From: Vibrio mimicus
Lineage (GTDB): Bacteria > Pseudomonadota > Gammaproteobacteria > Enterobacterales > Vibrionaceae
Length of the DNA stretch: 64,000 nt
NCBI RefSeq assembly: GCF_019048845.1
Contig: NZ_CP077426.1
Coordinates: 2,775,501-2,839,500 of the forward strand
Reading direction: 5' to 3'
The notes beneath the pieces were generated by a model. It had not been told where the DNA came from. It did not search any database and was given only the letters and a program-made list of their open reading frames with translations. Both the position numbers and the translations under genes were made by a program. Position 1 is the stretch's first letter, and every line of letters begins with the position of its first letter. Shown piece by piece: positions 1-64,000 of this stretch.

Positions 1-582
1 GATGACATCATTGTGGACGTGTTTAACGTAGAGTGTGATTCGATGAGCATGCCCCATGTTTATCGCAAAACCTCAGAGCAATTACTGAAGCTCAACAAGC
101 AGGAAATGCTCTATTGGCAACTGACCAACAAGTACTTACTGCCGCTGGTTCCTGATGCACTGAATTATGGGCAAGGGTCCTCCTCGGAGAGAGACAAACC
201 CTTTCCCCACAAGGGTTCAGCACATTCAAAAGAGCAAGCATGGTTAGCCAAAGTACATGTGGCTTTGCCCACCATTCGCGAGTGGAGTGACGAGCAACGG
301 CAAGTATTGAATGCGGTACACACGGCATTACTGCACAACCGTATGCTCAAGATATCGAGCCAAGTATTGCAGCAAGAGAAGGCGCTCATTGAGCCACTGG
401 GACTCTCGGTTCAGTGTGACGCGCTCTTGCTGCTCTTTCGTTTAACCGGTCAAAACAAGATACGCACCCTAGCCTTGCCTTTGATTGATGAGGCTAGTGT
501 ATCGACGTTTTCTTTTACCTATCCGACTGATTTCAATCTTGAGCGGTTCATGCGTGAACACGATGGAATCAGTACACCCTGA
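1..582 (+). CDS. Unrecognised island protein, 5' end outside window
   Basis: The reading frame is open from the first base of the window, so the true start lies upstream; about 193 residues are visible. I do not recognise the family. The visible part is soluble, without signal peptide or membrane segment, fairly rich in Leu and Gln, and ends in a hydrophobic stretch followed by a Phe/Tyr-rich tail. It is followed 30 bp later by a small lipoprotein gene on the same strand, so the three left-most genes may be co-transcribed. GTG at position 13 is only an internal candidate start. Confidence is in the existence of the gene, not in a function. Confidence 0.55.
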   Translation, partial: DDIIVDVFNVECDSMSMPHVYRKTSEQLLKLNKQEMLYWQLTNKYLLPLVPDALNYGQGSSSERDKPFPHKGSAHSKEQAWLAKVHVALPTIREWSDEQRQVLNAVHTALLHNRMLKISSQVLQQEKALIEPLGLSVQCDALLLLFRLTGQNKIRTLALPLIDEASVSTFSFTYPTDFNLERFMREHDGISTP

Positions 583-612
583 ATTTCCCTCACCGATAAG
601 GAGAGCACCGTT

Positions 613-981
613 ATGACATTAACCAACACCCTACTCCGATACGCCGCTATGACCATCCTGTTTATCGGGCTCACCGCTTGTGGCGACCAAAAAGAAACTC
701 AAGCAGCAACGGCAGATATTGAAGTGTCGATATCAGCTAACCCTCACTGGGGAACATTGGTCTTTGACCTACAAGCTATCACCAACAACACCGTAATACA
801 CGATGTAGTGATTAACCGTGGCAACTGCCGATTACCCGCAGGAACAGCCTCAGAGCTATCAAGAAACGTTTCATTGAAGTTCGGCCAAACCTATACCGGA
901 TATAGCAACAACTGCACAGTAGACAGCGTGAAAGAAATCGAAGTCACCTCCAGTGCTGGCACCTTTGTCTACACCTTCTAA
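613..981 (+). CDS. Small predicted lipoprotein (122 aa)
   Basis: The N-terminus has a hydrophobic segment ending in a lipobox LTAC with the acylated Cys at residue 23, so export and lipid attachment are predicted. The mature part of about 100 residues contains two further Cys (in NRGNC and NNCTV) that could form a disulfide in the periplasm, and alternating polar/hydrophobic strands suggesting a beta fold. Family not recognised. It lies in an island, 48 bp before another small exported protein, so the two may work together at the envelope, for instance as surface or exclusion proteins; this is inference only. Confidence 0.7.
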   Translation: MTLTNTLLRYAAMTILFIGLTACGDQKETQAATADIEVSISANPHWGTLVFDLQAITNNTVIHDVVINRGNCRLPAGTASELSRNVSLKFGQTYTGYSNNCTVDSVKEIEVTSSAGTFVYTF

Positions 982-1028
982 CTTTCAACTCCCAAATAAC
1001 ATACTCAACCAACTTGTAAGGATAAACT

Positions 1029-1256
1029 ATGAAAAAGTCAACTCTACTCATCACAGCAGCGTTAGTTTTCTCAACCTCTTCCGCATTTGCTGGTGGAACA
1101 CTGGGCGGTAACCCATCCGCACATTCGGGAGCCGTTAACGTCAGTGTAGGCAAATGTACTCAATACAAAATGGATGTAAAAACAGCGCAACAGGAAGGTA
1201 AGGATGTATCGACCATCACCGTTCCTGAAGGCTGTGAACCAGCCAAAGAAAAGTAA
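1029..1256 (+). CDS. Small secreted protein (75 aa)
   Basis: An AAGGA ribosome site sits 7 bases before the ATG. The first 21 residues form a typical Sec signal peptide (MKKS, hydrophobic core, cleavage after AFA). The mature peptide of about 54 residues starts with Gly-rich sequence and has two Cys (GKC and EGC) that could pair in the periplasm. No family recognised. It is followed within 30 bp by a strong rho-independent terminator that is duplicated 9.5 kb further on. Confidence 0.65.
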   Translation: MKKSTLLITAALVFSTSSAFAGGTLGGNPSAHSGAVNVSVGKCTQYKMDVKTAQQEGKDVSTITVPEGCEPAKEK

Positions 1257-1281
1257 TACCACCAGCAACAGTAAAAAATGA

Positions 1282-1317
1282 CAATGGGGAGCAATTACGC
1301 TCCCCATTCTTTTTTTG
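1282..1317. terminator. Rho-independent terminator, copy 1 of a perfect 36-bp repeat
   Basis: Arms ATGGGGAGC and GCTCCCCAT enclose the loop AATTAC and are followed by C and seven T. It can end the small secreted-protein transcript. An identical 36-bp copy is at 10766-10801; homology weakly extends upstream (CAGCAAC and an A-run precede both). Confidence 0.9.
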
Positions 1318-1494
1318 CTTCTATACGCAAACCGTACAATCAATAAGTTGGCCTTCTCAACTCATTTTGGACATTTATGAGTTAGAGTTAACACTCAATA
1401 AAACCATAACATTCACAAAAACTGACTACTTATTCAAAGGTGAAGTGGTTAAGTTTTATTGACCACTAACTTAGAATCTAGCCAATATCTCTGC

Positions 1495-3552
1495 TCACCC
1501 GTTTGCCCCTGCTCTAGAATCTTTCTTCAATACTTCTATCATTTTCTGTTCATGTTCAAGGATCTGCTGTACTCCCCATTCCCCACTGTGATTAAGGTGC
1601 TGGATCATTTCGTACAGTTTCAATGTATCTATATTTTTATCGTTGATGGCAGATTTAAAGTGATCACGCTTTGCCGAAGGTAGTAGATTGCTTAACTTCG
1701 AGTTTTTACTATGGCTGATAAGGCATAAGTTACCAAAACGATGCAGCTCGCTATTATTCAGCTTTTTATGGCCATCTAATGGGTGTTGTGGGTAAAAGTG
1801 CTCGACTGAACTGCGGAAGGTAAACTCAAACTGGTTTATAACAGCATCGGTACTGCTTTCTATACCATTGCACCAAAGCAGGTAATCTAGGTAGTTGAAT
1901 ACCAAGTTATTCTCAATCGCGCCATACCTTAGTAAATCCATCACCGAACCATCATAATTATCCAAGGATCGATAACCCGTCCCCTGGTAAATCATGGCGA
2001 AATACTCTGCACCTTCTGGCTGTAAAAAACGGCCAAACACAAACTGGCGGGCTAGATGCTCAAGTTTTTCAAGATAAGCAACAGGGCTTATTTCATCCAT
2101 ATAGTACAACTGATACAACGCACCATTGAGCCAGTGTTTATAGACGAGGGTTGGCGTAGACACATGAAGTGCGCTCAACAACATCAAGATACGCCGGTTA
2201 ATTCCCTCGAAGCCATCTTCACTATCATTGTTCGCGCTACTGTCAAAGGTATTGATGTAGCTTTGGCTCTTATCATTGTAAAAATGTAAGCGCTTGAGAC
2301 TCCATTTATCTTCACCCTGAGTAAATTCACGCTTGATAATGTATTGATCAAATAGGTACTTAGACTTTAACAAGGCAAATACAAAATCTTTTACCGCTTC
2401 GATTCTCGCTTGTTTGTCCAACAGATCTTTTTTCAATAGATACTGTTCAAACTGCTCAAGTAACCGCTTGTCATCCAAGGCAACATCTTGCTGCGTAGAT
2501 ACTCTAAGTACGTGCAGTAGGAAGTTCGAGAAGTTAATCACGCTATTAAAACGCTCTGGGGTAAGCTCAGTGTCACGACTGCTTTTTGCTGAAGGTGGAT
2601 TAGCCAGCATGTCACAGAAACGGATAGAAACGTCAGCACTTATTGTGGTGACGATTTGGCCTTCACGATTAGCGATGATACTCTGCACATCGTCATAGTT
2701 TTGTGGGGTAAACTTGCCCCAATCATTGGTGCCAAAAAGCTCATGTCGCTCGGCTTTGCTAAAACCGTATTGAATGTAGCGCTCCATGTTTGCGGTTGCG
2801 TCCCACACCTTCGCCAGAACCTCAATACTCTGCTCACGCTCATTTTTATCTTCAATGTCGTTCAATGCTGACATTAAACGAGCTTTAACTACCTCGTGTT
2901 TTTCTAGTTGCTCACCACGGTTATTCATCACCTCAAAATAGTGATTTAAATCGGTATCTCTTGGTACAGAAACACGAGCGATTTCCACTTGATTAAAAAG
3001 GTAGGAGCAGAAGTCACCCAGCTTATCACCTAGAGCCAATAAGCCTTTTTCGAGAAGATGATATCCCTCAACAACATCAAGGTTGAAATCATCATTTTTC
3101 AAGTTCTCTAATGCAACACCTTGTTTCAAAGCGGAAAAAGTATCTGAGGATTTTGGTCGGCTCTCAAAGTCCAGATTGGGTGCGTAATACCAATCCATAT
3201 CTATAGATTGTGCCGCAGAGTGTTTACTTTCAATTGAAATGTTGCCCTTTGCAATGCGTTTGAGCGCAAAGGCGAGCAAAGTCAGTGTCGTGAAACGTTG
3301 CTGACCATCGATAACTTCAAACTGGCCATCAGGGCGCTCAAATACCACTAAAGTGCCAATGTAGTAGGGTTGATTAGGCTTGTGCTGCTGGTAGTCCTGC
3401 ACATCTTGAATAAGTTGGTTGATTTCTCCTTCACCCCAAGCGTAGTTGCGCTGATACATAGGCACGAGATAGCGGCTGTTGTCTGCTAGCAGCTCTTTCA
3501 CTCTAAAGCTGTGAATACCATCGTGCACTTTTGAGCCCAGACCGTTATTCAT
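1495..3552 (-). CDS. DUF262-DUF1524 protein (GmrSD-like nuclease)
   Basis: 685 residues with an N-terminal DUF262 (ParB/sulfiredoxin-like NTPase) domain: YQRNYAW at 33-39 and the signature IDGQQR at 81-86. The C-terminal 100 residues match DUF1524, the HNH-type nuclease domain: EHFYPQ at 584-589, FGNLCLIS at 606-613, then NSKLSN. This is the same domain order as GmrSD-type (type IV) restriction enzymes and SspE, which cut modified or invading DNA. It starts inside the end of the upstream DUF262 gene (8-bp overlap), so the two are translationally coupled. Role in defence against phage or plasmids is inferred from the family and from the neighbouring TerY-P-type operon. Target specificity cannot be read. 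Confidence 0.85.
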   Translation of the reverse strand: MNNGLGSKVHDGIHSFRVKELLADNSRYLVPMYQRNYAWGEGEINQLIQDVQDYQQHKPNQPYYIGTLVVFERPDGQFEVIDGQQRFTTLTLLAFALKRIAKGNISIESKHSAAQSIDMDWYYAPNLDFESRPKSSDTFSALKQGVALENLKNDDFNLDVVEGYHLLEKGLLALGDKLGDFCSYLFNQVEIARVSVPRDTDLNHYFEVMNNRGEQLEKHEVVKARLMSALNDIEDKNEREQSIEVLAKVWDATANMERYIQYGFSKAERHELFGTNDWGKFTPQNYDDVQSIIANREGQIVTTISADVSIRFCDMLANPPSAKSSRDTELTPERFNSVINFSNFLLHVLRVSTQQDVALDDKRLLEQFEQYLLKKDLLDKQARIEAVKDFVFALLKSKYLFDQYIIKREFTQGEDKWSLKRLHFYNDKSQSYINTFDSSANNDSEDGFEGINRRILMLLSALHVSTPTLVYKHWLNGALYQLYYMDEISPVAYLEKLEHLARQFVFGRFLQPEGAEYFAMIYQGTGYRSLDNYDGSVMDLLRYGAIENNLVFNYLDYLLWCNGIESSTDAVINQFEFTFRSSVEHFYPQHPLDGHKKLNNSELHRFGNLCLISHSKNSKLSNLLPSAKRDHFKSAINDKNIDTLKLYEMIQHLNHSGEWGVQQILEHEQKMIEVLKKDSRAGANG

Positions 3553-5014
3553 AATACTTCATCTCCTGAAACAGTCTTTCAATTTCTGCTAGCTTGGTGC
3601 CTTTGACCTCACTTTGTTTAATGGTCTGTAGCGGCCAATTTAAAACATCACTTGGCTGTATGGCTTGCTTAATGCGCTCGAATACATTGTGCTTTAGCGC
3701 ATGATTATCCATCGTTACCAGCTGCACCACCTGCATTTTCAAACGACAGCGATAAGCCCAAATAAACAATTTTTCAATCGCTTGAGATAGCTGATGTGAC
3801 CCAAATTTATCTAGATAGAAAATAACCCCGCAATCAAACAAGGTGCGAACGTAACAATCACCTGTTCGAGTACGTGACGAGTAGCTATTTAGGGTACGCA
3901 AAATCCGATCCGCTAATGGTTCTAATTCATGCCCCAATATTGTAATCGGCTTGTGTTCATCGCCTGTATGCTCACTGTCGATAATCGTGCTAATAGTCCG
4001 TTGGTAGTAGCTAGTCATTTCAAAAAAACGGCGACCATTGATGATCATCTGATCAAGATGAAATGGAAAGCCCATCGTTTGATGATCGATCTTCCTTTGA
4101 TATTGACTGTTATAGTCGTCTACAAAATGATGGGATATTCTTAGCGGCTCAACATAAGGATACAACCCAACTTGCTCAAGGTTTACCCCTTTAAACAGCT
4201 CCACCTGGGACTTATCAAAATACTGTGCAGGTTTGCCTTGCGCCCAATTACGAATACGAAATAGATAATTGGCAAACAGGTTTGCAAGTTGCGCGCTTTG
4301 CAAACTTTCCCAATGACTCACAGACTGGGCTTTTAGCTCGTTTTCTTGGTTTGAAAATTCGCGCAAGTGGTACGCTTTTAATAGATCGTGAGGATCGAGA
4401 TCGCGCCCTCTGGCATTTTGAGAATCAAAAAACTGAAAAGCTTCTGAAACGTCATCCAGCACAAACGTAACCACTTCACAGCGGTTGAGTATAAAATCGA
4501 TATCCGCTTCGGTAAAGTCACTGCGGCTGACGGCTCTTTTGGCCGCCATAAAGTTTTGATGCAGATTGTGGTGCGAAATATCGCTACTAAAGCGTTGCTC
4601 AGTTAAAAAACTTGCTAGTGGGACTTTAAGCTTTTGTAGGCTGTCCCGAACATCTTCGCGCTTTATCGCTTGCTGTTTGCTTGAGCTTTGCAGGCGTTCT
4701 TCAATTAACGCCTGCACCAATAACACCAAGGTGAGCGTGCGCTGCTGACCATCTACGATATCTAGCTGCTCTACTTTTTTCTGGCCATGACCACCACCGT
4801 CGTGACGGTGAAACACCACCGCCCCTAAACGATAGGCCGACTTATCACGATACACTTTTAAATCGTTTAATAAATCAGCAAGGTTGGCTTGTGTCCATTT
4901 ATAAGGGCGCTGGTATTTGGGGATAACCAAATTTTCCAGCGCCAATAACTCTCCAACCTTAGTCACCCTTTTATCAAGGAAGTGCGATACTTTCTTTGCT
5001 ATACAATCCGCCAC
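3545..5014 (-). CDS. DUF262-only partner protein
   Basis: 489 residues from a GTG start that has AAGGA 8 bases upstream; a TTG at 5032 is in frame but has no ribosome site. DUF262 motifs are complete (YQRPYKW at 34-40, DIVDGQQR at 85-92), but no HNH/DUF1524 motif is found at the C-terminus, which is instead an alpha-helical domain. It therefore resembles a separate sensor/NTPase subunit paired with the nuclease-bearing downstream gene. Start lies one base after the stop of a 48-codon ORF, and its end overlaps the downstream gene by 8 bp, so all belong to one minus-strand operon. Paired DUF262 genes occur in restriction-like loci; the mechanism of this two-protein form is not known to me. Confidence 0.82.
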   Translation of the reverse strand: MADCIAKKVSHFLDKRVTKVGELLALENLVIPKYQRPYKWTQANLADLLNDLKVYRDKSAYRLGAVVFHRHDGGGHGQKKVEQLDIVDGQQRTLTLVLLVQALIEERLQSSSKQQAIKREDVRDSLQKLKVPLASFLTEQRFSSDISHHNLHQNFMAAKRAVSRSDFTEADIDFILNRCEVVTFVLDDVSEAFQFFDSQNARGRDLDPHDLLKAYHLREFSNQENELKAQSVSHWESLQSAQLANLFANYLFRIRNWAQGKPAQYFDKSQVELFKGVNLEQVGLYPYVEPLRISHHFVDDYNSQYQRKIDHQTMGFPFHLDQMIINGRRFFEMTSYYQRTISTIIDSEHTGDEHKPITILGHELEPLADRILRTLNSYSSRTRTGDCYVRTLFDCGVIFYLDKFGSHQLSQAIEKLFIWAYRCRLKMQVVQLVTMDNHALKHNVFERIKQAIQPSDVLNWPLQTIKQSEVKGTKLAEIERLFQEMKYYE

Positions 5015-5015
5015 G

Positions 5016-5162
5016 CTAGCTTTCCTTCTCAAACGGCAGACGATTTCTACCTGTTAGCAACTCTTGTATCATGCCTTGTTTGATTCGGCATGTTTTCGCC
5101 AAGCGCTGTTCGTCACAGCTTGCCCAGAGGGGTGAATAGAGTTCTATTTTTTTAATAGTCAT
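5016..5162 (-). CDS. 48-aa ORF resembling the C-terminal tail of HsdS
   Basis: An ATG-started ORF (48 residues) ending one base before the DUF262 GTG. Its second half, LAKTCRIKQGMIQELLTGR at residues 21-39, closely resembles the usual C-terminal tail of type I restriction specificity subunits (LAKTR.IKQGMMQELLTGRIRL). It is either a decayed remnant of hsdS or a tiny gene that keeps the tail as a leader peptide coupling translation to the DUF262 pair. No hsdM or hsdR is seen in the window. The tail similarity is from memory of the family. Confidence 0.5.
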   Translation of the reverse strand: MTIKKIELYSPLWASCDEQRLAKTCRIKQGMIQELLTGRNRLPFEKES

Positions 5163-5173
5163 ATTTGTAAAGC

Positions 5174-5365
5174 TTAATAAGAATTGGGCAGTGATAATTT
5201 GTTGGTATCTAAGCCTGAGGCTTTTAGGCGTGTGGTGAGGTTTTTCATCTTACTGAATTCTTTGCCATAACTAGGTTTTAGCTTTAACTCTTCACAAAAT
5301 TCTCTCACTGTAATGTTGACCAACTCATCAGCGTACTTAATCGACTGTAAGTGAAGCTCAGCCAT
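5174..5365 (-). CDS. Small basic protein (63 aa) heading the DUF262 operon
   Basis: 63 residues, Lys/Leu-rich, probably helical, ending 11 bp before the HsdS-tail ORF, in the same orientation as the DUF262 pair. No clear Shine-Dalgarno sequence precedes the ATG. Not recognised; the size and charge would fit a small DNA-binding or regulatory protein, but no helix-turn-helix can be asserted. Could also be a remnant of a larger restriction gene. Confidence 0.45.
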   Translation of the reverse strand: MAELHLQSIKYADELVNITVREFCEELKLKPSYGKEFSKMKNLTTRLKASGLDTNKLSLPNSY

Positions 5366-5939
5366 AAATCCATTTCATGGAGCGGAGGCACGCATCCTCT
5401 TTAATCATTTTGTTCACAATACCCTAAACACGATTTGCAGGATTTTGTACTAGTAAATCATTCAAAAAATTTGAGTTATCATTATGTAATGTACAGTTTC
5501 AACTCTCTTTAGAGTCCACGATCTATCTTTATTGTCAATCCATTCAATTTGATCAATCTCTCTCCACTGTGTTCACTTCGTAGTGTCTCCGGAATCTTGA
5601 AGAAGAACTATCCATTAGCCAGTTTCATATTTGTTTCAAGTGAATCATGCCACTACAGTTGAAACCTATCTTTCAGAAAATATTCAGCCCAAAGATATCT
5701 TTTACAGTATGAAGAACATCGTCTTGTTTGATTATCAAACAGTCGGGCAAGAACTTTTCCTGTGTGTTCCTTGGGTGATGAATCGGGCTGTCGGCAAAGT
5801 GGCGGCTACAGCTGATTATTAAAGGATAAAAATTGACCTTACCAGCGTAAATATTCTAAAAATGTGATGCTGGTAAGCAAATTTCCTTTCTCGCTGCTTT
5901 ATCTTAACCTTTTGATAAAACTAGCAGTCGAAGGATATT
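5366..5939. other. Divergent intergenic region between the DUF262 and vWA operons
   Basis: 574 bp, AT-rich, separates two divergent defence-like operons and must contain both promoters. A 37-codon ORF from ATG 5711 (or 63 codons from TTG 5631) runs to 5822 on the plus strand, but lacks a ribosome site and is not recognised; it may be a gene remnant. An inverted repeat CTTACCAGC (5838-5846) / GCTGGTAAG (5869-5877) lies 62 bp before the vWA start. Confidence 0.6.
5838..5877. promoter_or_regulatory. Inverted repeat upstream of the vWA gene
   Basis: Perfect 9-bp arms CTTACCAGC and GCTGGTAAG separated by 22 bases. Arm centres are 31 bases apart, about three helical turns, which would suit a dimeric repressor, or the RNA could fold as a leader hairpin. 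No T-run follows, so it is not a typical terminator. Confidence 0.4.
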
Positions 5940-6773
5940 ATGAGCTACAGTGCCGAAATCAGTCGTACCAATCCTACAGCGTTCTTGTTCTTGGTAGACC
6001 AATCTGGATCAATGCAAGATTTCATGACCAATGGCAAGTCCAAAGCCCAGTTTGTAGCCGATGTTCTTAATCGAACGTTAGCCACTCTCATTACTCGCTG
6101 TACTAAGTCAGAGGGTACTCGTGATTACTTCGAGGTTGGTGTTTTAGGCTACAGCGGTTCTACCGCAGAGAACGGTCTTGCCGGAGCATTATCAGGGGCA
6201 ATTATTCACCCAATCTCTCAAATTGAAGCTAATCCATTGCGTGTAGAAGACCGGATTAAGAGGGTAGATGATGGTGCGGGTGGTCTAGTCGATCAAGCTA
6301 TCAAATTCCCAGTATGGTTTGAGCCCAAGGCGGCAGGCGGAACTCCTATGTGTAACGCCATCACCAGTGCTGCTGAGCAGTTAGTGGCTTGGTGTGATGC
6401 ACACCCAGACAGCTACCCGCCGACTGTGCTGCATATCACTGATGGTGAGTCAACTGATGGTGAACCAGGGAGCTTAGCCCAGCAACTCCAACAGATTAGT
6501 ACCAACGATGGCAACGTCCTATTATTCAATCTTCACGTGAGCTCTAGTGGTGGCGACCCCGTAAAATTCCCCTTCTCTGACGCAGGCTTAAGTGACTGCT
6601 ATGCAAAGCTTTTATTCAGCATGTCTAGCCCTTTACCTGTGCACCTTCAAAAGGTTGCTGAAGAGAAAGGGATTAAAGCAACGATGGAATCTCGTGGTTT
6701 TGTTTTTAATGGAGAAATTACTGAGGTTGTGGACTTCTTTGATATTGGCACCCGTGCCGCCCAGCTACGTTGA
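5940..6773 (+). CDS. TerY-like vWA-domain protein (TerY-P triad)
   Basis: 277 residues, preceded by AAGGA. A von Willebrand A fold with a complete metal-ion-dependent adhesion site: DQSGS at 20-24, Thr in GGTP at 135, and Asp in ITDGE at 168. No signal peptide, so cytoplasmic like TerY. It overlaps or abuts the next gene (PP2C phosphatase), which is followed by a kinase, the arrangement called the TerY-P triad. By family knowledge the vWA protein scaffolds or senses while the kinase and phosphatase set a phosphorylation state; triads of this type have been reported to protect from phages. The specific trigger here is unknown. Confidence 0.87.
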   Translation: MSYSAEISRTNPTAFLFLVDQSGSMQDFMTNGKSKAQFVADVLNRTLATLITRCTKSEGTRDYFEVGVLGYSGSTAENGLAGALSGAIIHPISQIEANPLRVEDRIKRVDDGAGGLVDQAIKFPVWFEPKAAGGTPMCNAITSAAEQLVAWCDAHPDSYPPTVLHITDGESTDGEPGSLAQQLQQISTNDGNVLLFNLHVSSSGGDPVKFPFSDAGLSDCYAKLLFSMSSPLPVHLQKVAEEKGIKATMESRGFVFNGEITEVVDFFDIGTRAAQLR

Positions 6774-6775
6774 CT

Positions 6776-7513
6776 ATGGAATTCAGAATCCTGTTTGATG
6801 GAACCGTAGCCAAGCATACTGAGCAGCCATACGATAACGAAGATGCTTACCGCATAGACCAAGAACGAGGTCGCGTGGTACTTTCAGATGGTGCTTCTGA
6901 GTCTTTTGATGCTAAAAACTGGGCAAATCTGCTTGTGGATGCATGCATAGATACCGAGCCTTTAGATGAGGCGCTCTTTGCATGCATCCAAAAGTACAAT
7001 CTTCAATATGATCCGAGCACTCTCTCTTGGTCAAAAGTAGCAGCTTACGAAAGAGGTAGTTTTGCTACGATGTTGATTGTTCAAGATGACCCCATCCATA
7101 AAAACGTCAGTGTTAGTGCTATGGGAGATAGTCTTGCTGTTTGGAGCGATGGTAATAACCTGCTAGATACAACACCCTATTCTTGTGCAGACCAATTCAC
7201 TCAAAAACCGATGCTTCTAGCAACGCGCAACGAGTTAAATCCATCATTAAGCGATACCAGTAGTGTTTTTTTGACTCAAAAGATGTGGAGCTACGAAGAT
7301 AATAAAACGCATTTTCTTCTCTGTATGACTGATGCTCTCGGGGCATGGCTACTGCACCATCAGGAGCATGGTGATAAGTCGGCACTTGAGAGACTTATTA
7401 GCATCAGAAGCCAGCAGGAGCTTCAGTACCTTGTTGAAACAGAACGCACTTCTGGAAAACTCCGCAGAGATGATACCACTTTAATTATCATTAGCCTGAC
7501 TTGTGAAGTTTAA
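6776..7513 (+). CDS. PP2C-family protein phosphatase (TerY-P triad)
   Basis: 245 residues from ATG 6776, three bases after the vWA stop; a TTG at 6770 overlapping that stop is in frame but less likely. PP2C motifs are present: NEDAYRID at 21-28, VLSDGAS at 35-41, a GSFAT block, AMGDS, MTDALG and RRDDTT near the end, giving the metal-binding Asp residues. Soluble Ser/Thr phosphatase expected to oppose the downstream kinase. Tightly packed between vWA and kinase genes (3-bp gap to the next start). Confidence 0.88.
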   Translation: MEFRILFDGTVAKHTEQPYDNEDAYRIDQERGRVVLSDGASESFDAKNWANLLVDACIDTEPLDEALFACIQKYNLQYDPSTLSWSKVAAYERGSFATMLIVQDDPIHKNVSVSAMGDSLAVWSDGNNLLDTTPYSCADQFTQKPMLLATRNELNPSLSDTSSVFLTQKMWSYEDNKTHFLLCMTDALGAWLLHHQEHGDKSALERLISIRSQQELQYLVETERTSGKLRRDDTTLIIISLTCEV

Positions 7514-7931
7514 ACCATGGCATATCCAACCCTTGAGCAATACAACGAGGCACTACAGTCCCCACAACTTGTATTACAAGACGCAGAGTTAAAGCATGGC
7601 ACATTAAAGACTACCGGTTTAGGACTTCCACTTGCCTTATGTGGTGGATTTGCACTCACGTATACTGTACAGGTTGGAGGTAAGAAGTTTGCGCTGCGTT
7701 GTTTTCACAAGGAATCACGAGAGTTAGAGAGACGATATCAAGCTATATCTGCTCGAATTAAACAACTGGCTAGCCCTTACTTTCTACCATTTGAGTTCAT
7801 TCCAGCAGGCATTCGCATTCAGGGAGCTATGTATCCCATCGTTAAGATGGCTTGGGCTGTAGTGGCATAGTGAATTTGGCCACCTGATTAGAGCTGTTAT
7901 GATTGCAACCATAGCAGCATTAGGTGACGAA

Positions 7932-9121
<1,190 letters not shown>

Positions 9122-10474
9122 CCACTACAGGCACAAGGACAAACATTAGCTGAATTCCTAGAAAATGAGTATCGTAATCCCCAATCTCTTCAAAGACTAC
9201 GGAAAGCTCTGTCTAATTTAGCTGATTTTCTGGAGAAAAATCAGATTTCTCATGGTGATATTCAGCCAGAAAATATAATGGTGAGTGCAGGTGGCAGCAC
9301 GATTCAACTTATCGATTATGATGGAATGTATGTTGAGGCATTGCAATCATCTAAAGCAACCGAATTAGGGCAGGTAAACTTTCAACATCCCAAACGCACT
9401 GCTAATGATTTCAACGAAAAGCTTGATCGCTTTTCTTTTTTGACGCTGGATGTCGCACTCCAAGCATTGATAGCATCATCTTCAATTTGGACTATTTCTC
9501 GCTCTGAACCAAGTGCAGTTGTGTTTAGGCGGAATGATTTTCTAGATCCTGGTTCATCATCGATTTTTAAAGAGATTTTAAAAATCAAAGGCGTGGACTT
9601 ACATGCCAAAAATTTAGCTAGAGTCGCTGTTGGGGAATTTGATAGGGTTCCTACACTTGCGAATTTCCTTCAGAACAAAGGAATCTATCACGAGGGCATT
9701 ACATTTGGTCAGGGCGCTACCTTGACCAAGGCTGGCTATCAAGGTGCATATGTAGTTTGTGATGCTTTGAAATATGAAAAAGTATTTGAACAGGTTGGGA
9801 ACAGAATAGAGCTCATAGGTAAAATCCATTCTGTTCACCGTGGGTGGGGAGCGAATAAAAAACCTTATGTATTCGTGAATTTCTCTGATTGGCGCGGAAA
9901 AGCAGTCAAGCTAGCTATCTGGTCTGATGGCATGAATGCTATTGGTACTAATGTACCGGACCAAACTTGGGTCGGCCGTTGGCTATCAGTTACAGGTCTC
10001 GTTGATACGCCTTATCATGGACATGCAAAATCGACTACTTACACACATATCTCGATCACTATAACTGCACCTGGTCAGATACAGCATATACCAGAACAGG
10101 AAGCCAAATATCGTCTTCTTGGGGGTATCGCAACACCTACAAAGGGTGCTGTATCGAGTCCAAATGCTAATATTCTCTCAACGATGACGAAAGGGACTGG
10201 ATCTCTAGCTCCAACTTCACCAATTCAAATAACACGGACACCCCAAGCCCCCCAGAAGAGCCCAAATCAACAGTTACTTGAGAAGATGCGAGCTCAGCAA
10301 GTACCTCAGGCAACATATACGAAAGCTCCCCCCGTATACCGATATTCAAATATGGGGAATTCAACAAAGAGTAACCCAACTGTTACTAATAGGAAATCAT
10401 CCGGTTTAGGTTGGGGAGGGTGGCTTTTTATTATAATTGTAGGCTTTATGCTCCTACGAGGTTGTGCAAGTTAA

Positions 10475-10846
10475 ATTTTATAGCTTGGTATTGCGTTGAT
10501 ATAGAATCTTTACAGCATTGACGGCGGAGAATGAATTCAGGACTGGCTTTCCGTAATTGCTTTATCAGGCTTGGTATGGGACCAATTTCTCGAACAAGAA
10601 ATCCCTCTTCATAAGTGACTGAATAATCTACAACACGACCCTTACCGACCTCTAAAAAATTATTATATTTCATACAATTACCAATCACTAAAAAGTAAAC
10701 AAGATTAGATGCTAGTTATGTAGAAATTACTTAAGCATCTCAATCGCAGCAACGCTAAAAAGCGCCAATGGGGAGCAATTACGCTCCCCATTCTTTTTTT
10801 GTCTCAATGCACTGGTTTGAAGGTATATGTTATCTGTTAAAAAAGC
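10475..10846. other. Intergenic region downstream of the kinase
   Basis: 372 bp. A minus-strand ORF of 80 codons (10446-10688) overlaps the kinase end by 29 bp; it has no good ribosome site and no recognised family, and I do not call it. The second copy of the 36-bp terminator repeat is at 10766-10801. Nothing else recognised. Confidence 0.5.
10766..10801. terminator. Rho-independent terminator, copy 2 of the 36-bp repeat
   Basis: Identical base for base to 1282-1317, in direct orientation. On the plus strand it ends transcripts from the triad; a minus-strand transcript of the toxin/immunity pair, ending 46 bp away, would also read a stable hairpin. Together the two copies bracket the 9.4-kb defence block. 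Confidence 0.9.
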
Positions 10847-11248
10847 TTATCTACGAAAAGCGATTAATAACAAAACAGGGAGACCTGTTAGCCACACATT
10901 AGCCAATAGAGTCGACAGTCTATATATAGGATAATCAGAACCATAAATAGATTGGATGCTTTGACGCCACTCTTGAATCTCTTCCTTCGGTATTCGCCAA
11001 CCGTACCTAAGCATGAGGTATGCGTACCATATGTGACTTGTAGAACTAGCAAACACCCATGAAAGATTACTCTCTAAAATAAATTTAGCTCGTTCTCTAA
11101 ACTTAGATGGCGCACTATTCACAATGCTATGAAGCATCTCATACTTTCTCTTCCGAAGCTTAATTGATAAGTAGAGATTCAAGATCAAGTATGGGAACCC
11201 GCCTACTACTAGCAGTAACACTCCAGCTTTAATAACTAAATCAATCAA
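10847..11248 (-). CDS. Candidate immunity protein, two membrane segments (133 aa)
   Basis: Starts at TTG 11248, overlapping the last 8 bases of the toxin-like gene; an upstream in-frame stop leaves no longer start. A transmembrane helix at about residues 5-27 and another at about 110-130 flank a charged cytoplasmic or periplasmic loop. A small inner-membrane protein encoded in overlap behind a large toxin with a hydrophobic C-terminus is the typical layout of a pore-forming effector and its immunity protein. Family not recognised; role is inferred from position and topology. Confidence 0.6.
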   Translation of the reverse strand: MIDLVIKAGVLLLVVGGFPYLILNLYLSIKLRKRKYEMLHSIVNSAPSKFRERAKFILESNLSWVFASSTSHIWYAYLMLRYGWRIPKEEIQEWRQSIQSIYGSDYPIYRLSTLLANVWLTGLPVLLLIAFRR

Positions 11249-13793
11249 AGATCATTTCCTCAATAACTTTCCCTGTATCGTTCGAGAGTTCTCCTCCATA
11301 CATTCCCCAAATAAAAGATCCACCAGCGACCAATGCAATTGATAGTCCGCCAGTAACAGGTATAAGAGCGATTCCCCATCCTATCGCAAGTCCACCCAAA
11401 ACGTTTGTCAGGCCTGACGTACTATTTCTAACAACACTTCGATTGCAGGTTTCCTCAAACCAACCACTCGTATTGCATGTTTTGGCTACATCCATAGCAT
11501 TACCATACAAGCCAGCCCCAATCACTAACCCATTGGCAACACCCAAAAATCGACTGAAAGACATAGCTTGCTTATACAAACTAGTCATCTCAATCCCTGA
11601 GACCGCCTTAGAGAAATCTTTCGCTCGATACAATTGTCGCTTACCGACATTAAGGTAGTCATTGATACGCTTCGCTTGAACATTTTTAATGTAACCCGGC
11701 TTACCAACCTCCGAAAGAATAGATTTCATCTCCTTTTGAAAGTCTCTCGCTTCTTTTCGCCATGACTTGTAATCAGGGTTAGAATAGAGAGCCTGCCCTG
11801 ATAAGCCTTTGGTTTTCTCTGCAATATAGCGCGAATATTCAGCAAATGACTTCATCCTTTTGCTAAGCTTGTCCCCTTGAACCTGAGCGCCAGCAACTAC
11901 GGCTCCAGCTCCTGCAACTATGTGATTTAAGTTAAAATCGCTAAGTTCTGTTGAAGCAGATTCACCTTGGTAAACATCTAGGCCGGATGTCGCCGCAACG
12001 AGTAAAGCATTGGTTGCCGTTTCATGGTGCTCTGCAAACCATTTCTTCTCTTCACTAGAGAGCTTCAGATACTCAGTCATAAGATCATTAGCTTGTTTGA
12101 TAGCGACTTCTTCATCTGGATGTTTTTCTACCCATGGCGACACAACCAAAGGCATCCCTTCAATAATTTGGCTAAAGCTGCGTTTGAGGTGAGGATTCGA
12201 TTTGAATACATGGTCAAGAATCGCCTTATCTTTTGATAAATAGGTTTCTTGCGCAAAATCTTCCACACTCATTTTCTTATCGGCGAAGACAAGATATACA
12301 TCATCGACATCCAGAGGAGAGATTTGCCCCAAGTTAGCTACGACAAGGCCATTATCCAGAACAGTCTCGCTGTTGATAGGTTTAGCTGATGTTCCCTGAA
12401 AATTGCCGTTGTAAGCATAGTGAGTGTTTGCAGCTTGATTGTATGTCTTGGGCTCCACTGGCGGTAAATCACGTTGAACGATTTTGGTACTATCAAGATC
12501 TACAGGCTCTTGAACCGTGAGCGTATCCCCGACTTTCAATGACATCGGGTCAGCGTTGTACTGTGGATTCAAATCCAGTAATTGTTTCGCCGACAAACCA
12601 TATTGCTCTGCAATGGCTCCCCATGATTCTCGTTGGTTGGTCTTAGAGTCCGTTCCAACAGTATGCGTTTCTGGTTTACTCTCTGCTTTCTCTGTGTCCG
12701 AGGGTTGAATGGTTTGTCTTTCTGCGACAGGTTGCTTGGGCGCAGCAAGCAATTCGTTGATATCAAGTTTAATACCATGTTGAGCCAACCAGTCATCATT
12801 GAGGTTGTCTAACTCTTCTCGGGTAATTGGCTGTTCAAGATAAATCAGATGTTGGTTTTCAACGTCTTTACCTTCGAGCTTCCAGTAAACCAGAATGGCG
12901 CTTTGATAGATGTTGTAGCCTTGCTCATCATTGAGCTGCTCGTGGGTTGAACGTGTCGCGTAGAAGGCCCACTTACCATTGCCAAGCAGCTTGTACTCTT
13001 GAACTAAGCGGCCATTGTAGAAATGGTAGTAGTAGCCTTCTGTTGGTAGCCCCAAACGCTCACCAAGCTGCACTGAGGGGACAACTGGGATAAAGGCTTC
13101 TCGTACTACACCAGAGCCTATAGGCTTCACCTGCACATTGTTGGGGACACTCATTCCCAAAGCATTGGACGCTACTTTGGCGACCAATTTTTTCGGTTCA
13201 TCAAAGGCGGTATGAGCCGTATATTTTGTACCGTGCTCGGTTGCCTCCGCCTGCCAACGGCCAATCAGGGATTCTTGTTTGGTTTTCGCCAGTTCAAACG
13301 CATACCCCACGCTTTTTCTAAACGTCTCATCCGAGCAAGCCACTTCAAAGCAATATTCGTATTGCAGTTTTGGTGGTGCATCTGAGGAATCAGGTTTTAC
13401 GGGCTCAGGAACGTAGGTCTCTTCAATGTTAGGCGCATAACCAGCGGAGCTTTGAGTGGGCGCAGCACTGCCAGCCGCACCGCCAGACATTTTTGTTCTG
13501 GACAGGTAGGCACTTTTCGCTTCTGGCGATAAAGCCTCTTGCCCTTCCGCCGACAAGCTCCATGATTTGCTCATACCATCTCGGAGCATCACAGGCTTCG
13601 AAGGTGAGTCCGTCAATAGTGCTAACTCACCACTTTTCAACTTCTCCATAAAACTGGAATAGCTCATCCCCTGAGGGAGTGCTGAGCCTAACGCTCTTTC
13701 GTCCAGCCTACCAATGTCACCTTCAACCTGACCAAACTCATATGCCATCAGTTCGGTTAACCGTACCACTCGATAACCCACAGTTAAATCCAT
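11241..13793 (-). CDS. Large LysM-domain protein, candidate secreted toxin (850 aa)
   Basis: Start ATG 13793 chosen over TTG 13799; the ribosome site is weak. Residues about 225-340 contain the pattern GYYYHFYNGRLVQEYKL ... SAILVYWKLEGKDV ... PITREEL, which resembles the N-terminal region of VasX-type type VI effectors. A LysM-like segment follows (WGAIAEQYGLSAKQLLDLNP ... LKVGDTLTV, about 390-430). The last 70 residues are Gly/Ile/Leu-rich (TSGLTNVLGGLAIGWG, then GGLSIALVAGG) and could insert into membranes like a colicin pore hairpin. No signal peptide. With the overlapping small membrane protein it looks like an effector-immunity pair carried as island cargo. Alternatives are a phage tail or adhesin component. 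Function is inference. Confidence 0.6.
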   Translation of the reverse strand: MDLTVGYRVVRLTELMAYEFGQVEGDIGRLDERALGSALPQGMSYSSFMEKLKSGELALLTDSPSKPVMLRDGMSKSWSLSAEGQEALSPEAKSAYLSRTKMSGGAAGSAAPTQSSAGYAPNIEETYVPEPVKPDSSDAPPKLQYEYCFEVACSDETFRKSVGYAFELAKTKQESLIGRWQAEATEHGTKYTAHTAFDEPKKLVAKVASNALGMSVPNNVQVKPIGSGVVREAFIPVVPSVQLGERLGLPTEGYYYHFYNGRLVQEYKLLGNGKWAFYATRSTHEQLNDEQGYNIYQSAILVYWKLEGKDVENQHLIYLEQPITREELDNLNDDWLAQHGIKLDINELLAAPKQPVAERQTIQPSDTEKAESKPETHTVGTDSKTNQRESWGAIAEQYGLSAKQLLDLNPQYNADPMSLKVGDTLTVQEPVDLDSTKIVQRDLPPVEPKTYNQAANTHYAYNGNFQGTSAKPINSETVLDNGLVVANLGQISPLDVDDVYLVFADKKMSVEDFAQETYLSKDKAILDHVFKSNPHLKRSFSQIIEGMPLVVSPWVEKHPDEEVAIKQANDLMTEYLKLSSEEKKWFAEHHETATNALLVAATSGLDVYQGESASTELSDFNLNHIVAGAGAVVAGAQVQGDKLSKRMKSFAEYSRYIAEKTKGLSGQALYSNPDYKSWRKEARDFQKEMKSILSEVGKPGYIKNVQAKRINDYLNVGKRQLYRAKDFSKAVSGIEMTSLYKQAMSFSRFLGVANGLVIGAGLYGNAMDVAKTCNTSGWFEETCNRSVVRNSTSGLTNVLGGLAIGWGIALIPVTGGLSIALVAGGSFIWGMYGGELSNDTGKVIEEMIFD

Positions 13794-14001
13794 CCGCAAC
13801 TTTCAATGGATGTATTCTACCTAACCAGTGGGAGTTGCAGGATTTATAACCATAAGTTCGGTCTACCAATTGCAGACATTGTGATTTTCACCCACTACAT
13901 CCAAACCTATTGATAATGACTTCATCATTAACCAACTTAGCCCAAACAAAAATAGGGCATAGCTTGAGAGGTGTTGCCCTCCCAAACTATGAATTCTTGT
14001 A

Positions 14002-14442
14002 TTAGTCAGCTTCCGCCGCTTCAACCGCCAACAGGTCAGCTCTTTCATTCCCTTCAATGCCCGAATGTGCTTTGACCTTAAATACCTCGACATACTTCCT
14101 AGAACTCAACTCGTCCACTTGTTGCCAAAGCTTGCGGTTTTTAACTGGTTTCTTATCCGCTCGACGCCAACCTCGACCTTTCCAATCGTCCATCCAGATA
14201 TTGAAACCTTTCACACAGTAATCGCTGTCCGAGTAGATAACATCCCCATCTTCTGCGTATTCCAATGCTTCAATTAAGGCCAGTAGTTCCAGCTCAGCAT
14301 TGTCGGTTTTTCGATTGATGGTGATGCTCTCTTCATGAACAATCGCGTTGTCTTCATCCATGACCACCAGCCCGATACCACCTCGTGTACATCCGTGTTG
14401 GTTGTTCGGTGCAGCGCCGTCTACGTAAATTGAATAACTCAT
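14002..14442 (-). CDS. Ribonuclease HI (island copy)
   Basis: 146 residues from ATG 14442, which has GGAGAG 8 bases upstream; a longer frame to 14475 lacks support. RNase H fold with all four acidic residues: Asp in YVDGAAPN, Glu in AELELLAL, Asp in YSDSDYC, and Asp in NERADLLA, plus the KAHSG loop. It degrades RNA in RNA-DNA hybrids. VSP-II carries an RNase HI gene beside an AlpA-type regulator, and this copy sits in the same place. Possible roles are primer removal during island replication or R-loop control; the sequence does not tell. Confidence 0.92.
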   Translation of the reverse strand: MSYSIYVDGAAPNNQHGCTRGGIGLVVMDEDNAIVHEESITINRKTDNAELELLALIEALEYAEDGDVIYSDSDYCVKGFNIWMDDWKGRGWRRADKKPVKNRKLWQQVDELSSRKYVEVFKVKAHSGIEGNERADLLAVEAAEAD

Positions 14443-14522
14443 TTTTTTATCTCTCCAATTGCAAAAAGGGCGCATGACTTTGCTTAGTCAGCGCCCGTTG
14501 ATGATGTGATTTGATGTTTGTG

Positions 14523-14723
14523 TTACTGAAAGGATTCTTGGTTGTCTCGCATACTCAGACGCGACTCCATCCATTCCTCGATTTCACTTTCGACCCAAGC
14601 TACCGCTCGTCCACCGAGTGGCACACTTTTAGGAAAGTCGGTTTCATCTGCCATGAACTTGTAGATAGTTGAGCGGCCTAACCCTGTTAGTGACATCACG
14701 TCTTTAAGTCGTAGAAATCTCAT
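14523..14723 (-). CDS. AlpA-family DNA-binding regulator
   Basis: 66 residues, AGGAG 9 bases before ATG. MerR/AlpA-like winged helix: RLKDVMSLTGLGRSTIYKFMAD followed by FPKSVPLGGRAVAWVESEIEEWM, the classic AlpA pattern. AlpA proteins activate excision or integrase genes of integrated elements. Lies just downstream of the three YagK/YfjJ genes and upstream of RNase HI, all minus strand, so probably one island-maintenance operon. Confidence 0.92.
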   Translation of the reverse strand: MRFLRLKDVMSLTGLGRSTIYKFMADETDFPKSVPLGGRAVAWVESEIEEWMESRLSMRDNQESFQ

Positions 14724-14786
14724 GGGAATTGTCTCCTCTTGTATATACCCATGGATAAGCCGCCACGGTAAAAAAGTGCAGTCGGC

Positions 14787-15386
14787 CTAATCTAGGCTAG
14801 AGCCAAAGCAGTAACGCTCTTCTTTCCACGCTTCAGCAAAGCTACTCAGACGGTGGAAGACACAACGCTTTATATTGGTATCTTTGCTCTTACAGCGTGT
14901 TCCTAGGCCATCGTTCCCTCGGTCGTTAAACAAAATGATTGATCGCTCTTTGCCCTTGTAGTGCTTTTCTATCGCTTCCTTCCAAGCTGTTTTTAGATGC
15001 TCCACAAGCTGATTACCTTTATCCCAACAAATGGCAGGGCCGAAGTACTGACTATCATCAAGAAACAGCATCACTCGGTAGTTATGTGAAGGAGTTTTAT
15101 CAGCTCGCTTACGCCATACATAAGGCAACGAATCTGCATCGATTTTCTCTTTCAGAATGTCAAAGTAATCATTGAGGATGCTGAGATCGGTGTCTTGATG
15201 ATCTTTAGGCAGGTATAAATCCAAACGCATCGCAAGAGTACGTTGATACTGAGTCAGAGCCTGATCAAAGACCTTATCCATCGTGGTAAGCGCTGATTCA
15301 TAAAGTCCCTTATTGCTGTAAAACAATGGATAATCTTTAAATGTTCTAGCACGAGTAATGGTTGGAAGGTGGGTTGTGTTCGACAT
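14787..15386 (-). CDS. YagK/YfjJ family (inovirus Gp2-like) protein, paralogue 3
   Basis: 199 residues, AGAGG 9 bases before ATG. Shares with its two upstream neighbours the pattern: short N-term, FKDYPLFYSNKGLYESALTTMDKVFDQAL, then MAIRVDL-like strand (MRLDLYLP), VWRKRADKTPSHNYRVMLFLD in the position where Gp2/Rep-like proteins have the H-x-H motif (here HNYR, so the second His is missing), and HRLSSFAEAW near the end. The family is related to inovirus Gp2 and replication-type proteins; biochemical role is not established. This copy is the shortest and most diverged. Confidence 0.8.
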   Translation of the reverse strand: MSNTTHLPTITRARTFKDYPLFYSNKGLYESALTTMDKVFDQALTQYQRTLAMRLDLYLPKDHQDTDLSILNDYFDILKEKIDADSLPYVWRKRADKTPSHNYRVMLFLDDSQYFGPAICWDKGNQLVEHLKTAWKEAIEKHYKGKERSIILFNDRGNDGLGTRCKSKDTNIKRCVFHRLSSFAEAWKEERYCFGSSLD

Positions 15387-15439
15387 GAGTAATACCTCTC
15401 AGTGTGTGAATGACATAGGCATTACTCGCTCTGTATTTT

Positions 15440-16114
15440 TTAAGGTGAGTCGTGACTGCAACCAAAGCTCTTGTTGCGGTGAGCGTTCCGGTTGGCAGTG
15501 GGCTTCGCTAGACGACTGATTCGATAAAAAAACTCGTTTAACTGTAACGGGAACACTTCAGCGTCAGACAACAGCTCAAAACCTTCATTCGTAGGAGAGT
15601 AGGCTAATCCAGAGCATGGTTGGCTGTAATAATCTTCAACCACCCTATCCCATGTCTTCCTCACTTTTTTGTAGAGAAAACGCCCCCAACCCTCTCGACC
15701 AGTGCCTAAGTTTTGAAAGAGAGCCCTATCAAAGAGCAAGATAAGATGATGGTGCTGGCTGGTGGATTCACTCGCCTTCGCCCAGATATAGTGAATGACC
15801 GTTTGCTGGTATCGATAAGTTCTGTCGGTGTACTTGTCATTACAGAGCTCATTAGTCTCCGATTCTAAAATACGAAAGAAATGGGCAAACACCGCTAGGT
15901 AATCTTCTCCGAAGTCACTCGGTAGGTTTAGGTTGATGTGAACAGCAAAGATTCTTGGGTATTGGTTTAGTGCTTCAGTCAGCACTCGGTCTATCTCCTC
16001 TAGGTATTCGAGAACGAGACCATCCTTGTGGTAGTAGAGTGGCTTTCCATTAAAGGTTCGGTCATGAGTGATGGTGTGGACTCTTTGATGAGCCTCGTTG
16101 AGTTGATGAATCAT
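15440..16114 (-). CDS. YagK/YfjJ family (inovirus Gp2-like) protein, paralogue 2
   Basis: 224 residues from ATG 16114 with AGGA upstream; a frame reaching 16216 overlaps the preceding gene and is unlikely. Same layout as neighbours: FNGKPLYYHKDGLVLEYLEEIDRVLTEAL region, VHINLNLP strand, IWAKASESTSQHHHLILLFD with an intact HHH/H-x-H core, and a C-terminal basic tail ending KSFGCSHDSP. Rep/Gp2-like role suggested but not proven. 62 bp separate it from the upstream paralogue. Confidence 0.82.
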   Translation of the reverse strand: MIHQLNEAHQRVHTITHDRTFNGKPLYYHKDGLVLEYLEEIDRVLTEALNQYPRIFAVHINLNLPSDFGEDYLAVFAHFFRILESETNELCNDKYTDRTYRYQQTVIHYIWAKASESTSQHHHLILLFDRALFQNLGTGREGWGRFLYKKVRKTWDRVVEDYYSQPCSGLAYSPTNEGFELLSDAEVFPLQLNEFFYRISRLAKPTANRNAHRNKSFGCSHDSP

Positions 16115-16175
16115 GATTGGTTCCTGTGGTTTGTTGTGATTCCCACAGGAACTGGTACTACCGTTACTTTTTAAG

Positions 16176-16856
16176 CTACTTATGACTATGACCGAAATTT
16201 CGTCTACCGCTACCAAAGTGCTTAGTGTTCTCTTTTGCTAGATAGCTAATGTGCTTGAAGAACTCATCAAACGCATCATCAAAGTCATCAGTGTTACAAT
16301 TCAAGCGGTGGATAACCACACTGTCGCTATTCTTTCTCTTTGAAAAATGAACCAGTCCATTGGCTTCCTCGTACTCGACACCAGCCACCCTCGCCCATGC
16401 CTCTACGATAAAAGAGCCTAAGTTCTCCTGTTGTGTTTGAGTTTTACCCAACCAGTTAAATCTATCTTTGTTGAACATGAGTACTAGGTGATAGTGGTCG
16501 TTTATCGAGCTAGAGCGCTCCCTCACCCAAGCAATCCGCACTTTGCAGGGATGCACTCTAGCACTCCCTTCTCTTTTCTTTCGTTTTCCGGAGTGATCAA
16601 TCTGCGACTGTAACGAGCGTAGAAAGTCGGTCATGACATTACCGCTCTTTTCATTGTTCCTTAGCTTAGGAAACCTCAAATCCACTCGAATAGCCATCAG
16701 CCGAGGATACTCGCCCAATGCGAGATCAATCGTATCGTGCATTTTCTCTAAGTAGTCGATGTAGAGTGGACCGTGCTCGGTCTGGATAGGTCTACCCAGA
16801 AACGTTTTCTTGTTGGTCAGTCTGAGGTTTTTGTTTTTTCTAGAACGTACATTCAT
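16176..16856 (-). CDS. YagK/YfjJ family (inovirus Gp2-like) protein, paralogue 1
   Basis: 226 residues, GGAG 9 bases before ATG; very basic N-terminus. Motifs in order: FLGRPIQTEHGPLYIDYLEKM, MAIRVDLRFP, IAWVRERSSSINDHYHLVLMF (H-x-H motif HYH), and HRLNCNTDDFDDAFDEFFKHISYLAK. First of three tandem paralogues, so probably first in the operon; the 500-bp region upstream must hold the promoter. H-x-H plus basic regions fit the nucleic-acid-binding Rep-like idea for this family. Confidence 0.84.
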   Translation of the reverse strand: MNVRSRKNKNLRLTNKKTFLGRPIQTEHGPLYIDYLEKMHDTIDLALGEYPRLMAIRVDLRFPKLRNNEKSGNVMTDFLRSLQSQIDHSGKRKKREGSARVHPCKVRIAWVRERSSSINDHYHLVLMFNKDRFNWLGKTQTQQENLGSFIVEAWARVAGVEYEEANGLVHFSKRKNSDSVVIHRLNCNTDDFDDAFDEFFKHISYLAKENTKHFGSGRRNFGHSHK

Positions 16857-17370
16857 TCCTATCTACTCCGGTGTTTAGGTTCATAGATAGGTCTGTGTCG
16901 TTAATTTTTAATTGCGTACTGTGAGTCACTATGGTGACTCAGTTGATGAGCTTATGCCGATGTAATGGGTGTATTGATAGGGTAGAGATGACTGTAATAA
17001 TACTAACCAGACAGACAATGCTAAAACTGCTACGTATACATTTCCTGTCCATCTAAAGGGGCAAGTGCTAGTTAACCATCAACACCTAGGCACTGAACTG
17101 TGGAAAATCGATGCCCTCTCCCCCACTCTCGAATCCAAGTAAGTTACACGTTAAATGACAATCCGTTGAGCTAGTTAATGAAGAGATAGATCGATAATGT
17201 CCACGACTTCAACAGCAATCCATCACGCTAAAACAACCCAACTCATCCTCATTTACTCACATAAGACAAGATTATTAAAAAATATTTTTTACCTATAAAT
17301 CAATCAAGTTGGAAGAATAAAATTATAATAGTATATCTAGCAAAATCGAAAAAACGTGGAAACTTACTCA
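16857..17370. other. Divergent AT-rich region upstream of the Gp2-like genes
   Basis: About 510 bp without a gene, between divergent transcription units. It contains the inverted repeat at 16922-16941 and, near 17324, a TATAAT hexamer 47 bases before the chosen downstream start without a clear -35 box. The last 100 bases are strongly AT-rich. Could include an origin or operator for island replication; nothing further is recognisable. Confidence 0.5.
16922..16941. promoter_or_regulatory. Perfect inverted repeat TGAGTCAC/GTGACTCA
   Basis: Eight-base arms with loop TATG, 65 bp before the first Gp2-like gene and without a T-run, so an operator or cruciform rather than a terminator. Confidence 0.5.
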
Positions 17371-18207
17371 ATGCTCAACAATGAAGCCTCCCAAAACAAC
17401 TTAAAAGAAACCGCAGTTTCTCAACATCCGTTGCACAACTTCATTAATCCATTTGATCGTCAAAATGAATTTTTAGTGCTTACTGATAGCCAAAAAACAG
17501 ATGGTAGATTTACGCGTAGACAACATACTCCCTCATCACTTATCCAACTCAACTCATGGGCTGATTTCCAACCAATGACAAAGCCCTTTGAACCAAACTC
17601 GGAGATCTATGTTCTACCCTCTCACCCCCTCAGTGAGTCAACAAGACAGACTCATTTTATGGGAGCATCACTAGTTGAGTACGACAACATTTACCAATAC
17701 ATAGAGCAAAAAGCTCAAGAGTTGGGGTTTCGCCAGCAGCGCACCCAGAACCTAATTATTGTGACTATGTTGTTAGCAAAGAACTTTGATTTAATGATTG
17801 GTGGAGTCCCTATAGGCGGAAAATGGATAGCGGATAAACTCGGTACAAACACCTATAAAGTAAGTGATCGGCTGAAGGATTTAGAAGATATGAACCTGAT
17901 TCGGCGATGCTCAAGACTCTCGAAAAAAGACAAAACAAAATTAACTGGCTTCATTGAATTGACTCCGTTTTTTTTGCTCAACTTCACATCATTCTTTAGT
18001 AACAAGGATCATATCAACTACGAGCAATACTTAGCCTCAAAAGCCGCCACACAGAAAGGGGAAACCAGCTATCAAATCTACGGTGAGAAAGGGCACTTTG
18101 AATACAAAGATATAATCTATACCCTTAAAGTTAGGTTACTCGAATTAACTAGAAATCCTACGGTCTGTGATCAAGTAAAGGTAGCAGCATACAAAGCGTT
18201 ACTGTAG
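17371..18207 (+). CDS. Unrecognised winged-helix-like protein (278 aa)
   Basis: Start ATG 17371 has a weak GGAA nine bases upstream; GTG 17356 would add five residues. Residues about 100-180 look like a winged helix: FRQQRTQNLIIVTMLLAKN, GGKWIADKLGTNTYKVSDRLKDLEDMNLIRR. Such folds occur in Rep-type initiators and transcription regulators, but no family can be named. N-terminal 90 residues are low in structure and Pro/Ser/Thr rich. It stands alone, divergent to the Gp2-like operon and followed by a repeat-rich stretch with TGTACC motifs it might bind. Confidence 0.65.
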   Translation: MLNNEASQNNLKETAVSQHPLHNFINPFDRQNEFLVLTDSQKTDGRFTRRQHTPSSLIQLNSWADFQPMTKPFEPNSEIYVLPSHPLSESTRQTHFMGASLVEYDNIYQYIEQKAQELGFRQQRTQNLIIVTMLLAKNFDLMIGGVPIGGKWIADKLGTNTYKVSDRLKDLEDMNLIRRCSRLSKKDKTKLTGFIELTPFFLLNFTSFFSNKDHINYEQYLASKAATQKGETSYQIYGEKGHFEYKDIIYTLKVRLLELTRNPTVCDQVKVAAYKALL

Positions 18208-18353
18208 CGCTAACAATTAACAAGATGCTTTTACCTGAATTATCACAAAAAAGGTGCACAGCAATAGAAAAGCATGTAATTAAAGTGATGAATAATGACA
18301 AGCTGTGATTAGCGTACAAAGTGCAACAAAAGCTCTAGGGCTCTTTAAACACT

Positions 18354-18379
18354 GAAATATTAAACATAATTAATATTTC
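18354..18379. repeat. Perfect AT-rich inverted repeat
   Basis: Arms of 10 bases with a 6-base loop ACATAA, 147 bp after the winged-helix gene. There is no T-run, so it could be a weak terminator, an operator or part of an origin. Confidence 0.5.
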
Positions 18380-18404
18380 AAATTGTTCTAAGTGTAATTT
18401 ATGG

Positions 18405-18449
18405 ATTGTTGTACCTAAAACACAATGTACCACTAAATGTACCAACAAT
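18405..18449. repeat. Three TGTACC motifs within a dyad
   Basis: TGTACC at 18410-18415, 18426-18431 and 18438-18443 (spacings 16 and 12), outer arms ATTGTTG and CAACAAT. Iteron-like or operator-like arrangement; the binding protein is unknown. Confidence 0.4.
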
Positions 18450-18550
18450 AAAAACAAGAACAAAATAATATTATAATTTACAATAATTTAATGTTAAAAA
18501 TTGAGTCTGGGAGGGCCACTTTCTCTCTAGCCAACTTCAATTCAATTTGT

Positions 18551-19111
18551 CTAAGGTATCGCACCTTCTATCACTTGGACATCACCCTCACGGCCACTTA
18601 AGTTGTACATCACCCAAGATCCGTTATAAACCGCTTGATCAAAGTAGTAGACACATACTCGATTAACTGGGCTTCCATAATCAATCGCTTTAGTCAGCAT
18701 ACCATCTGGTACACCATTGATAGCTGCGGTTAGTAAGCTGCTGCAATGAACGTACTCAAATCCTCGACCAACACCATCATTTAATTCATCACCTGCACAG
18801 CGCCACGTTCCCGAAACGCCCCATCCTGCATACCCTACATCAATTTGACCGCCACCCACATTGCACTGACCATTCGTATCTCCATCGGCCAAATAGGCAC
18901 TGTGCGCTAAATCCAAGCTAGTTTTTAAGGAGGCAGCAACAGATTGAATCGTCACCCTATAAGCATCTTGCGACATATTAAGAAAGCGTGGAAGAGCAAT
19001 AATAGCCAATATAGCAAGTATCACAATGACACTGACTAGCTCAATCAAAGTAAAGCCATTGTGCAATCCGTGTGAGCAAGACTGATGAAATCGGTACCGG
19101 TATCCAAGCAT
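18551..19111 (-). CDS. Orphan type IV pilin-like protein
   Basis: 186 residues. A 19-residue basic leader is followed by the prepilin peptidase site G/FTLIEL with the conserved Glu at +5 and a hydrophobic helix (VSVIVILAILAIIALPRFL). The C-terminal domain has four or more Cys, suggesting disulfides in the globular head. Cleaved and methylated by PilD-type peptidase encoded elsewhere; it could join an existing pilus or secretion pseudopilus. VSP-II carries a similar orphan type IV pilin gene. Here it is the island gene nearest the core boundary. Confidence 0.92.
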   Translation of the reverse strand: MLGYRYRFHQSCSHGLHNGFTLIELVSVIVILAILAIIALPRFLNMSQDAYRVTIQSVAASLKTSLDLAHSAYLADGDTNGQCNVGGGQIDVGYAGWGVSGTWRCAGDELNDGVGRGFEYVHCSSLLTAAINGVPDGMLTKAIDYGSPVNRVCVYYFDQAVYNGSWVMYNLSGREGDVQVIEGAIP

Positions 19112-19650
19112 AGTGAATCCTTTCTATCGCAATCTAAATTAAGTATTTAGCGGTTTAGAGGATTAAGCAAAAAGGAATACACAGAAATTGTGTGATTAAC
19201 TAGGCTGACTGTTTTTACAGATCGATATACCCAAATTCAGATAGATGGTAAGTGAGTAACGTCCCATGAGCATAGACGTATATGCATTGGATGAGCGCGC
19301 ACAACCTCAGCGAGTAAGCGGTTACTTTTATTTCAGTGGGAAGCGAATGGTTACGCCCAGAAAAGCAACGGGAGCATAAGCTCCCGTCTATTCCAGATCA
19401 GCAAATCAAAGGTGTAATATCGTTTTCATTGGTTGCGTTTTACCCGCCTAAATAAACTAGCACTAAAACTCTTTGCACATCACACTTTTTGTACAAATTG
19501 TGAGCGAAAGGACTTATTTCTGAAAATGCCTCATCTATTTCAGTTCATTTTCACTTATCTCACTAGCGCAATAAAAATCTCATCGAACTGTCGCCATTTT
19601 GCAATCTGCTCGCACTAGCCTCTTGATGACTCATCAAATAAGAGGTTGCT
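19112..19650. other. Island-core junction region
   Basis: 539 bp. It has a degenerate ERIC copy (19227-19310) and a hairpin ACGGGAGC-ATAA-GCTCCCGT (19368-19387). I found no copy of a tRNA 3' end or other clear attachment site, though the island boundary is expected here. Upstream of olsF a weak CTGTC-N-type Pho-box-like string begins near 19578; not convincing alone. Confidence 0.5.
19227..19310. repeat. Degenerate, shortened ERIC element
   Basis: Starts ATACCCAAA and keeps AAGTGAGT, CCCATGAGCATAGAC and a later ATTGG-ATGAGCG, in the order of the full ERIC at 58443-58570, but with internal deletions and a diverged right end. Confidence 0.65.
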
Positions 19651-21411
19651 ATGCTTTCTAATTCGCCATTCGTTTTACCACGAAAAACTCCATTTGGTTT
19701 AGGTGAGCACTTAGCAGAATGGGCTACTGGATTGAAGCGTCTCAATCAATTCTACGCACAACGCCCAGCCGGCGGTGATACTCGCGAATTTCTACGCTTT
19801 ACTCTCGATGTCCTCGGGATTGATTATCAGGTGGTACGCGGTCAGCTAACCAATGTTCCATCGCAGGGTGCAACTATCGTCGTCGCCAATCATCCTCTCG
19901 GGTGTGTGGAAGGGGTTATCTTGTCCGAATTACTGCTTTCCGTTCGTTCTGATGTGAAAGTTCTAGCCAATCAATATTTAAAACTGGTTCCCGAGCTCGC
20001 TTCTTTGTTTATTGGGGTGGATGTGTTTGAAGGTACTGAGGCCACAAAAGCCAATCTGTATGCTCTACGTCAAGCTCATAAGCATTTGGAACAAGGTGGA
20101 TTGCTACTCATGTTCCCAGCCGGTGAGGTCTCCCAATTGGTCGATAGTAAGCAGGGGCGCTTAGAAGATAAAGAATGGAGCCAATCGGTCAGTCGCCTAG
20201 TCAAAAAACACCAAGCACACACCGTTCCTGTTTATATTGATGGTCATAACTCTACCCCATTCTATCTCGCGGGAAAAATTCATCCGATGCTGCGCACCTT
20301 GCTGCTAGGCCGTGAATTGTTGAATAAAAAGCAGACTGAAATAGGTATTACGATCGGTGAAACGATTGTTCACAGTGAAATACAGCATCTGTGTGATCAG
20401 CAGTTGGTTAACTATCTGCGCCTCAATACTTACCTTTTACAATCCTCACCCATGCGCAATAAAACAGCCCAGGATCAATCCTTGCTTCCCGTGGCAGAGC
20501 GTCTACCACTCGATGACCTACTGGAAGATATTGCTCAGCTTCCTTATGGCGACCATATGCTGCGTCATAACCAATTTGATGTGTACTGCACAACGGCTGA
20601 GAATATTCCATCATTGATGCATGAAATTGGCCGCGTTCGTGAGCTGAATTTTCGTGCTGTAGGAGAAGGTACTGGATGCGCTCTCGATATTGACCCATTT
20701 GATCGCGATTATTCGCACCTCTTCATTTGGGATCGCGAGCAAAACCAACTGGTTGGAGCCTACCGTTTAGGTCTGGTCGATCAACTTCTACAAAATAAAG
20801 GAATTCACGGTCTCTACTCCAGCACTCTCTTTCAATACGATCAGCGCTTTCTCTCAAAAATGGGCAATGCGATTGAAATGGGTCGCTCAGTCATTGATAG
20901 TAAATACCAAAAAAGTATGGCTGCACTACTCCTACTCTGGAAAGGTATTGGTACTTATATCGAGCGCCACCCTCAATACACCCACCTATTTGGGCCAGTC
21001 AGTATCAGCAATGATTACAGTGAACAAGCTCGGCGTTTACTCGCCGATACCATGACTTTACACTATTACGACCGTGAGCAAGCTGAACTGGTGATGGCCA
21101 CCAACCCATTGCCTACAGGGCAAGCACAATGGAATGCTAGCCTTTTGACTTCACTTGCTGACTTGCAACTCCTCTCACGAGTGATTGCTCGGATTGATGA
21201 AGGAAAGGGAATTCCGGTGTTACTACGCCAGTACTTAGGATTAAATGGAAAGTTGGTGAGCTTTAATGTGGACCCTGCATTCAATAACGCGTTAGATGGC
21301 TTGATCGTTGTGGATCTTCGCAACGTACCAACGAAAACGCTGGCGCGTTACATGGGACAAGCAGAAGCTCAGCGCTATCTTGCAACTCATCAATATTTCA
21401 GCGATATCTAA
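19651..21411 (+). CDS. olsF: Bifunctional acyltransferase, OlsF-like ornithine-lipid synthase
   Basis: 586 residues, GAGG before ATG. N-terminal half is PlsC/OlsA-like: ATIVVANHPLGCVEG at 75-88 (His motif, with Glu where Asp is usual) and MFPAGEVS block. C-terminal half from about 325 is OlsB/hemolysin-type GNAT: VRELNFRAVGEGTGCALDIDPFDRDYSHLF then LVGAYRLG. This order matches OlsF, which makes ornithine lipids by N-acylating and O-acylating ornithine; in V. cholerae the gene at this locus is reported as olsF and active under phosphate limitation. Older annotations call it hemolysin. Core gene bordering the island. Confidence 0.82.
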   Translation: MLSNSPFVLPRKTPFGLGEHLAEWATGLKRLNQFYAQRPAGGDTREFLRFTLDVLGIDYQVVRGQLTNVPSQGATIVVANHPLGCVEGVILSELLLSVRSDVKVLANQYLKLVPELASLFIGVDVFEGTEATKANLYALRQAHKHLEQGGLLLMFPAGEVSQLVDSKQGRLEDKEWSQSVSRLVKKHQAHTVPVYIDGHNSTPFYLAGKIHPMLRTLLLGRELLNKKQTEIGITIGETIVHSEIQHLCDQQLVNYLRLNTYLLQSSPMRNKTAQDQSLLPVAERLPLDDLLEDIAQLPYGDHMLRHNQFDVYCTTAENIPSLMHEIGRVRELNFRAVGEGTGCALDIDPFDRDYSHLFIWDREQNQLVGAYRLGLVDQLLQNKGIHGLYSSTLFQYDQRFLSKMGNAIEMGRSVIDSKYQKSMAALLLLWKGIGTYIERHPQYTHLFGPVSISNDYSEQARRLLADTMTLHYYDREQAELVMATNPLPTGQAQWNASLLTSLADLQLLSRVIARIDEGKGIPVLLRQYLGLNGKLVSFNVDPAFNNALDGLIVVDLRNVPTKTLARYMGQAEAQRYLATHQYFSDI

Positions 21412-21666
21412 TACCGTTACGCCAAGGAGCTTCACCTTGGCGTGACCCATCAAACACTTCTTGAATCAAAATAAAATTCTAGTCTTCCCTAATTCCATCT
21501 CAAGGTTCTGGCGTTCTACCGATAAGCACCACTCATCATGCTTGTTTTATGTTCAATCTTGGTGTTTCGTACTTTATTTCATCACCAATTCACAACATGG
21601 GATGATTGACTCTTTTTTCAGCAGCTTAGACTCTACAACTTCAATAACGATAACAACGAGGAAGTT

Positions 21667-22746
21667 ATGTCAATCACAACCTATTTCACCCAAAGCCGCG
21701 TCGCACTAACTCTCATCCTAAGCGCAGTTTTAGGTACAGCACAAGCTAATGAGCAGCCCGTTTATAAACTCACTCTTGCCGAAACGTGGGGAGCCAATAC
21801 CCCGATCCTCGGTGATGCTCCGAAAAACATGGCAAAACTGGCAGAAGAAATGTCCAATGGACGTATTCAAATCCGTATCGATTCTGCCAACAAACACAAG
21901 GCACCATTAGGTGTGTTTGATATGGTGAAATCCGGTCAATACGATCTTGGGCACTCCAGCTCTTATTACTGGAAAGGCAAGGTACCCAATACCCTCTTCT
22001 TCTCTTCAATGCCATTTGGGATGATTGCCACTGAGCAATACGCGTGGTTCTACTATGGTGGTGGCATGCAGTTGATGGAGAAAGTGTACGCGCCACACAA
22101 TCTGCTCTCCTTCCCTGGCGGAAACTCAGATATTCAAATGGGCGGATGGTTTAAAAAAGAGATCAACAGCGTTGAAGACCTACAGGGACTGAAAATGCGT
22201 ATCCCTGGATTTGCAGGTGAAGTGTTGGCAAAAGTGGGAGCTAAGCCCACCAACATCGCACCGGGAGAACTGTACACATCACTTGAGCGCGGCACCATCG
22301 ACGCACTGGAATGGGTAGGCCCTGCCTTTGATCTGCGAATGGGCTTTCATAAAATTGCCCCTTATTACTACACCGCATGGCATGAGCCTGGCTCAGAAAC
22401 CCAATTTCTGGTCAATAAAAAGAAATGGGATACTCTACCGAAAGACATTCAAGTGATTTTAGAAACCGCCTTCCGTGTCGCCGCCTTTGATATGTACAAC
22501 CAAGCGATTGATGCCAACGCCACCAGTTGGGCAGAGATGAAAAGTGAGTACCCAGATATTAAGGTACGAGATTTCCCACCCGCAGTTCTGGCCGCGCTGC
22601 GCCAAGCAAATAATGAACTGCTCCAAGAGCAAGCAGCAAGCGATCCGCTAGCCAAAGAGATCATCGATTCTCAGCAGGCCTATTTAAACAAAGTGCGTGA
22701 CTGGACTCGTATTTCCACACAAGCTTACTTAAATACCAACCCTTAG
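21667..22746 (+). CDS. TRAP transporter substrate-binding protein (DctP family)
   Basis: 359 residues; GAGGAAG before ATG; signal peptide with cleavage near AQA/NEQ (residue 27). DctP fold signature: LKMRIPGFAGEVLAKVGAKP with the ligand-binding Arg, followed by APGELYTSLERGTIDALEWVGP. Periplasmic binding of an organic acid or related compound. No DctQ/DctM membrane genes adjoin it; it stands alone between olsF and glmS, so permease partners must be elsewhere or absent. Ends at a bidirectional terminator. Confidence 0.9.
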   Translation: MSITTYFTQSRVALTLILSAVLGTAQANEQPVYKLTLAETWGANTPILGDAPKNMAKLAEEMSNGRIQIRIDSANKHKAPLGVFDMVKSGQYDLGHSSSYYWKGKVPNTLFFSSMPFGMIATEQYAWFYYGGGMQLMEKVYAPHNLLSFPGGNSDIQMGGWFKKEINSVEDLQGLKMRIPGFAGEVLAKVGAKPTNIAPGELYTSLERGTIDALEWVGPAFDLRMGFHKIAPYYYTAWHEPGSETQFLVNKKKWDTLPKDIQVILETAFRVAAFDMYNQAIDANATSWAEMKSEYPDIKVRDFPPAVLAALRQANNELLQEQAASDPLAKEIIDSQQAYLNKVRDWTRISTQAYLNTNP

Positions 22747-22765
22747 TCTGGATTGGCTAAATAGA

Positions 22766-22795
22766 AAAAGGGCTGCCTAATAAAGCAGCCCTTTC
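22766..22795. terminator. Bidirectional terminator between dctP-like gene and glmS
   Basis: AAAGGGCTGC - CTAATAAA - GCAGCCCTTT, with A-run and T-run at the two sides, between convergent genes. Confidence 0.9.
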
Positions 22796-22809
22796 GTTTA
22801 TAAGCAGGT

Positions 22810-24642
22810 TTATTCCACCGTTACCGCTTTGGCAAGATTACGAGGTTGGTCGACATCAGTACCTTTGATTAAAGCCACATGGTAGGACAGAAGCTGCATC
22901 GGGATGGTGTAATAAATCGGAGCCACAATTTCGCTAACATGCGGCATCGCAATGATTTTCATCGTATCGTCTGCTTCAAAACCCGCAACTTCATCGGCAA
23001 ACACATACAGTAAGCCACCGCGCGCGCGTACTTCTTCAATATTCGATTTGAGCTTTTCTAAGAGTTCATTGCTTGGTGCAACCACAACGACCGGCATATC
23101 GGCATCGATCAACGCCAATGGGCCATGCTTCAATTCACCTGCGGCATACGCTTCCGCATGAATGTAAGAGATCTCTTTTAGCTTGAGAGAGGCTTCTACC
23201 GCAATCGGATAGTATTCGCCACGCCCCAAGAATAGCGTGTGGTGTTTATCGGCAAAGTCTTCCGCTAGCGTTTCGATCTGCTTTTCAAACGACAATGCGG
23301 TTTCAATCTGCTTCGGCAGTTGGTGCAATGCTTGTACGATCTCAGCTTCTAACTCGCGACCAATGCGCTGTTGTTGCTTACCAAGTGCAGTCACCAGCAT
23401 CAACAATGTAACTAGCTGAGTGGTAAAGGCTTTGGTTGAGGCAACGCCAATTTCCGTTCCGGCACGGGTCATAAACGCGAAATCGGATTCACGCACAAGA
23501 GAAGAGCCCGCAACGTTACAAATCGTCATCGCCGCCATGTAACCTTTCTCTTTCGCTAGACGCAGTGCAGCTAAGGTATCGGCCGTTTCACCGGATTGCG
23601 ATAAGGTAATCAACAAGCTGTTGGGACGAGTAACAAATTTGCGGTAGCGAAATTCAGACGCGATTTCGACATCACAGCTCACTCCCGCTAACGATTCAAA
23701 CCAGTAACGTGCCGTCATCCCTGCGTTGTAAGAGGTCCCACAAGCCACAATTTGTACATGTTCCACTTTCGCCAGAATCTCTGCCGCGTGTACACCAATG
23801 CTTTCGACCACCACGCTGTCATGGGTAATGCGCCCTTCCATGGTGTTGATCAGCGCCTTTGGCTGCTCGAAAATCTCTTTTTGCATGTAGTGGCGGTAGT
23901 GACCTTTGTCCGCTGCATCGTGCTCTAATTTCGATTCGCTGATTTCACGCTGTACGGGATTACCCAGCAGATCAAACACGCGAACTTCACGGCGAGTCAC
24001 TTCCGCGACATCACCTTCTTCGAGATACATAAAGCGGCGCGTCACATTAAGTAGCGCGAGTTGGTCTGAGGCGAGGAAGTTTTCACCGATGCCAAAACCA
24101 ATCACAATTGGGCTTCCTGAGCGCGCCACCACTAAGCGCGAAGGGTCATTACGATCCATCACTACCGTGCCATAAGCACCGGTAAGCTGCTTCACTGTTG
24201 CTTGTACGGCTTCCAATAGAGAAGCCGCGCTGCGCAGTTCCCACTCCACCAAATGGGCAATGACTTCGGTATCGGTTTGAGAATCAAATACATAGCCACG
24301 TTCTTGCAACATGGAACGCAACATTTCATGGTTTTCGATGATGCCGTTATGCACCACCGTAATATCACCTGAAATATGGGGATGAGCATTGATTTCCGAA
24401 GGTTCGCCATGCGTTGCCCAACGAGTATGTGCAATACCAGTTCCACCCGCCACTTGCGCCGCATCAACGGCATCCGCTAACTCTTGCACTTTGCCCAATC
24501 GGCGCAGGCGAGTAAGTTGTTTATCGCTATCCACAACCGCAACACCGGCAGAGTCATAACCACGGTATTCAAGGCGGCGTAAGCCTTGTACTAAAATTTC
24601 AGCAACATCGCGTTGTGCAACCGCACCAACAATTCCACACAT
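22810..24642 (-). CDS. glmS: Glutamine-fructose-6-phosphate aminotransferase
   Basis: 610 residues, full length. Nucleophile Cys2 in MCGIVGAV of the glutaminase domain (1-240), then two SIS isomerase domains ([22 protein letters not shown], and TKAFTTQLV) and the C-terminal [13 protein letters not shown] loop. Makes glucosamine-6-phosphate from fructose-6-phosphate and glutamine, first step of UDP-GlcNAc for peptidoglycan and LPS. Lies 65 bp after the DeoR-family gene on the same strand, probably co-transcribed. Confidence 0.98.
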
Positions 24643-24707
24643 ATTTAAAACTCCATATTTTTATACTGTCGCGCTTTTACTCAACGTGAAGAGCGCTGAA
24701 GGATTTG

Positions 24708-25478
24708 TTATTTCACCGCAGCGCGAATAACTCGTACTTGGTGAGATTCAATCTGTTTGGCAAATTCGTCACTCAATTCATGATCAGTGACCAACACATC
24801 GATACAATCCCAACTCAACTCTAAGTTCGGGATCTTGCGGCCGACTTTGTCTGATTCAATCATTACAATCACTTCGCGTGACACTTCGGCCATCACTTTG
24901 CTCAGCCCAACCAACTCATTGAATGTTGTCGTACCACGTTCAAGGTCTATGCCATCCGCACCAATAAATAGCTGATCAAAATCGTAAGAACGCAGTACTG
25001 ATTCCGCGACTTTGCCTTGGAAAGATTCGGAATGCGTATCCCAAGTACCACCAGTCATTAATAATGTCGGTTCGTTTTCTAATTCATTTAAAGCATTCGC
25101 TACATGCAGTGAGTTGGTCATCACGACCAAGCCACGTTTGTCATTCAATTGCTGAATTAAGGCTGCCGTTGTACTGCCACTATCAATCACAATTCGATTA
25201 TGGTCGCGGATCAGTTTTGCGGCTGCCTTGGCTAAAGACATCTTTCGAATTGAAACTTTTTCATTCAATTCATCATGCATCACCTCTTTCGGTAGTGCGA
25301 TGGCGCCACCGTAGCGACGTAACAATTGACCATTTTTTTCTAGCGAAGCTAAGTCCTTTCGAATAGTGACTTCCGAGGTTTCAAATTGTGAAGACAGAGC
25401 TTCAACACTCACTTCGCCCCGCTCGTTAACTAACTTAACTATAGTGTGCCTTCTCAGCTGTGTATTTCGTTTTGACAT
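24708..25478 (-). CDS. DeoR-family transcriptional regulator upstream of glmS
   Basis: 256 residues from ATG 25478 (MSKRNTQ); a TTG/ATG four codons earlier is in frame. N-terminal DeoR helix-turn-helix (VSVEALSSQFETSEVTIRKDLASLE, then LLRRYGGAIA) and C-terminal DeoRC sensor domain (IVIDSGSTTAAL, VMTNSLHVANAL, LFIGADGID) that binds phosphosugars. Its position before glmS suggests control of amino-sugar synthesis. Operator-like TCGAAA repeats upstream suggest autoregulation. Confidence 0.93.
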   Translation of the reverse strand: MSKRNTQLRRHTIVKLVNERGEVSVEALSSQFETSEVTIRKDLASLEKNGQLLRRYGGAIALPKEVMHDELNEKVSIRKMSLAKAAAKLIRDHNRIVIDSGSTTAALIQQLNDKRGLVVMTNSLHVANALNELENEPTLLMTGGTWDTHSESFQGKVAESVLRSYDFDQLFIGADGIDLERGTTTFNELVGLSKVMAEVSREVIVMIESDKVGRKIPNLELSWDCIDVLVTDHELSDEFAKQIESHQVRVIRAAVK

Positions 25479-25502
25479 TTTAAAACACATCTTAAAGTTA
25501 CG

Positions 25503-25555
25503 AATCGAAACAAAGTATAATTAAATCGAAATAAACAAGTCCATTTATTTCGATC
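25503..25555. promoter_or_regulatory. Triple TCGAAA operator-like site
   Basis: TCGAAA at 25505-25510 and 25526-25531 (spacing 21, two helical turns) and its reverse complement TTTCGA at 25548-25553 (22 further on). Multiple phased half-sites just before a DeoR-family gene fit autoregulation by that protein. Confidence 0.5.
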
Positions 25556-25768
25556 CAAAAAATTAATAAATCACGCTAAAACCTTGTCCTAAGACAATTC
25601 TTAGGCAGTGATATTGCTATCATTCAGTGGTAGAATTCGGCCTCGAAAAGAAAAAAAATTACAGAATTGAGAAAAAAATACGCCCTAAGCCCTCAGTACA
25701 TCGGCGCTAAGTGGGGAATTTTCTGAAATTTTTGATCAAACAGTCAGTCATAAAATGACTAAATCTGT

Positions 25769-25781
25769 TGAAAGACTTTCA
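25769..25781. promoter_or_regulatory. Palindrome upstream of pykF
   Basis: TGAAAG-A-CTTTCA, perfect 6-bp arms. Resembles the TGAAAC-type palindromes bound by LacI-family regulators such as Cra, which controls pykF in enterics; assignment to Cra is inference. Confidence 0.35.
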
Positions 25782-25907
25782 GTTTTGGAGTGCTGTAGAC
25801 TCGTGAACTAAACTTGGCAATTGACGAAATAAGATTGCTACCCCCGAGAACACTTCAGAACTAACAACTAACTTCAAAATCATTTTGTTTATCGGAGAAA
25901 CTCTTCC

Positions 25908-27320
25908 ATGAAAAAGACCAAAATCGTATGTACGATTGGCCCAAAAACTGAGTCTGTAGAGAAGCTAACTGAGCTAGTTAACTCAGGCATGAACGTAATG
26001 CGCCTGAACTTCTCTCACGGTGACTACGTTGAGCACGGCACTCGTATCGCAAACTTCCGCAAAGTAATGGAAGTGACTGGTAAACAACTGGCGATTTTGC
26101 TGGATACTAAAGGTCCAGAGATCCGCACCATCAAACTGGAAAACGGTGATGATGTTGATCTGGTTGCGGGTCAAGAGTTCACTTTCACTACAGACATTAC
26201 TGTTGTTGGTAACAAAGATCGCGTAGCCGTGACTTACTCTGGCTTTGCTAAAGATCTGAACGTTGGCAACCGTATTCTGGTTGACGATGGTCTGATCGAG
26301 ATGGAAGTGCTTGCAACTACAGACGCTGAAGTGAAGTGTAAAGTTCTAAACAACGGTGCACTAGGTGAAAATAAAGGCGTTAACCTGCCAGGTGTTTCTG
26401 TAAACCTGCCAGCACTGTCTGAAAAAGACAAAAACGACCTGAAATTCGGTTGTGAGCAAGGCGTTGATTTCGTTGCAGCCTCTTTCATCCGTAAAGGTTC
26501 TGACGTTAAAGAAATCCGTGAAGTTCTAGCGGCTCACGGCGGTCAAAACATTCAAATCATCTCTAAAATCGAAAACCAAGAAGGCTTGGACAACTTCGAT
26601 GAGATCCTTGAGCTGTCTGACGGCATCATGGTTGCTCGTGGCGACCTAGGTGTTGAGATCCCAGCAGAAGAAGTTATCTTCGCTCAAAAGATGATGATCG
26701 AGAAATGTAACCGTGCACGTAAAGTAGTTATCACAGCAACTCAAATGCTGGATTCTATGATCAAGAACCCACGTCCAACTCGTGCAGAAGCGGGTGACGT
26801 AGCTAACGCGATCATGGATGGTACTGACGCAGTAATGCTATCTGGCGAAACTGCAAAAGGTAAGTACCCAGTTGAAGCAGTGAAGATCATGGCGCAAATC
26901 GCGAACCGTACTGACTCTGTACTGAAAGCTGAACTAGGTTCACGTCTGGATAGTCCACGACTGCGTATCACTGAAGCAGTATGTAAAGGTGCAGTAGACA
27001 CCGCTGAGAAATTGGCAGCACCACTGATCATCGTGGCAACTGAAGCAGGTAAATCAGCGCGTTCAATCCGTAAATACTTCCCAACCGCAAACATCATTGC
27101 TGTTACTACTAACAAGAAAACTGCAGCACAGCTCGTACTGTCTAAAGGCGTGACTCCTGTTGTAGTTGAAGCAATTGACAACACGGACGCTTTCTACCAC
27201 TTGGGCAAAGAGATTGCGCTGCAATCTGGTCTAGGCAAGAAAGGCGACATCGTAGTGATGGTTTCAGGCGCACTGGTTGCTTCTGGCACAACGAACACTG
27301 CATCAGTACACGTACTGTAA
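25908..27320 (+). CDS. pykF: Pyruvate kinase, type I
   Basis: 470 residues, complete. [14 protein letters not shown] at the N-terminus, DTKGPEIRT, catalytic [25 protein letters not shown], and [16 protein letters not shown]. Converts phosphoenolpyruvate and ADP to pyruvate and ATP at the end of glycolysis; type I forms are activated by fructose-1,6-bisphosphate. GGAGAAAC precedes ATG. Monocistronic, followed by a strong terminator. Confidence 0.98.
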
Positions 27321-27363
27321 TCGGACAACGCGATGGCTTAACGCCACGCTGAAACGATACGGA

Positions 27364-27390
27364 AACGGAGCCCATTGGGCTCCGTTTTTT
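27364..27390 (+). terminator. pykF terminator
   Basis: AACGGAGCCC - ATT - GGGCTCCGTT followed by T-run. Confidence 0.93.
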
Positions 27391-27391
27391 A

Positions 27392-27523
27392 TTACCAACC
27401 AAAAAACTCTTTGTGATGAGTATTAAGCAAAAGCACCATAGGTAGGAAATAAAGTGCGCTGAGCTTAATGCCTAATACCAACAAACAGCCAATCGTCAGT
27501 CTGACCAGAACATGGTTCAACAT
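27392..27523 (-). CDS. Small membrane protein (43 aa)
   Basis: ATG 27523 with a good GAGAGG site 6 bases upstream; stop TAA at 27394-27392, directly beside the pykF terminator. The peptide MLNHVLVRL continues as a single hydrophobic helix with GCLLVLGIKL and LYFLPMVLLL, then a polar tail NTHHKEFFGW. One transmembrane segment or a hairpin. Too short for usual gene callers. A 7-bp-arm hairpin (GGAAAGT/ACTTTCC, 27575-27595) lies in its leader. Function unknown. An IS481 element is inserted 225 bp upstream and may separate it from its promoter. Confidence 0.6.
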   Translation of the reverse strand: MLNHVLVRLTIGCLLVLGIKLSALYFLPMVLLLNTHHKEFFGW

Positions 27524-27747
27524 ACACTGCCTCTCAAATGCTCAGTGTGTCTGATTTCTATGCCTAAGCATCACGGAAAGTAACAATGACTTTCCTTCAA
27601 TCAATGAGCGTTATTGACGAAAAAGTCAGCAGTTTACTTATTGCTCAGTTTAGCTCAATAATTCAGCAAAATTAGACTTTAGTCTATCTGTAACAAAAAC
27701 ATGACAGACATCTTATTATTTTGAAAAGACAATAAGATATCTCTAGC

Positions 27748-28953
27748 TGTACTAATTCAGACCTGATCTGACAGTTACCCACTTTTCGACTCGGCGCCTG
27801 TCAGATTATATCTGGGCTAGGTTCTTTTCGGCCCAGATTGATTTCCCATCCTCTAATGTTTCTATCGGCGTTCTGCCGCAGCACATTTTTCCTTGATGAG
27901 TACGATGATTGTTATAGTAGTCCATCCATTCGTCCAGATCTTTCTGTAACTCTTCCATTGAGCCATACAGTTTCTTTCTGAATGTTACTTGGTAGAACTC
28001 ATTCAATATGGTCTTGTGAAAGCGTTCGCAAATACCATTTGTCTGTGGCGACATCGCTTTAGTCTTAGTGTGGTCGATATCATTAATGGCCAGATAGAGC
28101 TGGTAATCATGCTGTTCAACACGACCACAGTATTCAGTGCCTCGGTCAGTTAAGATTCGCAACATTGGCAGCTCATGAGCCTCGAAGAACGGCAGAACCT
28201 TATCATTCAACACATCTGCTGCGGTGATTGGTGTTTTTGTCGTGTAGAGCTTAGCGAAGGCAACTTTGCTGTAGGTATCAACGAACGTCTGCTGATAGAT
28301 GCGTCCAACACCTTTAAGGTTGCCAACGTAAAACGTGTCTTGAGAACCAAGATAACCTGGGTGCGCGGTTTCTATCTCACCACAAGCTTCGTCATCATGT
28401 TTCTTGCGCTCAAGGGCAGCAACTTGCTCGTCTGTTAGGATGATACCGTTCTCAGCGACCTGTTTTTCTAATGCACTAAGGCGTTTTTTGAAGTTTTCTA
28501 AGTCATTACGAAGCCAGATTGAACGCACGCCACTTGGAGAAATAAATACACCTAGCTTACGTAGCTCGTTACTTGTTCGAACTTGCCCATGAGCAGGAAA
28601 ATCAGTGGCGTATTTGAGAACGGCTTGTTCTGTTTCACTATCAACTCGGTTCTTCAAGTTTGGTGTTCTTCTGCTTTGATTAATCAAAGCATCAATACCA
28701 CCAGTTTCAACCAGTTCTTGATAGCGATAGAACGTATCTCGTGAGACACCCATAACCTTGCAGGCTCTAGATACATTGCCAAGTTCTTCTGCAAGATTGA
28801 GAAGCCCAGCTTTGTGTTTGATGATTGGATTGCTAGTATGAAGCATGAGAGTTACCTCTTATTGTCTTTGATTACGGATTCAGCACCTTTAATCAAAGTG
28901 GGTAACTCTCTTCTTTTCAAATTGAAGTGTCAGATCTAGTCGGAACTAATACA
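27748..28953 (-). mobile_element. IS481-family insertion sequence (1206 bp)
   Basis: Ends start TGTACTAATTC and finish GGAACTAATACA, imperfect inverted repeats extending to a shared GATCTGACA block. Flanked by a 7-bp duplication CTCTAGC (27741-27747 and 28954-28960). Contains one intact transposase gene on the minus strand. Insertion lies between the 43-aa gene and the yggE-like gene, disrupting no ORF. Confidence 0.95.
27806..28846 (-). CDS. IS481-family DDE transposase
   Basis: 346 residues, intact. N-terminal helix-turn-helix (NVSRACKVMGVSRDTFYRYQELVETGGIDALI), then the rve core with catalytic residues in TFVDTYSKVAF, LTDRGTEYCG and TNGICERFHKTILNEFY, followed by NNHRTHQGKMCCGRTPIETL, all typical of this family. 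Confidence 0.95.
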   Translation of the reverse strand: MLHTSNPIIKHKAGLLNLAEELGNVSRACKVMGVSRDTFYRYQELVETGGIDALINQSRRTPNLKNRVDSETEQAVLKYATDFPAHGQVRTSNELRKLGVFISPSGVRSIWLRNDLENFKKRLSALEKQVAENGIILTDEQVAALERKKHDDEACGEIETAHPGYLGSQDTFYVGNLKGVGRIYQQTFVDTYSKVAFAKLYTTKTPITAADVLNDKVLPFFEAHELPMLRILTDRGTEYCGRVEQHDYQLYLAINDIDHTKTKAMSPQTNGICERFHKTILNEFYQVTFRKKLYGSMEELQKDLDEWMDYYNNHRTHQGKMCCGRTPIETLEDGKSIWAEKNLAQI

Positions 28954-29010
28954 CTCTAGCAATACAGACTCGCTGGCTGAATACGTCATAAATATGATGT
29001 GACAACAAAC

Positions 29011-29038
29011 AATAGGGGCGACTTTCGTCGCCCCTATT
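29011..29038 (-). terminator. Terminator of the yggE-like gene
   Basis: AATAGGGGCGAC - TTTC - GTCGCCCCTATT; read on the minus strand it is followed by TTGTTTGTTG. Confidence 0.85.
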
Positions 29039-29067
29039 TCATTCAAACTAACCACATATTTTAGAGA

Positions 29068-29766
29068 TTACTGTGCCAGTTTATACACCACATCCACACG
29101 ATCGCGGATCACCAATGAAGAGTCTTGGTATGTATCACCTACGTCCATTTTTTCACTAAGATTTGCTGAACGCATCATGATTGGCTCAACACTAGGCGTG
29201 TTGTAATCCACTTTCCAAACACCGTCTAATTGACGATCAAAACCTTTCGCTAAAAATTGTGCTTTTTGTTTAGCATCTTCTATCGCTGCCATGCGTGCTT
29301 GTTGTTGGTATTTCTCTTGATCACGCACTTTCAACTGAATGCTATTCACTTGATTAATGCCCGATTCTAACGCGATATCCAAGTATTGATTGAGCTTACT
29401 TACCTCTTCCACTCTAACAGTAACCGAGCGAGAAGCTTGATAGCCCACCAACTCAGGCTTTCCGTTTGATGGGTAGTGGTATTGTGGATTGATGTACAAA
29501 TTGGAACTAGAGATGTTTTGTTGCCCAACCCCTGATTTCACTAACTTGGAAGTGAACTCCGTTACTGCTTTATCAACCGCTGCTTTAGCTTGTTCGGCAT
29601 TCATCGTTGATTCGACAACCTTAACCGTAAATTCAGCCATATCAGGCACTGCCGTGACTTCACCATACCCAGTTGTCGAGACATGTGGAAAATCCCACTC
29701 CTGTGCAAAAGTAGGAGCTGAGAGTACCGATAAAAGTAAAACCACAGGTGTAAATAATTTCATCAT
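29068..29766 (-). CDS. SIMPL-domain (YggE-like) periplasmic protein
   Basis: 232 residues from ATG 29766 (MMKLF), AAGGA 5 bases upstream; the ATG three bases on is equally possible, longer starts lack support. Signal peptide cut near TFA/QEW. SIMPL/DUF541 domain: VSTTGYGEVTAVPDMAEFTVKV, then STMNAEQAKAAVDKAV, GYQASRSVTVRV and AIEDAKQKAQFLAK. Homologue YggE lowers oxidative stress, mechanism unresolved. Transcribed toward the IS481 copy, monocistronic. Confidence 0.9.
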   Translation of the reverse strand: MMKLFTPVVLLLSVLSAPTFAQEWDFPHVSTTGYGEVTAVPDMAEFTVKVVESTMNAEQAKAAVDKAVTEFTSKLVKSGVGQQNISSSNLYINPQYHYPSNGKPELVGYQASRSVTVRVEEVSKLNQYLDIALESGINQVNSIQLKVRDQEKYQQQARMAAIEDAKQKAQFLAKGFDRQLDGVWKVDYNTPSVEPIMMRSANLSEKMDVGDTYQDSSLVIRDRVDVVYKLAQ

Positions 29767-29865
29767 TTCGATCCTTATATCATCGCCTGCCATCATCATA
29801 AGTGAAGTGGTGCATAGCGCCAGATCCAAGCCATAAAAATCACACAACTTTGACCCGGTCACGGC

Positions 29866-30762
29866 TCACTGAGGCAGAACATTTTTCGCATAACTGATAA
29901 TCGCTTGGCTAAGCTCAAGCAATACTCCCGTTTCTAATTGCCAATGGTGCCAAAATATCGGATACGACAACATAAATTCTGGCGTGATATTGATCAGCAA
30001 CCCACTGTCCAACTCATTAATGATTTGTAAGCGCGGGATCAAGCAATAAGCGGCGCCAGAAACAGCGAGACGAACGAAGGCTTCAGAGCTTCCTACGGTG
30101 TGATTAATCACCTTGTCTCGCGGAACTGAAAAATAGTCCCACAAAAATTTATTGTGCAGTTCATCATACTGATCGTAGGACACTGCCGGAGCCTTCATCA
30201 ATGAGCGCTCACTCACCCCTTTAGCAAAATAGCGTTGATAAAACTCCGGGCTAGCCACACACAAATATTCCATCTGCCCTAAATACTCAGCACTACACCC
30301 TGTAATCGGTTGCGGCTCAAGGCTAATCGCCCCCACTACTTCACCATTTTTTAATTTATCTAAAGTGCGAGATTCTCCATAAATGGCCAAATTCAGCTCA
30401 ACTTGACGACTCTTCATTACGGGGTCAAGTGCACTTAGTAGCCAAGTAGCCAAACTGTCCGCGTTGGTGGCGATAGACATGGAAACTGGGCGCACATGTT
30501 CCTGGTTAGTCAGTTCTGGCACCAACTCTTGCTCAATCAAACAAACACGCCGATACAAACCGAGAAGCTTTTTCCCTACTAATGTTGGCCTTGGCGGTTG
30601 CTCACGGATCAACACTGGTTGAGCTAAATACTTCTCGAGCTGTTTAATACGTTGCGACACCGCTGATTGGGAGATAAACAACTGCTCAGCCGCTCGCTCA
30701 AAACTGCCTTTGTTTACGACACTATCAAGAGCTTCAATCCAACGATAATCAAGACCACGCAT
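29866..30762 (-). CDS. argP: LysR-family regulator ArgP (IciA)
   Basis: 298 residues with LysR winged helix ([31 protein letters not shown]) and periplasmic-binding-like effector domain. Divergent from argO across 123 bp, the standard argP/argO arrangement; ArgP with arginine activates the exporter gene and lysine blocks it. The intergenic stretch is AT-rich with TTAATATGATATTAAAATC-like dyads, fitting an ArgP site. Confidence 0.93.
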
Positions 30763-30885
30763 GCATTCCCTTACCCATTTATTAGCCTCTTTAATATGAT
30801 ATTAAAATCATTAATTATACTTATCTAGCTCGAATGCTTATCTTGCTCAGCCTATCACTCCAATCAAGCTGTATGAGGTAAATAA

Positions 30886-31521
30886 ATGAACTGGTGGATT
30901 CTGCTGCAAGGGTTTAGTTTAGGAGCAACCATGATTATTCCGATTGGCGCTCAAAATGCTTATGTCCTAAACCAAGGAATTAAACGCCACCATCACCTCA
31001 CCACTGCAGCAACCTGTGGTGTTCTTGATATGTTTTTCATCACTCTTGGCATTTTCGGTGGTGGTGCGCTCATCTCGCAAAATACCAGCTTGCTGATTGG
31101 GGTCACCTTGGGCGGTATTCTGTTTCTCTGTGCTTATGGTTTTCTCTCACTCCGTGCCGCTCTCAAGCCCGCACAAGCCTCGAATTCATCCTCTAACCCT
31201 ACTTCGACTGGGCGTAAAGCGGTGATCTTCGGTGCTTTTGCCGTCACCGTCTTCAACCCGCATTTGTATTTGGATACCGTGGTGATCCTTGGTTCTATAG
31301 GTGGTCAATTCCAAGGTGATGAGCGTATTTCTTTTGCTCTTGGCACTATCCTCGCTTCATTTGTTTGGTTTTTTACTCTTTCACTCGGAGCAGCAAAATT
31401 GAGTACAACACTTTCTAAACCTCGGGTGAGACAAGTGATTGATATGGCAGTCGCCGCGATGATGTTCATTATTGCCTTTGCTTTGACTAAGAACTTATAT
31501 CTCAATCATTGGTTAAATTAA
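30886..31521 (+). CDS. argO: Arginine exporter ArgO (LysE family)
   Basis: 211 residues, GAGG before ATG. LysE/RhtB fold with about six hydrophobic segments: GFSLGATMIIPIGAQNAYVLNQGIKR at the N-terminus carries the family signature, and FAVTVFNPHLYLDT the second conserved loop. Inner-membrane export of arginine and canavanine. Regulated by the divergent argP. Followed by a terminator. Confidence 0.95.
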   Translation: MNWWILLQGFSLGATMIIPIGAQNAYVLNQGIKRHHHLTTAATCGVLDMFFITLGIFGGGALISQNTSLLIGVTLGGILFLCAYGFLSLRAALKPAQASNSSSNPTSTGRKAVIFGAFAVTVFNPHLYLDTVVILGSIGGQFQGDERISFALGTILASFVWFFTLSLGAAKLSTTLSKPRVRQVIDMAVAAMMFIIAFALTKNLYLNHWLN

Positions 31522-31536
31522 GCCATCACCGACAAA

Positions 31537-31562
31537 AAAGCGGAGTAAACACTCCGCTTTGG
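31537..31562 (+). terminator. argO terminator
   Basis: AAAGCGGAGT - AAAC - ACTCCGCTTT, A-run before and T-rich after; may also serve mscS from the other side. Confidence 0.88.
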
Positions 31563-31584
31563 TATTTTGTATACAGCAAAACCA

Positions 31585-32448
31585 TTAATTGATTTTGTTC
31601 AGATGCACATCCATTTGAGGGAATGGAATTTCGATACCATTGGCATCCAGAGCTTCTTTGATTGCTTGCATAGAATCAAAGTAAACCGCCCAGTAGTCCT
31701 CAGTCTTACACCATGGACGTACCACAAAATTGATCGATGAATCAGCTAAAGTCAGCACGCCAATCGTCATATCAGGATCCTTCAAAATACGAGGATCTTT
31801 TTCGAGCGTCTCACGCAGCACACGCTTGGTTTTTTGCAAATCAGACTTGTATGAAACCCCAATCACCATATCAACACGGCGAGTCGCATGACGTGAGTAG
31901 TTAGTGATTGCGCCACCGATGACAGAAGAGTTAGGTACGACAACCATTTTGTTATCTGGTGTTTTCAATACCGTTTGGAAAATCTGAATAGCATCAACAG
32001 AACCGGCTACTCCACCAATTTCCACATAGTCACCCGATTTAAATGGGCGGAAAGCCACAATCAATACACCTGCGGCAAAGTTAGACAGTGAACCTTGCAG
32101 AGCAAGACCAACCGCTAAACCTGCGGCACCGATCACTGCTACCACGGAAGCCGTTTCGACTCCCACACGACCCAAAGCAGCAATAAGCACGATCACAAAC
32201 AGCAAATAGCGAACTAGGCCATGAACGAACTCCACAACAGCCTTATCCATATCTTTCTTCTTCAATACTTTCGCGACACTACCTGCTACTGCTTTCACGA
32301 TAATATTACCGATAAACAGGATCAGAACTGCCGAAATGATGTTCACGCCGTATTGAATGAGCAGATCAGAATTGTTGGTTAGCCAAGTGTTAACCTGATT
32401 AAAACTCTCAACGATAGGTGCTTCAACACCAACCGATTCACCAGCCAT
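31585..32448 (-). CDS. mscS: Small-conductance mechanosensitive channel
   Basis: 287 residues, GAGAGGAAAG before ATG. Three N-terminal membrane helices; the pore helix TM3 reads GAAGLAVGLALQGSLSNFAAGVLIVAFRPF with alternating Gly/Ala packing, then FKSGDYVEIGGVAGSVDAIQIF of the beta domain and the C-terminal vestibule. Same length as E. coli MscS. Opens on hypo-osmotic shock to release solutes. Confidence 0.96.
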   Translation of the reverse strand: MAGESVGVEAPIVESFNQVNTWLTNNSDLLIQYGVNIISAVLILFIGNIIVKAVAGSVAKVLKKKDMDKAVVEFVHGLVRYLLFVIVLIAALGRVGVETASVVAVIGAAGLAVGLALQGSLSNFAAGVLIVAFRPFKSGDYVEIGGVAGSVDAIQIFQTVLKTPDNKMVVVPNSSVIGGAITNYSRHATRRVDMVIGVSYKSDLQKTKRVLRETLEKDPRILKDPDMTIGVLTLADSSINFVVRPWCKTEDYWAVYFDSMQAIKEALDANGIEIPFPQMDVHLNKIN

Positions 32449-32681
32449 AGTGCTTTCCTCTCATAATTTATAAAAAATCAGCAGAAACCAATAACTCAAA
32501 TATAGAGCTCATAGATAAACCGCCAAAAGTCAGAATTTTGGCACGATAGCGCAAACTCAACATTTCGCAAAGTCAGAGTTTAGTAAAGAACAACAAAACA
32601 AAAGGTTACAACGAATTTGCTACGTTCCAGCTACAGGTTAAACAATATTCAGCAGCTCCGCTACCGTTCAAACTCCGACTA

Positions 32682-32712
32682 TAAAAAAGAAACCCGCTCA
32701 AGAGCGGGTTTC
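32682..32712 (-). terminator. fba terminator
   Basis: GAAACCCGCTC - AA - GAGCGGGTTTC; on the minus strand followed by a T-run. Confidence 0.9.
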
Positions 32713-32737
32713 TTCATATTTCATGCTTTAACGTGAA

Positions 32738-33814
32738 TTACAGTACGTCAATCGCATTCAGGTCAGCAAATGCTTTCTCTAGGCGAGCAACCATTGCCGC
32801 TTGACCAGCACGCAGCCATACGCGTGGATCGTAGTATTTCTTGTTCGGTGCATCTTCACCTGTTGGGTTACCGATTTGACCTTGCAGGTAGTCATGGTTT
32901 TTCGCTTCGTATTGACGAATACCATCCCATGTTGCCCACTGAGTATCAGTATCGATGTTCATTTTGATCACACCGTAAGAGATAGACTCACGAATTTCTT
33001 CCAAAGAAGAACCTGAACCACCGTGGAATACGAAGTTCAGAGAGTTTTCTGGCAGACCAAACTTCTCAGAAACGTATTTTTGAGAATCACGGAGGATAGT
33101 TGGAGTCAGAACTACGTTACCTGGCTTGTAAACGCCGTGTACGTTACCGAAAGAAGCTGCGATAGTGAAACGATGGCTGATTGCGTTCAGTTTCTCGTAT
33201 GCGTATGCCACGTCTTCTGGAGAAGTGTACAGCTCAGAAGAGTCCATGTCAGAGTTATCAACACCGTCTTCTTCACCTCCAGTACAACCCAGTTCGATCT
33301 CCAGAGTCATGTTCATTTTCGCCATGCGCTCTAGGTACTTTGCAGAGATCGCGATGTTCTCTTCCAGAGACTCTTCAGACAGGTCAATCATGTGAGAAGA
33401 GAACAGTGGTTTGCCAGTTTCTGCGAAGTGTTTTTCACCTGCGTCTAGCAGACCGTCGATCCAAGGTAGTAGGTTTTTCGCTGCGTGGTCAGTGTGCAGG
33501 ATCACTGGAATACCGTAAGCTTCTGCTACAGAGTGAACGTATTTTGCACCTGCGATCGCGCCTAGGATTTGCGCTTGTTGACCTTCAAGTTTTAGACCTT
33601 TACCAGCAAAGAATGCTGCGCCACCGTTAGAAAACTGAACGATAACAGGCGCTTTCACTTTTGCTGCTGCTTCTAGAACGCCGTTTACAGAGTCAGTACC
33701 TACACAGTTTACTGCTGGAAGTGCAAAGCCATTTTGTTTTGCTACTTCAAAAACTTTCTGTACGTCATCACCAGAAATAACACCAGGTTTTACAAAATCA
33801 AAGATCTTAGACAT
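32738..33814 (-). CDS. fbaA: Class II fructose-bisphosphate aldolase
   Basis: 358 residues from ATG 33814 (MSKIFDFVKPGV) with AGGA upstream; longer frame to 33928 is spurious. Zinc ligands in HTDHAA and VFHGGSGS, catalytic Asp region in IPVILHTDH, and NIDTDTQWATWDG. Cleaves fructose-1,6-bisphosphate to two triose phosphates. Third gene of the epd-pgk-fba cluster; a hairpin separates it from pgk, so it may also have its own promoter. Confidence 0.97.
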   Translation of the reverse strand: MSKIFDFVKPGVISGDDVQKVFEVAKQNGFALPAVNCVGTDSVNGVLEAAAKVKAPVIVQFSNGGAAFFAGKGLKLEGQQAQILGAIAGAKYVHSVAEAYGIPVILHTDHAAKNLLPWIDGLLDAGEKHFAETGKPLFSSHMIDLSEESLEENIAISAKYLERMAKMNMTLEIELGCTGGEEDGVDNSDMDSSELYTSPEDVAYAYEKLNAISHRFTIAASFGNVHGVYKPGNVVLTPTILRDSQKYVSEKFGLPENSLNFVFHGGSGSSLEEIRESISYGVIKMNIDTDTQWATWDGIRQYEAKNHDYLQGQIGNPTGEDAPNKKYYDPRVWLRAGQAAMVARLEKAFADLNAIDVL

Positions 33815-33932
33815 GGATGGAATCCTATTTTCTGTCGTTTTAAAAATAAAAACGGTAAGTTTCAATTCTTGCAAACGTTTGCTCACCAATCGCGGCATTC
33901 TACCAAAGAAATACTCGCCGTGCAGCAAACAA

Positions 33933-33958
33933 GAAAGCGGGAGTTATCTCCCGCTTTC
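33933..33958 (-). terminator. Hairpin between pgk and fba
   Basis: GAAAGCGGGAG - TTAT - CTCCCGCTTTC; followed on the minus strand by TTGTTTGC. May end part of pgk transcripts. Confidence 0.8.
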
Positions 33959-33967
33959 AATCGATTA

Positions 33968-35131
33968 TTACGCTTTAGCGCGTGCTTCCAGCATTTCTAC
34001 TGCAGGCAGTTTTTTACCTTCCACGAACTCAAGGAACGCGCCGCCGCCAGTAGAGATGTAAGAAACATCGGCTTTGATGCCGAACTTGTCGATCGCCGCT
34101 AGTGTGTCACCGCCGCCCGCAACAGAGAAGCCTTCTGACTGTGCGATCGCTTCTGCGATACCACGAGTACCCGCTTCAAAGTTCTTGAATTCGAATACGC
34201 CTACTGGGCCATTCCACAGGATAGTTTTCGCGTTTTTCAGGATCTCAGCCAGTTCAGCTGTTGAGTTTGGACCCAAGTCGAAAATCATGTCGTCGTCTTG
34301 AACTTCAGAAACGTGTTTGATTTCTGCTTCTGCGTTCTCATCGAATGCTTTGGCACACGCTACGTCAGTTGCAACAGGAATTGCACACTCTTCCATCAGC
34401 TTTTTCGCCGTTTCAACAAGGTCTGCTTCGTACAGAGATTTACCTACATTGTGGCCTGCTGCTGCGATGAAAGTGTTCGCGATACCACCACCAACAACCA
34501 GTTGGTCAGCGATTTTTGACAGCGACTCAAGCACAGTCAGTTTAGTAGAAACTTTTGAACCACCAACGATCGCGACCATTGGACGAGCTGGCTTGTCCAT
34601 CGCTTTACCTAACGCTTCAAGTTCGTCTGCCAACAGAGGGCCTGCACAAGCGATAGGAGCAAACATACCAACACCGTGAGTAGAAGCTTGAGCACGGTGC
34701 GCAGTACCAAACGCATCCATTACAAACACGTCACACAGTGCTGCGTATTTCTTAGACAGAGCTTCTTCGTTTTTCTTTTCGCCTTTGTTGAAGCGAACGT
34801 TTTCCAGAACAACCAGTTCACCTGCGTTCAGTTCAACGCCGTCTAGGTAGTCTTTAACTAGGCGAACTTCGCAGTCTAGTGCATCGTTCAGGTAGTTAAC
34901 CACTGGTAGTAGAGAGAACTCCTCAGCATACTCACCTTCAGTTGGGCGACCCAAGTGAGAAGTGACCATTACTTTCGCGCCCGCTTCCAAGCAGTGTTTA
35001 ATGGTAGGTAGTGATGCAAGGATACGTGCATCAGAAGTCACTTTGCCGTCTTTTACTGGTACGTTCAGGTCAGCACGGATAAATACGCGTTTACCTGCAA
35101 GATCCAGGTCAATCATCTTGATTACAGACAT
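33968..35131 (-). CDS. pgk: Phosphoglycerate kinase
   Basis: 387 residues from ATG 35131 ([11 protein letters not shown]), AGAGGACAA upstream. [30 protein letters not shown], and the C-terminal nucleotide site [10 protein letters not shown]. Transfers phosphate from 1,3-bisphosphoglycerate to ADP. Standard length for gamma-proteobacteria. Between epd and fba as in E. coli. Confidence 0.97.
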
Positions 35132-35279
35132 GATTTGTCCTCTCAAACTATTTAAAGAAATGAAAATTCTGCAACTCGGCGACCCTGCCGAGTCGGTAAA
35201 ATCTTAGCTGTTTACCGATATGGGGATGCGTCCTTCGGGTTTCAATGTTCAAACCTGATTTGAAGTGCATGCTTAGCCG

Positions 35280-36305
35280 CTACTGCGTGGCCTGCATTGC
35301 CAATGCGGTATCTAACATCCGGTTGGCAAAGCCCCATTCGTTATCACACCAAACGAGCATTTTTACTAACTGCCCGTTACTGACTCTCGTTTGTGTCCCA
35401 TCCACAATCGCGCTGTGCGGATCGTGGTTAAAATCGATGGAAACCAAAGGCGCTTCAGTATAGTCAACAATGCCACGTAATGTACACTGAGATGCGTTCA
35501 CAATGGTTTGATTTACGTCATTAACTTTCACATTTGATTTAATTGTGACACTTAAATCCATCGCGGTCACATTTACTGTTGGTACACGCACCGAAATCGC
35601 TTCAAATTTGTTAGAAAATTTCGGAAATATTCTTTCAATACCTTTATGCAACTTAGTATCAACCGGAATGATCGATTGACTGGCCGCTCGTGTGCGTCGT
35701 AAGTCATTATGATACGCATCAATCACTTGTTGATCGTTCATCGAGGAATGGATGGTGGTGATGGTGCCAGAATCAATGCCGAATGCGTCATCCAATACCT
35801 TGATGATGGGCACAATGCAGTTGGTGGTACAAGAACCGTTAGAGACGATTTTATGCTCAGCAGTGAGCGTCTCATGATTCACGCCATAGATGATGGTGTT
35901 GTCGAGATCGCTAGCACCAGGATGGGAAAATAAAACTAACTTCGCGCCCGCATCAATATGTTGCTGACCATCCTCTTGGCAACCATACACACCTGTACAG
36001 TCGAGGACTAAATCCACGCCTAAATCACGCCAAGGTAAGAGAGGAATTTCCGAAAGATGCAGAATGCGGATTGAGTCATACTCACCATTTTGATGGTGAA
36101 CATAGATATGCTGCTGATCATGGCTGATTTTTTTGCCAAAGCGACCGTGGCTAGTATCGTACTGCAGGAGGTGTGCCATCGCATCTGGCTTGGCAAGCTC
36201 GTTCACCGCAACCACTTGAATGCGGTCACGTTTACCACTTTCATACACTGCACGTAATACGTTACGCCCAATGCGCCCAAAGCCGTTAATTGCTACCCTC
36301 AGCAT
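35280..36305 (-). CDS. epd: Erythrose-4-phosphate dehydrogenase
   Basis: 341 residues from ATG 36305 ([15 protein letters not shown]). GAPDH-like: Rossmann motif [11 protein letters not shown], catalytic Cys in SNGSCTTNC, and the SxxE/His region near [13 protein letters not shown]. First of epd-pgk-fba; oxidises erythrose-4-phosphate toward pyridoxal phosphate synthesis. Distinguished from GAPDH by neighbours and by the [15 protein letters not shown] region. Confidence 0.93.
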
Positions 36306-36414
36306 CGTATCTCGCCTATCGCTCTCAGATTGGTTGGCAATAGTAACCGATACTCTAAGCTTTGGCACGGCGATCCTGTGCAATAAATGATTCCACCGCC
36401 GATCGCAAAACAAA

Positions 36415-36444
36415 CAGAGGATTGGCGCTGCCGCCAATCCTCTG
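36415..36444 (-). terminator. irgA terminator
   Basis: Perfect 13-bp arms CAGAGGATTGGCG / CGCCAATCCTCTG with loop CTGC; minus strand continues TTTGTTTTGC. Separates irgA from epd. Confidence 0.9.
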
Positions 36445-36456
36445 AACCTCTAGCAA

Positions 36457-38415
36457 TTAGAAGGCGATGTCTAAACCCAACCAGTAGCGGCGGCCATCTT
36501 CTACATAGCCATACTCCGCGTAATTCACCTCTTGATCAAACAGGTTGTACACCGCAGCTTTAATCGTTGCGGTATCGGTGAGTGCGTAAGTCACGCCAGT
36601 ATCGATAAAGGTGTAGCTTGGCGCGATGAAATCATCGTTCGATGCCCCACCCTCCGGCTGCATCTCCTTACCACGATAGTTGAGGTTAGCCCAGCTATTG
36701 AGGCGATCTGTGGTTTGCCAGCTCAAGTTGGCATTGAACAGATGTTTAGGTAACTGCAGTAGCGGACGGCCAGCAAAATTCCCTGATTTTTGCTCCGAAT
36801 GGGTGTACGTGTAGCTAGACGATAACTCAACGCTTTCGGTGATCGGCAGACTTAACGTAGCTTCTGCACCATAGGTTTCCGCTTCATCAATATTCACACG
36901 ATAAGTAGGAGCTGCACCCCATTGGTTGGGGCCAGCAGTACAAATATTTGCAGGGCAAGCGACGCGGGTGATTTTATCTTTAAAATCATTATGGAAAGCG
37001 GTTAACGATGCCGCCAGACCTGAGCCTGTGCTGTACATCAAACTCAGTTCTTTGTTAATCGAAGTTTCAGGCTTGAGATCCGGGTTGCCGTAAATATTAC
37101 CGCCGCCACTAACTTGCCCCCAATCCGGCGTCACTTCACGTAATTGCGGTGCACGGAAGCCAGTAGAAACACCACCTTTTACTGTCCATAGAGGATCGAG
37201 ATTCCATACGCCATACACACGTGGGCTGAAGTGGCTGCCGTAGTTTTTATCATGATCCAGACGGCCACCAAAGGTCAGGCGGAATTGCTCTGCAAGCGCC
37301 CATTCATCTTCAATGAATCCCGCCCATTGAGTGTTCGAGATATGCGTGCGAGACGAAATTTTGTTGGAGGTTTTATCCTCTAAACTTTCGTGTTTACCTT
37401 CCACACCAAAGCTCAACATATGCTCACCAATAGGAGCCACTAACGTGGATTTGAACACAGTATTATCAATGCTCATCTCACGAGACTGATTGGTGTTCTC
37501 TTCATATTGCAGATAGGTATCAGACTGCCCAACATCCTGCCAATCCCCTTGGTGAGAGACGGCAACATGGTTGCGACGGTACTGGTTATCGGTATTGCTG
37601 CATGTACCTCGGCATCCGCTGGATTGCGCCGACTTGCCCACGTTATTTTCGCGATCTTGGGCTGATACACCGGCTTCCAGTTGCAGTTGATGATCTGGAT
37701 TGAGCTGGTAGTTGAGCTTTGAGGTTAAGCTGCGCAGTGATTTATCGCCGTAACCATGCTCAATTTCGTCTTCATCGCGTTGCGTGGTTTGCCCGTAGAC
37801 TTGCAGCGATAGAGCTTCACTTAAAGGTCCTGTTACGAAGAAATTAGCGCTTTGTTCATCGCCTGAGGCGCGATTTTCTTGCACCACGGTCGATAGCTGC
37901 ACATTGCCTGACCACTGCTGCTGATCTTTACGAGTGATGATGTTGATCACGCCGCCAATCGCATCCGAGCCGTACAGCGTAGACATCGGGCCGCGGATCA
38001 CTTCAATGCGCTCAATCGCTTGCAGTGGCGGTAACCAACCTTGCTCAATGCCCGGGCCGTCGCTGTTTGGACGGGTCTGACGTGAGGTTTGGAGCTTACC
38101 ATCCACCAAGATAAGAGTATAGTTTGACCCCATACCACGAATGCTGATGTCGGTAGTATCGCCCCCTCCGGTGACTGTCACACCCGGTACGCTTTTTAGC
38201 GCATCGGTCACATCACGGTAATAGCGAGATTCCAGATCTTCTCTTGAAATCACACTGATACTGGCTGGCGCATTTTGAATCACTTGCGCGTATCCCGCTG
38301 CAGTGACCACCATGGTTTCATCCGTTTTCGTCGCGTCTTGAGCAAAAGCGCTAGCCGAAAACATTAAGCCTAGTGTCACAGATAAACTGACGGGGGATGG
38401 ATTGAATCTGGACAT
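36457..38415 (-). CDS. irgA: Iron-regulated TonB-dependent siderophore receptor IrgA
   Basis: 652 residues. Signal peptide cut near AFA/QDA; TonB box ETMVVTA just after; plug domain (RDVTDALKSVPGVTV, GSNYTLILVDGK, IERIEVIRGPMSTLYGSDAIGGVINIITR); 22-strand barrel ending in YWLGLDIAF with terminal Phe. Outer-membrane uptake of catechol siderophores; IrgA of V. cholerae is known to use enterobactin-type compounds. Divergent from irgB with a Fur box between. Intact. Confidence 0.96.
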   Translation of the reverse strand: MSRFNPSPVSLSVTLGLMFSASAFAQDATKTDETMVVTAAGYAQVIQNAPASISVISREDLESRYYRDVTDALKSVPGVTVTGGGDTTDISIRGMGSNYTLILVDGKLQTSRQTRPNSDGPGIEQGWLPPLQAIERIEVIRGPMSTLYGSDAIGGVINIITRKDQQQWSGNVQLSTVVQENRASGDEQSANFFVTGPLSEALSLQVYGQTTQRDEDEIEHGYGDKSLRSLTSKLNYQLNPDHQLQLEAGVSAQDRENNVGKSAQSSGCRGTCSNTDNQYRRNHVAVSHQGDWQDVGQSDTYLQYEENTNQSREMSIDNTVFKSTLVAPIGEHMLSFGVEGKHESLEDKTSNKISSRTHISNTQWAGFIEDEWALAEQFRLTFGGRLDHDKNYGSHFSPRVYGVWNLDPLWTVKGGVSTGFRAPQLREVTPDWGQVSGGGNIYGNPDLKPETSINKELSLMYSTGSGLAASLTAFHNDFKDKITRVACPANICTAGPNQWGAAPTYRVNIDEAETYGAEATLSLPITESVELSSSYTYTHSEQKSGNFAGRPLLQLPKHLFNANLSWQTTDRLNSWANLNYRGKEMQPEGGASNDDFIAPSYTFIDTGVTYALTDTATIKAAVYNLFDQEVNYAEYGYVEDGRRYWLGLDIAF

Positions 38416-38427
38416 TTACCACTCCTT

Positions 38428-38446
38428 TAAATGATAATTATTCTTA
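38428..38446. promoter_or_regulatory. Fur box between irgA and irgB
   Basis: TTAAATGATAATTATTCTT matches the Fur consensus GATAATGATAATCATTATC at most positions, 13 bp before the irgA start. Fur with iron represses both genes; established for this locus. Confidence 0.8.
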
Positions 38447-38559
38447 ATTTCAGAAGCGGATTATTCATATATTCTGTACTGGAGATAGATCGACACATGG
38501 AATAGTTCGGTCCAAATATGGAACATCTGTGGTAATTATTCTTTAAGGGTCAAATACCT

Positions 38560-39456
38560 ATGCAAGATCTCAGCGCCGTAAAAGCTTTCCATGCGCTTTG
38601 CCAACATAAGAGCCTGACTGCCGCTGCCAAAGCGCTTGAACAGCCTAAATCCACCCTGAGTCGCCGTTTGGCGCAACTTGAAGAGGACTTGGGACAAAGC
38701 TTGTTGATGCGTCAAGGCAACCGCTTAACGCTCACCAAAGCAGGAGAAGTGTTTGCGGTTTACTCGGAGCAGCTACTTGAACTGGCCAATAAAAGTCAGG
38801 AAGCGTTGCAAGAATTGAACAATCAAGTGACTGGCGAACTCACGCTGGTGGTACACCCCAATTTGATCCGCGGCTGGCTCAGCCAAGTACTGGATGAGTT
38901 TATGCAGCAGCATTCGACATTGAAGATCCGTCTACTCAGCCAGTTTCAACACAGTGATGAAGTGTTTGAGCCCGATTTGATCATTTGGATTGAACACGCC
39001 GCCCCCATGGGGTATCGCAAAGAACGCTTAGGTTATTGGCGCTATGCCGCTTACGCCTCTCCCAAATATTTGGCCCATCGAGATAAACCGACCCATCCTC
39101 GTGAGCTGATTCATCACCCATGGATTGATTTTATTGCTTGTCGGCGCGCGGAGCTTGAACTGCACCATCCAGAGTTCGGCAGTTATTCACTGCCAGCACT
39201 AGAGAGTCGTTTACAAAGCGATAATCTTGCCATGCAAGCCGATGCGATTGCTAAAGGTCGTGGTATTGGTTTGCTTCCTACTTGGTTTGCCAATGGTTTT
39301 GAAACGGCGCATCCAGGCAGCCTCATTCCTTGCGTCAACGGATGGCAATCACAGCCAACAGAAATCAACTGCTTCTATCCGCTCGGTCGTCACCCACTTC
39401 GGCTGCGCCTATTTATTGATGCGCTCCGCCAAGCAAGGCCTGATGAGTGGCAATAA
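38560..39456 (+). CDS. irgB: LysR-family activator IrgB
   Basis: 298 residues. LysR winged helix near the N-terminus (KAFHALCQHKSLTAAAKALEQPKSTLSRRLAQLEEDLG) and C-terminal inducer domain. Divergent from irgA; IrgB is the known positive regulator of irgA in V. cholerae. Ends at a bidirectional terminator facing tktA. Confidence 0.94.
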   Translation: MQDLSAVKAFHALCQHKSLTAAAKALEQPKSTLSRRLAQLEEDLGQSLLMRQGNRLTLTKAGEVFAVYSEQLLELANKSQEALQELNNQVTGELTLVVHPNLIRGWLSQVLDEFMQQHSTLKIRLLSQFQHSDEVFEPDLIIWIEHAAPMGYRKERLGYWRYAAYASPKYLAHRDKPTHPRELIHHPWIDFIACRRAELELHHPEFGSYSLPALESRLQSDNLAMQADAIAKGRGIGLLPTWFANGFETAHPGSLIPCVNGWQSQPTEINCFYPLGRHPLRLRLFIDALRQARPDEWQ

Positions 39457-39482
39457 AAAATCCCGCCGCAGCGGGATTTTTT
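39455..39482. terminator. Bidirectional terminator, irgB / tktA
   Basis: AAAAAATCCCGC - CGCA - GCGGGATTTTTT between convergent genes. Confidence 0.93.
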
Positions 39483-39522
39483 ATCGTCGATTTTTCTTTG
39501 CTTCACAAAGAATCGCTTTTAA

Positions 39523-41520
39523 TTACGCCAGCAGTTCTTTGGCTTGTTTCACCACGTTTTCAGTCGTGAAACCAAACAGTTTGAACAGCTCACCGGCTGG
39601 TGCTGATTCACCAAAGCTGGTCATACCGATGATGTGACCACCAAAGCCAACATACTTGTACCAGAAGTCGGCAATGCCCGCTTCAATCGCGATACGCTTG
39701 GTCACGGCGGCTGGCAGAACGGCTTCACGGTAGGCTGCATCTTGCTTATCAAATGCGTCGGTCGATGGCATAGAGACCACGCGAACCGCTTTGCCTTCAG
39801 CGCTCAGTTGCTCGTAAGCGGCAACCGCCAGTTCCACTTCAGAGCCGGTCGCAATCAGGATCAGTTCAGGTTGGCCTGCACAATCTTTCAGGATGTAGCC
39901 GCCTTTAGCAATGTTCGCGACTTGCTCAGCACTGCGTGGTTGCTGCGCGAGGTTTTGACGCGAGAAAATCAGCGCAGATGGCGCATCTTTACGCTCGATG
40001 GCCAGTTTCCAAGCGACTGCGGATTCTACTTGGTCACATGGACGCCATGTGCTCATGTTTGGTGTCATACGCAGAGAAGCGATTTGCTCAACCGGTTGGT
40101 GAGTTGGGCCATCTTCACCCAGACCAATAGAGTCATGCGTGTACACTTGGATGTTTTGCACTTTCATCAGTGCTGCCATACGCATCGCGTTACGCGCGTA
40201 TTCCATAAACATCAGGAAGGTTGCACCGTAAGGGACAAAACCGCCGTGCAGCGCGATACCGTTGATGATGGCCGTCATACCAAACTCACGCACACCGTAG
40301 TGGATGTAGTTGCCTGAGAAGTCTTCTGCTGTAAGAGACTTAGAGCCAGACCACATGGTGAGGTTAGAAGGCGCTAAGTCAGCAGAACCACCCATAAATT
40401 CTGGCAGCAGTTTGCCGAACGCTTCCAGCGCATTTTGTGATGCTTTACGCGATGCGATGTTGGCAGGGTTAGCTTGCAGGTTAGCGATAATCTCGCTGGT
40501 CGCTGCTTCCCAATTCGCTGGCAGCTCACCGGCTACGCGGCGCTTGTATTCTGCAGCTTCGGCTGGGTAAGCTTTCGCGTAAGCGGCGAATTTCTCATCC
40601 CAAGCGGCTTCTTTGCTTGCGCCTGCTTGTTTAGCATCCCACGCTGCGTAGATGTCCGCAGGGATTTCAAATGGAGCGTGTTCCCAACCCAAGAATTCAC
40701 GCGCGGCTTTGATTTCATCGTTGCCCAGAGGCGCGCCGTGACAGTCGTGTGAGCCCGCTTTGTTTGGTGAGCCGAAACCGATGATGGTTTTGGTACAAAT
40801 CAGCGTTGGGCGAGAGGTTTCTGCTTTCGCCGCTTCAATCGCAGCGTTAATCGCATCAGCATCGTGACCATCAACCGCAGGGATCACATGCCAGCCGTAC
40901 GCTTCAAAACGTTTTGGTGTGTCGTCTGAGAACCAGCCTTCCACGTGACCGTCGATAGAAATACCGTTGTCATCCCAGAACGCAATCAGTTTGCCAAGGC
41001 CAAGTGTGCCCGCCAGTGAACACGCTTCGTGCGAGATACCTTCCATCAAACAGCCATCACCCATGAACACATAAGTGAAGTGGTCAACGATGTCGTGACC
41101 CGGTTTGTTGAACTGCGCCGCCAGTGCTTTCTCAGCAATCGCCATACCTACGGCATTGGTGATGCCTTGGCCTAGTGGGCCAGTAGTAGTTTCGATGCCC
41201 GGTGCATAACCGTACTCTGGGTGACCCGGCGTTTTAGAGTGCAGTTGACGGAAGTTTTTCAAATCGTCAATCGACAGCTCATAGCCGCTCAGGTGTAGCA
41301 GCGAGTAAATCAGCATAGAGCCGTGGCCGTTAGACAGTACGAAACGGTCGCGGTCAGCCCAATTTGGGTTTTGTGGGTTGTGGTTTAAGTGTGAACGCCA
41401 CAGCACTTCGGCGATATCCGCCATGCCCATTGGGGCTCCCGGGTGGCCAGAGTTAGCTTTTTGAACGCCGTCCATGCTCAGGGCACGAATAGCATTGGCA
41501 AGTTGTTTGCGAGAAGACAT
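39523..41520 (-). CDS. tktA: Transketolase
   Basis: 665 residues from ATG 41520 ([14 protein letters not shown]). Thiamine pyrophosphate motif [44 protein letters not shown] near the start, and the pyrimidine domain with [16 protein letters not shown]. Moves two-carbon units in the pentose phosphate pathway and supplies erythrose-4-phosphate, the substrate of nearby epd. Confidence 0.97.
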
Positions 41521-41884
41521 GTCGACTCCTAAATGGGAAGTATGCGAAATGAATGGATGCGGAAAATCAGTGGCGGCTATTGTCGCAAAGCCCCCCTGCT
41601 GCTGCAAACGATTTACTGGTGCTTTGCTCCGATTTTGTCACACTTTTTAGCACATTCTCGCTTTGTAGTGGCAAAGCTGACTTTTTTAAGCAAACGTTTG
41701 GTTATGCGCTAAATAGAAAAAGAGCTTGTAATTTGAGCGCCCGACACTAGAATAGCCGTCTAGATGTAGAAACGCCTACAAAATGTACGAAATTGATCGA
41801 TAACGTCATTACCTCTAAGCGACTCAAACCATAGGTCGGGAAGAACTGAGACGTTAGCGAATAACCACAAATATTGGAGCTATC
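41521..41884. other. Divergent promoter region of tktA and metK
   Basis: 364 bp with the tktA promoter on the minus side, an AT-rich middle and the MetJ-like boxes before metK. No gene seen. Confidence 0.6.
41754..41777. promoter_or_regulatory. Tandem MetJ-like boxes upstream of metK
   Basis: Three contiguous octamers AGCCGTCT, AGATGTAG and AAACGCCT match the met box AGACGTCT at 7, 5 and 6 of 8 positions. Tandem boxes bind MetJ with S-adenosylmethionine; position fits metK repression. Confidence 0.6.
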
Positions 41885-43042
41885 ATGGCGATTAAGCACT
41901 TGTTTACTTCAGAATCGGTATCAGAAGGCCATCCAGATAAAATTGCAGACCAGATCTCTGATGCAGTGTTGGACGCGATTTTTGAGCAAGATCCTAAAGC
42001 TCGCGTTGCTTGCGAAACTTACGTAAAAACTGGCATGGTGATGGTGGGCGGTGAAATCACGACTTCCGCTTGGGTTGATATCGAAGAGATTACTCGTCAA
42101 ACCGTTCGTGAAATTGGTTACGTGCACTCAGACATGGGCTTCGATGCCAACTCTTGTGCGGTACTGAACACCATAGGTAAGCAATCGCCAGACATCAACC
42201 AAGGTGTTGATAAAGCCGATCCTAAAGAGCAAGGCGCGGGCGACCAAGGCATCATGTTTGGTTATGCGACCAACGAAACTGAAGTGCTGATGCCAGCACC
42301 GATCACCTACGCGCATCGTCTGATGCAGCGCCAAGCTGAAGTTCGTAAAAATGGCACACTGCCATGGCTGCGTCCTGATGCGAAATCTCAGGTGACCTTC
42401 CAGTATGACCAAGGCAAGATCGTAGGTATTGATGCTGTAGTTCTGTCGACTCAACACAGTGATTCAATCTCTACCGCAGATCTGCGTGAAGCCGTGATGG
42501 AAGAGATCATCAAGCCAGTTCTGCCAGCAGAGTGGTTGAGCAAAGAGACCAAATACTTCATCAACCCAACCGGTCGTTTCGTGATTGGTGGCCCAATGGG
42601 TGACTGTGGTCTGACCGGTCGTAAGATCATCGTTGATACCTACGGCGGCGCAGCGCGTCACGGTGGTGGTGCATTCTCTGGTAAGGATCCATCCAAGGTT
42701 GACCGTTCAGCGGCTTACGCAGCACGTTATGTTGCGAAAAACATCGTTGCGGCGGGTATGGCTGATCGTTGTGAAATCCAACTCTCTTATGCTATCGGTG
42801 TCGCGGATCCAACGTCGATCATGGTGGAAACTTTCGGTACTGAAAAAGTATCTCAAGAGATCATCATCGAAGCCGTTCGTCAGTTCTTCGACCTGCGTCC
42901 ATACGGTCTACAAGAGATGCTGAACCTGCTGCAACCGATCTACAAGAAAACAGCAGCTTACGGTCACTTCGGCCGTGAAGAGTTTCCTTGGGAAGCGACA
43001 GACAAAGCCGCACTGCTGCGTGACTTCGCTGGTCTAAAATAA
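41885..43042 (+). CDS. metK: S-adenosylmethionine synthase
   Basis: 385 residues, TTGGAGC before ATG. Signatures [30 protein letters not shown] and [19 protein letters not shown]. Makes S-adenosylmethionine from methionine and ATP. Full length; followed by a terminator. Confidence 0.98.
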
Positions 43043-43093
43043 GCATTATTTCAACTCATCGCTGACAAACGGCGAGGATTGCAATACAGTTCA

Positions 43094-43122
43094 AGGCCCT
43101 TTCTCATGAAAGGGCTTTTTTT
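43094..43122 (+). terminator. metK terminator
   Basis: GCCCTTTC - TCAT - GAAAGGGC followed by seven T. Confidence 0.93.
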
Positions 43123-43143
43123 ATGACGTTGCAATAGAAGTGA

Positions 43144-43641
<498 letters not shown>

Positions 43642-43768
43642 CCTTTGATTGGCTGCGGCCACCTCTATAGGCTTTGCCTTGCCCTCGCCAAAAACTAACA
43701 AAAGCATCAACGACAAAGGCAATTTATGAGTGTTAAACTGATAAAAAACCTACTTATCTACGTCTTTT

Positions 43769-44464
43769 ATGATGATTTTTCGTTTCGTTACCACGCTTGC
43801 TGCTAGCTTACCTCTGCTCACCTTTGCCGCCCCCATCTCTTTTAGTCATGCCAAAAATGAAGCGGTGAAGATTTATCGTGATCATCCGGTCTCTTTTTAC
43901 TGTGGCTGCGAGATTCGCTGGCAAGGCAAAAAAGGCATCCCGGATCTGGAGAGTTGCGGCTATCAAGTACGTAAAAATGAGAATCGTGCTTCGCGTATTG
44001 AATGGGAACATGTGGTGCCGGCTTGGCAATTTGGTCATCAGTTGCAATGCTGGCAACAAGATGGCCGTAAAAACTGCACTCGTACTAGCCCTGAGTTCAA
44101 TCAGATGGAAGCCGATCTGCACAACCTCACTCCGGCGATTGGTGAAGTGAATGGCGATCGTTCCAACTTCAGTTTTAGTCAGTGGAATGGCGTCGATGGC
44201 GTCACCTACGGCCAGTGCGAAATGCAAGTAAACTTCAAAGAGCGCACTGCCATGCCGCCAGAGCGTGCACGCGGGGCGATTGCGCGTACATATCTGTACA
44301 TGAGTGAGCAGTACGGTTTGCGACTTTCCAAAGCGCAAAACCAATTAATGCAGGCGTGGAACAATCAGTATCCGGTCAGCGAATGGGAATGTGTGCGTGA
44401 CCAACGGATTGAAAAAGTGCAAGGCAACTCGAACCGCTTTGTGCGTGAGCAATGCCCGAACTGA
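43769..44464 (+). CDS. dns: Extracellular/periplasmic endonuclease I (Dns)
   Basis: 231 residues; signal peptide cut near TFA/API. Endonuclease I fold: [25 protein letters not shown] with the catalytic His, [31 protein letters not shown], and conserved Cys pairs. In V. cholerae this gene is dns, which degrades extracellular DNA, limits natural transformation and is repressed by HapR; that is species knowledge, not visible here. Alternative name endA. Confidence 0.94.
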
Positions 44465-44534
44465 TGGGCAGAATCTCACCCTGCCCCCTTGTATTTTGCC
44501 CCACTTGCATCCATGTTAGAGGCCAGATATCCCT

Positions 44535-44575
44535 CTTCCAACTGAAGTTACCGCTTTACGTTGGAAGACGGTAAC
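44535..44575 (+). promoter_or_regulatory. Interleaved inverted repeats (pseudoknot topology) before rsmE
   Basis: CTTCCAAC (44535-44542) pairs with GTTGGAAG (44560-44567), and GTTACCG (44547-44553) pairs with CGGTAAC (44569-44575). The two perfect helices are interleaved, so RNA could form an H-type pseudoknot with 4-, 6- and 1-base connectors, or two exclusive hairpins. It ends 27 bases before the rsmE ATG. Confidence 0.5.
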
Positions 44576-44602
44576 CTCGTTTAATGATTAGGAATTATCC
44601 GC

Positions 44603-45334
44603 ATGCGCATCCCTCGAATTTATCATCCAGAACCGATCCACCAGCTTGGCACCGTTGCCCTGAGTGAAGATGCCGCAGGGCATATCGGTCGCGTATTGCG
44701 TATGCAAGCTGGGCAAGAAGTGCTGCTGTTTGATGGCTTGGGGGCTGAATTCCCAGCCGTGATCAGTGAAGTTGGCAAAAAACAGGTATTGGTCAATATC
44801 ACTGAGCGCGTAGAAAACAGCATTGAATCGCCGCTCGATCTGCATCTTGGGCAGGTGATTTCACGCGGCGATAAGATGGAATTCACCATCCAAAAATCGG
44901 TGGAATTGGGGGTCACTACCATCACCCCTCTGCTTTCTGAGCGTTGTGGCGTGAAGCTGGATGAAAAACGCTTCGAGAAGAAGATCCAGCAGTGGCAGAA
45001 AATTGCGATCAGCGCTTGTGAGCAGTGTGGCCGTAATACCGTGCCAGAAATCCGCCCGATTATGGATCTCGAAGCTTGGTGCGCAGAGCCCACCGAGGCA
45101 CTGAAACTCAATTTGCACCCACGCGCTAAATACTCGATCAACACCTTACCCACCCCAGTGAGCAAAGTTCGTTTGCTGATTGGTCCTGAAGGTGGTCTGT
45201 CAGCGGAAGAAATTGATATGACTCGCCGTTACCAGTTTGAAGAAACCTTGTTAGGCCCACGCGTACTGCGCACAGAAACGGCAGCTCTAACAGCGATAAC
45301 TGCACTACAAGTTCGTTTCGGCGATCTTGGCTAA
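44603..45334 (+). CDS. rsmE: 16S rRNA m3U1498 methyltransferase
   Basis: 243 residues, AGGAATT before ATG. N-terminal PUA-like part ([10 protein letters not shown]) and C-terminal SPOUT knot with [14 protein letters not shown] and [13 protein letters not shown]. Methylates U1498 of 16S rRNA using S-adenosylmethionine. First gene of rsmE-gshB-yqgE-ruvX, 13 bp before gshB. Confidence 0.96.
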
Positions 45335-45347
45335 ATGGAGATAAACC

Positions 45348-46304
45348 ATGATTAAACTCGGTATTGTGATGGATCCCATCGCTTCCATTAACATCAAAAA
45401 AGATTCCAGCTTTGCCATGATGCTTGAAGCGCAGCGTCGCGGTTATGAAATCCATTATATGGAGATGAATGATCTACACTTAGAGCAAGGTGTAGCACTG
45501 GCCGACACCAAGGTCGTCGAGCTGAAAGAAGATCCGAGCGGTTGGTATCAATTCAAATCCGAGCAAACCATCGCACTTTCTGAATTGGATGCGATTTTAA
45601 TGCGTAAGGATCCGCCGTTCGACACCGAATACATCTACGCAACCTACATTTTGGAGCGCGCGGAAGATGAAGGCGTATTAGTGGTGAACAAACCACAAAG
45701 CCTGCGCGATTGTAATGAAAAACTGTTCACCGCTTGGTTCCCTGAGCTTACGCCGATCACTATGGTGACGCGCAAAGCCGAGAAGATTAAAGCCTTCCGT
45801 GAACAGCATGGGGATGTGATTCTAAAACCCCTCGATGGTATGGGCGGTGCTTCGATTTTCCGCGTTAAAGAGGGCGATCCAAACCTCTCAGTGATCATCG
45901 AAACCTTAACCAACCACGGCCAGAATTACTGCATGGCGCAGACCTTTGTGCCAGATATCAGCAACGGTGATAAACGCATTTTGGTGGTCGATGGTGAACC
46001 TATGCCTTACTGCTTGGCGCGTATCCCCGCCAAAGGGGAAACCCGCGGTAACTTGGCGGCTGGCGGTCGTGGTGAGCCACGACCACTGAGTGAAACCGAT
46101 AAGAAAATTGCCCTAGCGGTCGCACCGACCCTAAAAGAGAAAGGGCTACTGTTTGTAGGCTTGGATGTCATTGGCGATAAACTGACCGAAATTAACGTCA
46201 CCAGCCCAACCTGTATTCGTGAGATTGAAGCTGCGTACGATATTTCAATCACAGGCAAGTTGATGGATGCCATCGAGCGTCGCCTTAAAGCGGCCGCAAT
46301 GTGA
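45348..46304 (+). CDS. gshB: Glutathione synthetase
   Basis: 318 residues, GGAGATAA before ATG. ATP-grasp enzyme with [37 protein letters not shown] and [14 protein letters not shown]. Joins gamma-glutamylcysteine and glycine. Second gene of the operon. Confidence 0.97.
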
Positions 46305-46339
46305 GCAGCCACAGCAGTGAAATAGAGGTTGGACACAGT

Positions 46340-46903
46340 ATGAATCTTACCAATCATTTTCTGGTTGCCATGCCGAGCATGAAGGATCCTTACTTCAAGC
46401 GCAGCGTGATTTATATCTGCGAGCACAACCAAGATGGTGCGATGGGGTTAATGATCAATGCGCCGATCGATATAACGGTCGGTGGCATGCTCAAGCAGGT
46501 CGATATCGAGCCGGCTTACCCACAGTCGCACCAAGAGAGTCTGAAAAAGCCGGTGTTCAATGGGGGACCGGTGTCGGAAGATCGCGGGTTTATTCTGCAT
46601 CGTCCGCGCGATCACTACGAATCGAGCATGAACATGACCGATGACATCGCCGTCACCACCTCGAAAGATATTCTCACTGTATTGGGTACGGAAGCAGAAC
46701 CTGAAGGCTACATTGTCGCGCTTGGCTATTCTGGTTGGTCTGCTGGCCAGTTAGAGGTGGAACTCACCGAAAACTCGTGGCTAACCATAGAAGCGGATCC
46801 TGAGCTGATTTTTAACACGCCCGTGCATGAGAAATGGCAAAAGGCGATCCAAAAACTCGGCATCTCCCCTGCGCAGCTTTCCAGCGACGCCGGACACGCC
46901 TAA
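46340..46903 (+). CDS. yqgE: YqgE/AlgH family protein
   Basis: 187 residues from ATG 46340 ([12 protein letters not shown]), matching the E. coli length; GTG 46301, overlapping the gshB stop, would add 13 residues. Motifs [21 protein letters not shown] and [17 protein letters not shown]0301 fold; role unclear, perhaps stress regulation. Between gshB and ruvX as in relatives. Confidence 0.92.
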
Positions 46904-46912
46904 CCATATCCA

Positions 46913-46939
46913 AGGCTGCGATCACGCAGCCTCATTTTT
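46913..46939 (+). terminator. Hairpin after yqgE
   Basis: AGGCTGCG - ATCA - CGCAGCCT then CATTTTTA. May attenuate readthrough into ruvX. Confidence 0.8.
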
Positions 46940-46983
46940 ACTGTCATTTTTTATTGAACATTTTTTATTAAAAGAGAAATCGC

Positions 46984-47406
46984 ATGTCACGTACCGTTAT
47001 GGCTTTTGATTACGGCACCAAAAGCATTGGCAGTGCAATCGGCCAAGAGATCACTGGCACGGCTTCACCGCTGAAAGCGTTTAAAGCCAATGATGGCATC
47101 CCGAATTGGGATGAGATTGCAAAGCAGATCAAAGAGTGGCAACCCAATTTATTGATTGTTGGCCTGCCTACCGATCTGCACGGCAAAGATCTGGACACCA
47201 TCACCCCACGCGCAAAGAAATTCGCTCAGCGTTTGCATGGCCGTTTTGGTTTGCCCGTAGAACTGCATGATGAGCGTCTTTCCACCACTGAAGCGCGCGC
47301 AGAACTGTTCGCCATGGGCGGTTACAAAGCACTGAGCAAAGGCAATGTTGACTGCCAATCGGCGGTGATCATTCTGGAAAGTTGGTTTGAAAGTCAGTGG
47401 GGCTAA
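46984..47406 (+). CDS. ruvX: Holliday junction resolvase-like / rRNA-processing protein YqgF
   Basis: 140 residues. RNase H-like fold: [15 protein letters not shown] with first Asp, [10 protein letters not shown] and [13 protein letters not shown] with later acidic residues. Family members process 16S rRNA 5' ends; resolvase activity was proposed. Last gene of the rsmE operon; convergent with tyrS, 38 bp apart. Confidence 0.94.
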
Positions 47407-47444
47407 CCCCACTGCTTTTTCTTGGCCAAGTAGAATCGCGGTGA

Positions 47445-48725
47445 TTACTCAGCGAAGCCTTCCAATTTGATCAAGGCAAACTGCTTCTTACCGCGTTGCA
47501 ACACATAGTAGCGATCAAACAGAGCAAAGCCGGATAACCCACCCTCTTGCTGTACTCGCTCACCATTGACGCGAATCGCCCCATTCTCCAGCCACTCGCG
47601 CGCTTGGCGCTTAGAACTGGCTAAACCTGAGGTGAGCAGCAAATCGAGTAAGGAATCGGTGCGCGATGCCGCCACACAAGGCAAACCATCCAACTCTAAC
47701 TGAGCCAACTCACTTAAGCTGAGATAGCTGACATCGCCGCTAAACAGCGCTTGAGTAATACGCTGCGCCGCAGCGAGTCCCTCTTCACCATGCACAAAGC
47801 GGGTCACGTGTTCGGCCAAAATCTGCTGCGCTTGTGGTTTGCCTGCACGTAACGCATCGGCTTGGCGAATGTCCTCAATCTCAGCCGTGCTCAAAAAGGT
47901 GTAATACGCCAAGAAGCGGTACACATCGGCATCATCACTGTTTAACCAAAACTGGTAAAAGCGATACGGTGAGGTTTTACTGCTCTCAAGCCACACGGCA
48001 CCACTTTCGGTTTTACCAAATTTAGTGCCATCGGATTTGGTAATCAGCGGCAGAGTTAAACCACACACCTCAGCCCCATTCAGGCGACGGGTCAAATCAA
48101 TTCCGCTGACAATATTGCCCCACTGATCATTACCACCGATTTGCAGTGTGCAGCCAAACTCACGATTGAGATGGGCAAAGTCATAGGATTGCAGCAAAGA
48201 GTAACTGAACTCAGTAAAAGAGATGCCTTGATCCGGACGTGCCAAACGCTGCTTTACCGATTCACGATTGATCATGGTGTTGACTGAAAAGTGCTTACCC
48301 ACATCGCGGAAAAAATCGATCAGATTGATCTTGCCGATCCAATCGGCATTGTTGACAGTAATGAGCTGTGCTGGGTTCTCGCTCTGCGAGGCCATCAAAT
48401 GTGTGATTTGCTGACTTAAGTCACTCACCCATTGCTGCACGGTTTGCGCACTATTGAGTGCCCGCTCGTTGGCTTTAAAGCTCGGATCACCAATCATGCC
48501 AGTCGCACCACCGATAAGCGCAATCGCTTGGTGTCCAGCGTTTTGAAAACGCTTAAGCATCAGCAGTGGCACCAAATGGCCAATGTGTAAACTGCCTGCG
48601 GTGGGGTCAAAACCACAATACAGCACTTGCGGCGTAGTAAAGCGCTCAACCAGCGCCTCCAGAGGTGTGCTTTGCGCGATCAAACCGCGCTGCTGTAAAT
48701 CATCAAAAAGTTGCTGTGAATTCAT
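47445..48725 (-). CDS. tyrS: Tyrosyl-tRNA synthetase
   Basis: 426 residues from ATG 48725 (MNSQQLF), GGAGG upstream. Class I signatures HIGH (LHIGHLVPL) and KFGKT (the KMSKS loop), [20 protein letters not shown], plus a C-terminal S4 RNA-binding domain ([19 protein letters not shown]). Charges tRNA-Tyr. Upstream LuxR-type gene is on the same strand, about 110 bp away. Confidence 0.96.
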
Positions 48726-48833
48726 TCTGCCTCCCAAAAGTCTTGGCAAGCAGAGTAACCAACTTTAAACATAGGGAGCGATGTCCCTAAAGGGACAATC
48801 TTGGTAATTGATGACCTAAGGAAGAGAGACAGC

Positions 48834-49631
48834 CTAATCCGCGGCTGCGCCAATCAGATGATTGAGAAACAGTTGAAACAGCTCGCTTAACGAGCTGACA
48901 TGCAGCTGCGCATAGATGCGTTTACGATGATTTTTGACTGTGCCGTGGCTGATGGCCAGTGCCTCGGCAATCTCTTGTGAGTCTAAACCTTGGATGAGCA
49001 GTGCAGTGATCTCCTGCTCTCGCGGGCTTAAACGCTGCGCGCCAAAACTCTGGATCGCCTGTTCAACCCAAGTCCGTAACTCTTGGCTTGGCTGCGCACT
49101 TTCCGCTAAGCGCAGTGGCTGCTGCTGCCAATGCTGCTGACACAAGGCTTGCAATACCGTAAACCGCTGTTGCAACGCGGTAATCTGTTCACGAGGAAAA
49201 GAGCGCGGCTTAAAGCAGCCGAGATACACCACAATCGAACGCTCGCCATCAAGATTGACCACCAAACTCACTTCATCTTGCCAACCGGTTTGCGCATAAA
49301 ACTGGTGTTGATAGGCTTTTTGCTGTGGATTGAGCGGCATTAAATCGGAAAGATGAAACACCCCTGAGCGCGTGTTGTGCTGCAAAGCGCTATAGAAAGG
49401 ATCATCAAGATAAGCATGAGTCAGATAACGCTGAAACAGTAGCTCACGCTGGGTCGAGAGCGAGTCATACAGATAAATCGGATGTTTGTTGGGACGATAG
49501 CCCAAGATCACCGCGCAATCAAAATCGGCAATACAGCGCAGCACTACCACAAGACGCGACGTAAATTGCGGCGTCTTTAACGCCGCAATCGCATCACCTA
49601 ATGCGAGATATTCTTGAGTCGTGATCGGCAT
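48834..49631 (-). CDS. LuxR-family transcriptional regulator
   Basis: 265 residues from ATG 49631 (MPITTQEYLAL), GGAG 6 bases upstream. C-terminal LuxR helix-turn-helix: LSPREQEITALLIQGLDSQEIAEALAISHGTVKNHRKRIYAQL. The N-terminal 190 residues are not a recognised receiver or autoinducer domain and may sense a small molecule. Targets unknown; next to tyrS and pilU but with no sign of co-transcription with them. Confidence 0.85.
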   Translation of the reverse strand: MPITTQEYLALGDAIAALKTPQFTSRLVVVLRCIADFDCAVILGYRPNKHPIYLYDSLSTQRELLFQRYLTHAYLDDPFYSALQHNTRSGVFHLSDLMPLNPQQKAYQHQFYAQTGWQDEVSLVVNLDGERSIVVYLGCFKPRSFPREQITALQQRFTVLQALCQQHWQQQPLRLAESAQPSQELRTWVEQAIQSFGAQRLSPREQEITALLIQGLDSQEIAEALAISHGTVKNHRKRIYAQLHVSSLSELFQLFLNHLIGAAAD

Positions 49632-49749
49632 GCGCACTCCACCCATTCAGCCGAGAAAGTGGCAGTATGCCCAATCCAGACTCGAAGCTCTATCCCAAAT
49701 TCGCTTGAGTTGCAGGGCGTAAAAGCAAAGCGCACAAAGCAACCAACCG

Positions 49750-50856
49750 CTACTCCATATCAATCTTCACATTCTGCAAAGATCCGCTGCCGTAGCTATC
49801 ACCACGCTTGGTTTTGAGCATCAAACGCAGATCGTTGGCCGAATCCGCACTGTGCAGGGCATCTTGCTCGCTGATCTTGTCATCCACCACTAACTGGTAT
49901 AAGGCTTGATCGAAGGTTTGCATCCCCACTTCCTGAGAACGAGCCATGGTCGCTTTCAGCTCATGCAGTTCACCGCGGCGAATTAAATCCGCGATTCGTG
50001 GGCTATTGAGCAACACTTCAAACACCCCGTGTCGCCCTTTGCCATTTTTATCACGCAACAGTTGCTGGCCAATCACCCCTTTTAAGTTGAGTGACAAGTC
50101 GAGCAGGAACTGCTCACGCTGCTCTTTTGGCACAAGATGCAAAATCCGCTCTAATGCTTGGTTGGCGTTATTGGCGTGCAGCGTGGCCATACACAGATGA
50201 CCCGTTTCCGCGAAAGTCATTGCGTATTCCATGGTTTCTCGGCTGCGAATTTCACCAATCAAAATCATATCTGGTGCTTGGCGCAGCGAGTTTTTCAGCG
50301 CGATTTCATAGCTTTCGGTATCGAGTCCGACTTCTCGCTGAGTCACGATGCAGCGCTTGTGTTCATGTACAAACTCAATGGGATCTTCGACCGTCAAAAT
50401 ATGCCCAGTACGGTGCTGGTTACGATAGCCAGTCATGGCCGCCATAGTGGTCGATTTACCCGAACCGGTTGCGCCTACCACCAAAACTAAACCGCGTTTG
50501 GCAATCGCCAAATTTTGCAGCACTTCAGGCAATTTCAGCTCTTCAAAGGTGGGAATACGCGTTTCAATCCGGCGGATCACCGCCCCCGGCAATTCACGTT
50601 GGAAAAACGCACTCACCCGGAAACGGCCACTATCACGCACCACAGCAAAGTTCGCTTCACGTGTCTGCTTAAATTCCGCTTGTCTCGCGTCATCCATCAT
50701 CGCATGCAATAAGGCCGTCACATCCGCCAAGCTGAGCACTTCACCTTGCGCACGTAATTCACCATCGACTCGATATAAAATCGGCGCTCCCACGGTGATG
50801 TAGAGATCCGATGCTTTATGGCTCAGCATCCCATCCAGATATTGATTTAACTCCAT
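49750..50856 (-). CDS. pilU: Type IV pilus retraction ATPase PilU
   Basis: 368 residues. Walker A GATGSGKSTTMAAM, Asp box and Walker B (DMILIGEIRSRET), His box (ETGHLCMATLHANNA). PilT-like hexameric ATPase that assists PilT in pulling back type IV pili. 14 bp after pilT; an operon. Confidence 0.96.
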   Translation of the reverse strand: MELNQYLDGMLSHKASDLYITVGAPILYRVDGELRAQGEVLSLADVTALLHAMMDDARQAEFKQTREANFAVVRDSGRFRVSAFFQRELPGAVIRRIETRIPTFEELKLPEVLQNLAIAKRGLVLVVGATGSGKSTTMAAMTGYRNQHRTGHILTVEDPIEFVHEHKRCIVTQREVGLDTESYEIALKNSLRQAPDMILIGEIRSRETMEYAMTFAETGHLCMATLHANNANQALERILHLVPKEQREQFLLDLSLNLKGVIGQQLLRDKNGKGRHGVFEVLLNSPRIADLIRRGELHELKATMARSQEVGMQTFDQALYQLVVDDKISEQDALHSADSANDLRLMLKTKRGDSYGSGSLQNVKIDME

Positions 50857-50870
50857 CGGTGTTTACCTAC

Positions 50871-51908
50871 TTAAAATGCTTTTAAATCCAACTCGATTTT
50901 GATCTGCACTTCTTGCGCATCCACCACACCACGCGCCATCAGCTGTTTGGCGTTTTGCTCCATGGTTTGCATGCCATGAGCGGCACCGGTTTGGATGATT
51001 GAATACATCTGCGCCACTTTATCTTCACGGATCAAGTTCCGGATTGCCGGCGTCGCCAGCATGATTTCATGGCACGCAACGCGGCCACCACCCACGCGTT
51101 TTAAGAGCTTTTGCGCGATAACGGCACGCAACGATTCGGACAGCATTGAACGCACCATGTCTTTATCGCTACCGGGAAACACGTCGATAATCCGGTCAAT
51201 GGTTTTTGCCGCCGAGCTGGTGTGCAATGTACCAAACACCAAGTGACCCGTTTCTGCCGCGGTAAGCGCCAAGCTAATGGTTTCTTGGTCACGCAGCTCA
51301 CCAACCAGAATCACATCTGGGTCTTCACGCAATGCCGAGCGCAGGGCATTTTTAAAACTGTGGGTATCACGGTGTACTTCGCGTTGGTTGATCAAACACT
51401 TATTGTTGCTGTGCACAAACTCAATCGGATCTTCAATGGTCAAAATATGCTTATTGTGATGAGCATTCACGTAGTCAACCATCGCCGCGAGCGTGGTCGA
51501 TTTGCCCGAACCGGTAGGTCCAGTTACTAAGACTAAGCCTTTTTCATAATTGGCGATCTTGGTGAAAATCTCAGGCGCTTCTAGCTGATCCAAAGTTGGG
51601 ATCATGGTTGGAATGGTACGAAATACCGCCGAGCATCCACGCGATTGGTGAAACGCGTTAACCCGGAAACGGCCAACGTTAGGCAATTCAAAAGAAAAAT
51701 CGACTTCTAATTTTTCTTCATATTCACTGCGCTGGGCATCATTCATAATTTCAAATACCAAGCGATGTACGTCAGAATGGGTAAAAGCAGGCACGCCAAG
51801 CTTCCTAACTTCACCATCAATCCGTACCATAGGCGGAACACCGGCGGAAAGATGTAGATCTGACGCGTTATGCTTTACACTAAATTCCAGTAACTCAGCG
51901 ATATCCAT
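50871..51908 (-). CDS. pilT: Type IV pilus retraction ATPase PilT
   Basis: 345 residues. Walker A GPTGSGKSTTLAAM, Walker B DVILVGELRDQET, and AETGHLVFGTLHTSSAAKTIDR; the C-terminal region has IRNLIREDKVAQMYSIIQTG typical of PilT (AIRNLIRE). Powers retraction for twitching, DNA uptake and host contact. Divergent from yggS with only 25 bp between. Confidence 0.97.
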   Translation of the reverse strand: MDIAELLEFSVKHNASDLHLSAGVPPMVRIDGEVRKLGVPAFTHSDVHRLVFEIMNDAQRSEYEEKLEVDFSFELPNVGRFRVNAFHQSRGCSAVFRTIPTMIPTLDQLEAPEIFTKIANYEKGLVLVTGPTGSGKSTTLAAMVDYVNAHHNKHILTIEDPIEFVHSNNKCLINQREVHRDTHSFKNALRSALREDPDVILVGELRDQETISLALTAAETGHLVFGTLHTSSAAKTIDRIIDVFPGSDKDMVRSMLSESLRAVIAQKLLKRVGGGRVACHEIMLATPAIRNLIREDKVAQMYSIIQTGAAHGMQTMEQNAKQLMARGVVDAQEVQIKIELDLKAF

Positions 51909-51933
51909 TTAAATTCCTTAATAAAGTCTGGCT

Positions 51934-52644
51934 ATGCGTAGTATTCAACAAAATATTGAACATATCACTGCACAGATCGAAAACGCACAACAAAAGTGTG
52001 GACGCGCTCGAAGCGCTGTGCAACTTCTCGCGGTAAGCAAAACTAAACCAATCGAGGCGATTCTTGAAGCAACTCGAGCAGGGCAACGCTGCTTTGGTGA
52101 AAATTATGTGCAAGAAGGCGTGGATAAAATCCGCTATTTTGCCGAGCATCATCCACAATTAGCGTTGGAGTGGCACTTTATCGGTCCACTACAGTCGAAT
52201 AAAACGCGCTTAGTCGCGGAACATTTTGACTGGGTGCACACCATTGAGCGCGAGAAAATTGCCTTGCGCCTTAATGAACAACGCCCTGCGGGCATGCCGC
52301 CACTGCAAGTGCTGATTCAGGTCAATACCAGCGGTGAAGCCTCGAAATCCGGTATCGAACCGCAGCAATTATTTACATTAGCTGAATTGATTTCTGGCCT
52401 GCCAAACCTCACGTTAAGAGGGCTGATGTCAATTCCTGAAAACGTACCGGATTACCCTGCGCAGCTGGCAGCGTTTACCCAATTAGCCGAATTGCAGCAA
52501 CAATTGGCTCAGAAATACCCACAGATTGATACCTTATCCATGGGCATGAGTGGTGATATGCAAGCGGCGATTGAAGCTGGCAGCACCATAGTGCGGATTG
52601 GTACGGCGATTTTTGGCGAGCGCGATTACAGCCGTAACGCTTAA
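51934..52644 (+). CDS. yggS: PLP-binding protein YggS (PROSC family)
   Basis: 236 residues. PLP-Lys in LLAVSKTKP; HFIGPLQSNKTR; LSMGMSGDMQAAIEAGSTIVRIGTAIFG. Keeps pyridoxal phosphate balance. First of yggS-proC-yggT-yggU; its promoter must overlap pilT since the divergent gap is only 25 bp. Shine-Dalgarno is weak. Confidence 0.95.
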   Translation: MRSIQQNIEHITAQIENAQQKCGRARSAVQLLAVSKTKPIEAILEATRAGQRCFGENYVQEGVDKIRYFAEHHPQLALEWHFIGPLQSNKTRLVAEHFDWVHTIEREKIALRLNEQRPAGMPPLQVLIQVNTSGEASKSGIEPQQLFTLAELISGLPNLTLRGLMSIPENVPDYPAQLAAFTQLAELQQQLAQKYPQIDTLSMGMSGDMQAAIEAGSTIVRIGTAIFGERDYSRNA

Positions 52645-52697
52645 CGTTTGGAATACTCGTTGCGACGAGTGCACTATTTTAGATTTGAGAGCATCGA

Positions 52698-53516
52698 ATG
52701 GAACAGAGAAGCATCGCCTTTATCGGCGCAGGAAACATGGCGCACGCCATTATTGCGGGATTGATTGCCAGTGGTTATGCCGCGAATAACATCGTTGCGA
52801 CCGCGCCTTCACTCACGCGCCGCGAGCCTCTTGAAGCGCAATATGGCATTCGCACCACCAGCGATAACCTTGCTGCGGCGCAACACGCCGATGTGGTGGT
52901 GTTAGCGGTCAAACCACAACTGATGGCAGAGGTGTGTAAGCCACTACAAGCGGTCGATTTCTCTGGAAAATTGGTTATCTCGATTGCAGCAGGCGTGTCG
53001 GTGAAACGACTCAATGAAATGCTGGCAACCCAACTCAATTTAGTGCGTGTGATGCCCAATACCCCTTCGCTGGTGAACCGTGGTATGAGTGGCTTGTATG
53101 CGCCAGATTCGGTGAGCGAAACAGATAAAACTTTTACCACGCAACTGATGCAAAGCGTCGGTGAAGTGTGCTGGGTAGAAAACGAATCCGGCATCAACAG
53201 CGTGATTGCTGCCGCAGGGAGCGCTCCCGCTTATTTCTTCTTGTTTATGCAAGCCATGCAGCAAGAAGCCATGGCACAAGGCTTTGATGAAGCAACCGCG
53301 CGCTTGCTGGTACAACAATCGGCGCTCGGTGCCGCAGAAATGGTCAAAGCAAATCCAGAAACATCACTGGCGACACTGCGTGAACAAGTGACGTCAAAAG
53401 GCGGCACAACAGCGCAAGCGATCCAAACTTTTAATGATCACCAGCTTAGCGATATCGTCGCGAAAGCGATGCAAGCGGCCGTTGCTCGCGCGCAGGAAAT
53501 GGAACAACTATTTTAA
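52698..53516 (+). CDS. proC: Pyrroline-5-carboxylate reductase
   Basis: 272 residues. Rossmann AFIGAGNMAHAII; VLAVKPQLM; MPNTPSLVNRGMSGL; GSAPAYFFLFMQAM; SKGGTTAQAI. Last step of proline synthesis. Full length. Confidence 0.97.
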   Translation: MEQRSIAFIGAGNMAHAIIAGLIASGYAANNIVATAPSLTRREPLEAQYGIRTTSDNLAAAQHADVVVLAVKPQLMAEVCKPLQAVDFSGKLVISIAAGVSVKRLNEMLATQLNLVRVMPNTPSLVNRGMSGLYAPDSVSETDKTFTTQLMQSVGEVCWVENESGINSVIAAAGSAPAYFFLFMQAMQQEAMAQGFDEATARLLVQQSALGAAEMVKANPETSLATLREQVTSKGGTTAQAIQTFNDHQLSDIVAKAMQAAVARAQEMEQLF

Positions 53517-53570
53517 TCTTAAGGCAGCTCTCATCAATACGAGCAGCCGCCAAATCAATAAGGGCAACTT

Positions 53571-54128
53571 ATGAATTCAATGAGCTTTCTCATCAATACC
53601 CTGTTTGACCTCTACATCATGGTGGTCATTTTGCGCATTTGGCTGCAAGCCGCGCGCGCTGATTTCTACAATCCGTTTTCTCAATTTATTGTTAAAGCCA
53701 CACAACCTGTGGTTGGTCCCCTACGCCGCGTGATCCCGTCATTGGGCAGCATGGACCTCGCCACCGTGCTGTTTGCCTATGTACTCTGCGTGCTGAAATA
53801 TGTGGCTTTGGTACTGATAGCCTCCGGCGGCGCAGTCACTTTCAGTGCTGATTTCCTCTTCCTCGGCTTGCTCTCTCTGATCAAAGCTGCGGGCGGCTTG
53901 TTGTTCTGGGTCTTGTTGATCCGCGCTATCCTAAGCTGGGTCAGCCAAGGCCGCAGCCCAATTGAGTACGTGTTCAACCAACTCACTGAACCTATGCTCG
54001 CGCCGATCCGTCGCATTATTCCGGTGATGGGCGGCTTTGATCTCAGCATTCTGGTGCTGTTTATTGTGCTGCAATTTACCAACTTCCTGATGGGCGATGT
54101 GATTGGTCCTATCTGGTATCAGTTGTAA
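53571..54128 (+). CDS. yggT: YggT-family membrane protein
   Basis: 185 residues, two tandem YGGT modules each with paired hydrophobic helices and NPF/GPL...RRVIPS repeats (residues about 30-65 and 130-160). Inner membrane; linked to osmotic adaptation in E. coli. Stop overlaps the yggU start (TAATG). Confidence 0.94.
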
Positions 54129-54418
54129 TGGCTGCCGTATGGCGCGAAGGAGATGACTTACTGCTGCGGCTCTATATTCAACCAAAAGCGAGCCGCGACA
54201 GCATTGTCGGCCTGCATGGTGAGGAACTCAAAGTCGCCATCACCGCGCCGCCGATTGATGGTAAAGCCAACGCACACTTGAGCAAATTTCTCGCCAAGCA
54301 GTGCAAAGTGGCGAAAGGTTCGGTGGTGATCGAAAAAGGCGAACTGGGACGCCACAAACAAGTGCGTATCCTACAGCCAAGCCAGATCCCACCTGAAATT
54401 GCAGCACTGATTGAATAA
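54128..54418 (+). CDS. yggU: DUF167 family protein YggU
   Basis: 96 residues. [32 protein letters not shown] is the DUF167 signature. Small soluble protein of unknown role, coupled to yggT. Ends 5 bp before a terminator. Confidence 0.94.
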
Positions 54419-54422
54419 TCAC

Positions 54423-54446
54423 ACTCCCTCTCTGAGGGAGTTTTTT
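54423..54446 (+). terminator. Terminator after yggU
   Basis: ACTCCCTC - TCT - GAGGGAGT followed by T-run. Confidence 0.92.
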
Positions 54447-54463
54447 CACAAGGAGAATCGATT

Positions 54464-54895
54464 ATGCGTAAATGGATGATGGCACTACTGCTCACCCTAT
54501 TGGCTTTGCCGGCGAGTGCTGAGCAGCTAAAAACCATTAAAGATATTGAAGTGCACTATTCGGCATTCAACTCAACCTTTTTAACCCCGAAGGTGGCGAG
54601 CAGTTATCAGCTGACGCGCAACGGTTATACCGCAATTCTCAATATCAGCGTGTTAGATCGCGCGTCACTCGGTAAACCGGCAACCGAAGCCAAGCTGACC
54701 GGCCATGCCAAAAACCTGATTGGTAACTTGCGTGAACTGAGCTTTAAGCAAGTCAAAGAAGGCAACGCGATTTACTACTTGGCGGAAGTGCCGATCAGCA
54801 ATGAAGAGATGCTGACCTTTGATATTGATGTCGATGCCGGCCTAAAAGGGGCGGGAAAATTGACCTTCAGCCAAAAGTTCTATACCGAACAGTAA
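54464..54895 (+). CDS. DUF4426 periplasmic protein
   Basis: 143 residues, AAGGAG before ATG. Signal peptide cut near ASA/EQL; mature part begins with IKDIEVHYSAFNSTFLTPKVA, the DUF4426 pattern. Function unknown; found in this place in vibrios. Confidence 0.88.
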   Translation: MRKWMMALLLTLLALPASAEQLKTIKDIEVHYSAFNSTFLTPKVASSYQLTRNGYTAILNISVLDRASLGKPATEAKLTGHAKNLIGNLRELSFKQVKEGNAIYYLAEVPISNEEMLTFDIDVDAGLKGAGKLTFSQKFYTEQ

Positions 54896-54908
54896 TTTTA
54901 TAGAAGAC

Positions 54909-54945
54909 ATGGGGAATCTACGACGCAGCCGTCGGGTTTCCCCAT
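54909..54945 (+). promoter_or_regulatory. Structured leader before rdgB
   Basis: Nested hairpin: outer ATGGGGAA / TTCCCCAT and inner GACG - CAGC - CGTC, with short internal loops and no T-run. 20 bases before the rdgB start; may be a 3'-end stabiliser of the upstream gene or a leader. Confidence 0.45.
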
Positions 54946-54964
54946 ATAAACCACAGAGAACAGC

Positions 54965-55567
54965 ATGAAAAAGATCGTTTTAGCCACGGGCAATCAAGGC
55001 AAAGTGCGTGAAATGGCGGACCTATTGTCCGATTTTGGGTTTGATGTCGTCGCGCAAAGCGAATTCAACGTCCCTGAAGTGGCAGAAACAGGCACCACTT
55101 TTATTGAAAATGCGATCATCAAGGCACGTCATGCCGCGCAAATTACCGGATTACCGGCGATTGCCGATGATTCCGGTTTGGAAGTGGACTACCTAAACGG
55201 TGCGCCGGGCATCTATTCCGCGCGCTACGCGGGCGAGCATGCCAACGACGGTGACAATCTCAATAAGCTGCTAGTGGCGATGCAAGATGTGCCAGACGAC
55301 CAGCGCAGCGCGCGTTTTCATTGTGTACTGGTGTTGATGCGCCACGCCGATGATCCAACGCCTATCGTTTGCCATGGCAAGTGGGAAGGCAAAATCCTCA
55401 CCGCACCACACGGTAGTAATGGCTTTGGTTACGATCCTATTTTCTGGGTTCCGGAAGAAAAATGCGCTTCTGCTGAGCTAGAACCAGTACGCAAAAAACA
55501 GCTTTCACACCGCGGCAAAGCCCTGCAAAAACTATTCAAAGCAATTGAAGAGCAGCGAGCATGCTAA
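54965..55567 (+). CDS. rdgB: Non-canonical purine NTP pyrophosphatase
   Basis: 200 residues. [69 protein letters not shown]. Removes ITP/XTP from the nucleotide pool. Overlaps hemW by 7 bp. Confidence 0.97.
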
Positions 55568-56736
55568 CGCCTCCGCCGCTTAGCTTGTACATTCATATTC
55601 CGTGGTGCGTGCAGAAATGCCCGTACTGCGATTTCAACTCGCACGCGCAGAAAGGCGAGATTCCTGAGCAAGAGTATTTGGATGCACTGCTGGAAGATCT
55701 GGATCGCGACATCGAACGTTACCAGCTCAAGGGAGATCCGCGCCTGCTGCACTCGATCTTTATTGGCGGTGGCACACCGAGCCTTATCTCAGCAGAAGGG
55801 ATCGCGCGCTTGCTGCAAGGCGTTGCCGAGCGTATTGCGTTTAAGCCAGAGATTGAAATCACCATGGAAGCCAACCCCGGCACGATTGAAGCGCAGCGTT
55901 TTGCTGGCTATCGCACCGCGGGAGTCACGCGTATTTCGATTGGTGTGCAGAGTTTTGAGCCAGAAAAATTAGCGCGTTTAGGACGCATCCACGGCCAACA
56001 AGAAGCAGTTCGCGCCGCACAGTTAGCACACCAAATTGGCCTCAACAGCTTTAATTTGGATTTGATGCACGGTTTACCGGATCAAACGCCCGAGCAAGCA
56101 CTGGCTGATTTGGATCAGGCGATCGCGCTCAATCCGCCGCATCTCTCTTGGTATCAACTGACTATTGAACCCAACACGCTGTTTTACTCGAAACAGCCCA
56201 AACTGCCGGATGAAGATGCGCTATGGGATATTTTCGAGCTAGGACATAAAAAGCTCAGTGATGCAGGATATGTGCAGTATGAGATCTCCGGCTATAGCAA
56301 ACCAGGCTATCAGTGTCAGCACAACCTCAACTATTGGCGCTTTGGTGATTACCTCGGGATTGGCTGCGGCGCGCACGGCAAACTGAGTTTTGCTGATGGA
56401 CGCATTGTCCGCACCACCAAAACCAAGCATCCGCGCGGCTACTTGGCAGCGTTGAACAATCTGGCCAAAGCCTATTTGGATAGCGAGCAGTTGGTTGCCG
56501 ATCAAGACAAGCCGTTTGAGTTCTTTATGAACCGCTTCCGCCTGATTGAACCGTGCCCAAAAGCCGATTTTACCGCCACTACGGGACTTACGATTGACGT
56601 GATCCGTCCAACCTTAGATTGGGCAATCAGCGAAGGCTATCTCAGTGAAGATGATCAGCACTGGCAAATCACGGAAAAGGGCAAACTGTTCCTCAATGAT
56701 CTGCTCGAAGCCTTTATGGCCGATGATGAAGAATGA
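55561..56736 (+). CDS. hemW: Radical SAM haem chaperone HemW
   Basis: 391 residues. Radical SAM cluster C-x3-C-x2-C in [18 protein letters not shown]; HemN-type C-terminal domain. Lacks coproporphyrinogen-oxidase-specific residues by family, so called HemW rather than HemN. Convergent with the next gene, one base apart. Confidence 0.94.
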
Positions 56737-56737
56737 T

Positions 56738-57364
56738 TTATTGAGAGAGAAGATCGGCGTCTAACATCTGCCAAATGTGCAGAGCAAGATAAGTACGATA
56801 TGGCGTTGCTGCCGTGAGGATATCCTCAGGTGCAACGCCTTCTTTTTGCGCCAACCTATTTAAACCGCGTGTCAAAGCGGCATCGCCTGACGACCACACA
56901 TCAGGTAATGCGAAGAAAAACATCAGAGCCATCTCGGCAGTCCACTGACCAACACCCCACAATTGCACTAACTGCTGAGTAATAAAATCTGCTTCGTGGC
57001 GTTGAAAGATCGCTTCCGAAAGGGTGCCATCAAGCAGTGCACGATTAATTCCAATCAGGGTTTTGACTTTTGCATTGGATAAGCCACAGGCACGCAGCGC
57101 AGCATACTGCTCTTCAACTAACAATGCTGGTAAGGAGCCGTGTTGTTGGCATAGCTCATCCACTCGTCCCCAAATGGTTTTCGCGGCTGTCACCGATAAC
57201 TGTTGCCCAGCCACCGCTCGGCAGAGATAAGGCAAAAAACGATCTGGCGTTTGAGGGGCAAGGCTACGCGGGCCGTTGTGAGCTAGAACCTGACATAGAT
57301 GAGGGAAGTCGGCACACTGCGCCAACAAATGTTGATGGATCTGTTGCTCGTTACTTTCTGCCAT
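56738..57364 (-). CDS. AlkA-like 3-methyladenine DNA glycosylase
   Basis: 208 residues. HhH-GPD core: helix-hairpin-helix LVQLWGVGQWTAEMALMF with catalytic Asp in WSSGDAAL. Excises alkylated bases. Resembles AlkA/MAG without the N-terminal domain or FeS Cys. Close to glsA on the same strand, 49 bp apart. Confidence 0.85.
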   Translation of the reverse strand: MAESNEQQIHQHLLAQCADFPHLCQVLAHNGPRSLAPQTPDRFLPYLCRAVAGQQLSVTAAKTIWGRVDELCQQHGSLPALLVEEQYAALRACGLSNAKVKTLIGINRALLDGTLSEAIFQRHEADFITQQLVQLWGVGQWTAEMALMFFFALPDVWSSGDAALTRGLNRLAQKEGVAPEDILTAATPYRTYLALHIWQMLDADLLSQ

Positions 57365-57413
57365 CGGCTTCCCTGCCCTATGTGCTTAAAAAATCGAAGT
57401 TAAATCATCGGCG

Positions 57414-58334
57414 TTAAAAAATCGAACGGCCAATCCGCTGCGCGAGTAGCTCTAACGCGCGAGTACCCGCGAGCGAATTACCCGATTGATCCAACGCAGG
57501 GGACCACACTGCAATCGTCATCTCTCCCGGCACCACAGCAATAATCCCGCCGCCGACACCTGATTTCCCCGGCATACCGACTCGATAGGCAAACTCTCCT
57601 GCCCCATCATACAAGCCGCAAGTCGCTAGCAAGGCATTAGTTTGTTTACTTTGGGTTGGCGTGATCACCGTCTCACCCGTCACCACAGAAACACCTTTAT
57701 TCGCCAAATAGCTGAAGGTTTTCGCCAGCTCAACACAGCTCATTTTCAATGCGCAGGCGTGAAAATAGTTGTGCAGTACCGGAATAACCTCATTGTGGAA
57801 ATTGCCAAAAGAACGCATCAAATAGGCAATCGCGGCGTTGCGATCACTGTGCATCATCTCCGATGCTGCCACGACTTTGTCATAAGCAATGAGCGGCTCA
57901 CCGCTGAGTTGGCGTACAAACTCCAACAGACGCTGACGAGGTGCAGAGAGGCGACTTTGCAGCATGTCGCACACCACAATCGCGCCCGCATTGATAAACG
58001 GATTACGCGGAATCCCCTGCTCCATTTCAAGCTGAATTAGCGAGTTGAATGCTTGGCCGGAAGGTTCTTTACCCACGCGACTCCACAGTTCATCCGGTTG
58101 ATACAAACCCATAGCCAAAGTCAAACTCAGCACTTTGGAGATCGACTGAATCGAAAACCCTTCCTGCGCATCACCGGCCGAGATCACTTCCCCTTGGTTG
58201 GTGAATACGGCGATGCCCAATTTTTCACTTGGTACTTTGGCGAGTGCGGGAATGTAATCGGCGACTTTACCCTGCCCAGTGAGCGGGCGAACTTCTTCAA
58301 TAATGCTGGCTAAAATCTCTGCTGTTGGCTTCAT
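57414..58334 (-). CDS. glsA: Glutaminase
   Basis: 306 residues from ATG 58334 (MKPTAEIL). Serine-beta-lactamase-like fold: [11 protein letters not shown] with S-x-x-[26 protein letters not shown]. Hydrolyses glutamine to glutamate and ammonia. Standard length. Confidence 0.96.
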
Positions 58335-58401
58335 GGTTGACTCTTTATTATTAGTTTGTCTCAAGCTACTTCAGCTGTTCAATAGCTCGAGGATTAGGGT
58401 C

Positions 58402-58428
58402 AAAAAAGCCAACATCAAATGTTGGCTT
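58402..58428 (-). terminator. trmB terminator beyond the ERIC
   Basis: AAGCCAACAT - CAA - ATGTTGGCTT; on the minus strand followed by six T. It lies after the ERIC, so ERIC is transcribed with trmB. Confidence 0.88.
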
Positions 58429-58442
58429 AAGCAAAATTCTCT

Positions 58443-58570
58443 ATACCCAAACTACTTGGAGTTGCAGCTAGGCGGCAAGTGAGTTCATCCCCATGAGCAT
58501 AGACAGACTATGTGATTGGGGTGAATGAACGTAGCCAACACCGCTGCAGCTTCAAATAGGAAGGGGATAT
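58443..58570. repeat. ERIC (IRU) element, full length (128 bp)
   Basis: Begins ATACCCAAAC, contains GAGTTGCAG, GGCGGCAAGTGAGT, ATCCCC, TTGGGGTGAATGAACGTAGCCAAC and GCAGCTTCAA, ends GGGGATAT, matching the enterobacterial repetitive intergenic consensus as an imperfect palindrome. Abuts the trmB stop codon at 58571. Confidence 0.93.
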
Positions 58571-59290
58571 TTAAGCAGTGCGTTGGTACTTAATGTCCCA
58601 CACTCCGTGGCCTAAACGGTGACCACGCTGCTCAAACTTAGTCAGTGGGCGATCATCAGGACGCGGAATGTAATCGCCATCGGTTGCCAAGTTAGCAAAA
58701 CCGGGCGCTTGATTCATCACTTCAATCATGTGTTCTGCGTAGTTTTCCCAGTCGGTTGCCATGTGGAATACACCGCTGCCGATGATCAGCTTTTGGCGTA
58801 CCATTTCAGCAAACTCAAGCTGCACGATACGGCGCTTGTGGTGGCGTTTCTTGTGCCATGGGTCTGGGAAGAATAATTGCAAAGTGTGCAGGCTGTTATC
58901 TGGGATCATGTGTGCAAACACTTCCACCGCGTCATGGCACATTACACGCAAGTTAGTCACACCCGCTTCACGCGCCGAAGCCAAACAAGCACCGACACCA
59001 GGGCTGTGCACTTCAATGCCGAGGAAGTTTTTCTCAGGTGCGTTTTTCGCCATTTCGACCAAGGACGCGCCCATGCCAAAACCAATCTCCAACACAACCG
59101 GATTATCGTTACCAAACACCTGTTGCCAATCCAACAGCTCTGGCTGGTAATCAATCCCCATGGTTGGCCAGCACTCTTTCATTGCGGCTTCCTGGCCTTT
59201 GGTCAAACGACCTTCACGACGAACAAAGCTACGAATACGACGCAGCACTTTGCCATCTTCGGTATATTCCTGGGTGATGACTTCGCTCAT
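58571..59290 (-). CDS. trmB: tRNA (guanine-N7)-methyltransferase
   Basis: 239 residues from ATG 59290 (MSEVITQEY). [17 protein letters not shown] (SAM site), [28 protein letters not shown]. Makes m7G46 in tRNA. Its stop codon directly touches the ERIC element. Confidence 0.97.
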
Positions 59291-59400
59291 TTCTATTGCC
59301 TGCACATTACTAAATCAGAGCGGGAATTATCCAAAGAATCGTCAACGGTGCAAGTGTTATTACTGACCGTTCACTATCCTGCCCTCAAACTCTTTGCCGC

Positions 59401-59445
59401 TGCCGCCAACACCGCCACAGCTTCGAACAGGAATGAGGAGAATAT
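59401..59445. repeat. Partial ERIC right end upstream of mutY
   Basis: GCCAACACCG-CACAGCTTCGAACAGGAATGAGGAGAATAT-type sequence aligns to the right 45 bases of the 58443-58570 copy; the left part is missing. About 85 bases before the mutY start. Confidence 0.65.
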
Positions 59446-59529
59446 CCCCAATGTTTGTCGGTTTTACTTCACCACCAATCTGTGGTGCAATTTTGCTCCA
59501 CTAGTTTAGACAATAATAATGAGCAAGTC

Positions 59530-60591
59530 GTGACTCCTTTTGCACAGGCCATCCTTACTTGGTATGACGCCTACGGCCGCAAAAACCTGCCGTGGCAACA
59601 AAATAAAAATGCGTATCGCGTTTGGTTATCGGAAATCATGTTACAGCAGACCCAAGTCGCGACCGTGATCCCCTACTTTGAACGCTTTTTAGAGCGCTTT
59701 CCGACCGTACACGCCCTCGCGGCAGCGCCGCAAGATGAAGTGCTGCATTTCTGGACAGGGCTTGGCTACTACGCCAGAGCGCGCAATCTGCATAAAGCGG
59801 CGCAAACCGTAGTGAATGAATATGGCGGCGAGTTTCCGACTGATTTAGAGCAGATGAATGCGCTACCCGGTGTTGGCCGTTCCACCGCGGCAGCCGTACT
59901 CTCTTCCGTGTATAAAAAACCACACGCCATTTTGGATGGTAATGTAAAACGCACTTTGGCGCGCTGCTTTGCCGTTGAAGGTTGGCCGGGGCAAAAAAGT
60001 GTCGAAAACCAGCTTTGGCATTATGCAGAAATGCACACGCCCAAAGTGGATGTTGATAAATACAACCAAGCCATGATGGATATGGGCGCGATGATCTGCA
60101 CTCGCAGCAAGCCAAAATGCAGCCTGTGCCCAGTAGAATCGTTTTGCCTTGCCAAGCAGCAAGGCAACCCCCAAGAGTATCCGGGCAAGAAACCGAAAAC
60201 CGATAAACCCGTCAAAGCCACTTGGTTTGTCATGCTCTATCACGACAATGCCGTCTGGCTTGAGCAGCGCCCGCAAAGTGGAATTTGGGGCGGTTTGTAC
60301 TGCTTCCCGCAATCAGAGATCGCCAATATTCAAACCACCATAGATCAGCGCGCCATAGGCGATAGCACAATAACATCGCAGAAAACCCTGATCGCATTTC
60401 GCCACACCTTTAGCCACTACCATCTCGACATCACGCCGATCTTGCTGCAATTAAGCCGCAAACCGGACATCATCATGGAAGGGAGCAAAGGTCTTTGGTA
60501 TAACTTAAGCCAACCCGATGAGATTGGTCTGGCGGCACCAGTGAAACAACTGTTGCACAGCTTACCTTTCGACATTGATAGCCACATTTAA
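59530..60591 (+). CDS. mutY: A/G-specific adenine glycosylase
   Basis: 353 residues from GTG 59530 ([23 protein letters not shown]), chosen by length and alignment to E. coli MutY; the longer frame to 59455 would start inside the ERIC flank. Hh[15 protein letters not shown], Fe-S Cys set C-x6-C-x2-C-x5-C ([17 protein letters not shown]), C-terminal NUDIX-like 8-oxoG domain. Removes A opposite 8-oxoG. First of mutY-yggX-mltC. Confidence 0.93.
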
Positions 60592-60604
60592 AGAGGAAGA
60601 GTGA

Positions 60605-60877
60605 ATGGCTCGCACCGTATTTTGTACCCGATTGCAGAAAGAAGCCGATGGCTTGGATTTCCAACTCTATCCCGGCGAACTGGGCAAACGCATTTTCGAC
60701 AACATCTGCAAAGAAGCTTGGGCACAATGGCAAAGCAAACAGACCATGCTGATCAATGAGAAAAAACTCAACATGATGGATCCTGAGCACCGCAAATTAC
60801 TTGAGCAAGAGATGGTTAATTTCCTGTTTGAAGGTAAAGAAGTCCATATCGAAGGTTATACCCCGCCTGCAAAGTAG
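60605..60877 (+). CDS. yggX: Probable Fe(2+)-trafficking protein YggX
   Basis: 90 residues. [18 protein letters not shown] with the conserved Cys, and [18 protein letters not shown]. Protects Fe-S clusters from oxidation. 13 bp after mutY. Confidence 0.95.
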
Positions 60878-60904
60878 GAAATTTCGGATTTCATCTGCTC
60901 GCAA

Positions 60905-60941
60905 AAAATGACATCATGCCGCTCGGTTATGATGTCATTTT
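60905..60941 (+). terminator. Hairpin between yggX and mltC
   Basis: AAAATGACATCAT - 11-base loop - ATGATGTCATTTT, with A-run and T-run. Terminates yggX transcripts at least partly. Confidence 0.82.
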
Positions 60942-60979
60942 CGTATCAGGAGCAGCGAAAGTTCGCTTTAAGGAGGCGC

Positions 60980-62107
60980 ATGAGAAAGTTAGTGTTATGT
61001 ATCACCGCTCTACTATTGAGCGGCTGTAGTCGTGAATTCATCGAAAAAATTTACGATGTCGACTACGAACCCACTAACCGTTTCGCCAAAAATCTAGCCG
61101 GATTACCCGGACAGTTTCAGAAAGACACCGCCGCACTGGATGCATTGATCAATAGTTTCTCTGGCAATATCGAAAAACGTTGGGGACGCCGCGAGCTAAA
61201 AATCGCTGGCAAAAATAACTACGTCAAATACATAGATAACTACCTAAGCCGCTCTGAAGTCAACTTCACCGAAGGCAAAATCATCATCGAAACCGTTTCA
61301 CCCACCGACCCTAAAGCTCACTTGCGTAATGCGATCATCACGACCTTACTGACACCCGACGATCCCGCACACGTCGATCTTTTCTCCTCGAAAGATATCG
61401 AACTCAAAGGTCAACCCTTTTTGTATCAACAGGTGCTTGATCAAGATGGACAACCGATCCAGTGGTCATGGCGCGCTAACAGATATGCCGATTACCTCAT
61501 AGCTAACCACCTGAAAGTAAAGCAGGTTGATTTCAAAAAAGCCTATTACGTCGAAATTCCGATGGTCAAAGACCAAATCGACATCCGTGGCTACAAATAC
61601 GCCAACATAGTGCGTAAAGCCTCCCGTAAATACGATATTCCGGAAGATCTGATCTACGCGATCATCAAAACCGAAAGCAGTTTCAACCCCTATGCGGTGA
61701 GTTGGGCCAACGCGTATGGTTTAATGCAAGTGGTGCCTAAAACCGCAGGACGGGATGTGTTTAAGCTGGTCAAAAACCGTTCGGGCGAACCCAGCCCCGA
61801 GTATCTATTTAACCCAGAAAACAACATTGATACCGGTACCGCCTATTTTTACATCCTGAAAAATCGCTATTTGAAAGAGGTACGTCACCCCACGTCTCTC
61901 GAATACAGCATGATTTCCGCCTACAACGGCGGAACTGGTGGTGTATTAAATACCTTTAGTCGCGATCGCCAACGCGCCATGCGCGACCTTAATGCCCTGC
62001 AACCCAACCAAGTCTATTGGGCGTTAACCAAAAAACATCCGAATGCGGAAGCGCGTCGTTATCTGGAAAAAGTGACCAAATTTAAGAAGGAATTTAACGC
62101 GGGATAA
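60980..62107 (+). CDS. mltC: Membrane-bound lytic murein transglycosylase C
   Basis: 375 residues from ATG 60980, AGGAGG just upstream. Lipobox LLLSGC near residue 16; DUF3393 N-domain; SLT domain with catalytic Glu in IKTESSFNPYAVSWANAYGLMQVVPKTAG. Outer-membrane lipoprotein cleaving peptidoglycan glycans. A longer frame from 60908 begins in the terminator hairpin and is rejected. Confidence 0.95.
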   Translation: MRKLVLCITALLLSGCSREFIEKIYDVDYEPTNRFAKNLAGLPGQFQKDTAALDALINSFSGNIEKRWGRRELKIAGKNNYVKYIDNYLSRSEVNFTEGKIIIETVSPTDPKAHLRNAIITTLLTPDDPAHVDLFSSKDIELKGQPFLYQQVLDQDGQPIQWSWRANRYADYLIANHLKVKQVDFKKAYYVEIPMVKDQIDIRGYKYANIVRKASRKYDIPEDLIYAIIKTESSFNPYAVSWANAYGLMQVVPKTAGRDVFKLVKNRSGEPSPEYLFNPENNIDTGTAYFYILKNRYLKEVRHPTSLEYSMISAYNGGTGGVLNTFSRDRQRAMRDLNALQPNQVYWALTKKHPNAEARRYLEKVTKFKKEFNAG

Positions 62108-62176
62108 CAAAAAAGCCGCACTTTGCTGAAAATAGCGACAATCAAACTGATTTTTCGAATTTTTTTAAAAAACAAG

Positions 62177-62205
62177 TTGACGGAGAAAGGGAAAATCCGT
62201 TTAAT
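62177..62205 (+). promoter_or_regulatory. tRNA operon promoter
   Basis: -35 TTGACG (62177-62182), 17-base spacer, -10 TTTAAT (62200-62205), then a GC-rich discriminator GCGCTCC typical of stringent control. An A/T-rich tract upstream can act as an UP element. 11 bases before tRNA-Phe. Confidence 0.85.
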
Positions 62206-62216
62206 AGCGCTCCGTT

Positions 62217-62292
62217 GCCCGGATAGCTCAGTCGGTAGAGCAGAGGATTGAAAATCCTCGTGTCGGTGGTTCGATTCCGCCTCCGGGCACCA
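62217..62292 (+). tRNA. tRNA-Phe (GAA), copy 1
   Basis: 76 bases with CCA end encoded. Acceptor GCCCGGA / TCCGGGC; anticodon arm GGATT-GAA-AATCC; T-loop TTCGATT. Confidence 0.98.
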
Positions 62293-62340
62293 CGAATTTT
62301 AGATTGTTGGTGTAAGACACAAACAGCAAAGGTTACGTGT

Positions 62341-62416
<76 letters not shown>

Positions 62417-62426
62417 CTTAAAATTT

Positions 62427-62502
62427 GCCTCGATAGCTCAGTCGGTAGAGCAGAGGATTGAAAATCCTCGTGTCGGTGGTTCGATTCCGCCTCGAGGCAC
62501 CA
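62427..62502 (+). tRNA. tRNA-Phe (GAA), copy 2
   Basis: 76 bases. Identical to copy 1 except for two compensated acceptor base pairs: GCCTCGA / TCGAGGC. Encoded CCA. Confidence 0.98.
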
Positions 62503-62539
62503 CTATTAAAAGTTGTGCCATAGACACAATAAAAATTGT

Positions 62540-62615
62540 TCCTCCTTAGCTCAGTCGGTAGAGCGACGGACTGTTAATCCGCAGGTCGCTGGTTCAAGTC
62601 CAGCAGGAGGAGCCA
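62540..62615 (+). tRNA. tRNA-Asn (GTT)
   Basis: 76 bases. Acceptor TCCTCCT / AGGAGGA; anticodon loop CTGTTAA; encoded CCA (GCCA). Last of the four-gene tRNA operon. Confidence 0.98.
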
Positions 62616-62623
62616 CTTTTAAA

Positions 62624-62648
62624 AACCCAGTCTTCGACTGGGTTTTTC
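62624..62648 (+). terminator. tRNA operon terminator
   Basis: AACCCAGTC - TTC - GACTGGGTT followed by a T-run. Confidence 0.92.
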
Positions 62649-62877
62649 TTTATCTGAGTTTTGTGCGTTTGGGGTTTCTCGGCTCACACCCAAACCACGC
62701 ATCTAATCCAGCCTAAACATCACCATTCACTTTTATTTCGAAGCAAAAATTTAATCCAACTCATACTTTCACACTTAGTTCGTATCAATAAATAAGCAAG
62801 CTCATTACTATCCATGCCGACACAAAACTGTCATCAAAATTTAATCTGTTTATACCTTCCCCATAGGGGTCAAACTA

Positions 62878-64000
62878 TGAAACTAAAAACCCAAGCCTAT
62901 TTATTGTCTGCCCTCATACTTACAGCTCTACTTGCATTAACCGCAACTGGGCTATGGACTTTGCGAGTAGCGAGCAATTTAGATAACAAAGCGCGAGTGA
63001 CCGAACTGTTCAACAGCGCCTATAGCATCTTGACCGAGGTTGAGAAGCTAGCTCAAGAAGGCAAAATGTCTGAACCTGAAGCCAAAGCCCTCGCAACGCG
63101 TTTAATGCGCAACAATCTCTATAAAGATAATGAATATGTGTATGTGGCGGATGAGAATATGACATTTGTCGCCACTCCCCTCGATCCGCAGTTACATGAT
63201 ACGAGCTTCAATGATTTTAAAGATGGTAAAGGCAATAGCGTTGGCCGCTTAATTCAAGATGTGCTGCGTAATCAGTCCGGCAAGCTAGTGGAATATACAT
63301 GGACACAAAAGCAAGCAGATGGATCGATTGAAGAAAAGCTCTCGATCGCGCGCAAAACGCCGCACTGAGGCTGGGTTGTCGGCACGGGTATTGGCTTTAA
63401 CGAAGTGAATGCGCGTTTTTGGTCTACCGCGCAATGGCAATTAAGCTTATGTGTGGTGATCGCCGTTGCGATTTTATCTCTGCTACTGGTCGCGATTCGT
63501 AAAATACTGCTGATTATTGGCGGCGAACCGAATGAGGTACGCAGCGCAGTACAAGCCGTAGCGCAAGGCCGAATTCGCACAGAATTCGCGACCAAAGCAC
63601 CGAAAGAGAGCATTTATGGTGCCGTGCAACAGATGAGCAGCTCACTAGCAGATTTAGTGACCAAGCTTGAGCAATCCATGGTCGCTCTACGTTCTGAATT
63701 AGTTAGCGCAGGCACTCGCGCCAAAAGCATTGCCGAATTAACGGATAGCCAGCAGCAATCCACCGCGATGATTGCCACCGCGATGACCGAAATGGCCTCT
63801 TCAGCGAACCAAGTCGCCGATTCAGCGCGCGATACCGCATTCAACACCGATCAAGCGGATCAGCAAAGCCAGCATACGCAAAAGCTCATCCACAACACGG
63901 TGAGTAACATTCAAGGCTTAGCAACCCAATTACACACCGCCAGTACCGCGGTTGCCGATCTGGATCAGGATGTGAAAAACATCGCCAAAGTGCTAGACGT
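62878..64000 (+). pseudogene. Methyl-accepting chemotaxis protein with in-frame stop, 3' end outside window
   Basis: ATG 62878 with TAGGGG upstream. N-terminal membrane helix, single-Cache sensor domain (about 35-190: NNLYKDNEYVYVADENMTFVATPLDP), TGA at 63366-63368, then in the same frame GWVVGTGIGFNEVNARFW, a second membrane helix, HAMP-like region and the start of the methylation/signalling helices, open to the window end. The stop replaces the first Trp of the usual Cache end P.W.GW.VGTG, so TGG to TGA is the simple explanation. The truncated 163-residue product would lack the second helix and signalling domain. Confidence 0.88.

Follow-up and report, generated by a model that had tools for sequence, protein, structure and literature searches.

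Comparative sequence analysis suggests stacking of two related island slots around a duplicated terminator in a VSP-II-like island of Vibrio mimicus

It is well known that defense systems stand side by side in genomic islands, and how one defense block comes to lie beside another is rarely readable. Among the closest described systems is VSP-II, which has a tRNA-Met site (PMC3974666) and in which VC0498 encodes an RNase H and VC0510 a DNA repair protein (PMC8248653). In the sections of Haley 2014 available to us, a V. cholerae group is described in which toxin/immunity genes form a block flanked by the VC0495-VC0498 side and the VC0504-VC0510 side, so that the variability of this slot is partly known already (PMC3974666). 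VSP-II variants are also known to carry defense systems (PMC3974666, PMC8248653, PMC12409362); the WASA variant, for example, has GrwAB, a GmrSD-like system of two proteins (PMC12409362). Finally, for the type VI secretion system (T6SS) clusters of Vibrio, Kirchberger 2017 proposes sequential displacement by homology-facilitated illegitimate recombination (PMC5361080).

Here, we analyze 64,000 nt of Vibrio mimicus (GCF_019048845.1, NZ_CP077426.1, positions 2,775,501-2,839,500, forward strand), hereafter the window, in which the gene sec75 with a terminator, T, on one side and the gene rnhA on the other bound the variable slot of a VSP-II-like island. Upstream of it, the genome carries a tRNA-Met gene (L103 9132-9207) adjoining a tyrosine integrase gene (L103 9373-10614), together with TatD, QueC-like, KAP NTPase, and RadC genes and two DUF2787 genes. 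Between the latter and T lie a 244-aa gene, a lipoprotein-like gene of 122 aa (613-981, plus strand; homologues in 21 of 196 Vibrio genomes), and sec75, a secreted-protein-like gene of 75 aa (1029-1256, plus strand) with homologues before the hairpin in 32 loci. The lipoprotein-like character of the former and the signal-like start of the latter were recognized by eye, and searches of Pfam and NCBIfam gave no match for either. The right edge of the slot is formed by the RNase H gene rnhA (14002-14475, minus strand; profile/Pfam match), which lies to the right of the toxin gene and is followed by genes with a YagK/YfjJ domain, and RadC-type and RNase H genes constitute the conserved sides (Pfam RadC and RNase_H). 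A tie to gamma-mobile-trio islands is conceivable as well; a literature search on it returned mostly chance word matches. Going by the available parts of the VSP-II literature, the two islands share the tRNA-Met site, the integrase, the RNase H gene, and the RadC-type gene, a likeness of layout and domains.

A first-pass annotation of the window had drawn attention to 36 nt repeated identically and in the same orientation at 1282-1317 (T) and 10766-10801 (T'), and to weak similarity continuing upstream. Both observations hold: the copies are separated by 9,448 nt, and the wider similarity of the pair extends over 62 nt at 87% identity (1263-1324 and 10747-10808). T, at the left edge of the slot, is a predicted bidirectional terminator, and T' is its second copy; each scores as a terminator on both strands in a consensus scan and folds far better than shuffled sequences (z of -4.55 to -6.88). 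Two copies of the 26-nt hairpin core are present in the window, against none in 100 shuffles, and a scan of the whole 4.35-Mb genome allowing up to three mismatches returns T and T' only. At the same tolerance, a match to the hairpin is present in 25 of 196 Vibrio genomes, 19 of which also contain the neighboring lipoprotein gene, indicating a terminator that is largely specific to this locus. A generic terminator scattered without linked cargo, which the first-pass annotation had named as the case that would speak against it, is ruled out by these counts. Repeated terminators are common in genomes generally, and T and T' might in principle be two chance copies of one; with two copies in the genome, a match of 62 nt, and a linkage conserved in relatives, this is hardly credible.

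A transposon target-site duplication or a composite transposon is ruled out as a source of the repeats, which are neither insertion sequence ends nor short exact target copies: they consist of 62 nt at 87% identity, made up of the sec75 3' untranslated region (UTR) and the hairpin. Around T, ungapped identity across 30 loci (435 pairs) is 0.77 in the first 10 nt to the right of the hairpin, 0.37 in the next 10 nt, and approximately 0.27 beyond 60 nt; on the left it is 0.63, 0.51, and 0.40 in successive 20-nt steps, a count blurred by indels. This profile is compatible with T as the edge of the slot, rather than proof of it.

Between the repeats lie two divergent operons, whose defense-like nature had been recognized in the first-pass annotation. 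The left flank of this cargo (1318-1373) is common to another Vibrio genome, G047 (G-numbers label the compared Vibrio genomes; window 1280-1373 at 89%, with the best two to three candidates per genome scored). The minus-strand operon encodes a GmrSD-like protein with DUF262 and DUF1524 domains (GmrSD_N and GmrSD_C; 1495-3552), which has PADLOC matches of the HEC-06/Orf5/SspE type, and its GmrSD-like partner with DUF262 and DUF7834 (3545-5032; domain matches and PADLOC). The plus-strand operon (5940-10474) contains the vWA, PP2C, and kinase-OB genes of a TerY-P triad according to PADLOC models: TerY (5940-6773; 3e-162), the PP2C phosphatase (6776-7513; 4.5e-98), and a kinase-OB gene in two pieces, a 5' piece (7517-7857; STK_OB) and a 3' piece (9130-10474; STK_OB on 9278-10474), the inner ends of which were placed by alignment with an unbroken copy. 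This TerY-P copy, with its intact kinase gene, lies elsewhere in the same genome at 96-97% DNA identity (best two to three candidates scored). The kinase gene of the window is split by an IS3-family element (approximately 7858-9129, plus strand), which the first-pass annotation did not include and which was delimited by plasmid matches annotated as IS3 family transposase, by the break points, and by a 3-nt overlap. Apart from the IS3 transposase, domain and PADLOC searches recognized no recombinase gene in the window cargo.

To the right of T', the motif GTATATGTTATCTnnnAAAA (10823-10842) is kept beside T or rnhA in relatives and occurs in 28 of 196 genomes, versus 4 matching a reversed control. 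It is followed by a small minus-strand gene (10847-11248) assigned to the immunity position of an effector by its location and its co-occurrence with the toxin; its counterpart in G023 is 100% identical over 132 aa, and an NCBIfam search gave no match. The toxin itself is a LysM protein (11241-13799, minus strand) with an N-terminal half like that of the VPA1263 T6SS effector family and a different C-terminal half (profile matches). Against NCBIfam NF047924 it scores 667 bits, below the curated cut-off of 900, and covers only profile positions 1-374 of 711; by this cut-off it falls outside the VPA1263 family, sharing the first half and not the DNase end.

We compared 32 sec75-T loci, comprising the window, 30 loci from other Vibrio genomes, and 1 from Marinomonas spartinae; two of them have a decayed hairpin and the other 30 a regular one. 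The first-pass annotation had proposed that a single terminator once joined the secreted-protein gene to the toxin/immunity pair, and in the sequences compared the states that this calls for are present. A site with no cargo is found in 1 of 32 loci (G174, with 236 nt from T to rnhA), and a single T followed by an immunity-toxin block in 9, including one beside the window's own family (G185 contig 163; toxin at 88-89%, immunity gene at 88%). In another 17 loci, T is followed by other cargo or by the contig end. Two copies of T around different cargo occur in five loci, four in addition to the window (G023, G034, G080, and Marinomonas spartinae); in G023 the window's toxin, at 95%, stands beside T' with an Olokun-like pair as cargo. 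Of 19 cargo proteins from other loci searched with PADLOC (E up to 1e-10), 5 match (OloA, OloB, GajA, GajB, and a weak LmuB-type protein) and 14 do not, so that the label "defense cargo" is borne out for three of these relatives only. Displacement is apparent elsewhere in the set: G130 contains an orphan 73-aa immunity-type gene without a toxin, and Marinomonas spartinae an N-terminal toxin remnant, which together seem to show what the stacking of slots leaves behind.

Outside these 32 loci, T-like hairpins without sec75 are found in G114, G144 (two places), G045, G168, G191, and G032, and G170, whose 3-kb contig does not reach the left side, and contig 7 of G147, a weak case, likewise stand apart from the set. 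In G114 and G144 contig 80 the hairpin lies beside toxin blocks away from sec75, as would be expected if the toxin block moved as a unit with T as its own terminator, T' being baggage and the intervening cargo a matter of chance. Nevertheless, in G023, G034, G080, G170, and Marinomonas the linker has letters of the sec75 gene before T', and letters resembling the sec75 3' UTR precede the hairpin even in G114, which indicates that the toxin block took T from a sec75 locus and makes its transfer as a self-terminated unit unlikely.

The linker in question joins a 3' remnant of rnhA to a 3' remnant of sec75 followed by T', and is found in five copies from four genomes and two genera (G023, G170, G080 with two in tandem, and Marinomonas spartinae). 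Its order is the motif with approximately 190-200 nt of the rnhA 3' part, then the sec75 3' end, then T'. In blastn comparisons of G170, G023, and Marinomonas, similarity to rnhA ends at CCATCA and similarity to sec75 starts at ACCATCAC, with a microhomology of 6-7 nt. The second linker of G080 has the same join letters and lacks the hairpin, the first has a small deletion at the join, and G034 has a shorter, different join. When 227 Vibrio genomes were queried with the G170 linker (best three candidates per genome), any match was found in 29 and the two-part linker in 3 (G170, G023, and G080).

The rnhA part of the linker appears to be of foreign origin. In a tree of 27 rnhA rows, from which the short G034 remnant was left out, all five linker-borne rnhA parts fall together with the native genes of G095 and G047 (support 95/99). 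Where the intact rnhA of the same locus could be compared (four linkers), its identity to the linker part is just 58-73%; together these results argue against a local duplication. The left flank of the window cargo is also G047-like, and it is next to the G047 lineage that the rnhA parts of the linkers fall. The same tree has weak support at 13 of its 24 inner forks, and the rnhA part of the second G080 linker is equally close (80%) to G220.

The breakpoints readable in relatives lie in the coding sequences of rnhA and sec75, outside the hairpin. Copies of T do flank different cargo, but these joins lend no support to the terminator itself as the cargo-exchange site; taken as a whole, the first-pass interpretation is partly supported. 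Its suggestion that the block could be deleted or swapped by recombination between the 36-nt copies is plausible. A cassette-like system, with site-specific recombination at either T or the motif, would account for the conservation of the motif and its near restriction to these loci, and for the position of both T and the motif at slot or block edges. It is, however, very improbable given joins within coding sequence, rather than at a recombination site as in an integron-type cassette array, a G080 linker without the hairpin, and a window cargo devoid of recognized recombinase genes other than the IS3 transposase. The same joins in coding genes and the same missing hairpin also speak against a special role of T, which would be kept at the slot edge as any needed terminator would be.

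The reading that we favor, with a probability of roughly 0.6, is that two related islands had their slots stacked through recombination that was homologous on one side and illegitimate on the other, T' being the terminator of the older locus. T would be the native terminator at the left slot edge, and T' would have belonged originally, as its terminator, to an older sec75-T-immunity-toxin-rnhA locus, on the left of which the slot of a second island (sec75-T-cargo-rnhA) was stacked, parting T' from its sec75. On the left side this would have proceeded by homologous recombination in the common sec75 side, and the sec75-T side is indeed conserved in the 32 loci; on the right side it would have been an illegitimate join at a short microhomology such as that seen in the relatives. 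The relatives would have kept this join as the linker, from the motif and the rnhA 3' part to the sec75 3' end and T', while later changes in the window (the TerY-P block and IS3) would have left only approximately 20 nt and T'. Its role in ending the immunity-toxin transcript, to which that of the kinase operon is now added, is probably why T' was retained.

What the window retains on the T' side is a remnant of the sec75 3' UTR at 10747-10765, identified from the 62-nt repeat pair and by blastn against native left ends; similarity to sec75-T starts at 10747, and both an rnhA remnant and a second motif are absent before T'. These features would also fit a one-step insertion, in which a donor sec75-T-cargo segment recombined homologously at its left end and was attached at its right end by an illegitimate join some 20 nt short of the recipient's T, without passing through a linker, and the G034 join illustrates that a different join can occur. 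In G023 and Marinomonas, however, the window's toxin family stands behind the common linker, which makes erosion of a linker the simpler origin for the window and a one-step insertion doubtful. Counting against the stacking of two slots are the lack of an rnhA remnant in the window, the different G034 join, the weak forks of the tree, and the presence of the linker in few genomes; moreover, none of the strains compared shows the events in order.

The fused flanks may also have a function of their own. We tentatively propose that the linker acts as a portable joint, before or after which cargo from related islands could be spliced by ordinary homologous recombination. The motif-rnhA half, on the left, is homologous to the slot's right edge, and the sec75-T half, on the right, to its left edge, so that blocks could be gained or replaced at both sides through ordinary recombination. 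No dedicated recombinase would then be needed to stack, swap, or delete defense and toxin blocks across species, with the terminator keeping stacked blocks transcriptionally separate. G080, with its tandem linkers of the same kind around different cargo, would fit such an array. In these loci the join between two blocks is readable, recurs across species and in two genera, and suggests an island lineage as the donor, which would provide a concrete route to building defense islands without a recombinase and explain the duplication of a terminator around cargo.

Compared with known systems, the TerY-P triad of the window has all three genes (PADLOC TerY, PP2C, and STK_OB) in order, differing in the IS3-broken kinase gene. 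In domain architecture the GmrSD-like pair of the window resembles GrwAB, each comprising two DUF262 proteins of which one has DUF1524; GrwAB, according to the available parts of its description, is located in LAT-1, a region that takes the place of VC0511-VC0515 at the opposite side of the island (PMC12409362). The sections of the VSP-II papers available to us do not describe the terminator edge, the series of no-cargo, one-T, and two-T states, or the rnhA|sec75 linker (PMC3974666, PMC8248653, PMC12409362). Across the titles and abstract openings searched, mostly from outside subscription journals, no stacking marked by a terminator or linked by rnhA/sec75 is described, and a reused linker carrying both slot edges does not appear there either. 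The nearest parallel is the T6SS case of Kirchberger 2017, which, as far as the available text goes, shares with our model a homologous join on one side and an illegitimate one on the other, the persistence of older immunity genes, and further spread of blocks by ordinary recombination (PMC5361080). There, the outcome is an array of immunity genes in T6SS clusters, whereas here whole defense blocks are stacked in a VSP-II-like slot, and in this comparison the common linker with both slot edges and the duplicated terminator are particular to the locus described here (PMC5361080).

The LysM effector gene beside the second terminator copy, i.e., the toxin gene of this locus (window 11241-13799, minus strand), seems to be a mosaic. 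We observe its residues 1-494 joined to different C-terminal halves elsewhere, and the half spanning residues 496-852 is paired with different N-terminal halves in two genomes (G067 and G155). In addition, a 79% match to window 12525-13888, which takes in the start of the gene, is present on the Vibrio harveyi plasmid NZ_CP116418.1.

A complete VSP-II-like slot, with two copies of the terminator hairpin T and the shared linker (remnants of the rnhA and sec75 3' ends followed by T), is present in another genus, in Marinomonas spartinae (extracted stretch L095, 365-8000), where what remains of a toxin N terminus shares 95% identity with the toxin of the window. In genome G220 (stretches L203 and L204), a fragment (aa 68-154) of rnhA, the RNase H gene at the right edge of the slot, comes after the toxin block, and intact rnhA lies about 30 kb beyond it. 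The arrangement is a candidate for stacking on the other side.

The motif GTATATGTTATCTnnnAAAA (window 10823-10842) is conserved, adjoining T in toxin-type loci and lying within the rnhA 3' flank in other loci; it was matched in 28 of 196 genomes, versus 4 for the reversed control. Relative to sec75, the secreted-protein-like gene preceding T, the hairpin loop is reversed (GTAATT-type instead of AATTAC-type) in G024b, G108, G042, and G224, as well as in the linkers of G023, G034, and G080.

Within the cargo, an IS3-family element splits the TerY-P kinase gene (window 7517-10474). A second, unbroken copy of the TerY-P triad was identified in the same genome (G000:C2, about 188525-192505), sharing 96-97% DNA identity with that of the window. 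Upstream of the window, TatD, QueC-like, 285-aa, and KAP NTPase genes are encoded consecutively (L103 11165-15851), a row that makes a candidate defense operon of the QatABCD type.
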